The position numbers were made by a program, and so were the translations under genes. Of a stretch of DNA of 32,791 bases, positions 1 through 32,791 are shown piece by piece (within the stretch, counting starts at the first letter, position 1; the number at the start of each line of letters is the position of its first letter). The notes under the pieces are model-generated. The model made no database searches. It was given only the letters and a program-made list of their open reading frames with translations, and was not told where the DNA came from. The stretch covers positions 1-32,791 of the forward strand of contig CALDZF010000206.1 in the NCBI GenBank assembly GCA_937944165.1, in the 5' to 3' direction. The DNA is from an uncultured Rhizobiaceae group bacterium (GTDB taxonomy: Bacteria; Pseudomonadota; Alphaproteobacteria; Rhizobiales; Rhizobiaceae).

Positions 1-779
1 ACACAAGCACCAGCGTCTTCTGATGTATCAAAGCCAAACATCACAGGACGCGCCCCCTCCGGCTTGGCAATCAGTCGAACTGTTGCTTCCGTTACTATGC
101 CAAGCTGTCCTTCTGACCCGCAGATCACGCCAAGCAGATCAAGCCCTGCCGCGTCTAGATGCTCCCCACCCAAATTAACAACAGTGCCATCAACCAGAAC
201 CATTTTAACGCCGAGTAGATTGTTCGTCGTCACACCATATTTCAAGCAATGCGCACCACCAGAGTTCATCCCGATATTGCCACCAATCGAACAAGCTAGT
301 TGCGACGAAGGATCAGGCGCATAGAAAAACCCGTCATCTGATACCGCATCAGAGATTGACAAATTGGTTGCGCCAGCCTGAACTGTCAGCGTACGGTTTT
401 CATAATCCGTATCCAGAATTTTAATCATCCGTGACAGACCAACAATCACTGCATCTTCTTGCGGGATAGCCCCCCCTGAAAGCGATGTCCCTGCTCCGCG
501 CGGAATTACCGGAACACCCTCTTTTGCCAAATATCGCAGAACCGCTGAAATCTGCTCGGTCGTCTCAGGCAAGACCACAGCCAGCGGCATAAATCGGTAT
601 GCTAGAAACCCATCTGTTTCAAACGGCTTCATTTCTGTTGGGTCATCAACAACGCCTTCACCAGAAACAATTTCTTTTAACTCTGAAACGATTTTATCAC
701 GCTTTAATAGAATAGCCGGATCAGGCTTCGGCATTTGAATGCCTGTTGAGACGGCTTCTGATATTTGAGTATTAAACAT
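1..779 (-). CDS. glcD: FAD-linked oxidase, glycolate/D-lactate dehydrogenase GlcD type (partial)
   Basis: Minus-strand reading frame, open from the start to the left window edge, so the C-terminal part is missing. The visible 259 residues form a PCMH-type FAD-binding domain: the segment PRGAGTSLSGGA (FAD pyrophosphate loop) and a later APDPSSQLACSIGGNIGMNSGG segment are typical of the GlcD / FAD-linked oxidase C family, which oxidises 2-hydroxy acids such as glycolate or D-lactate. ATG 779 is preferred because GGAG lies six bases upstream; in-frame ATGs at 785 and 791 are possible but poorly spaced. It diverges from the GntR gene, and a palindrome overlaps its leader, suggesting control by that regulator. 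The exact substrate (glycolate or D-lactate) is not decidable here. Confidence 0.88.
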   Translation of the reverse strand, partial: MFNTQISEAVSTGIQMPKPDPAILLKRDKIVSELKEIVSGEGVVDDPTEMKPFETDGFLAYRFMPLAVVLPETTEQISAVLRYLAKEGVPVIPRGAGTSLSGGAIPQEDAVIVGLSRMIKILDTDYENRTLTVQAGATNLSISDAVSDDGFFYAPDPSSQLACSIGGNIGMNSGGAHCLKYGVTTNNLLGVKMVLVDGTVVNLGGEHLDAAGLDLLGVICGSEGQLGIVTEATVRLIAKPEGARPVMFGFDTSEDAGAC

Positions 780-790
780 TGACATCTCCA

Positions 791-819
791 TAAATTGGTA
801 AAATATTATTACCAATTTA
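791..819. promoter_or_regulatory. Palindromic operator candidate between glcD and the GntR gene
   Basis: Perfect inverted repeat with 11-bp arms (TAAATTGGTAA at 791-801, TTACCAATTTA at 809-819) around a 7-nt AT-rich centre. It lies in the 69-bp divergent leader and abuts the glcD ribosome site. TTGGT/ACCAA half sites resemble those of FadR/LldR-type GntR regulators, though the spacing is wider than in E. coli LldR sites. Autoregulation and control of glcD is inferred. Confidence 0.6.
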
Positions 820-848
820 TTGTTACATTGAAAAGGCCATATTGGAAA

Positions 849-1634
849 ATGACTTTCAACAAAGTGGAAAAGATCTTTTCCCCGATTGAGCAAAACCGTG
901 TCTCACAGGAAGTCGAGATGCAAATCGAGACACTTATACTCGAAGGTGTTTTGCGTGTAAGTGACAAACTCCCCAGCGAGCGCGAGCTTTCAAAATCCAT
1001 GAAAGTCTCAAGACCCATTCTGAGAACAGCACTCGCCTCTTTGGAAGCCCGTGGCCTGATTTCAATTAAACATGGAGGCGGCGCTTATATTGCGGACATC
1101 ATAGGAACCATTTTTGCAGAGCCTGTTGTAGACCTAATTGGCCGAAATGCTAAAGCCAAAGCGGACTATCTGGAATATAGAAAAGAAATTGAAGGCCTTG
1201 CAGCAGAAATGGCTGCAACACGTGCAACCCCTGCGGACAAGGAATTGCTCAAGAAAATCATGCAGGAAATGAAAGACGCACATCAGGCAAAAAACGCTGA
1301 ACGCGAAAGCAAAGCCGATGTTGAATTTCACTCAGCAATTGGAGAATGCACCCATAATATTATTCTCATCCACACCTTGCGTTCTTGTTATGCGCTTTTT
1401 TCAGATGACGTATTTTTCAACCGAATGGTCATTTATGAAGAGATCAAAAGCAGACAGGTTTTACTTGACCAACATGAAGCAATCTACAACGCCATCATTG
1501 CTGGAGATAGCGCCCTTGCAGCAAGAGCAGCCCGCGAACATATCACTTATATCGAAAAAATGACGAAAGACATTAAACGCAAAGATACATGGCAGGAAGT
1601 AAGCCAACAAAGGTTGGCACTTCGAGAAGGTTGA
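849..1634 (+). CDS. GntR-family transcriptional regulator, FadR subfamily (FCD domain)
   Basis: A 261-residue regulator. Residues about 8-80 form a winged helix-turn-helix (LPSERELSKSMKVSRPILR, then the wing HGGGAYI). Residues about 100-235 form an FCD effector domain with the metal/ligand residues D157, H161, H209 and H231 visible. Such proteins (LldR, GlcC, PdhR relatives) respond to organic acids. The frame is open from a TTG at 795, but that start would place the palindrome at 791-819 inside the gene; ATG 849 begins a normal N-terminus and is preferred, although its ribosome site is weak. It is divergent from the glcD-type oxidase, the likely target, and is followed 30 bp later by a cytochrome c gene. 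The ligand is inferred to be a 2-hydroxy acid. Confidence 0.9.
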   Translation: MTFNKVEKIFSPIEQNRVSQEVEMQIETLILEGVLRVSDKLPSERELSKSMKVSRPILRTALASLEARGLISIKHGGGAYIADIIGTIFAEPVVDLIGRNAKAKADYLEYRKEIEGLAAEMAATRATPADKELLKKIMQEMKDAHQAKNAERESKADVEFHSAIGECTHNIILIHTLRSCYALFSDDVFFNRMVIYEEIKSRQVLLDQHEAIYNAIIAGDSALAARAAREHITYIEKMTKDIKRKDTWQEVSQQRLALREG

Positions 1635-1664
1635 GACTATTCAAAAACTTGCTAAACTGATTGT

Positions 1665-2051
1665 ATGAGACTAATTACTTCTTCAATTACAGCCATATTT
1701 ATCAGCATGTTTGTCTTTGTTCAAAAACCGGTAAAAGCTCAGGAACCGTCTGAATTAGCGCAAAAAGGCAAAATAATTGCAGACCAGAATTGTTCGCGCT
1801 GCCATGTAGTAGACCCTGCAAAGAAGTTTTCAGGTATATCATCAACCCCCTCATTTCAGATTTTGGTGACAGCCCTTGATGATTGGGAAAAACGGTTTTC
1901 TTCTTTCCCTTCACGCTTGCCACATCAATCTATTGTACGTTTTGAAGACGAAGAGCCTGAGCCAAACACTACAGAATTACGCCCACCCGTAATTTTAAAA
2001 CATGAAGACATAGATGCCCTTGTAGCTTATGCAAGAACCCTGTTAAAGTAA
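1665..2051 (+). CDS. Small periplasmic c-type cytochrome
   Basis: 128 residues. A signal peptide (about 1-25, ending KAQ) is followed by one haem c site, CSRCH at residues 43-47. The C-terminus (DIDALVAYARTLLK) is the usual last helix of class I cytochromes c. No methionine occurs after the haem site, so the usual Met axial ligand is absent; His74-region (LPHQS) or the later KHED histidine could serve instead. The start lacks a clear ribosome site. It sits between the GntR regulator and tupB (27 bp to the latter), so it might be read with either unit. Possible roles are electron acceptor for the hydroxy-acid oxidase or for the FDH; neither is proven by the sequence. Confidence 0.85.
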   Translation: MRLITSSITAIFISMFVFVQKPVKAQEPSELAQKGKIIADQNCSRCHVVDPAKKFSGISSTPSFQILVTALDDWEKRFSSFPSRLPHQSIVRFEDEEPEPNTTELRPPVILKHEDIDALVAYARTLLK

Positions 2052-2078
2052 AACCCAAATAGCGGGGGAAACGCGTAA

Positions 2079-2783
2079 ATGAGTGATATTGTCAACGGAA
2101 TGCTGGGTGCATTCAGACTTATCTTTTCACTGGACGCCGATCTTTTCGAGATAATTCTTCTGTCGCTTCAAGTCACGATTTCTGCTGTTATCATAGCGTC
2201 CTTCATAGGCATGCCAATGGGTGCATGGCTTGCGGTTAATCGATTTAAATTTCGTCGTTTAACAATAGCAATTTTAAATGCGCTAATGGGGCTTCCACCT
2301 GTTGTTGTTGGTTTAATTGTATACATATTTCTATCAAGATCTGGCCCACTTGGTGTTTTGAATTTACTATTTACACCAACAGCAATGATCATTGCTCAAG
2401 TAATCATTATTACGCCTTTAATTGCCTCAATCTCTCATCAGGCAATACGGGACTTATGGGCGGATTATCATGATCTACTAATTTCTTTGAATGCCACCAA
2501 AAGCCAACGTATTTTTACACTTATCAAAGATTCAAGACGTTCACTCCTTACAGCATCTCTTGCAGGTTTTGGGCGCGCCATTGGCGAAGTTGGCGCTATA
2601 ATGATTGTTGGCGGCAATATAGATCATCTGACCCGTGTTCTAACAACAGCGATTGCTCTGGAAACTGGTAAAGGAGAATTTGCCTTTGCATTGGCACTTG
2701 GCTTCATTCTTATTGCTCTCGCCATCATCGTAAACTTGGCTATCCACTCGATTTCCAAAACCGAGAGGGCAAGCACGTGGTAG
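2079..2783 (+). CDS. tupB: Tungstate-type ABC transporter, permease
   Basis: 234-residue inner-membrane protein with about five to six hydrophobic segments and the binding-protein-dependent transport permease signature near residues 160-180 (ASLAGFGRAIGEVGAIMIVGG), the EAA-loop that contacts the ATPase. The family form (SDADLFEIILLSLQVTISA start, ALMGLPPVVVGL) matches TupB rather than ModB or CysT/W. It starts ten bases after a GGGGG ribosome site. Its end overlaps tupC by 7 nt, and tupA follows, giving a complete B-C-A importer. Tungstate import would supply the pterin cofactor of the FDH encoded downstream in the window. Confidence 0.9.
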   Translation: MSDIVNGMLGAFRLIFSLDADLFEIILLSLQVTISAVIIASFIGMPMGAWLAVNRFKFRRLTIAILNALMGLPPVVVGLIVYIFLSRSGPLGVLNLLFTPTAMIIAQVIIITPLIASISHQAIRDLWADYHDLLISLNATKSQRIFTLIKDSRRSLLTASLAGFGRAIGEVGAIMIVGGNIDHLTRVLTTAIALETGKGEFAFALALGFILIALAIIVNLAIHSISKTERASTW

Positions 2784-3493
2784 AGCAAATCCTCCCTTTA
2801 AGTGTTCAAGGTGTAAGCGTAAAAAAGCGTGGCAAAACCATCATTTCCGAATTAGATTTGGAACTTTCCAAGGACGGTTTAACAATCATAATGGGTCCCA
2901 ATGGAGCAGGAAAGACAACCCTTCTCAGGCTATTACATGGATTGGAACAACCAAGAACTGGCAAATTAGATTGGAATACCAATTTAAAAACCGCAAGGCT
3001 AAATCAGGCTTTCGTTTTTCAAACGCCAATCATGTTGAGGCGTAGCGCCCTTGAAAACATCATCTATCCCTTAACATTAAAAGGGGCAAGCAAGTCAGAA
3101 GCAATGCGCGAAGCTGAAAAATGGATAAACATAATCAATCTGGAACAATCAGCACACTTGAATGCAAAGCTTCTTTCGGGTGGCGAAAAGCAAAAATTGG
3201 CATTGGCGCGAGCCTTGGCAACCAAACCGCAGTTATTGTTACTAGACGAACCTACATCCAACCTTGATGGACGTGCAACAAAAGAAATAGAAGCCCTTTT
3301 AAATCAGACAAGAAAATCAGGCACACGGATTGTAATGACAACGCATGATATCGGTCAGGCAAAGCGTCTTGCTGATGAAGTAATCTTTTTATACCATGGC
3401 AAAATTCATGAAAAACAAGAAGCAATTAGTTTCTTTAAAAAACCATCAACCAAAGAAGCTACAGCTTTTTTAAAAGGAGACATTGTTGAATGA
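2777..3493 (+). CDS. tupC: Tungstate-type ABC transporter, ATP-binding protein
   Basis: 238 residues, starting with GTG inside the end of tupB. All nucleotide-binding motifs are present: Walker A GPNGAGKTT (40-48), Q-loop Q82, signature LSGGEKQ (133-139), Walker B LLLLDEP (153-159) and switch His190. The protein is short and has no C-terminal TOBE/Mop domain, unlike ModC, which fits the TupC type. It ends in an ATGA overlap with tupA. Function: ATP hydrolysis driving oxyanion uptake through TupB. Confidence 0.9.
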   Translation: MVEQILPLSVQGVSVKKRGKTIISELDLELSKDGLTIIMGPNGAGKTTLLRLLHGLEQPRTGKLDWNTNLKTARLNQAFVFQTPIMLRRSALENIIYPLTLKGASKSEAMREAEKWINIINLEQSAHLNAKLLSGGEKQKLALARALATKPQLLLLDEPTSNLDGRATKEIEALLNQTRKSGTRIVMTTHDIGQAKRLADEVIFLYHGKIHEKQEAISFFKKPSTKEATAFLKGDIVE

Positions 3494-4311
3494 AGTTCGT
3501 TGCACATCTATTGGTTTTCATATCCACAATCTTATTTTCAAATTCTGCTTACACAGCAGAAATGAAACTGGCGGTAACAACTTCATTTAACAATTCAGGA
3601 CTTTCAGACGTTCTTATTCCAGAAATCAAAAAGGACCTGGGACTGGATGTTCAACTCTTAGTAGTCGGTACAGGACAAGCTTTAAAACTCGGGCGCGCTG
3701 GCGATGTAGATGCCATTTTAGTCCATTCAAAAAAAGCTGAGGAAGAATTTGTGTCTGATGGTTTTAGCACGCATCGCCGTGAGATTATGTATAATGATTT
3801 TGTAATCATCGGGCCCTCCTCCGACCCTGCTAAAATTAGTAATTCAACAACGACTGTAGAAGCATTGGGCAAAATTGCTAAACACAAATCAATATTTACA
3901 AGCCGTGGTGATGATAGCGGAACACACCGAAAAGAAAAATCCTTATGGAAAGCTGCGGGTAAAGATCCAGAACGTTTTGAAGCAACTTGGTATCGTGCAG
4001 TTGGTGCAGGCATGGGCGCAACGCTTAATACAGCAAGTGGAATGAATGCCTATCTAATGTCAGATCGTGCAAGCTGGCTTAAATTTGGCAATAAGGGCGA
4101 ACTAAAACTACTCTTTTCAGGGGATCCAGTTTTATTCAACCAATATGCATACCTGCCTATAAACCCTTTAAAACATTCGCATGTAAAAATTGACCATGCA
4201 AAAACTTTGGAAACTTGGCTCACAAGTAAAAAAACACAAAAGATGATAGGAGCCTATACAGTTAATGGTGAGACCCTATTCACCCCCAATGCCATAAAGA
4301 AAGTAAATTAA
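3490..4311 (+). CDS. tupA: Tungstate-binding periplasmic protein
   Basis: 273 residues with a signal peptide cleaved near residue 23 (AYTAE). The ligand motif TTSFNNSGL (30-38) matches the TupA consensus (TTTS..NSGL), and a second conserved block, SRGDDSGTHRKE (138-149), follows; both distinguish TupA from ModA and WtpA. It overlaps tupC by 4 nt. The placement next to FDH accessory genes supports a tungsten (or W/Mo) role, but oxyanion selectivity cannot be proven from sequence alone. Confidence 0.92.
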   Translation: MKFVAHLLVFISTILFSNSAYTAEMKLAVTTSFNNSGLSDVLIPEIKKDLGLDVQLLVVGTGQALKLGRAGDVDAILVHSKKAEEEFVSDGFSTHRREIMYNDFVIIGPSSDPAKISNSTTTVEALGKIAKHKSIFTSRGDDSGTHRKEKSLWKAAGKDPERFEATWYRAVGAGMGATLNTASGMNAYLMSDRASWLKFGNKGELKLLFSGDPVLFNQYAYLPINPLKHSHVKIDHAKTLETWLTSKKTQKMIGAYTVNGETLFTPNAIKKVN

Positions 4312-4312
4312 T

Positions 4313-4609
4313 ATGGAACCGCCTAAAACACCTAATCGTAAGGAACGCCGTGCAATGGAAGCGGAAGGCAAAATGACTGATCGAAAATTTATAGAAGTTG
4401 CTGATCGTTTCATTGACATTGCTAATAAGGAAAATGCTTCAACCCAAGCAATAGATTTGCATATGATATTTCTTTATGCAGCTGCCCGGTATAATGCTCA
4501 CGTCGCTAAAAACGTTTTGGAAGTGGACGAGCATGAACCCTATGTGACGGAAATGCTCAAAAATTATCAGGAAATGCTACGAACCCATCTGGCTGACCCT
4601 GAGTTATAA
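4313..4609 (+). CDS. DUF3144 family protein
   Basis: 98 residues. The core from about residue 21 (MTDRKFIEVADRFIDIANKE ... FLYAAARYNAHVAKN) matches the DUF3144 family, small cytosolic helical proteins of unknown function. The first 20 residues are basic (NRKERRA) and may be an extension, since ATG 4373 gives a start more typical of the family and has GGAAGG upstream. It begins one base after the tupA stop, so it is probably co-transcribed with the importer, and ends one base before the convergent DUF3306 gene. No function is assignable. Confidence 0.75.
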   Translation: MEPPKTPNRKERRAMEAEGKMTDRKFIEVADRFIDIANKENASTQAIDLHMIFLYAAARYNAHVAKNVLEVDEHEPYVTEMLKNYQEMLRTHLADPEL

Positions 4610-4610
4610 T

Positions 4611-5249
4611 TCAACCATCAAGCGCTAATCTTTGCCTCAAAGAAACTTTTGGCAAAGCGCGTTCTTTTTGCGGTTCATCCAAAACCCTATAAGAAGAAGC
4701 TTCTGCTACTTCGGGTTTTTCGTCTAGCACATCAATCTCTTCTGCCGCAACCTCGTTATGAATATCTTGTTCATCAGCTTCATCTGTGACTGCTTCTTGC
4801 GTATCAACTTCCTTGGCTTCATCTTCTTTTGAAACCACTTCAAGCTTTTCTTCAATTTCTTTAAGATAGCCTCTCCCAGCCTGCCATGCGGACTTAAAGA
4901 CTTTCATATTCAGGCCCTTATCACCAAAATCCTGATCGTAGTCATTGAGCCCATCAATATTTGCAAAGATTGGATTAGAACGCCAAAGAATTGAAAGCGC
5001 TTGCTTCTTGAGTTCGTCAGGAACACCGCGCTTCATAAAAACAGATAAATCACTTTCTTCATTAATTGTATCAAGGTCAATTTCTTCAGCAGCTTCACGG
5101 TTTGCAAGCAGTTCTGCTTCAAGCTCTTCGTCAATTAACGCCTGTTCTTCTTCGCTAACAACGTTTTTTTCCAGATCAACTTCAAGACCACGTTTACGCT
5201 TTGACCATCTGGAAATCATTCCCTCTTCGGTTTCTTGATCTTTAGCCAT
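4611..5249 (-). CDS. DUF3306 protein, FDH-cluster associated
   Basis: 212 residues, very acidic. The family core is in the middle (GVPDELKKQALSILWRSNP, then NIDGLNDYDQDF), matching the DUF3306 pattern of a short helical hairpin ending in a D-x-D/WDF-like motif. The N-terminus (ISRWSKRKR) is also typical. The region after about residue 125 is low-complexity, Glu-rich and probably disordered. DUF3306 genes usually occur directly after DUF3305 genes near formate dehydrogenase; that is the arrangement here, with an 11-bp gap. Molecular role unknown; an assembly or scaffold role is a guess. Confidence 0.82.
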   Translation of the reverse strand: MAKDQETEEGMISRWSKRKRGLEVDLEKNVVSEEEQALIDEELEAELLANREAAEEIDLDTINEESDLSVFMKRGVPDELKKQALSILWRSNPIFANIDGLNDYDQDFGDKGLNMKVFKSAWQAGRGYLKEIEEKLEVVSKEDEAKEVDTQEAVTDEADEQDIHNEVAAEEIDVLDEKPEVAEASSYRVLDEPQKERALPKVSLRQRLALDG

Positions 5250-5260
5250 CTACCTATGCC

Positions 5261-5797
5261 CTAATGTTTTGTATGAGATTGAAAGATTGGTGATTTACCA
5301 AACTTTTGTTCTTCAACATTCAACCTGTCACGTCTGCGTTTTATAAACTCTTCCTCAGTATGATGTTCTTCAACAAAAGCCTGAATAAAAGCGGCAACAG
5401 GTTCCGGCATGGCAACTTTTTCAATAATATCATCACCTGCATCTGTGAAATCCTGAGCGTCATATGAAGATGCTGTTACCAAATGTGGTAGATAAGGGAA
5501 CTCAGACTGTGGGTCATCATTTTCACGCAATACAACGTAAAGTTCAGGCTTATCCAACATTAGATTTAAAACCAACGCTTCCGTTTCACGCCGATGCAAA
5601 ACCAGCGGCAGACTTTCAGCGTGATAATGTGTGAACCCCTCACCCGTAACCAACTCAGTCCATTTTTCGGTTTTAGGTGGATTAAATATAACGGATACCG
5701 GTTTCCACACCCAATCAGCCCATGGATGGGAGGATTTGCGTTTTTCAACGACAATTCCCAAGGAAATATAAACCTCTCTTCCATCTACAGAACGCAA
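5261..5797 (-). CDS. DUF3305 protein, FDH-cluster associated
   Basis: 178 residues starting at a TTG with GGGAG seven bases upstream; no ATG fits better. The pattern SLGIVVEKRKSSHPWADWVWKPVSV at the N-terminus (Trp-rich, about residues 12-36) and the LVLHRRETEALVLNLMLDKPELYVVLR block are characteristic of DUF3305. The family is cytosolic, of unknown function, and is repeatedly found with DUF3306, a ferredoxin-rich protein and FDH genes, as here. It is divergent from the polyferredoxin gene; a perfect 15-bp palindrome lies between them. Confidence 0.85.
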   Translation of the reverse strand: MRSVDGREVYISLGIVVEKRKSSHPWADWVWKPVSVIFNPPKTEKWTELVTGEGFTHYHAESLPLVLHRRETEALVLNLMLDKPELYVVLRENDDPQSEFPYLPHLVTASSYDAQDFTDAGDDIIEKVAMPEPVAAFIQAFVEEHHTEEEFIKRRRDRLNVEEQKFGKSPIFQSHTKH

Positions 5798-5816
5798 ATT
5801 AACTCTCCCTTTTTAA

Positions 5817-5831
5817 TGAGTGTAACACTCA
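5817..5831. promoter_or_regulatory. Perfect 15-bp palindrome between DUF3305 and polyferredoxin genes
   Basis: TGAGTGTAACACTCA: 7-bp arms around a single central A. It is in the middle of the 118-bp divergent promoter region, about 20 bp upstream of the DUF3305 start and 85 bp upstream of the polyferredoxin start. The form suits a dimeric repressor or activator; no regulator gene is adjacent. Confidence 0.55.
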
Positions 5832-5915
5832 AAACAAATCCTGCAAGGACTTCAAAACAACATTTGCAACTATAAAAATCCTGTATAAACTCATATGAAA
5901 TCTGGGAGGATTAAA

Positions 5916-7961
5916 TTGGAAAATTCTACGCGTTGCCTTGTATGTAATTGTGAAAAAACTATGCCACTTGATGAAAAAAAACTCTCAAAGGCAATTTCTC
6001 AAGATGTAGAAAAAATCCATATAAGTCTTTGCAGGACACAGTTGGCAAGCTATGAAGAGGCAATAAAAAGTGGTGATGATTTAACCATCGCTTGCACGCA
6101 AGAAGCGCCCCTATTCCAGGAAGTTGCTGAAGAACTAGGCTCAAACTCCAATCTAAACTTCATAAACATTCGTGAATTTGCAGGCTGGTCAAAAGAAAGC
6201 AATAAAGCAACGCCCAAAATTGCAGCACTTTTGACAAATGAGAAATATCAAGCAAAACCTGCCAGACTAAAATCTATCATCTCAGATGGCATGTGTCTTA
6301 TCTATGGTTCAGGCGAAGCTGCACTTGAAGCAGCAAGAATATTATCAGAAAAACTTTCAGTTACGCTTCTTCTAAGCGATGCAGAAGAATTCGTACTACC
6401 TATAACTGGTGAAGTTCCAATTTATCGAGGCGACATAATAAAAGCAGAAGGCTCATTTGGTAATTTTTCTATTACTGTTGATAATTACGCGCCTTTACGC
6501 CCTGCTGCACGTAACACACTTGATTTTGCTGTTGCACGAAATGGTGCCACTTCAAATTGCAGTCTTATTCTTGATATGTCAGGAAACGCTCCACTGTTTA
6601 GTGGCTACCAACACCGTGATGGATATTCACGCGTAGATGCAGGCGACCCTGCCGCAGTACTTCGTGAAACCATTAAGCTGTCTGAAATGGTAGGTGAATT
6701 CGAAAAGCCAATATATGTAGATTACAACCAGGATATTTGCGCACATTCTCGTTCGCAAAAACAAGGCTGTAATAAATGTCTTGATGTTTGTCCCGCAGGT
6801 GCCATCACTGATATTGGGGACACCGTAGAAATTGATAGTGGCATATGTGGTGGTTGCGGTTCTTGCAATTCGGTATGTCCAACAGGTGCAATTAATTATC
6901 AATATCCAACGCGCACAGACATTATTTCCAACAGCCAAAACATACTCGCCACTTATAACAATGCAGGCGGTAAAGACCCTATTCTTTTAATCCATGAAGA
7001 ACTCTCAGGGTTTGAAATGATTTCAGCAATTGCAAGATATGGTGAAGGATTGCCAGCAAATATAATACCACTTGGTATTCATGCAGTAACAACATTTGGA
7101 CATATTGAAATAACTAGCCTGATTGCTAGTGGCGCAGCGCAAGTAATCTTACTTACTAATCCACTACGAAGTGACGAATTGTCTGGGCTGGAAAAGGAAG
7201 TTGAACTCGCTAATTCGATTTTAGATGGCCTTGGTTTGAATAACCAGGCTCGTGCGCATATTGTAAGTGAAGCAGATCCACAAATTGTCGAAAACACATT
7301 ATGGAATTTATCAGACATTAAACCTTTAAAATCAGATAGCTTTAACGCATTGGGCTCAAAACGCGAGATTGGTCGCCTTACTTTTTCCAAACTGCATGAA
7401 CAGTCTAAAACAAAACCGCAAGTTATTGCATTACCACTACAAGCGCCTTATGGAAAACTGGATATTAATCAAGACGCCTGTACGCTTTGCATGGCATGCA
7501 CATCATCTTGTCCAACTGGTGCAATTACAGACACACCTGGTGAACCCAAATTACGATTTACACAATCAGCCTGTGTGCAATGTGGGTTATGCGCAAACAC
7601 CTGCCCGGAAAAAGCACTAACCCTAATACCACAACTGGATTTTACACCTGCCGCAATGCAGGCAGTAACACTTTATGAAGAAGAGCCATTTGAATGCATT
7701 AATTGTGGCACAGCATTTGCGACAAAGTCCACAATTGAACGCATATCAGAGCAACTTGCAGGAAAACACTCGATGTTTGAAGATGAAGAACGTTCAAACC
7801 TAATTAAAATGTGCGAAAATTGCCGTGTCGAAGCACAGGCAAACTCATCTAATGATCCGTTTGCTGCAGGAAGCCGCCCCCGCCCAAGAACGACAGAAGA
7901 TTATATAGCTGCAGAAAAAGGCGATCTTACTGCAAGTGATTTTTTAATAGAAGATGATTAG
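5916..7961 (+). CDS. FDH-associated polyferredoxin (4Fe-4S) with Rossmann-like and zinc-ribbon parts
   Basis: 681 residues from TTG 5916, which has GGGAGG six bases upstream; an in-frame ATG at 5895 lacks a ribosome site. From the N-terminus: a Cys motif (CLVCNC), a nucleotide-binding-like segment (LIYGSGEAALEAARIL, about 128-143), two 4Fe-4S motifs (about 275-325: CNKCLDVCP and CGGCGSCNSVCP), a central alpha/beta region, two further 4Fe-4S motifs (about 522-563: CTLCMACTSSCP and CVQCGLCANTCP), and a C-terminal zinc-ribbon-like set, C594/C597 and C633/C636. Four clusters imply a soluble electron carrier or redox scaffold. The family occurs beside DUF3305/3306 and FDH; a part in cofactor maturation (for example sulfuration) or reductant supply is inferred, not shown. 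Confidence 0.85.
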   Translation: MENSTRCLVCNCEKTMPLDEKKLSKAISQDVEKIHISLCRTQLASYEEAIKSGDDLTIACTQEAPLFQEVAEELGSNSNLNFINIREFAGWSKESNKATPKIAALLTNEKYQAKPARLKSIISDGMCLIYGSGEAALEAARILSEKLSVTLLLSDAEEFVLPITGEVPIYRGDIIKAEGSFGNFSITVDNYAPLRPAARNTLDFAVARNGATSNCSLILDMSGNAPLFSGYQHRDGYSRVDAGDPAAVLRETIKLSEMVGEFEKPIYVDYNQDICAHSRSQKQGCNKCLDVCPAGAITDIGDTVEIDSGICGGCGSCNSVCPTGAINYQYPTRTDIISNSQNILATYNNAGGKDPILLIHEELSGFEMISAIARYGEGLPANIIPLGIHAVTTFGHIEITSLIASGAAQVILLTNPLRSDELSGLEKEVELANSILDGLGLNNQARAHIVSEADPQIVENTLWNLSDIKPLKSDSFNALGSKREIGRLTFSKLHEQSKTKPQVIALPLQAPYGKLDINQDACTLCMACTSSCPTGAITDTPGEPKLRFTQSACVQCGLCANTCPEKALTLIPQLDFTPAAMQAVTLYEEEPFECINCGTAFATKSTIERISEQLAGKHSMFEDEERSNLIKMCENCRVEAQANSSNDPFAAGSRPRPRTTEDYIAAEKGDLTASDFLIEDD

Positions 7962-7970
7962 GCTCAAGAC

Positions 7971-8297
7971 TTATTGCTTCGGCGCTGGATTTTGTTGATA
8001 ACAAAGCTCTTCTGCACGCGCCTTGAAATCAGAAAATTGCGCTTCAGATAAAACACCATCTTGTTTCATTTGGTTTACATCTCCAATACGCTTTTGAAGA
8101 CATTGCGCAAGTTCAGGATTTGTATCTGCAATGGAAGCGGTTGTTGCTTCTGGAAGACCAACCGCAACTTCATTTGAAGCAAGGCGCACAAAGTCATCTT
8201 TGTAATGGTAGTATAATAAAAACGCAAAAAGCAGTGCCAGTAATAATGCTAAAATTCTTGCAGCACCCGTATCAACAAATTTTCGTTCAATGGTCAT
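7971..8297 (-). CDS. Small single-pass membrane protein, unknown function
   Basis: 108 residues. One strong transmembrane helix (about 14-30, RILALLLALLFAFLLYY) is followed by a soluble tail with two cysteines (C64, C98), an arrangement consistent with a periplasmic domain stabilised by a disulfide. Its ribosome site (GGGAGGG) lies inside the last codons of the DUF6352 gene, so translation is coupled to it. It is the last gene of the minus-strand FDH tail and converges on the polyferredoxin gene with a 9-bp gap. I do not recognise the family. Confidence 0.75.
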   Translation of the reverse strand: MTIERKFVDTGAARILALLLALLFAFLLYYHYKDDFVRLASNEVAVGLPEATTASIADTNPELAQCLQKRIGDVNQMKQDGVLSEAQFSDFKARAEELCYQQNPAPKQ

Positions 8298-8302
8298 TGG
8301 TA

Positions 8303-9328
8303 TTATTCCCTCCCGATTTTTAATGGCAAATTGGTTAAAAGATTTTGCGGCTTCATAATCAACTTGCGTCCTTCACTCATTGCCATTCCTAAATATACAT
8401 TCTTTCCTTGCATCGTGTCTATAACGTCGCTTTCATAAAGAAACTCAATTCGGTAAAGCGCAAGAATTCTAAATAACTCAGCTTCGCTTACACTTTCATT
8501 ATTGTAAAGTGCATTTAAAATTCGCGTTGCTTCCAAATCAAGACCAACATGCCATGACCACTTTTCATCACGAATAGATTTCATTGCTTGAATGCGAGTT
8601 TTAGCTCCTAAAAAATGCATAATCCATTTTTCAATTACCCGGCCAAGTGCATCTTGTGCTGGTTGCGTAAACCTAAAATCAATGGCCATATCAAATTGAT
8701 CTGAACGCTGCCAATATTTGGCCTTGTTATCATCCGTCATAACATCAAGGGAAATTTCACGCGCAGGCGTACCGCTTTCGGCTAATAATTGCCCTAACCC
8801 GCCAAACCCTGATTGCGAACGCATCTCGACAATTTCCTGGTCAGCAAGCATCAACTCATCTTCGCCTGTTGTCACCGCTTGCTCTCGGAAAAATAGTTCA
8901 CTAGCACGCAATTGCATTGGATCATCTTCATCAGCAAGTATATTTCTCAAAATCAAATGCACCATCTGGTCAATAAAGACTGGCGGGATTGTAATTGACC
9001 CTGATTGAAAAAGTGAAGCATACGCCCCTTCAATCGTACCATGAGACGCAAGCAAATCTCGAAAACCCAACATAAAACGATAGTTATCTGCTGCATCACT
9101 ATCTTTAATCGAAGTTATTTCACTTGTTGAAACTTTAGCAAACGGATCATCCATAAGTTTTTCAAATAAGGCATATTCATACTGACAGGATTCTTCTATC
9201 GGGTGAATTTCAGGCCTGGTAAAATAAGCACGCAAATAATCAGTTGTAACTTTTAACCATCCATTTTCATCTCGCTCAACCAAATGAAACCCGGCAGATT
9301 TCCAAAAACCGTTTTTATCATCAGACAT
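8303..9328 (-). CDS. DUF6352 family protein
   Basis: 341 residues from ATG 9328, which overlaps the stop of the preceding gene by one base (TAATG); an upstream extension in the same frame (to 9346) is unlikely. The N-terminus (FWKSAGFHLVERDENGWL ... YLRAYFTRPEI) and the block RFMLGFRDLLASHGTIEGAY match a family I recognise as DUF6352, found near FDH genes in proteobacteria. No signal peptide, membrane segment or metal motif is seen; it is predicted to be cytosolic and mostly helical. Function unknown; tight coupling to DUF6505 suggests joint action. Confidence 0.78.
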   Translation of the reverse strand: MSDDKNGFWKSAGFHLVERDENGWLKVTTDYLRAYFTRPEIHPIEESCQYEYALFEKLMDDPFAKVSTSEITSIKDSDAADNYRFMLGFRDLLASHGTIEGAYASLFQSGSITIPPVFIDQMVHLILRNILADEDDPMQLRASELFFREQAVTTGEDELMLADQEIVEMRSQSGFGGLGQLLAESGTPAREISLDVMTDDNKAKYWQRSDQFDMAIDFRFTQPAQDALGRVIEKWIMHFLGAKTRIQAMKSIRDEKWSWHVGLDLEATRILNALYNNESVSEAELFRILALYRIEFLYESDVIDTMQGKNVYLGMAMSEGRKLIMKPQNLLTNLPLKIGRE

Positions 9329-9804
9329 TAATCTACAATCTCCCAAACCTTCGTATGCACAGGTTCACTGGGTGGTTGCACTATGCGAAATTCTTCTCGT
9401 ATTTCTCCAGTATCATCAAAATATCGCCCTATCGCAAAAATGGTGTTGATCGGTGCATCCTCACACATTTCGACAACAAAGCTCGTTTCTTGTTGAGCAA
9501 CTTTCATTGCAGCATCCATATCAGGAGCGCCAAAATCACTCATAAATCTTTGCGCCAGTATGTTTGTAATAGCTTCAAAATCATCTTGCACAATGTCTGC
9601 AACACTGACAAATGTTGAAAATCCAAAACTTGAAATTGATAAAAACCCATTACTGAACGCTTGTTTAGCTTTACCCTTCAAGTCAGTTTTTTGCGCACCA
9701 GAAAAACAAAAGCCGCCTGGAATAGCCCACTCATCTGGCATAGCTGCCAAATCAAATACATTATTATCAGATGGGTCAAAGCGTATGGTTTTAAGAAACT
9801 TCAT
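9328..9804 (-). CDS. DUF6505 family protein
   Basis: 158 residues; the start ATG overlaps the stop of the ligase-like gene by 4 nt (ATGA). The pattern TIRFDPSDNNVFDLAAMPDEWAIPGGF at the N-terminus fits a small alphaproteobacterial family I recognise as DUF6505 (name moderately sure). No catalytic motif, signal or membrane segment is visible. It lies between the ligase-like gene and DUF6352 and overlaps both, implying fixed stoichiometry of the three products. Function unknown. Confidence 0.72.
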   Translation of the reverse strand: MKFLKTIRFDPSDNNVFDLAAMPDEWAIPGGFCFSGAQKTDLKGKAKQAFSNGFLSISSFGFSTFVSVADIVQDDFEAITNILAQRFMSDFGAPDMDAAMKVAQQETSFVVEMCEDAPINTIFAIGRYFDDTGEIREEFRIVQPPSEPVHTKVWEIVD

Positions 9805-10529
9805 TTAAAGCTACCCATTGAGTTTCCAAGCACTTCGATAGTATCAAGCGAACGCATTTCATCATTGAATTTAACAAGTGCATTACCGCTTTCATCCAAT
9901 CCCAAATACTCGTTTTCTGACAACCCAGATATTAATTTATCGTCCTTGGAAAACCGCCCAACCCACTGGTCATGAATAGGCTTAAACCCCTCTTCACTCC
10001 AGGTATGTATCCAGTTAAGCAAATGACGAGACGTTGATTCCAATAATTGCGTTCTGGAGATATCACCACACCCCTCATCCCACATTGTAGTGCGCCAGGC
10101 TTCTTCTCCAGGGTCGTTGATGAATTTTTCTGGTTTCATTGATATATCAAGCGATACAATCATCCAATCAGGCAACTCTGCAGTAGATGTTTCGCTTAAT
10201 GCCAATCCACAAAGGCCAATTTGTGCTTCATTCAATAAAATAACATTTGGCCATTGATAATTTATAGCAACCTCTGGTGGGCATAATGTTCCAGCGGCAT
10301 CACCAAAAGCGACCATTGCAACATAAAGCATCTCCCCACATCGTGAAACATCAACTTCAGGCTCAAGCACAAGTGCAAAACGCAGATTATATTGATCATC
10401 TGACCAAATTAGATCACCAGCACTAAACTCACCTTTTAAAACATGCGCTTTTGCATGTTTTAAAGGTGACTTACCAGAAGCAATTCGATGCCCTTTTAAC
10501 AAAGGAGGAAAAGTAGGAGCTTGTATCAT
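9801..10529 (-). CDS. Biotin/lipoate protein ligase-like protein (BPL_LplA_LipB_2), probably degenerate
   Basis: 242 residues. The central part aligns with the biotin/lipoate ligase fold: LRFALVLEPEVD ... INYQWPNVILLNEAQIGLCGLAL corresponds to the KWPND...K..G block of BirA. Here the Asp is Val, and the position of the BirA catalytic lysine (K183) is Gln. The GRGRRG loop that holds the adenylate in BirA is also not seen. The C-terminus has a DUF4444-like part (WVGRFSKDDKLI ... LGLDESGNALVKF). It is therefore likely a ligand-binding or scaffolding relative rather than an active ligase. It starts two bases after the DUF6494 stop and overlaps DUF6505 by 4 nt. Its conserved company with FDH genes is known; its job is not. 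Confidence 0.82.
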   Translation of the reverse strand: MIQAPTFPPLLKGHRIASGKSPLKHAKAHVLKGEFSAGDLIWSDDQYNLRFALVLEPEVDVSRCGEMLYVAMVAFGDAAGTLCPPEVAINYQWPNVILLNEAQIGLCGLALSETSTAELPDWMIVSLDISMKPEKFINDPGEEAWRTTMWDEGCGDISRTQLLESTSRHLLNWIHTWSEEGFKPIHDQWVGRFSKDDKLISGLSENEYLGLDESGNALVKFNDEMRSLDTIEVLGNSMGSFK

Positions 10530-10531
10530 CT

Positions 10532-10723
10532 TTAAGAAATATCAATATCACCTTCAACAACATGATTCAGATCCGTACCTTCTGCTGTCAGAACAACTTT
10601 TACGCTAAGTTTATCCTTTCCGCTTAAATCAGCTTCACGGACAATACGCTCAATTTCCTGCTGAGAAGTTACACCGACCTGTTTCAGGAATTTACGCATA
10701 GACATATTAAATTCTTCACTCAT
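10532..10723 (-). CDS. DUF6494 family small protein
   Basis: 63 residues. The sequence FNMSMRKFLKQVGVTSQQEIERIVREA followed by a short beta-rich tail (KLSVKVVLTAEGTDL ... GDIDI) matches the small FDH-neighbourhood family DUF6494. It is cytosolic, with no cysteine. The start ATG overlaps the protease stop by one base (TAATG), so it is translationally coupled. Function unknown; its size and helix-plus-strand form would suit an adaptor. Confidence 0.78.
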   Translation of the reverse strand: MSEEFNMSMRKFLKQVGVTSQQEIERIVREADLSGKDKLSVKVVLTAEGTDLNHVVEGDIDIS

Positions 10724-11688
10724 TATTTTTTCCTTTGGTTTGCTGGAATGATTAATTCAAGTCTTTCATTATTTCTTAAAATATCAACTTTAATGCTTTT
10801 ATCATTGCCAACCAAAACAACAATCGCCTCATAACTTCCTGCACGTTTTATTCTTTTGTCATCAGCATAGTAGATTATATCGCCACTCTTTATGCCAGCT
10901 TTTTCTTCACTGGAGTTCTTTTCCATGCGCATTACTTCTGCACCAACCAAGCCACCCTCAGCACTAGGTTTCGCCGGCCTTAGCAAAAGACCCGACTTTC
11001 TCAATGTAACAATTTTATCATCTAAATAGTCGTTTAATAAAACGTTTAACAGCTCCACAGAAACTGCAAAATTAACACCAATATTTGCATCAGATTGTCG
11101 TGTAAAAATCGCTGATAGCATACCGACTAAATGACCATTAACATCGACTAAAGCCCCACCTGACATGCCAGGATTTACAGAAGCATCTGTTTGAACAAAG
11201 TCTTCTATTTTATTAAACCCAACGCCTGACACATTTTTTGCTGAGATAACACCACAGGTAATTGACACATCTAATCCAAAACTGTTGCCAATTGCACAAG
11301 CTCTGTCTGCTAAGGCATAATTATCAGAAAACTGAATAGGTGACATTTTTTTATTAATTTTTAAAAATGCAATATCTGTTTGAGGGTTACGCATCACAAT
11401 AGAGGCTTTTAAAACTTCCCCATTCACAGTTCTTATATTAGCTGTTTTTGCAGGACCAAGAACGTGGTCTGCTGTAGCAATTAATCCAGTTAAGATAACA
11501 ACACCAGAACCTTCTGGTTCTTCGTTTCGTAAAAAACCTGATGGCCAATCAGGCAAAACACTAACAACAGAGTGGCTAGCACACTCAAGAGTCATTTTAC
11601 ATTCAAGCAACTGACCCTTATTTAATGTTTTTGCTTGAAGGGGCAAAACATATAATAAATTGAGTATGAAATAGAGGAATATCCTCAA
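10723..11688 (-). CDS. HtrA/Deg-like periplasmic serine protease with one PDZ domain
   Basis: 321 residues, started by TTG 11688, which places a signal peptide at 1-19 (ending LQAK). The trypsin-like domain has a full catalytic triad: H75 (ATADHV), D105 (PQTDIAFL) and S176 in NPGMSGGAL, where the usual GNSGG is GMSGG. A PDZ domain occupies about 230-315 (GAEVMRMEKNSSEEKAGIKSGDIIYY). It is shorter than DegP (one PDZ rather than two) and resembles DegS-like or short Deg proteins. Extra cysteines (C30, C36, C131, C145) suggest periplasmic disulfides. It sits five bases after the microprotein gene and overlaps DUF6494. A role in quality control of the exported FDH or its cytochromes is inferred from position. 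Confidence 0.85.
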   Translation of the reverse strand: MRIFLYFILNLLYVLPLQAKTLNKGQLLECKMTLECASHSVVSVLPDWPSGFLRNEEPEGSGVVILTGLIATADHVLGPAKTANIRTVNGEVLKASIVMRNPQTDIAFLKINKKMSPIQFSDNYALADRACAIGNSFGLDVSITCGVISAKNVSGVGFNKIEDFVQTDASVNPGMSGGALVDVNGHLVGMLSAIFTRQSDANIGVNFAVSVELLNVLLNDYLDDKIVTLRKSGLLLRPAKPSAEGGLVGAEVMRMEKNSSEEKAGIKSGDIIYYADDKRIKRAGSYEAIVVLVGNDKSIKVDILRNNERLELIIPANQRKK

Positions 11689-11693
11689 GGTTT

Positions 11694-11825
11694 TTAATCC
11701 AAACGAACTGAATTATTTTGAGAAACAAATGCCTCATCTGCTGTTGTAGCTTGTGTGCCTAATACAACCCATGAAACTGCACTTATAACAATCATCGCTA
11801 CAATGCCTAAAATAACAGCTTTCAT
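11694..11825 (-). CDS. 43-residue membrane microprotein, unknown function
   Basis: A short gene with a good ribosome site (AAGGA about ten bases before ATG 11825). The product has one hydrophobic segment (about residues 3-22, AVILGIVAMIVISAVSWVV) and a short polar tail ending NNSVRLD, so it is either a single-pass membrane peptide or, less likely, a secreted peptide. It fills the gap between the WD40-cytochrome gene (28 bp) and the protease gene (5 bp), so it is in the same transcript. Such small helices often stabilise cytochrome or oxidoreductase membrane complexes; that is only an analogy here. Confidence 0.7.
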   Translation of the reverse strand: MKAVILGIVAMIVISAVSWVVLGTQATTADEAFVSQNNSVRLD

Positions 11826-11853
11826 TATATATTCTTCCTTATATTCACAGGCA

Positions 11854-13188
11854 CTATTGCGCCTTTGTAGCTTCTTTTAAAAAGCGGATTAAGTCATCCC
11901 GCCGCTCTATTTTCTTTAATCGTTGAACAGGCATTTTAGTTCCTGGCAGCATAACATCAGGTCCATCATCAAACAAACGGGCAATTGTGTCTTCATCCCA
12001 TATTACATCAGTTTCCAATAAAGCTTTAGAATAATTATAGCCTGCAAGAGTTCCTGCCTTGCGTCCAAAAACATCATAAAGTGTTGGCCCTGCTCTATTG
12101 GCGCCATCAGGTGTTAGCGTATGACAAACACTGCACTTGCGACGAAATTCCAATTCGCCCAAGTCTTTTGTATCACGCACTTGAAACCGCCTTGGAAATT
12201 CAGAACGGTTTTGTTGAATTTTATTGGGTGAAATTTGCCAGCGCGAGGCAAAATCATCCAAACCGACATGATAAATTTGGTTAGTGCCTGATACAAAATC
12301 AAAATCCCATATGGGGCCAAAAGTTACCTCATTATTTTCAATAACCTTGCCAGAAGAAGCTGCAAAAACCTCTATCCATCCAGAACCATCACCATAGGCA
12401 GCCAATGCTTTATCAGATGATAATTTGACACTTTGTATGGGGCGTTCACGCTTGGCAATTTCTTGTATCTTTTCAGCTTTTTCAATACCAACGATTGCTA
12501 CAGCGCCATCAATTGCGCCAAACAAAACGCGGTCATCATCTAATAATACAATCGAATTTATACCCCAGCCATGACGGTATATGGGACGTATCATTTCTTG
12601 TTTTTCTACATCCCACTCCAGTATTTGACCATCAACGGCACCAGAATAAAGTTTTTTACTATCCTTTGAAAAGCTTACCGTATTTACATTACCACGATGG
12701 CCTGAAAGAACTGCCAGTTCTTTTCTTGTCTCAAGGTTATAAAGACGAACCGTTTCATCCCATCTTGCAACTGCTGCAAGCCTACCATCTTTACTCACAT
12801 CAACATCAAGTACCTTATCAACAGGCGCATCAATACGAGTAATCAACTTACCAGAATTCAAATCCCAAATGCCGAGCGAACCATCATCACTTACAGAAAT
12901 CGCTTCATTTCTGGTTGGTACAAAAACAACATCATTAACCGCTGCATCATGGCCATCTAAACGGTTTAAAAGCTCAGCACCCTCTTCGCCAATTTTCCAA
13001 TGGATAATTGAATAATCAAATGATGCCGTTAAAACATGTTCACCATCAGCGGCAATGCTAATTGCCTTGATAGGCCCACCATGACCTTTGAGTGTATCTG
13101 GCAGTTCTTGTGCATGGGCTGAGAAAAAACAAATCCCCACCAGCAAAAAGCCAGAGAGGATTCTTTTTAAATTCAAAGTTTCAATCAT
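11854..13188 (-). CDS. WD40 beta-propeller fused to cytochrome c
   Basis: 444 residues from ATG 13188; the frame is open to a TTG at 13206 directly after the fdhC stop, with GGA nearby, so the longer start is possible. A signal peptide (to about FFSAHAQ) is followed by about six to seven WD40-type repeats (for example LKGHGGPIKAISIAADGEHVLTA, LSGHRGNVNTVSFSKDSKKLYSG). A class I cytochrome c domain occupies about the last 100 residues, with haem site CSVCH and distal Met in LPGTKMPVQ. The product is periplasmic. Position directly after the cytochrome b subunit makes it the best candidate for taking electrons from FDH or docking a partner. Confidence 0.88.
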   Translation of the reverse strand: MIETLNLKRILSGFLLVGICFFSAHAQELPDTLKGHGGPIKAISIAADGEHVLTASFDYSIIHWKIGEEGAELLNRLDGHDAAVNDVVFVPTRNEAISVSDDGSLGIWDLNSGKLITRIDAPVDKVLDVDVSKDGRLAAVARWDETVRLYNLETRKELAVLSGHRGNVNTVSFSKDSKKLYSGAVDGQILEWDVEKQEMIRPIYRHGWGINSIVLLDDDRVLFGAIDGAVAIVGIEKAEKIQEIAKRERPIQSVKLSSDKALAAYGDGSGWIEVFAASSGKVIENNEVTFGPIWDFDFVSGTNQIYHVGLDDFASRWQISPNKIQQNRSEFPRRFQVRDTKDLGELEFRRKCSVCHTLTPDGANRAGPTLYDVFGRKAGTLAGYNYSKALLETDVIWDEDTIARLFDDGPDVMLPGTKMPVQRLKKIERRDDLIRFLKEATKAQ

Positions 13189-13206
13189 CGGTCTAAAACC
13201 TGACAA

Positions 13207-14304
13207 CTATTCCGCGGGATGAGGCTTGCTCGCTAAGCGGTTTTCTTCGTCCATTTCTTCAACCCAAAGAGAATGGTGTTCCATTGCCCAATTTTCATCA
13301 ACTTCGCCAGAAGTCATTGCATCAAGCGCACCTTCCATTCCTACAGAGCCAATATAAATATGAGCGATGATAACAACGATCATAAAGACTGCCATTATCG
13401 TATGCCAAGTTGCTTGTAGTTGTTGTTCTTGGATAGCACCAATATTCGTAGCAAATTCAGTTCCAAATATACTATTTGAAATTGCCGCTGTATCTGCCAT
13501 CATTGTTGTTGTAAATGGGTTTAGTAGCGCCCATCCAGACATTGAAATTGAAACGCCACATAAAATTACAATCCAGAAGATAATCTTTTGGCCTGCATTA
13601 AATTTCTTGGCGGGAGGATGACCTTTACCAATCATTCCGCCACCTTTTAATATCCAAACAAGATCATGACGATTTGGGATGTTATGAACAATCCACAATA
13701 CAGCAACCAACACCAAAGCTACCATGAATGCAAAACCAACATAGTTATGAACAAACTTACCAAAAATTGTAATGGTTGAAAAAGCACTTGCGCCAATTAC
13801 AGGTAACAATACGGTTTTGCCGAAGATTAAGTTTAACCCGCTTAAGGCCAAAACAATAAAACTGGAAGCAAGCAGCCAATGCGAGCCACGTTCTAATAAT
13901 GTAAAACGCGTAATCGTTCTGCCAGACGCACCTTTCGAAATTTTCATGCGTCCGCGTAATGCAAAAAATACCGATAGTAAAAGTAAAATACCAAGAATTG
14001 CCCAAGCAGAATATCGTGGTAACGGGCCATTTCTCATTTGGCGCCATTCTTCACCTTGACTTTGTATCATCAAGCCAGATCCAGCATTTTGGCCAGCAAC
14101 AGTACCTTGACCGCCTTTACGAATTTGCCGCCAAAGCTCTGCATCAGACGATGACCCACTGGTTGTATTACCTGGCACAGCGCCTTCAACTGGTGCTCCA
14201 TTATCGTTGGATTGCGCGTAACTAGGTGTTAAAACTGTAAGCATAGAAACGACAACCAACATGGTTGCAAAAAGAATAGTTAGAAATGACTTCGCCAATT
14301 TCAT
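13207..14304 (-). CDS. fdhC: Formate dehydrogenase, cytochrome b (gamma) subunit
   Basis: 365 residues with GGGGAGAG before the ATG. A signal peptide (1-31) and a periplasmic N-terminal extension of about 70 residues precede the family's cytochrome b core of four main helices (about 100-320). His residues in ERGSHWLLASS, GKFVHNYVGF, WHTIMAVF and IIAHIYIG are the expected haem b ligands. The length exceeds E. coli FdoI/FdnI (about 210 residues) because of the N-terminal part, as in other proteobacterial FDH gamma subunits. It anchors the complex and carries electrons to quinone or, given the next gene, possibly to a periplasmic cytochrome c. A terminator lies between it and fdhB. Confidence 0.93.
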   Translation of the reverse strand: MKLAKSFLTILFATMLVVVSMLTVLTPSYAQSNDNGAPVEGAVPGNTTSGSSSDAELWRQIRKGGQGTVAGQNAGSGLMIQSQGEEWRQMRNGPLPRYSAWAILGILLLLSVFFALRGRMKISKGASGRTITRFTLLERGSHWLLASSFIVLALSGLNLIFGKTVLLPVIGASAFSTITIFGKFVHNYVGFAFMVALVLVAVLWIVHNIPNRHDLVWILKGGGMIGKGHPPAKKFNAGQKIIFWIVILCGVSISMSGWALLNPFTTTMMADTAAISNSIFGTEFATNIGAIQEQQLQATWHTIMAVFMIVVIIAHIYIGSVGMEGALDAMTSGEVDENWAMEHHSLWVEEMDEENRLASKPHPAE

Positions 14305-14365
14305 GGCTTCTCTCCCCTGATACTAAGCAAATGCTAGTACCTATTTGGCTTATAATTATTTTAGA

Positions 14366-14396
14366 TAAAAAAGGCGGCAAATGTCTTCGCCGCCTC
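14366..14396 (-). terminator. Rho-independent terminator between fdhB and fdhC
   Basis: On the minus strand, AGGCGGC pairs with GCCGCCT (arms 14389-14395 and 14372-14378, 10-nt loop), followed by TTTTTT. It sits 60 bp downstream of the fdhB stop and about 60 bp upstream of the fdhC start, so it probably acts as a partial terminator that leaves the fdhC tail at lower level, or marks a second transcription unit. Confidence 0.8.
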
Positions 14397-14456
14397 GATT
14401 AACAAAGTAAAATATCAATACTGCGTAGTAATTGCAGCATTGATTTTTAACGAGGC

Positions 14457-15053
14457 TTATCCACCAGTCTTCTGGCCGTAGGCAGTACCCCAACCCCATG
14501 CACCAGCACCGAAACCACGTGCAACCACGCGCTCACGATAAACAGCAGAGACCACGTCACCGTCACCAGCAAGAAGTGCTTTTGTCGAACACATCTCTGC
14601 ACAAAGTGGCAATTTACCTTCCGCAAGACGGTTACGCCCATATTTCTGGAATTCAACCTGAGACTCATCCTCTTCAGGTCCACCAGCACAGAAAGTACAT
14701 TTATCCATCTTGCCGCGTGAACCGAAATTTGAAGCCTGCGGGAACTGTGGCGCACCAAATGGGCAAGCATAGAAGCAATACCCACATCCGATACATAAAT
14801 CCTTGGAGTGGAGAACCACACCATCTTCTGTATCGTAGAAGCAATCCACAGGACAAACAGCCTTACAAGGCGCATCCGAACAATGCATACATGCAACAGA
14901 GATTGAGCGCTCGCCTGGCTTGCCATCATTGATGGTTACAACCCGGCGGCGGTTCACCCCCCACGGTACTTCATGCTCATTTTTACAAGCCGTAACACAA
15001 GCATTACACTCGATACAGCGTTCAGCATCACAAAGAAACTTCATTCTAGCCAT
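14457..15053 (-). CDS. fdhB: Formate dehydrogenase, iron-sulfur (beta) subunit
   Basis: 198 residues with GGAGG eight bases before ATG 15053. Four 4Fe-4S motifs are visible: CIECNACVTAC, CMHCSDAPCKAVCP, CIGCGYCFYACP and a last set (CTFC ... CAEMC). This is the usual FdnH/FdoH/HybA-type ferredoxin subunit that carries electrons from the catalytic subunit to the cytochrome b. There is no signal peptide; it is expected to be exported with the catalytic subunit. It is shorter than E. coli FdoH (about 300 residues) and lacks its C-terminal transmembrane anchor. It lies 14 bp after fdhA. Confidence 0.94.
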   Translation of the reverse strand: MARMKFLCDAERCIECNACVTACKNEHEVPWGVNRRRVVTINDGKPGERSISVACMHCSDAPCKAVCPVDCFYDTEDGVVLHSKDLCIGCGYCFYACPFGAPQFPQASNFGSRGKMDKCTFCAGGPEEDESQVEFQKYGRNRLAEGKLPLCAEMCSTKALLAGDGDVVSAVYRERVVARGFGAGAWGWGTAYGQKTGG

Positions 15054-15067
15054 AGTATAATCCTCCC

Positions 15068-17962
15068 TTAAGCTCGTTCAATTTTGCAAAGCGTTGCTTT
15101 GGTTTCTTGCATTTGGGTAACAGAGTCATACCCGTAGGTTTGAGCTGTATTGGTCGATTCACCCAAGACATAAGGATCTGCACCAGCGGGATATTTATAT
15201 CGCCTGTCTTCACCCTCTAAGTGACCACCAAAGTGGAACGGCATAAAGGCAACGCCTTTGCCCACTCGTTCCGTTATCATGGCCATTACTTTTACCTTGG
15301 CGCCTTCAGGACCTTCAACCCAACATTGTTCTCCATTACGGATTCCCAAATCATTGGCGTCAGCTGTATTTATTTCAACAAACATATCTTGCTGTAATTC
15401 AGCCAACCATGGGTTTGATCGTGTCTCATCACCACCACCCTCATATTCAACCAAACGGCCGGATGTGAGAATAATTGGATAATCCTTTGAAAAATCATTT
15501 TTCTGGATAGAGGCATATGCAGTTGGAAGACGGTAGAATTTCTTGTCTTCATAAGTTGCATATTTATCAAGAAGATCACGACGCGGCGTATAAAGTGGCT
15601 CACGGTGCAGTGGCACAGGGTCAGGAAAGTTCCATACAACCGTACGAGCCTTCGCATTACCAAATGGCGCACAACCATGTTTGATTGCCACACGTTGAAT
15701 ACCACCAGAAAGATCTGTCTTCCAGTTTGTATTCTCACCTGCAACAGCATCAATTGCAGCCTTTTCTTCAGATGAAAGATCTTTATCCCAGCCAAGCGAT
15801 GTTAACATCGCCATGGTAAATTCAGGATAACCGTCTTCAATCTCAGATCCTTCAGACCATGAACCTTCTGCTAGCAGATTTTCACCGTCTTTTTCCACAC
15901 CAAATCTTGCACGGAAAGTAAGTCCCCCCTCACCTACAGGTTTTGATGGATCATAGAGGATTGGCGTACCAGGGTGTTTCATTTCTGGTGTACCCCAACA
16001 TGGCCAAGGCATGCCGTAATACTCACCATCAAGTGGTCCGCCAACAGCCTGCAAAGTCGTTTTATCAAAGGTATGTTGATGCGCCATATGCATACGTAGA
16101 CGCTCAGGAGACTGACCTGTATAACCAATAGTCCACATGCCCTTGTTAAACTCACGTGTAATATCTTCGATCAAAGGCTCGTCATTCTCAACCTTGATGT
16201 TTTTGAAGAGTTCATCCGCAAAGCCCAATTTATTTGCAAGCTTATATGCAATTGTATGGTCAGGCAGTGATTCAAACAATGGCTCAACCACTTTATCACG
16301 CCACTGGATTGAACGGTTGGAAGCCGTTACTGAACCATATGTCTCAAACTGCGTACATGCCGGCAATAAATAAACGCCATCTGTACGGTCTGAAAGAATT
16401 GCAGAAACAGTTGGATATGGATCAATCACAACCATAAGGTCAAGTTTTTCCATTGCTGTTTTCATTTCTTTCATACGGGTTTGAGAATTTGGAGCATGGC
16501 CCCAGAAAACCATACCACGTACCTTGTTTGGATTATCCATATTCTCGACATCTTCAAGAACACCGTCGATCCAGCGAGAAACCGGAATACCCGTTAGGTT
16601 CATCAGATTTTTCTCTTTACCATCAGCCCCCGTTTCTTTTGCAAAACGGCCTTTCAGATAATCAATGTCTGTATCCCAAACACGAGCCCAGTGCGCCCAT
16701 GAACCATCTTTCAGGCCATAGTACCCAGGAAGTGTGTGTGAAAGAACACCAAGATCTGTTGCACCTTGAACATTGTCGTGGCCTCGGAAAATATTTGTTC
16801 CACCACCGGCTCTACCCATGTTACCTAGTGCAAGTTGAAGCACACAATATGCACGTGTATTATTGTTACCATTCGTGTGCTGAGTACCACCCATACACCA
16901 GATAACAGTACCAGGACGGTTTTGTGCCATAGTCCGGGCAACCCGCTTTAATTGAGAACCAGGAACACCAGCAACGCGTTCAACTTCTTCGGGGTTCCAT
17001 TTGGCAACTTCAACCTTGATTTGATCCATACCCCAGACACGCTGGCGAATGTATTCTTTATCTTCCCAACCATTTTCAAAGATATGCCATAAAATACCCC
17101 AGATTAAAGCAACGTCTGTACCAGGGCGAAAACGAACATATTCATCAGCATGAGCTGCAGTACGTGTAAAACGCGGATCACAAACAATCATGGGTGCGTT
17201 ATTTTCTTCTTTAGCCTTTAAGAGGTGAAGAAGTGAAACCGGGTGCGCCTCTGCAGGGTTACCACCAATCACGAAGATTGCTTTAGAGTTATGAATGTCA
17301 TTATACGAGTTCGTCATCGCACCATAGCCCCAAGTGTTTGCAACACCGGCTACTGTGGTTGAGTGACAAATACGCGCTTGGTGGTCAACGTTGTTTGTAC
17401 CCCAATAAGCAGCAAACTTACGAACCAGATACGCCTGCTCATTGTTATGTTTCGCAGAACCAAGCCAGTAGACAGAATCAGGACCAGACTCATCGCGAAT
17501 TTTCAACATGGAGTCGCCAACTTCATTGATGGCATCATCCCATGAAAGCTTTACCCACTTGCCATCAGCAAGTTTCATTGGGTACTTCAAGCGACGTTCA
17601 CCATGCGCATGCTCACGAACAGCAGCGCCTTTGGCACAATGTGCACCAAGATTAAATGGTGAATCAAAAGCCGGCTCCTGGCCAATCCAAACACCGTCTG
17701 ATACCTCGGCTAAAACCGTACAACCGACAGAACAATGAGTACATACTGATTTAATAACATCAATTTTTCCGTTTCCTGCACCAGCAGCAACTGCCTTTGT
17801 AGCAGTGCCTGTGGTTAGGGCACCAGCGGCGGCAATACCACCTACAGCCAAACCTGAATTCTTTAAGAAATCACGACGGTTAACCGTTGTACCCGAAACT
17901 GAAGCGGTGGTTGATGACAGTTGGGGGCGTCTCGCAACCCCTCCTACCTTCTTCCTTAGCAT
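15068..17962 (-). CDS. fdhA: Formate dehydrogenase, catalytic (alpha) subunit, Mo/W-bis-pterin
   Basis: 964 residues. A Tat signal (NRRDFLK, residues 28-34, and a following hydrophobic stretch) shows periplasmic export. C74, C77, C81 and C109 bind one 4Fe-4S cluster. The metal ligand is C199 followed by H200 (codons TGT CAC at 17363-17368), so this is the cysteine form and no selenocysteine machinery is needed. The C-terminal dinucleotide-binding domain is complete (ILTSGRLVEYEGGG, and VAFMPFHFGG). GGAGG lies seven bases before the ATG. The companion small Tat-signal gene, TorD-like chaperone, iron-sulfur subunit and cytochrome subunit are all adjacent. Tungsten rather than molybdenum is suggested only by the TupABC importer nearby. 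Confidence 0.96.
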   Translation of the reverse strand: MLRKKVGGVARRPQLSSTTASVSGTTVNRRDFLKNSGLAVGGIAAAGALTTGTATKAVAAGAGNGKIDVIKSVCTHCSVGCTVLAEVSDGVWIGQEPAFDSPFNLGAHCAKGAAVREHAHGERRLKYPMKLADGKWVKLSWDDAINEVGDSMLKIRDESGPDSVYWLGSAKHNNEQAYLVRKFAAYWGTNNVDHQARICHSTTVAGVANTWGYGAMTNSYNDIHNSKAIFVIGGNPAEAHPVSLLHLLKAKEENNAPMIVCDPRFTRTAAHADEYVRFRPGTDVALIWGILWHIFENGWEDKEYIRQRVWGMDQIKVEVAKWNPEEVERVAGVPGSQLKRVARTMAQNRPGTVIWCMGGTQHTNGNNNTRAYCVLQLALGNMGRAGGGTNIFRGHDNVQGATDLGVLSHTLPGYYGLKDGSWAHWARVWDTDIDYLKGRFAKETGADGKEKNLMNLTGIPVSRWIDGVLEDVENMDNPNKVRGMVFWGHAPNSQTRMKEMKTAMEKLDLMVVIDPYPTVSAILSDRTDGVYLLPACTQFETYGSVTASNRSIQWRDKVVEPLFESLPDHTIAYKLANKLGFADELFKNIKVENDEPLIEDITREFNKGMWTIGYTGQSPERLRMHMAHQHTFDKTTLQAVGGPLDGEYYGMPWPCWGTPEMKHPGTPILYDPSKPVGEGGLTFRARFGVEKDGENLLAEGSWSEGSEIEDGYPEFTMAMLTSLGWDKDLSSEEKAAIDAVAGENTNWKTDLSGGIQRVAIKHGCAPFGNAKARTVVWNFPDPVPLHREPLYTPRRDLLDKYATYEDKKFYRLPTAYASIQKNDFSKDYPIILTSGRLVEYEGGGDETRSNPWLAELQQDMFVEINTADANDLGIRNGEQCWVEGPEGAKVKVMAMITERVGKGVAFMPFHFGGHLEGEDRRYKYPAGADPYVLGESTNTAQTYGYDSVTQMQETKATLCKIERA

Positions 17963-18040
17963 TTCATTTCCTCCAATATGCCTTCAATTTAAACAAAGGC
18001 TTTTTCAAATAACGCCCAACTCAAAACCTTTTGGCGAGTT

Positions 18041-18066
18041 AATTCGCAGATCAAGCCTGCGAGAAT
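18041..18066. repeat. Hairpin between the small Tat protein gene and fdhA
   Basis: Inverted repeat with arms TCGCAG (18044-18049) and CTGCGA (18057-18062), extended by AATT on both sides with one unpaired base. It has no long T-run on the minus strand, so an mRNA-stability or processing hairpin is more likely than a terminator. Confidence 0.4.
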
Positions 18067-18074
18067 TTATAATT

Positions 18075-18272
18075 CTAGAACTTCGCAGAATCATAATAGG
18101 TTTTGACATGCGCAGTTTCGCGGTAGCCAGAACCCTTTATTTCCTCAACTTCGGAAGCTTGAGCAGCACCGCCTGCAACTATTGTTGCGCCAGTCATTAC
18201 TGTTCCTAGACTTGCAAGTTTAAGGAAATCACGCCTGTCCGTGGCGTTCTTTTCTTTTTTGCTATCGACCAT
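18075..18272 (-). CDS. Formate dehydrogenase region Tat-signal protein (TIGR02811 type)
   Basis: 65 residues from ATG 18272, chosen over an upstream start because GGAGG lies five bases before it. Almost the whole protein is a Tat signal (DRRDFLKLASLGTVMTGATIVAGG) plus a short tail (SGYRETAHVKTYYDSAKF) typical of the small Tat-target family found just before fdhA. Its role is unknown; family knowledge suggests an FDH-assembly or export helper. It lies 112 bp upstream of fdhA, in the same direction. Confidence 0.88.
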   Translation of the reverse strand: MVDSKKEKNATDRRDFLKLASLGTVMTGATIVAGGAAQASEVEEIKGSGYRETAHVKTYYDSAKF

Positions 18273-18334
18273 ATGGCCCTCCAATTCTCTGTCCCTCCAT
18301 GATGTTAAACTCACATGGTATAAATTTAACATTC

Positions 18335-18358
18335 GGCACGATGACAGGAAATCGTACC
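18335..18358. promoter_or_regulatory. Imperfect inverted repeat upstream of the Tat-signal gene
   Basis: Arms GGCACGAT and ATCGTACC (8 bp, one mismatch) around an 8-nt centre, in the 89-bp interval between the torD terminator and the small Tat gene. Position suggests an operator or promoter element for the fdh structural genes; no binding protein can be named. Confidence 0.35.
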
Positions 18359-18361
18359 TAT

Positions 18362-18393
18362 AAAAAAAACGCTCACTCCATGGAGTAAGCGTT
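18362..18393 (-). terminator. Rho-independent terminator overlapping the 3' end of the torD-like gene
   Basis: On the minus strand, AACGCTTACTCC and GGAGTGAGCGTT form a stem of about 12 bp (one non-Watson-Crick pair, small loop), followed directly by TTTTTTTT. The stem includes the last codons and stop of the TorD-like gene, ending that transcript about 90 bp upstream of the small Tat gene, which then needs its own promoter. Confidence 0.85.
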
Positions 18394-18975
18394 TGTTTCT
18401 ATTTCTATAAACAGTCTGCCTATTGCACCGACTGGTTGATAAAACTTACTGAGTTGAGCAGCTTCCAGATCTTTAAAGAAGTGCACCGCCCAAGGCTCTA
18501 TATGTTGGGTATAGAACTCCCTTTGGGTTTCCATATTTGCGGGAGTACCGTACCTCCCAATAATAAGACCAGCCATCATTTCAAAAAGCGATCCTATGTG
18601 ATCTTCAGGTTCTTTAACAGCTTCATTGCGCTCAATGCCTAACTCACGCATGGAATTGCGAAGCTTGGCTAAAGGCTTTTCATTTAAAAAACCTGTTAGG
18701 TAATAAGAGCCATAAGGCAAAAGTTCACCACGTCCCATACCAATGAAAAGAGCGTTATATTCTTCAAGTACCGTTGCTTCATCAGTAGAAGCGGCCAGCT
18801 TTGACAATGCTTTAAAGGCATTGCCCATATCAGTATCATCCCCTTCTAGGGATTTTAAATCATTCAATATATCTTTGGATGGAGATTTGAATAAAACATT
18901 GCCAATCAATGCGTAAAGATTTGCACGCATTTCATCTTCAGCACTAATAGTTATTTCATTAGCCTTTACTGACAA
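18373..18975 (-). CDS. TorD/DmsD-family molybdoenzyme maturation chaperone
   Basis: 200 residues. TTG 18975 is preferred because AGGAGA lies six bases upstream; the frame is open to a TTG at 18990, which would contain the ribosome site. It is an all-helical cytosolic protein with the family motifs EYNALFIGMGRGELLPYGSYYLTG and EPEDHIGSLFEMMAGLI (the E-P-x-DH block). Such chaperones bind Tat signal peptides of molybdo/tungsto-oxidoreductases before export; the adjacent FDH subunit and small Tat protein are the probable clients. A terminator at its end separates it from the fdh transcript. Confidence 0.9.
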   Translation of the reverse strand: MSVKANEITISAEDEMRANLYALIGNVLFKSPSKDILNDLKSLEGDDTDMGNAFKALSKLAASTDEATVLEEYNALFIGMGRGELLPYGSYYLTGFLNEKPLAKLRNSMRELGIERNEAVKEPEDHIGSLFEMMAGLIIGRYGTPANMETQREFYTQHIEPWAVHFFKDLEAAQLSKFYQPVGAIGRLFIEIETNAYSME

Positions 18976-19081
18976 ACTGTATCTCCTCAATTCAGAGTTA
19001 ATACCATGAATCCTAACCTGTCAATCAAAACCAGCACCTTTCAAGTATAAGTCATAAAACACAAAAACTAATGCCCTAAAG

Positions 19082-19534
19082 TCACTTTACCTCTGCTGGA
19101 TTGAGTTGAATTACACGTAAATTCAATAACATAGCGACACCCAGCCAACAAAGGTAAGGTAAAAATAAAATAGCAGCGAGCTGTGATACGGAATAAGTAA
19201 CAAAAACAAACGCCACGACTAAAATTATCAACAGAGCGATATTTATCAGCGCAGCGCGCATCTTTTTTATACCAAAGAATATATATGACCACATACCATT
19301 AGTAATAAGCTGCAGTCCCCAAAGAACAATAGAAAAGTGTGCGCCAAGCTCCCAGACAAGCCATCCTGCATACGCAATCATGCAATAAAGCAACGTCCAA
19401 ACAACAGGAAACACCCAATTAGGCGGTGTCCAACTTGGCTTGTTTAAAGAAAAGTACCATTCGCCGGGCTTGAAAATACTGCCAGTTGCCGCCGCTACGA
19501 CAACTATAAGAGTGATAATAATCCCGGATAACAT
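19082..19534 (-). CDS. tspO: TspO/MBR family membrane protein
   Basis: 150 residues with five hydrophobic helices. The family block LNKPSWTPPNWVFPVVWTLLYCMIAYAGWLVWE (residues about 30-62) is near-canonical, including the W..PP.W.FP..WT.LY motif of the tetrapyrrole-binding translocator protein family; N/W-rich NGMWSYIFFGIKK follows. TspO proteins bind porphyrins and affect haem or stress physiology. It lies 18 bp after the CoxG-like gene, likely co-transcribed. A haem link to the cytochrome-rich FDH locus next door is possible but unproven. Confidence 0.93.
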   Translation of the reverse strand: MLSGIIITLIVVVAAATGSIFKPGEWYFSLNKPSWTPPNWVFPVVWTLLYCMIAYAGWLVWELGAHFSIVLWGLQLITNGMWSYIFFGIKKMRAALINIALLIILVVAFVFVTYSVSQLAAILFLPYLCWLGVAMLLNLRVIQLNPAEVK

Positions 19535-19552
19535 TTCAAACTTTCAAAAAGA

Positions 19553-19999
19553 TTAGTTTTGCTCGTTGATAACTTCTGCAAATTTTTCAAAAAACTTACC
19601 AGCCAGTTTTTTTGAGGTACTTGTAACCAAACGACTACCAAGTTGAGCAATTTTACCGCCAACATCCGCCTTGGCCGTATATCTTAAAATGGTTTCATCC
19701 CCATCTTCAATGAGTATAACTTCTGCCCCCCCTTTTGCAAAACCAGCGATACCACCACTGCCTTCACCCTCAAGCGAGAATTTTTCAGGTACATTAATCG
19801 GATTAAGAGTAACATTGCCAGAAAATTTTGCCTTTACGGGCCCAATCTTCAAAACAACCTTTGCTTCAAGCTGCGTATCAGAATGTTTTGTAAGCTCTTC
19901 ACACCCAGGAATACATTGCTTTAAAATTTCAGGATCATTCAAACCCTCATAAACTTCTACGCGTGAGGCTAAAATCCGAACTTCGTCTTCTAATTCCAT
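19553..19999 (-). CDS. CoxG-like SRPBCC protein
   Basis: 148 residues with AGGGA six bases before ATG 19999. The N-terminus (RVEVYEGLNDPEILKQCIPGCEEL) and the later glycine-rich GEGSGGIAGFAKGGAEV block are the CO dehydrogenase subunit G signature (SRPBCC/START-like hydrophobic pocket fold). In CO oxidisers CoxG anchors CO dehydrogenase to the membrane, but no coxSML genes are visible, and the C-terminus ends without an anchor helix. So it is an orphan family member with a possible ligand-carrying or membrane-recruitment role. Confidence 0.85.
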   Translation of the reverse strand: MELEDEVRILASRVEVYEGLNDPEILKQCIPGCEELTKHSDTQLEAKVVLKIGPVKAKFSGNVTLNPINVPEKFSLEGEGSGGIAGFAKGGAEVILIEDGDETILRYTAKADVGGKIAQLGSRLVTSTSKKLAGKFFEKFAEVINEQN

Positions 20000-20174
20000 A
20001 ACTTATCCCTTTTATATGAATCAAACTGACAAGAACCATTTAGATGTTGATAGAGTTAGAACACATGCGATTCAAGTAGGACTTTTAGTCAGTGCAGAAA
20101 TAAGTCTTGCCTATGGACTTTTGCAAAAATTCATCTATTTCCATGTTTTAACAAATACATTTTCAAAGCTTAAC

Positions 20175-20693
20175 ATGAACAAGCAATCACAACCTGATAC
20201 AAAACTCGACCTCAGAGAAGACTTTCTTGCTGGCATGCGCTATGTTGCAAATAGTGTAACAGTTGTAACAACAAATGGCGTAGCAGGCATATCAGGCGTA
20301 ACTGTGAGTGCATTTTCATCTGTTTCAGCAGACCCACCTACTGTTCTTGTATGTTTGAATTCAGCTAGCAGCACACTTGAAGCATTACAGGCAAACAAAG
20401 ACTTCTGCGTAAACGTATTGCCCGAAGGCGCCAAACATATTGCAGAGCGCTTTGCTGGCTTCCATGACACAGCAATCAGTGACCGTTTCGAGGGGATTGA
20501 TCTGACAGACTCAAAGGGGCCTTCTCCAGTAATTTCTGGTGCTACTGCATTTATATGCAAGCTTGGCGAAACACTATCATCAGGAAGCCACGTAATTTGT
20601 ATTGGCCACATCGTGGAAACACATGCAGGCAATTTTACACCACTTATCTATATGGATAGAAAATTCAAACGCATTTCAGACATAGAAGGTTAA
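20175..20693 (+). CDS. Flavin reductase-like FMN-binding protein
   Basis: 172 residues from ATG 20175. The frame is open 53 codons further upstream (to 20016), but that stretch does not resemble the family and the family usually begins close to the REDFLAGMRYVANSVTVVTT segment seen here. The block GVTVSAFSSVSADPPTVLVCLN is the flavin-binding core of the HpaC/flavin reductase domain, and FCVNVLPEGAKHIAERFAG follows. Such enzymes use NAD(P)H to reduce FMN or FAD for a partner monooxygenase; none is adjacent. Ribosome site weak, so the start is uncertain. It converges on the TauE gene. Confidence 0.86.
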   Translation: MNKQSQPDTKLDLREDFLAGMRYVANSVTVVTTNGVAGISGVTVSAFSSVSADPPTVLVCLNSASSTLEALQANKDFCVNVLPEGAKHIAERFAGFHDTAISDRFEGIDLTDSKGPSPVISGATAFICKLGETLSSGSHVICIGHIVETHAGNFTPLIYMDRKFKRISDIEG

Positions 20694-20702
20694 GTACAGA
20701 GC

Positions 20703-21461
20703 CTAAGCACTTTGTAAGCTTCGCAAAATAAATACACACCCAATTATAAACAACGCGAACAGAATCAATTTTCGAAAAGCTGCATTGGGAACACGTTCGC
20801 CAATAAGATTACCCATCCACATTCCGACAAAACACGGAACCAGCGCTAACATACCAATTATAATATTGTTCTGATTTAACAATCCAGCAAACCAAAAGCC
20901 TGAATTAATTAAAAATCCAGAAACAATAAACAACAAGGCAATAGCGGAGCGAAACGCTTGCCTATCCACTCCGATACCAACCAGATACATGATAAAAAAT
21001 GGCCCGTTTATGGTAGTAAGACTGCCAATTAAGCCAGCCACAAATCCAGCGATTAATCCAATTAAGTTCTGCTTGCCCGCAGCAATTTTGACAGAATATC
21101 CAGATAAGCTATAAATTGAAAACCCTATTAAGGTCGCTCCTAAAAGAAGCAAATGAGAATTACCTTCCAAACGGCTTAAATACCAAGCACCTATTGCAAC
21201 AGAAGGAATTAAAGCCAGCAAAACTGTCCAGGTAGAATTAAACGCCTTACGAACACCTCCAGAAGCAATTAACTGCCCAACATTAGTAGCAGGCTGAACC
21301 AGAGCAGATAGCACAATTGCAAGTTCAAGTGACACAATGAACGGCAATAATGACATTGTAATAAGCGGCAGGCCAAAACCTAAAACACCTTTTACACTTC
21401 CCGCTAAAAAGAAAATTACAAAAACGCCTATCAGCGTATCTATTTCAAGGCCAAATATCAT
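20703..21461 (-). CDS. TauE/SafE family membrane transporter
   Basis: 252 residues, eight or so hydrophobic helices, with the duplicated family motif: SVKGVLGFGLPLITMSLL near the N-terminus and GLIGSLTTINGPFFIMYL about residue 145. These permeases export sulfite, sulfoacetate or other anions. The start overlaps the MFS stop by 4 nt (ATGA), so the two are one unit. Substrate not inferable. Confidence 0.9.
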   Translation of the reverse strand: MIFGLEIDTLIGVFVIFFLAGSVKGVLGFGLPLITMSLLPFIVSLELAIVLSALVQPATNVGQLIASGGVRKAFNSTWTVLLALIPSVAIGAWYLSRLEGNSHLLLLGATLIGFSIYSLSGYSVKIAAGKQNLIGLIAGFVAGLIGSLTTINGPFFIMYLVGIGVDRQAFRSAIALLFIVSGFLINSGFWFAGLLNQNNIIIGMLALVPCFVGMWMGNLIGERVPNAAFRKLILFALFIIGCVFILRSLQSA

Positions 21462-22702
21462 TTTCGTTTCGCCGAGTCCCGTTTACGCTTTCTAACTATA
21501 TCTACGATGAAAAGAGACGTACGCGGGATATAATTATAAGGGCGTTGCATTTTACCCACACGACCAATGATAAAGCGCCAAACTGTATAACCAAGCAAAG
21601 CAATATGAGCCGCCATAATAAAACTAAACATCGCTTGCGGCCCATAAGCCTCTATCAGATATCCCGCGAAGGAAGGCGCTAAAACAGAACCGATTGCATA
21701 AAAGAAAATCAATGAAGCACTCATTGCAAGCATCTCATCCTGCTTGGCAAAGTCACTCGCATGAGAGGCACAAATTGAATAAATTGGCAGGGTAGCAAAG
21801 CCAAAAAGAAAACTCCCGATATAAACAAACGGTATGCCTGCAACTTGGTTTGTTATTTCAATCGAAATGGCACCACAAACCAGAATGGCAAAGACACTAA
21901 ATCCAATTAAAGTTGCCCGCCTGCTAATACGGTCAGCTATCATGCCCGCAGGAAGCTGCGCCGTAAGCCCGCCTATGATTGCAAGCGAAAGAAAGATTGC
22001 AACACCATCTTTGGACAGGCCTGATTGAGAAGCATATACAGGCGCAACCATCCTAAAAGAAGAATTGGTCACGCCCACAACAATTACCCCAAGTGCAGCC
22101 AATGGAGACAATGTATAGACAAAAAATGGCTTAAATTTTTGTGCTTTTGGCAAGGATGGCACCGTTGTTTGGGTAAGTGCCAAAGGTATTAAAGCCATGC
22201 AGGCAACAACAGCTATTAGATTATAGGAGACATAATGCGCAGGCGTAAGACCAGCAATCACAATTTGCGATAAAAGCGTACCCGTCATATCCACCATGCG
22301 GTAAATCGAAAATACAGTACCACGGTTTTCATTATTTAACTTGGACTGCAGCCAACTTTCAATAACCGTATAAGCACCCGCAACCGCGAAACCTGTAGCA
22401 ACTCGCAATATCATCCAAAACCAAGGGTGCTGGATTACCGGGTGCAATATAATAGAAATTGTGGAGACAGCTGCCATAACCGCAAAGGCACGTGCATGAC
22501 CAGAACGAATGACAATATAGGGGCTAAGCACACACCCTATAAAAAAACCTAGAAAATGTGCCGACCCCAAATAACCAATTTCAGTTGGCGAAAATCCGAG
22601 TGCAAGGCCAGACAAAGCATCAAGCGGCCCAAGCGATCCTGTTCCAATTTGAACAAAAATCACAGAAATCAGCAAAGCCGAAAGAGAAATGATAAGCCGC
22701 AC
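21458..22702 (-). CDS. Major facilitator superfamily transporter (YcaD-like)
   Basis: 414 residues with about 12 helices, starting at GTG 22702 with AAAGG eight bases upstream. The N-terminal half carries LGSAHFLGFFIGC and RVATGFAVAGAYTVIESWLQSKLNNENRG, a block typical of the YcaD-like MFS group; the second half has AGMIADRISRRATLIGF (the MFS loop motif). The C-terminal tail is basic. It is coupled to the TauE gene. Substrate unknown. Confidence 0.9.
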   Translation of the reverse strand: MRLIISLSALLISVIFVQIGTGSLGPLDALSGLALGFSPTEIGYLGSAHFLGFFIGCVLSPYIVIRSGHARAFAVMAAVSTISIILHPVIQHPWFWMILRVATGFAVAGAYTVIESWLQSKLNNENRGTVFSIYRMVDMTGTLLSQIVIAGLTPAHYVSYNLIAVVACMALIPLALTQTTVPSLPKAQKFKPFFVYTLSPLAALGVIVVGVTNSSFRMVAPVYASQSGLSKDGVAIFLSLAIIGGLTAQLPAGMIADRISRRATLIGFSVFAILVCGAISIEITNQVAGIPFVYIGSFLFGFATLPIYSICASHASDFAKQDEMLAMSASLIFFYAIGSVLAPSFAGYLIEAYGPQAMFSFIMAAHIALLGYTVWRFIIGRVGKMQRPYNYIPRTSLFIVDIVRKRKRDSAKRK

Positions 22703-22942
22703 CTAAAGAGCCTTTATCAAAAGCAAGTAATATTGAGCACAAGACTCAAAGCTTAATTGAAGTTACGCCCATAGATAAATTTTGCAAGTGCTTCTGCATA
22801 GCTTGTTTGATTAAAACTTTCCACAGACTAAATCCGTCACCATTGTAAAATGAAATAATTTCGATATATTTTTCATTATTAAAAAGCAAAACATTATTAT
22901 TTTAATTAATTTACAAAAATATATTTTAAAAGGAATTCTATA

Positions 22943-23296
22943 TTGAGAAACAATTTACTTATTACTGCATTAATTTTTTCTTCAACGATATATTCAACAC
23001 CCGCCTCTTCAATGAATCTCAGCGCTGAGGAAATATCTGCCCAAATCATTGGCGTTAATTTGAAATGGAAAAATCGTAGAGGCCGAATTGGAACAATCAA
23101 TTACAATCCAGATGGAACCTTTACTTGGCGCGCTGGAGCTAATCGAAATGGAACAGGAACTTGGAACATTAAAAACAAGAAATTTTGCACAACATTTAAC
23201 AAAACTAGCAGTTGGAAAGGCAGGCCGCAGAACTGCTATCCAATCACAATCAGAAATGGCAGGTACCGCTTAGGTTCAGTTTCATTATGGAAATAA
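22943..23296 (+). CDS. Small secreted protein, unknown function
   Basis: 117 residues starting at TTG 22943, with AAGGA eight bases upstream. A signal peptide spans about 1-23 (ending TPASS). The mature part is basic and beta-rich with repeating G-x-W/T motifs (GTINYNPDGTFTWRAGANRNGTGTWNIKNKKFCTTF), as in small lipocalin-like secreted families such as DUF995, with two cysteines (in KKFCTTF and RPQNCYP) likely to be paired. The preceding 240 bp are AT-rich. I do not firmly recognise the family. Confidence 0.65.
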   Translation: MRNNLLITALIFSSTIYSTPASSMNLSAEEISAQIIGVNLKWKNRRGRIGTINYNPDGTFTWRAGANRNGTGTWNIKNKKFCTTFNKTSSWKGRPQNCYPITIRNGRYRLGSVSLWK

Positions 23297-23309
23297 GAAA
23301 GAAAATCAG

Positions 23310-23717
23310 CTATCCAGGCATTCCCGAAAACTTCTTCATATCAGGATCCATCGCTGTTGATGGAATGGCACTATCACAAAATATGTTAGCGCCTGGTTTG
23401 ATTATGTCTTTTTGTTCTATACAGCCCGCCCGCAAGCCTATGACACCTTCGCGCCCTGTATTCTTGCCAGCAACTTGTGAGCCACACCTGCCACAAAATA
23501 TTTTAGTCAATGTATTGCCACTATCGGCTGGGTGACTGTACTCAGTAACCTCGCCTTTAATTTCAACCGCATCATCAGCAACAAACAATAGTGTGCCGTG
23601 CGCAGAACCCGTTGCTTGCTGGCAATCTGTACAATGACAATTAATTGCCATCTTAATTTCAGTATCGCACATATAAGAAACGTTGCCGCAAAGGCATGAA
23701 CCAGTAATTTCTGTCAT
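23310..23717 (-). CDS. GFA-family zinc protein (Mss4-like)
   Basis: 135 residues with AGGA seven bases before the ATG. All zinc ligands of the glutathione-dependent formaldehyde-activating (GFA) family are visible: C-x-C in GSCLCGN, CHCTDC, and the C-x2-C of FCGRCGS. The group is broad, and only a few members act on S-hydroxymethylglutathione; no glutathione-dependent formaldehyde dehydrogenase is nearby, so the specific activity is open. A formaldehyde-to-formate link with the FDH would be attractive but is only speculation. Confidence 0.9.
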   Translation of the reverse strand: MTEITGSCLCGNVSYMCDTEIKMAINCHCTDCQQATGSAHGTLLFVADDAVEIKGEVTEYSHPADSGNTLTKIFCGRCGSQVAGKNTGREGVIGLRAGCIEQKDIIKPGANIFCDSAIPSTAMDPDMKKFSGMPG

Positions 23718-23844
23718 AATATTATCCTTTTAATGCAAACTTAAAACTAACACGACAAACTGACAACACTAAAATTAATTGTTTTTGAATAAATACAGGA
23801 TACTTTGATAATTTAATATAACCCAATTCAAGTAGCGCGATTGC

Positions 23845-25077
23845 ATGCGATCCAAATCAACTTCATTGCACCCTAAAAAGAGGAAAGTCTCAAGCTTTTC
23901 TATTGAAGGTCAGGCTTACGAACTGGAATGTCTTGAAAACATTCCGGCAATCGCTGAAATGGAAGAGATCTGGAACACGCTAGAGAAAAAATGCCAGGAA
24001 GACTTCTCATTTTTTCAAAACTACAATTGGTGTTATGAGTATTACAAACAATTTGCAGATGATTTAACTGACAAAGATTGCCCTGTACCGCAGGTTTTTG
24101 TTTTAAAACAAGACAATAACCCTATCATGATTTGGCCAATGATGTTGTTGCAGTCAAGAATAGGTTTAAAGATATTAAGCTCTGCCTCAGAGCCACTTGG
24201 GCAATACTGCAATTTACTTTTCAACCCATCCAAATTTAATTTAGAAGTCGGAAAAGCAACCTTAAAGGCGCTTAAACAAAGTAATAATGCAGACACAATC
24301 TCGTTTAATTTTTACCCAAAAGACAGCATGTTGGAAGCAATACTTTCAAATCAAGGCATCAAAGAAAACTCTAACTTTGTTTCCTCAATTCTTGATATTA
24401 CAAGATTTAAAAATTGGGATGATTATTACAGCACCTTAACAAAATCACAGCGTAAAAACCGCAAAAGGAACAAACGTAAATTAGAAACTGAAGGCAATAT
24501 AAAATACGAGGTCTATGAGGCAGGCTCAAAAGAATACGTTAATCTGATTGAAACCGCTCTTCGCATGAAGATTGCATGGCTGGAAGAAACTGGAAGAAGT
24601 ACAGGTATATTAGGCGACAAGTGTACTTTAAAAATGTTTAAGAACCTAAAACAGACTAAAGCTAATCAAAAAATTGGCGCCTTAGTCCACGCGCTTTATT
24701 TAAACAACAAACCAATCGCCATTGAAATGGGGATGATTAAATCCAGACACTATTATTCGTATCTGGGTGCTATTGATTGGGGTTTAAGACATTTGGGACC
24801 AGGCAAAATTCAAATGGAAATGGCCTTTAAATGGGCATTTGACAATAGAATAGAAAAATTTGATCTATTCCATGATCCATCACCATATAAAGATTCGTGG
24901 ATAAACTGTAAACACCCAGTATTTAGTACAAACATACCGCTTACATATAAAGGTCGAGCCTATGTCTTATTATGGAAAACCCATCTTAGGCCAAAGCTAA
25001 AATCCATTTATCATTTTGCAAGCAATAAAACACGCAATAGGCTAAACAAAGTTCTAAGCTTGGTAAAAAGAGGCTAG
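23845..25077 (+). CDS. GNAT-superfamily acetyltransferase, BioF2/CelD-like (Acetyltransf_6)
   Basis: 410 residues. The centre (SILDITRFKNWDDYYSTLTKSQRKNRKRNKRKLE) and the following acyltransferase half (ALVHALYLNNKPIAIEMGMIKSRHYYSYLGAID, then GPGKIQMEMAFKWAFDNRIEKFDLFHDPSPYKDSW) are typical of the CelD/FemAB-like family involved in polysaccharide or cell-envelope modification. No ribosome site is seen at ATG 23845, so the start is uncertain. It stands alone, converging with the IclR gene, so its substrate cannot be inferred. Confidence 0.82.
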   Translation: MRSKSTSLHPKKRKVSSFSIEGQAYELECLENIPAIAEMEEIWNTLEKKCQEDFSFFQNYNWCYEYYKQFADDLTDKDCPVPQVFVLKQDNNPIMIWPMMLLQSRIGLKILSSASEPLGQYCNLLFNPSKFNLEVGKATLKALKQSNNADTISFNFYPKDSMLEAILSNQGIKENSNFVSSILDITRFKNWDDYYSTLTKSQRKNRKRNKRKLETEGNIKYEVYEAGSKEYVNLIETALRMKIAWLEETGRSTGILGDKCTLKMFKNLKQTKANQKIGALVHALYLNNKPIAIEMGMIKSRHYYSYLGAIDWGLRHLGPGKIQMEMAFKWAFDNRIEKFDLFHDPSPYKDSWINCKHPVFSTNIPLTYKGRAYVLLWKTHLRPKLKSIYHFASNKTRNRLNKVLSLVKRG

Positions 25078-25109
25078 GGTCGGAACCCAATTGGGAGTTG
25101 ATATCGGAA

Positions 25110-25874
25110 TTATGAAAATAATTCCTCTCCAAGCATTTTAGCCCCATTCATTAAAAACTCTTTGCATTCAAGTGCTGCCTCTAAAGACATTCTTTGTGTT
25201 GGGGCATGAAAAGCAATTGAAGCGCAATATCTGGACTTTCTATCTTTAACAGGTACGGCAACTGCAATCATGCCATCCATAAATTCCTCATTATCCACCG
25301 CATAACCCTGCTTTGCTACTTGCGTTAATTCTTCCAAAAAATGTGAAGGGTCACTAAAAGTATTTCTTGTCATCGGTTTTAAATCCATGCCGGTAACAAA
25401 TGAACGCCGCAAACTTGATGAAAGGCTTGCCAAAAACGTCTTGCCACTTGCCGTACAATGAAATGGTACGTGAGACCCCACAGGTAATTGGATTCTAAAA
25501 GGCCAATCTGTTTCCACACGATCAAGATACATCATGCCATCTTCTTCAGGCACAACTAAATTAACTGTCTCACGCACTTTATTGGCAATATCCACAAGTA
25601 CTTGTCGCAGGGCAATCTGATTACGAGAATTATATAAAATTCCTGACGCAAGGCCTTTTAATTTAGAAGAAGGTTGAAACCTTTTCCCATTCTTTTCGCG
25701 CATCAAATAGCCTTCTTGCTCCAGCGTTGTGCATAAACGATGAACCGTCTGCTTCGGTAATTTCAATTCTTGATTAATCTCTGTAGGCGTCATAGGCCTA
25801 TCAGAATTCCCAAATACCTCTAAAATTCGAAGCGTCCGCAAATTAGTTGGGATCCTGTTTTCATCACTACTCAT
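25110..25874 (-). CDS. IclR-family transcriptional regulator
   Basis: 254 residues from ATG 25874, preferred over ATG 25880 because AGGGA is then six bases upstream. Residues about 13-75 form the winged helix (TPTEINQELKLPKQTVHRLCTTLEQEGYL), and about 85-250 the effector domain (LPVGSHVPFHCTASGKTFLASL is the family signature). It is divergent from the GMC oxidoreductase and probably controls it, and perhaps the TRAP genes downstream. The effector is unknown. Confidence 0.92.
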   Translation of the reverse strand: MSSDENRIPTNLRTLRILEVFGNSDRPMTPTEINQELKLPKQTVHRLCTTLEQEGYLMREKNGKRFQPSSKLKGLASGILYNSRNQIALRQVLVDIANKVRETVNLVVPEEDGMMYLDRVETDWPFRIQLPVGSHVPFHCTASGKTFLASLSSSLRRSFVTGMDLKPMTRNTFSDPSHFLEELTQVAKQGYAVDNEEFMDGMIAVAVPVKDRKSRYCASIAFHAPTQRMSLEAALECKEFLMNGAKMLGEELFS

Positions 25875-25971
25875 TTTCATTCCCTATACTTGTGGCTAAC
25901 TTAAAACCTGAATACATTTATTGAATTATTCCGCTTGCGATTCATTTCATTTCATGATTTTATTAATTAGC

Positions 25972-25986
25972 GAGACAAAAAGTCTC
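25972..25986. promoter_or_regulatory. Inverted repeat in the IclR-GMC divergent region
   Basis: GAGAC (25972-25976), five As, GTCTC (25982-25986), then TTTTTT on the plus strand. The position, 40 bp upstream of the GMC start, allows either an IclR-type operator or a short terminator-like leader hairpin. Confidence 0.35.
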
Positions 25987-26026
25987 ATTTTTTGAGCTTA
26001 TTGTCTAGTGCTTGGAGAGAATAAAG

Positions 26027-27631
26027 TTGGAATTTGATTTTATAGTAGTTGGAGCCGGTTCAGCCGGATGTCCATTGGCTAATCGTCTGTCAGAGAACGG
26101 ACGCTATAAAGTTGCGCTTGTGGAAGCTGGTGGCAAAGATACAAATCCATGGATACACGTGCCGGTCGGCTACTTCAAGACAATGGGCAATCCAAAAACC
26201 GATTGGTGTTATAAAACAGAATCTGATCCAGGTATCAATGGTCGTGCAATTCCTTGGCCTCGAGGCAAAGTTCTTGGTGGGTCAAGTTCTATTAATGGAC
26301 TTTTATATGTACGTGGCCAGGCCGAAGATTTCGAAGGCTGGCGCCAAATGGGCAATGCCGGCTGGGGGTGGGACGATGTTCTACCTTACTTCAAAAAAGC
26401 AGAAAACTGGGAAGAAGGAAAAGGCGAAGACCGTGGAACAGGTGGTCCGCTCAATGTTTCCCCTACCCGATTGAAGCGTGATATCGTTGACGCGTGGATA
26501 AAATCCGCAGTTGACGCAGGCTACAAAGAAAACGAAGACTATAATAATGGCGACCAGGAAGGTGTTGGCTACTTCCAATTAACTGCGAAAAACGGACAAC
26601 GCTGCTCGTCGGCAGTTGCCTATCTAAAGCCGATCAGAGGTCGTTCAAACCTTGTAATTTTCACCAACTCTCAAGCAGAAAAACTTGTCCTTGATGGTAA
26701 GCGTGTTACGGGTGTTAAAATCCGCAAAGGTGGCCCAAAGGGCGAGCTTGTGGAACTTACAGTAAATAAAGAAGTTGTTCTGGCATCCGGAGCGATTGGC
26801 TCACCGCAACTTCTCATGGTATCGGGCATTGGTCCTAAGGATCAGCTTAAAAACAACGGCATAGAAATTGTTCAAGAGCTTTCAGGCGTGGGCCAAAACT
26901 TACAAGATCATTTGCAGGCGCGCCCTGTTTACAAGGTGAATGTTTCTACCATCAACATTGAAGTTGGTAATTTCATTAAGCAAGGCATGATTGGTCTTCA
27001 ATACATTTTAGCTCGTACTGGCCCAATGACAATGGCAGCCAGTCTTGGAACAGGTTTCCTCAAAACCCGCGAAGATCTTGCAACGCCAGACATTCAGTTC
27101 CACATCCAGCCCTGGAGTGCTGATAGCCCTGCTGAAGGCCCTCACAAATTTTCCGCATTTACATCATCTGTATTGCAAATGCGTCCAGAAAGTGCTGGCC
27201 ATTTGGAACTGACTTCAAACGACATGCGCGAATACCCAAAAATTCATCCAAACTATCTGGCGACCAAGCTTGATTGCGATACGATGGTCGAAGGCTTACG
27301 TATTTCACATAAAATCACTCAACATGGTCCGTTAAAAGATATTATCACTGGTCAGCATAATCCTGATGCAAGTCTGGATTTTGACGATTATGATACAGTG
27401 CTTGATTGGGCAAGAAGTAATTCCACAACAATTTACCATCCTACCGGCACCTGCAAAATGGGTAATGATCCAATGGCAGTCGTTGATGAACGCCTAAAGG
27501 TACGTGGTGTAGAAGGAATACGTGTTGCAGATTGCTCCATTATGCCTATCATCACATCTGGCAATACAAATGCACCCGCTATAATGATTGGTGAAAAATG
27601 TGCAGCCATGATGTTGGAGGACGCAGGATGA
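26027..27631 (+). CDS. GMC-family FAD oxidoreductase (alcohol/choline dehydrogenase-like)
   Basis: 534 residues from TTG 26027, with GGAGAG upstream; the in-frame TTG at 26012 contains that ribosome site. The FAD dinucleotide motif GAGSAGCPLANRLS is followed by the GMC signature 1 (PRGKVLGGSSSINGLLYVRG) and signature 2 (GAIGSPQLLMVSGIGP). The catalytic pair is visible: His471 in TIYHPTGTCKMG and Asn515 in SGNTNAP. It is cytosolic and oxidises a primary or secondary alcohol; the substrate is not predictable from sequence. It is divergent from IclR and followed 44 bp later by a TerC gene. Confidence 0.92.
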   Translation: MEFDFIVVGAGSAGCPLANRLSENGRYKVALVEAGGKDTNPWIHVPVGYFKTMGNPKTDWCYKTESDPGINGRAIPWPRGKVLGGSSSINGLLYVRGQAEDFEGWRQMGNAGWGWDDVLPYFKKAENWEEGKGEDRGTGGPLNVSPTRLKRDIVDAWIKSAVDAGYKENEDYNNGDQEGVGYFQLTAKNGQRCSSAVAYLKPIRGRSNLVIFTNSQAEKLVLDGKRVTGVKIRKGGPKGELVELTVNKEVVLASGAIGSPQLLMVSGIGPKDQLKNNGIEIVQELSGVGQNLQDHLQARPVYKVNVSTINIEVGNFIKQGMIGLQYILARTGPMTMAASLGTGFLKTREDLATPDIQFHIQPWSADSPAEGPHKFSAFTSSVLQMRPESAGHLELTSNDMREYPKIHPNYLATKLDCDTMVEGLRISHKITQHGPLKDIITGQHNPDASLDFDDYDTVLDWARSNSTTIYHPTGTCKMGNDPMAVVDERLKVRGVEGIRVADCSIMPIITSGNTNAPAIMIGEKCAAMMLEDAG

Positions 27632-27675
27632 CAACTTTAATTATAACTCAAAATAAATCGGAGCACGTTTTCTAA

Positions 27676-28341
27676 ATGTTTGAATTTCTATCCGACGCGG
27701 CCACTTTCGATACAATCCTTGACTACGGCAAGATTATCATTGCCGATATCGTATTATCAGGCGACAACGCTCTTATTATCGGGATGGCTGCCGCTGGACT
27801 GGCTCCAGAATTACGTAAAAAAGCTATTATTTTTGGCATGGTGGTTGCTGCAGTTTTACGCATTCTCTTTGCCCTTGTTGCAACTTACCTGCTTGATATC
27901 CCAGGTCTACTCTTAGTGGGTGGACTACTACTGTTTTATGTATGCTGGGGACTTTATAAAGAGATCAAATCTGGTCATGCAGAAGAAGAAACTGATCCTT
28001 TGGCAATTGCCGAAAATATGGATAAGGAAAACCCTGACAAACCAAAACGCACACTCAAGCAAGCACTCATTGCCATTACCATCGCCGATGTATCCATGTC
28101 ACTCGATAACGTGATAGCAGTTGCAGCGATTGCTGATGGCGATTCTAACAAGTTAATCATAGGCTTAGGCCTTGCAATATTGTTGATGGCCTTTGCTGCG
28201 ACATTAATTATGAAACTTCTTACACGTTACCCATGGATTTCTTGGGCAGGCCTGATAGTGTTGATATATGTATCAGCCGAGATGTTGTATCGAGGTATAT
28301 TTGACCCAGGTAGAGGTATACTTTCTTACTTGGGTTATTGA
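27676..28341 (+). CDS. TerC-family integral membrane protein (YjbE-type)
   Basis: 221 residues with about seven helices. The two family repeats with conserved acidic-Asn pairs are seen: IADIVLSGDNALIIGMAA (residues 22-39) and IADVSMSLDNVIAVAAIA (about 136-153). TerC/Alx/YjbE proteins are linked to metal (manganese, tellurite) homeostasis. Its insertion between the GMC and TRAP genes may be positional only. Confidence 0.9.
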   Translation: MFEFLSDAATFDTILDYGKIIIADIVLSGDNALIIGMAAAGLAPELRKKAIIFGMVVAAVLRILFALVATYLLDIPGLLLVGGLLLFYVCWGLYKEIKSGHAEEETDPLAIAENMDKENPDKPKRTLKQALIAITIADVSMSLDNVIAVAAIADGDSNKLIIGLGLAILLMAFAATLIMKLLTRYPWISWAGLIVLIYVSAEMLYRGIFDPGRGILSYLGY

Positions 28342-28348
28342 TAAGAAT

Positions 28349-28413
28349 TTGGCAGTTAATTCTGCCAATATAGATTGTGGTGAACCACCATCCCCCCTGC
28401 ACCTTCGGCAGGG
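28349..28413. promoter_or_regulatory. Three tandem inverted repeats upstream of dctP
   Basis: (a) TTGGCAG (28349-28355) and CTGCCAA (28362-28368); (b) GTGGT (28377-28381), GA, ACCAC (28384-28388); (c) CCCTGC (28395-28400) and GCAGGG (28408-28413) with a 7-nt loop. Repeat (a) also contains TTGGCA, a possible -35 hexamer, with TAGATT 16 nt downstream as a weak -10, which would put repeat (b) at the transcript start. Promoter, operator and leader hairpin are all inferred. Confidence 0.4.
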
Positions 28414-28470
28414 AATTTTGATGGCACTACAAATTGTTCGAAGGAGAGGAAGACAAAAGGGAGGAATACC

Positions 28471-29577
28471 ATGTCTATTCTATCTAAAACTACGAAAGTG
28501 CTAGCAGGTTCTGCTGTTGCTCTTTCAATCACTGCTTCTGCTGCATTTGCAGAAACAGTAATCCGCGTCCAGTCAGTGATCTCTGCGAAAGCTGACGAAG
28601 TTGTAATGCTTAAAGCATTCGGCCAAGACGTATCTGACCTAACTGGTGGCGAAATCAAGTTTGAAGTTCTACCAGCTGGTGCAGTTGTCGGCGTTAAAGA
28701 AACTCTTGACGCTGTTGATAAAGGCCTTGTTGAAGGTGGTTTTGCTTGGACTCACTACTGGTCAGGTAAGCACCCTGCTGCAATGCTATTCGGCTCACCA
28801 GTTGCTGGTGCCGGAGTTGGTATCGACAACATTGCGTTCCTATCATGGTTCCAGTTTGGTGGTGGTAAAGAACTTTACGACCAGCTTTGGGACGAAATGG
28901 GTGTAAACGTAAAAGGCTTCATGCTACAGCCAGTGGGTCCAGAAGCCCTTGGTTGGTTCAAAGAGCCGATTACATCAATGGACGACTTCCGTAAATATCG
29001 TTTCCGCACACCTCCAGGTATTCCTGGCCAAACATATAAAGACATTGGCGTTGCTTCTGTTGCTATGGGTGGCGGTGACATTCTTCCAGCTCTTGAAAAA
29101 GGCACAATCGATGCAGCTGAATGGTGCTGCCCGAAGCCTGATTCAGTGTTTGGTTTCCAAAAAGTGCTTAAGCACTACTACCTACAGGGTCTACACCAGG
29201 TTGTTGTGAACGCTGACTTGTACATCAACAAAGATGTCTACAACTCACTAACGCCACTTCAGCAAAAAGCTCTTGAAGTTGCTGCTAATGCATCACTTTC
29301 AAAGTCAATGTCTTACCGCATCTACGAAAACGGTAAAGCTTTGAAAGACTTGACTGAAAACCATGGTGTTATTCTACATGACACGCCTGCTGATTACTTC
29401 CCAGCATACATGAATGCTGCAAAAGCATCACTTGAAAAGAACGCTGCTGAAAACGCATTCTTCGCTAAAGTATGGCAGTCACAAAAAGACTTCGCTGCAA
29501 TCGCAGTTCCTTTCTGGGCTGGTTCACAGGCTTCTAACGCTGCTCTCGGTAAAGCTTTCGCTGACACTGTAAAGTAA
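28471..29577 (+). CDS. dctP: TRAP transporter solute-binding protein (DctP family)
   Basis: 368 residues with GGGAGG six bases before ATG. A signal peptide is cut near SAAFAET (residue about 28). The DctP family pattern is present: LKAFGQDVSDLTGG, then DDFRKYRFRTPPGIPGQTYKDIGV with the carboxylate-binding Arg, then KGTIDAAEWCCPKPD. This resembles the COG4663 (TakP/FcbT1-like) branch, for 2-oxo or aromatic acids, but the pocket segment after EW is CCP, not the usual VGPY. Codon use leans to GCT, GGT and CTA, unlike most neighbours, as for a highly expressed gene. The fused membrane permease follows after a hairpin. Confidence 0.92.
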   Translation: MSILSKTTKVLAGSAVALSITASAAFAETVIRVQSVISAKADEVVMLKAFGQDVSDLTGGEIKFEVLPAGAVVGVKETLDAVDKGLVEGGFAWTHYWSGKHPAAMLFGSPVAGAGVGIDNIAFLSWFQFGGGKELYDQLWDEMGVNVKGFMLQPVGPEALGWFKEPITSMDDFRKYRFRTPPGIPGQTYKDIGVASVAMGGGDILPALEKGTIDAAEWCCPKPDSVFGFQKVLKHYYLQGLHQVVVNADLYINKDVYNSLTPLQQKALEVAANASLSKSMSYRIYENGKALKDLTENHGVILHDTPADYFPAYMNAAKASLEKNAAENAFFAKVWQSQKDFAAIAVPFWAGSQASNAALGKAFADTVK

Positions 29578-29594
29578 GTTAGACTTGCATATTT

Positions 29595-29617
29595 GGCGGG
29601 AGCTCTTAGTTCCCGCC
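29595..29617 (+). terminator. Intercistronic hairpin between dctP and dctQM
   Basis: GGCGGGA (29595-29601) and TCCCGCC (29611-29617) form a 7-bp GC-rich stem with a 9-nt loop, followed by ATCTTATCTTTTTT. It is terminator-like but imperfect, consistent with partial termination or 3' protection, keeping the binding protein in excess over the permease. Confidence 0.65.
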
Positions 29618-29696
29618 ATCTTATCTTTTTTGGAAATGTCACCTGTTTGAGTGACCTTTGGAAAAAAGATAAAATAAGGATTGGGGAGATCCAAAC

Positions 29697-32054
29697 ATGG
29701 CCGAAGAAGTAATTCCGGACGATCTAGATACCACTGATGAATCCATTGCGGAACGCCGCAATGAGAAAGCAGGCTATACACCAGAGGACATGACCTCATG
29801 GCAGCGCCCCATCACAGCAACCATCGACATTATCAACGAATGGGCAGGTAGATTAACGTGTTTACTTCTCATACCGCTTATCTTCTCTATGGTCTTTGAA
29901 GTTGTCTCGCGTAAAGCTTTTGCTGTTTTAACAGATTACGGCCTAAACGAACTGGCTCGTGACTGGGGTTTAGGCCCTACTCTATGGGTCTATGATACAT
30001 CCAGAATGCTGGGCGGCGTCATCTTTATGGCAGCGGCTGCTTATGCTTTGATGCGCGGCGTTCACATTCGTGCAGACTTTATCTATCGTAATTGGACACC
30101 AAAAACGCAAGCAACTGTAGATGCAGCGCTTTATCTACTCTTCTATTTCCCTGCCATGTTGTTCTTCTTCTGGTCAGCATTGGATTACGGACTTGATGCT
30201 TTCGGAAAAAGCATATTTGACCCGGTAGGTTGGGAGCGCGCGTCTGATAGTACTTGGGCTCCAATTCTATGGCCTGCACGTATCTTTATGCCAATCGGTG
30301 CATTCTTGTTACTATTACAAGGCTTGCCAGAACTGTTTAGATGTTTCCATCAAATGGGGCCAGTACGTGAAGCAAAGTTTGTTCGTCTGCTAATTCCATA
30401 TATTATTATTTTAGGAATAATCTTTACTGCTGTTTTCTTCCCTAAAACCCTTCCACTGTTTGAGTGGCTCGGACTAACTGGCAAAGCAGCTTTCTCGAAA
30501 GAAATCATCGGTCTGTTCATGTTAGCAGCAATGCTCTTTGTGATTTTCATTGGCTTCCCAATTTCATTCACATTGATCTTTCTTGCTTTCACATTCGGTG
30601 CTTGGGGATCAGGGAGTGCACTAACTTTCTTCCTGCAAACACTACAAACCAATTCGACCATGTTGGACGACCAATTGGTTGCGGTTCCATTGTTCATTTT
30701 GATGGGCATCGTGATGGAACAAGCAGGACTTATGGAACGTTTATTTAATGCAGTTCAAATGATGATGTCGAAAACACGCGGCGCTCTTTATATCGCTGTT
30801 CTATTCGTATCAACCATCTTTGCTGCTGCTACAGGTATTGTGGGCGCATCTGTTACCATACTTGGTATCATGGCTGCAAAAACCATGAACAAGTCTGGTT
30901 ATAATGTTCGCATGGCGGCTGGTACGATCACTGCGGGCGGCACGTTGGGTATTTTGATCCCACCATCAATTATGTTGATTGTTATGGGGCCTGTTCTGGA
31001 AATTCCGGTAACAGATCTCTTCCGTGCAGCGATTATTCCAGGTGTGCTTCTTGCATCCCTTTACATCATCTATGCAGTAGGTCGTTGTATGATTAATCCG
31101 TCGCTGGGTCCAATCCTTCCACCAGATGAGCAACCAGAAACATCGCCATATTATTTTATGGAAGTTGTCTTGGTGATGAGTTCATTGGTTGTTTTCGTAT
31201 GGTTGATAACAATCGGTGCTGCGACAGGCTTTGGTCTTTTCCCACTTGATGGTCTGCTTGTTCCAATCCTTTGGCTTGGCGTCATGTTTGGCGTCTACAA
31301 ATGGGCAAGAGCAACACGACCAGGAGGCTTCTACTTCTCAGATCTTTGGTATGAATTCTTCATGGGATTAGTACCACCAACTGTGCTGATTGCATTTGCT
31401 TTGGGTTCGATCCTGGCTGGTTGGGCAACGCCAGCAGAAGCAGCAGCCTGTGGTGCCTTCGGCGCGATTGTTCTCTCCCTTGGTTATGGACGTTTCAGCT
31501 TCAAGGGCTTTTATGGCGCGTTAATCAAAACACTGGAAATTTCAGTATTGATTATGTTCCTTGTGGCAGCATCAAATTTCTTTGGTGCTGTGTTCTCAAA
31601 CCTTGGTACGCCGAAATTCTTAACCGAAGTTCTGCTTTCACTAGACCTTTCAGTAGGCGCAATGCTCATCCTGGTTATGGCATTGGTCTTCTTGCTGGGC
31701 TGGCCTCTGGAGTGGGTACCAATCGTTTTGATTATCGTTCCAATCCTTGTGCCACTATTGGTTCAGTTAAATGTAAACCTTACCTGGTTCGCAATCCTTG
31801 TGGCGGTAAACCTTCAAACCGCTTGGCTAAGTCCGCCAGTGGCGCTCTCGGCTTACTTCTTGAAAGGCGTTGTTCCGGAATGGGATCTAAAAGACATTTA
31901 CTTCGGCATGATGCAATTTATGGTCATCCAAGTAATTGGCCTTATGTTGATCTTCATATTCCCAGGCTTCGCGCTTTGGCTACCAGACTTCTTGTCCAGT
32001 GCCGGATCTCCAGGCTTCTTAAGCTACGAAGGTTTCCCTTCTCCAGCGCAATAA
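29697..32054 (+). CDS. TRAP transporter fused permease, DctQ-DctM
   Basis: 785 residues. The N-terminal cytosolic tail is followed by four DctQ-type helices (about 50-215; GVHIRADFIYRNWTPK and the FLLLLQGLPE end), then the large DctM part (about 230-770) with the family motifs AATGIVGASVTILGIMAAKTM and GTITAGGTLGILIPPSIMLI. Fusion of the small and large subunits into one gene is seen in several alphaproteobacterial TRAP systems. It uses the sodium or proton gradient to import the DctP ligand. GGGGAG lies about eight bases before ATG. Confidence 0.93.
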   Translation: MAEEVIPDDLDTTDESIAERRNEKAGYTPEDMTSWQRPITATIDIINEWAGRLTCLLLIPLIFSMVFEVVSRKAFAVLTDYGLNELARDWGLGPTLWVYDTSRMLGGVIFMAAAAYALMRGVHIRADFIYRNWTPKTQATVDAALYLLFYFPAMLFFFWSALDYGLDAFGKSIFDPVGWERASDSTWAPILWPARIFMPIGAFLLLLQGLPELFRCFHQMGPVREAKFVRLLIPYIIILGIIFTAVFFPKTLPLFEWLGLTGKAAFSKEIIGLFMLAAMLFVIFIGFPISFTLIFLAFTFGAWGSGSALTFFLQTLQTNSTMLDDQLVAVPLFILMGIVMEQAGLMERLFNAVQMMMSKTRGALYIAVLFVSTIFAAATGIVGASVTILGIMAAKTMNKSGYNVRMAAGTITAGGTLGILIPPSIMLIVMGPVLEIPVTDLFRAAIIPGVLLASLYIIYAVGRCMINPSLGPILPPDEQPETSPYYFMEVVLVMSSLVVFVWLITIGAATGFGLFPLDGLLVPILWLGVMFGVYKWARATRPGGFYFSDLWYEFFMGLVPPTVLIAFALGSILAGWATPAEAAACGAFGAIVLSLGYGRFSFKGFYGALIKTLEISVLIMFLVAASNFFGAVFSNLGTPKFLTEVLLSLDLSVGAMLILVMALVFLLGWPLEWVPIVLIIVPILVPLLVQLNVNLTWFAILVAVNLQTAWLSPPVALSAYFLKGVVPEWDLKDIYFGMMQFMVIQVIGLMLIFIFPGFALWLPDFLSSAGSPGFLSYEGFPSPAQ

Positions 32055-32073
32055 GATGAAGTAAAAAAGTTCT

Positions 32074-32130
32074 CCTCCCTTGCAGTCACGTTTGAAAAAG
32101 CGTAGCTGCGAGGGAGGGTTTTTATTTTGT
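32074..32130 (+). terminator. Rho-independent terminator after dctQM
   Basis: CCTCCCTTGCAG (32074-32085) and CTGCGAGGGAGG (32106-32117) form a 12-bp stem with one wobble pair and a 20-nt loop, followed by TTTTTATTTT. It separates the TRAP genes from the SDR gene that starts 27 bp downstream of the stem, so the SDR gene may need read-through or its own promoter. Confidence 0.88.
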
Positions 32131-32143
32131 ATTGAGGAAAACC

Positions 32144-32791
32144 ATGAGCGATCAATTTTCACTTGAGGGCAAAACAGCACTTATCACGGGCGGCGGCTCC
32201 GGCATCGGAAAAGCCATTGCCCACGCCTATTCAGACCAAGGTGCCAGTGTCATTTTGGTTGGAAGACGCGAAGCTCTGCTAGAAGATGCACTTGGTGACC
32301 GTGATGGTTTTACCATCGCAACAGACTTGATGGCAGAGGATGCAAGCCAAACCATCTTCAACGCTTGCAATACATTAAACGCCCTACCCGATATCATCGT
32401 CAGTGCAGCAGGCCTCAACCCTCGCAAACATGCTGATGATGTTGATCCTGAAACATGGAATAAAACAATTCACTTAAACCTCTCAGTGCCATTCTTCTTG
32501 GCGCAAGCTTTTGTACCTGACATGAAAAAGAACAACTGGGGTCGCATCATCAACATCGCTTCGCTCCAATCATCACGTGCCTTTTTAAACGGCATCGCCT
32601 ATGGCGCATCCAAAGGTGGCGTCACGCAACTAACCCGCGCCATGGCAGAAGCTTGGTCAAAAGACGGCATTACTGCAAACGCCATTGCGCCGGGTTTCTT
32701 TCCTACCGAACTCACCGCCGCAGTCTTTGAAGATGAAAAAATGTCAGCACATCATGCAAGCATGACGTGCGCGGGCCGCAATGGCGAACTT
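32144..32791 (+). CDS. Short-chain dehydrogenase/reductase (partial)
   Basis: 216 codons before the window ends; the C-terminus is missing. GAGGA lies five bases before ATG. The Rossmann motif TGGGSGIGKAIA, the later ASLQSS serine site and Tyr/Lys in YGASKGG are intact, giving the classical Ser-Tyr-Lys catalytic set. The early PGFFPTEL pattern fits the gluconate/3-oxoacyl-type SDR group. Together with the GMC enzyme, it suggests a two-step oxidation of the imported or a derived substrate. Confidence 0.92.
   Translation, partial: MSDQFSLEGKTALITGGGSGIGKAIAHAYSDQGASVILVGRREALLEDALGDRDGFTIATDLMAEDASQTIFNACNTLNALPDIIVSAAGLNPRKHADDVDPETWNKTIHLNLSVPFFLAQAFVPDMKKNNWGRIINIASLQSSRAFLNGIAYGASKGGVTQLTRAMAEAWSKDGITANAIAPGFFPTELTAAVFEDEKMSAHHASMTCAGRNGEL

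Follow-up and report, generated by a model that had tools for sequence, protein, structure and literature searches.

The window, by which we mean the whole 32,791-nucleotide stretch analyzed here (contig CALDZF010000206.1 from an uncultured Rhizobiaceae bacterium), carries a formate dehydrogenase (FDH) cluster together with its accessory genes (Table 1). On the minus strand, the genes follow the order TorD-type chaperone, FdhA, FdhB, FdhC, WD40-cytochrome c protein, HtrA-type protease, DUF6494, BPL2, DUF6505, DUF6352, a 108-aa open reading frame (ORF), DUF3305, and DUF3306. BPL2 is the label that we use for members of the Pfam family PF16917. A preliminary description of this DNA had reported a biotin/lipoate-ligase-like gene at this place, and its reading frame was recovered on the same strand with an ATG start, a product of 242 aa, and the segment QWPNVILLNEAQIG.

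Table 1 Genes of the FDH cluster and its surroundings in the window.
Feature	Position	Strand	Evidence or remark
TupB/ATPase/TupA-like tungstate-type ABC transporter	2079-4311	+	TupA against NF041772 9.4e-62, below cut-off
DUF3306, FDH-cluster accessory gene	4611-5249	-	Pfam 2e-15
DUF3305, FDH-cluster accessory gene	5261-5797	-	Pfam 9e-35; NF011058 MobA-DUF3305 1.5e-21
688-aa multi-[4Fe-4S] protein, FDH cluster	5895-7961	+	Fer4 1.3e-21, 4 stretches
108-aa ORF, no Pfam family, tail of the BPL2 gene train	7971-8297	-	ORF; relatives in 21 neighborhood loci
DUF6352 (PF19879)	8303-9328	-	Pfam 3.7e-86; junction sequence
DUF6505 (PF20115), 158 aa	9328-9804	-	Pfam 1.1e-52; synteny
BPL2 (PF16917, BPL_LplA_LipB_2, pseudo-biotin-ligase), 242 aa	9801-10529	-	Pfam 7e-60; PDB 3bfm 2.8e-35; AF2 pLDDT 89.5
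DUF6494 (PF20104), 63 aa	10532-10723	-	Pfam 3e-29
HtrA/Deg-type serine protease	10723-11688	-	TIGR02037 3.7e-54, below cut-off
WD40 beta-propeller with C-terminal cytochrome c motif (CSVCH)	11854-13206	-	between FdhC and accessory genes
FDH gamma subunit (FdhC), cytochrome b561 type	13207-14304	-	PF01292 2.9e-24
FDH beta subunit (FdhB), 4Fe-4S	14457-15053	-	Fer4 families
FDH alpha subunit (FdhA), 964 aa	15068-17962	-	TIGR01591 1.5e-141, below equivalog cut-off
TorD/DmsD-type maturation chaperone	18373-18990	-	PF02613 2.3e-32; TorD 1e-16

The genes from the HtrA-type protease to DUF6352 were found to be separated by mutual overlaps or by gaps of at most 2 bases. The protease gene overlaps the start of DUF6494 by one base, 2 bases separate the end of DUF6494 from the BPL2 start downstream, and BPL2 and DUF6505 overlap by 4 bases at their stop and start (ATGA, 9801-9804). 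The ORF listed for DUF6352 starts with a TTG at 9346, but the likely start is the ATG at 9328, which overlaps the DUF6505 stop (TAATG). These junctions bear out the translational coupling to genes at the tail of the FDH cluster that had been proposed from the sequence. FdhA carries a twin-arginine (Tat) signal (NRRDFLKNSG) and is of the Cys type (ICH), both motifs being read from the sequence. No signal peptide was evident from the sequences of BPL2, DUF6505, and DUF6494, and the 108-aa ORF has an apparent N-terminal membrane segment as judged by eye.

The FDH system of the window likely uses tungsten, as judged from the tungstate-type transporter beside the cluster, whose TupA-like component scores below the model cut-off. 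DUF3305 matches the DUF3305 part of NF011058, the NCBI model for MobA-DUF3305 fusions, a match which hints that DUF3305 may act in the bis-MGD step. Both DUF3305 and DUF3306 are known to go with FDH operons, and the association of TorD/DmsD with fdhGHI, DUF3305, and DUF3306 has also been described (PMC4464133). Among the neighborhood loci considered below, the WD40-cytochrome c protein recurs in 32 and may accept the electrons of the FDH, while the HtrA/Deg-type protease, which has an intact GMSGG motif in the window, is present in 14. The AlphaFold model of DUF6505 is confident (pLDDT 92.1) and had no fold match in the PDB at E <= 0.001, so this protein may have an undescribed fold.

We found that the BPL2 protein of the window belongs to PF16917, with a score of 202 bits (cut-off 27) over model positions 1-182 of 183 in a profile search. 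Its match to the birA_ligase model TIGR00121 (6.5e-8, 32.4 bits) was below the curated cut-off of 83.1. The PF16917 family profile in turn matches true biotin ligases in the PDB, namely those of S. aureus (2.7e-8) and E. coli (BirA, 2e-5). One solved structure, 3BFM (TM1040_0394 from Silicibacter sp. TM1040), is a relative by sequence; its depositors assigned no function and titled the entry as a biotin protein ligase-like protein of unknown function. The genome that carries the window also encodes a separate, intact BirA with the KWPND and SKKCSGIL motifs, which scores 150.9 bits and thus exceeds the curated score. The BPL2 of the window is a paralog of BirA and not the sole biotin ligase of the cell, which rules out that it stands in for a missing BirA.

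The AlphaFold2 model of BPL2 (pTM 0.88) had its best fold match in 3BFM (TM 0.83/0.87, E 5e-23), followed by the biotin ligases of S. aureus, M. tuberculosis, A. aeolicus, and P. horikoshii (TM about 0.66-0.74). The preliminary description had suggested structure prediction with superposition on BirA and LplA as a check. 3BFM lacks the same loop and lysine as the protein of the window. With BirA (TIGR00121, PF03099), BPL2 shares common ancestry, a fold at TM ~0.7, the conserved W, the TSL.E.G motif, and features of the C-terminal domain, but it differs in that the adenylate loop is deleted and the STN, KWPND, K183, and GIGIN residues are lost.

To describe these losses across the family, we aligned 76 BPL2 members with 25 alphaproteobacterial BirAs. 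The adenylate loop (the Q-x-x-G-R-G-x-x-G segment) is a gap in all 76 BPL2 sequences and is filled in all 25 BirAs, and the GxGRxGxxW adenylate-binding loop of BirA is accordingly absent from BPL2. The deletion is clean, removes about 15 residues, and lies between the strand ending in TLVW (DLI in the protein of the window) and the next W. A GRGRRG loop had earlier been noted as not seen in the protein; the alignment makes this a true deletion that is shared by the family. The STN motif of BirA has mostly become D-P/A-F. The Lys of KWPND, found in 25/25 BirAs, is kept in 1/76 BPL2 proteins, the Asp of KWPND in 4/76, and the Asn of GIGIN in 3/76. At the K183 column, where all 25 BirAs have Lys, BPL2 has Leu, Arg, Glu, or other residues, and Lys in 2/76.

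In the BPL2 of the window, KWPND reads QWPNV, the K183 position is occupied by Gln104, and the Asn of GIGIN is replaced by Ser. When this protein was aligned by hhalign with the intact BirA of its own genome, QWPNVILLNEAQ paired ungapped with KWPNDVMLNSKK, giving the same residue pairing as the family alignment. The Val at the Asp position of KWPND (D176) and the Gln at K183, both of which had been read from the sequence beforehand, are thereby confirmed, and the change of the KWPND Lys to Gln is an additional loss that had gone unmentioned. The question of whether the lysine is absent in all members, which the preliminary description had raised, has a near-universal but not a strict answer, as the two BPL2 genes with Lys at the K183 column (L072 and L084) rule out strict universality. 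Both have the deleted adenylate loop, and their Lys is probably there by chance.

The adenylation loop and the lysines are needed by BirA for the formation and transfer of biotinyl-AMP. With these parts missing, BPL2 should be unable to form or transfer biotinyl-AMP by the known mechanism, and it is not expected to activate or transfer biotin or lipoate in this way. The BirA-type beta-sheet core and most of the structural Gly, Pro, and Trp residues are retained. The idea of a ligase fold that is kept but disarmed is therefore strongly supported, by the TM of 0.83 to 3BFM and of ~0.7 to biotin ligases together with the loss of the catalytic apparatus throughout the family. Because PF16917 and 3BFM were already known, the disarming is a trait of the family and not a peculiarity of the gene in the window. 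PF16917 itself, its fold, and its relatedness to biotin ligase had been recorded before (Pfam, 3BFM), while the deletion of the loop throughout the family, the descent from within alphaproteobacterial BirA, and the quantification of the link to FDH are new here.

We analyzed the origin of BPL2 with a 43-row maximum-likelihood tree, which has a long outgroup and a bootstrap that had yet to settle. BPL2 forms one clade (100/100) with a long stem (0.81), nested within alphaproteobacterial BirA, where eight BirAs join it (branch 87/93), whereas the BirA of the same genome as the window and the archaeal outgroup fall outside (98/94). A quick tree of 78 rows agrees. The motifs LPPxY, EEG, and ESFARH are common to BPL2 and its nearest alphaproteobacterial BirAs; we had considered them as new functional motifs of BPL2 and rejected them, as this sharing indicates that they are inherited. 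Together with the placement in the tree, they show that BPL2 descends, by a single origin, from an alphaproteobacterial BirA-type biotin ligase. Descent from a lipoate ligase is rejected, since biotin ligases make up the significant matches listed, both by sequence and by structure.

We then searched for genes that accompany BPL2 in other genomes. The neighborhood set comprised 78 BPL2 loci, a few of which are the same gene from two sources, so that the counts are slightly redundant. DUF6505 was present in 64 of the 78 loci and lay within 200 bases of BPL2 on the same strand in 60, while DUF6352 was found in 62, DUF3305 in 59, FdhA in 59 (within the fetched stretch), and DUF6494 in 47. Of the remaining loci, several are truncated where a contig stops or carry the FDH marker at another place in the genome. 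In a survey of 385 alphaproteobacterial genomes, 41 BPL2 carriers were assigned by hand, including the divergent G312 and G233. The FDH marker DUF3305 occurred in 40/41 carriers compared with 59/385 genomes overall, and the Fisher p values for co-occurrence, from a test that ignores relatedness between genomes, ranged from ~1e-38 (DUF3305) to 1e-29. The single carrier in which DUF3305 was not found (G228) is a genome of 80% completeness where FdhC neighbors BPL2, and DUF6352 or DUF6505 was found in 41/41 carriers. BPL2 is thus co-inherited and co-located with FDH, as an accessory gene would be. It was absent from 19 of the 59 genomes with DUF3305 (12 of these 19 have DUF6352), which indicates that BPL2 is not universally required.

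The BPL2-FDH set was also observed outside the class, in three genomes of one genus of the same phylum (L169, L170, and L171). There, BPL2 occurs with DUF6505, DUF3305, DUF3306, TorD, and FdhABC, while DUF6352 was not detected. This suggests a block transfer of the set.

In a subset of genomes, BPL2 is found at a distance from FDH and close to ABC-transporter genes, and in one locus (L107) a PBP-like/HTH regulator adjoins it. Such arrangements would suit a protein that, instead of serving maturation, belongs to the mature FDH system as a regulatory or structural component, such as a regulator of the respiratory complex in the cytoplasm or a sensor linked to tungstate. We give this reading a small chance, as FdhA is exported by the Tat route and BPL2 has no evident signal, making a stable association with the mature enzyme less likely, and as Pfam detects no DNA-binding domain in BPL2. 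The neighborhoods in which BPL2 is separate from FDH did not share an informative partner. Natural fusions were rejected as a clue to partners; in the long BPL2-containing ORFs, Pfam showed no domain besides BPL2, and their length probably reflects nothing more than the open frames of GC-rich DNA.

We estimated dN/dS for close BPL2 pairs with clean gene limits and obtained 0.15 (L044/L045), 0.14 (L049/L053), and 0.10 (L097/L099). The value for L057/L059, whose stretch includes a non-coding extension, was 0.26. The pairs L093/L094 and L060/L062 were left out because they were spoilt by ORF extension, and the more diverged pair L109/L118 (0.46 over 201 codons) was left aside. BPL2 is therefore under purifying selection and the gene is maintained. 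The loss of the catalytic motifs, together with the FDH genomes that lack BPL2, could also be read as the mark of a functionless relic ligase on its way out. The selection data make this extremely improbable; dN/dS is about 0.1-0.15, the reading frames are intact, the operon position is retained, one ancient clade has been kept across wide divergence, and BPL2 accompanies FDH even in a distant genus.

The same strong family-wide conservation and purifying selection would suit a protein that had gained a different enzyme activity, such as a neofunctionalized transferase with new catalytic residues, and other proteins of the fold superfamily, e.g., LipB, do use different residues. LplA and LipB share only the fold superfamily with BPL2; LplA needs an invariant catalytic Lys, and LipB needs a Cys plus a Lys. 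In contrast, the BPL2 alignments contain no invariant Cys or Lys, and the top-scoring significant matches listed for BPL2, by sequence and by structure, are biotin ligases. The residues conserved in BPL2 yet rare in BirA are A52, N100, G105, P120, and H169. No invariant polar residue in the family alignment is specific to BPL2, and E152, R168, and H169, though conserved in BPL2, are also present in 7 to 10 of the 25 BirAs. A new transferase activity is, in our estimate, quite improbable.

The preliminary description had suggested ligand binding or scaffolding in place of protein modification, and of the two halves of this proposal scaffolding is the better one. The loss of the ligand-contact motifs and the lack of a new invariant polar set speak against ligand binding at the ancestral site, although BPL2 might bind a different ligand. 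It could, for instance, bind a small molecule of a cofactor pathway, such as a pterin or a nucleotide, in a remodeled BirA pocket and deliver it to, or sense it for, the FDH. The retained BirA-type core with its structural residues, a pocket that the deleted loop might leave open, and the TorD-type chaperone and MobA-linked DUF3305 in the cluster speak for this possibility. However, every ancestral ligand-contact motif is lost, and A52, N100, G105, P120, and H169, the only residues that the family conserves and BirA rarely has, do not resemble a typical new binding signature. We regard small-molecule binding as unlikely, though still worth keeping in mind.

The reading that we favor, with some confidence, is that BPL2 is a pseudo-ligase that assists the maturation or assembly of the Tat-exported tungsten/molybdenum FDH as a non-catalytic partner, together with DUF6505 and, in many cases, DUF6352 and DUF6494. 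It is very probable that the protein helps without catalysis and does not act as a ligase. In this scenario, an ancient alphaproteobacterial BirA paralog lost the biotinyl-adenylate loop along with its other catalytic motifs, and the resulting pseudo-ligase would have been recruited into the FDH operon. The retained BirA core and C-terminal domain would then hold partners by protein contact, DUF6505 first and often DUF6352 or DUF6494, in a cytoplasmic complex that would help the FDH to mature or assemble before export. Protein contact is the most likely mode, given the catalytic loss and the lack of a catalytic-looking set among the residues conserved in BPL2 but rare in BirA. From their adjacency, we infer that DUF6505 is the specific partner of BPL2. 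The TorD-type chaperone and DUF3305, which is elsewhere fused to MobA, point to a cytoplasmic maturation step of the FDH, although the gene neighborhood is about equally compatible with a function in the working enzyme or in regulation.

The proposed role resembles that of the TorD/NarJ-type chaperones of Mo/W enzymes, in that a dedicated non-catalytic helper is encoded together with its client. The folds differ, however, BPL2 being of the BirA alpha/beta type and TorD/NarJ all-helical, and a separate TorD-type protein is already present in the same cluster. In the literature searched, we found no paper on the function of PF16917/BPL2 or on the effect of its deletion on FDH. The word lipoate is absent from PMC4464133, whose biotin passages concern biotin sulfoxide reductase. 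The tungsten-cofactor route for M. extorquens FDH1 has been defined in a paper in which the word biotin does not occur (PMC13197769), and the maturation of the alpha subunit is, according to the title of a further report, the major bottleneck for a related tungsten FDH (PMC13396061).

Such FDHs attract interest for the conversion of CO2 and formate, and their production in foreign hosts is hampered by a poorly understood maturation. As a single gene, the BPL2 of the window is one more member of a known family. The analysis ties the orphan structure 3BFM (PF16917) to the problem of FDH maturation and provides a candidate gene set of BPL2, DUF6505, DUF6352, and DUF6494. More tentatively, the products of these four genes may form a cytoplasmic complex, so far undescribed, that serves the assembly of a widespread class of tungsten/molybdenum FDHs, with the biotin-ligase pseudo-enzyme as a central scaffold that would hold the cofactor or the client. 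The family also presents a clean case in which a paralog of an essential enzyme had its active-site loop cut out and was then kept as an apparently non-catalytic protein.
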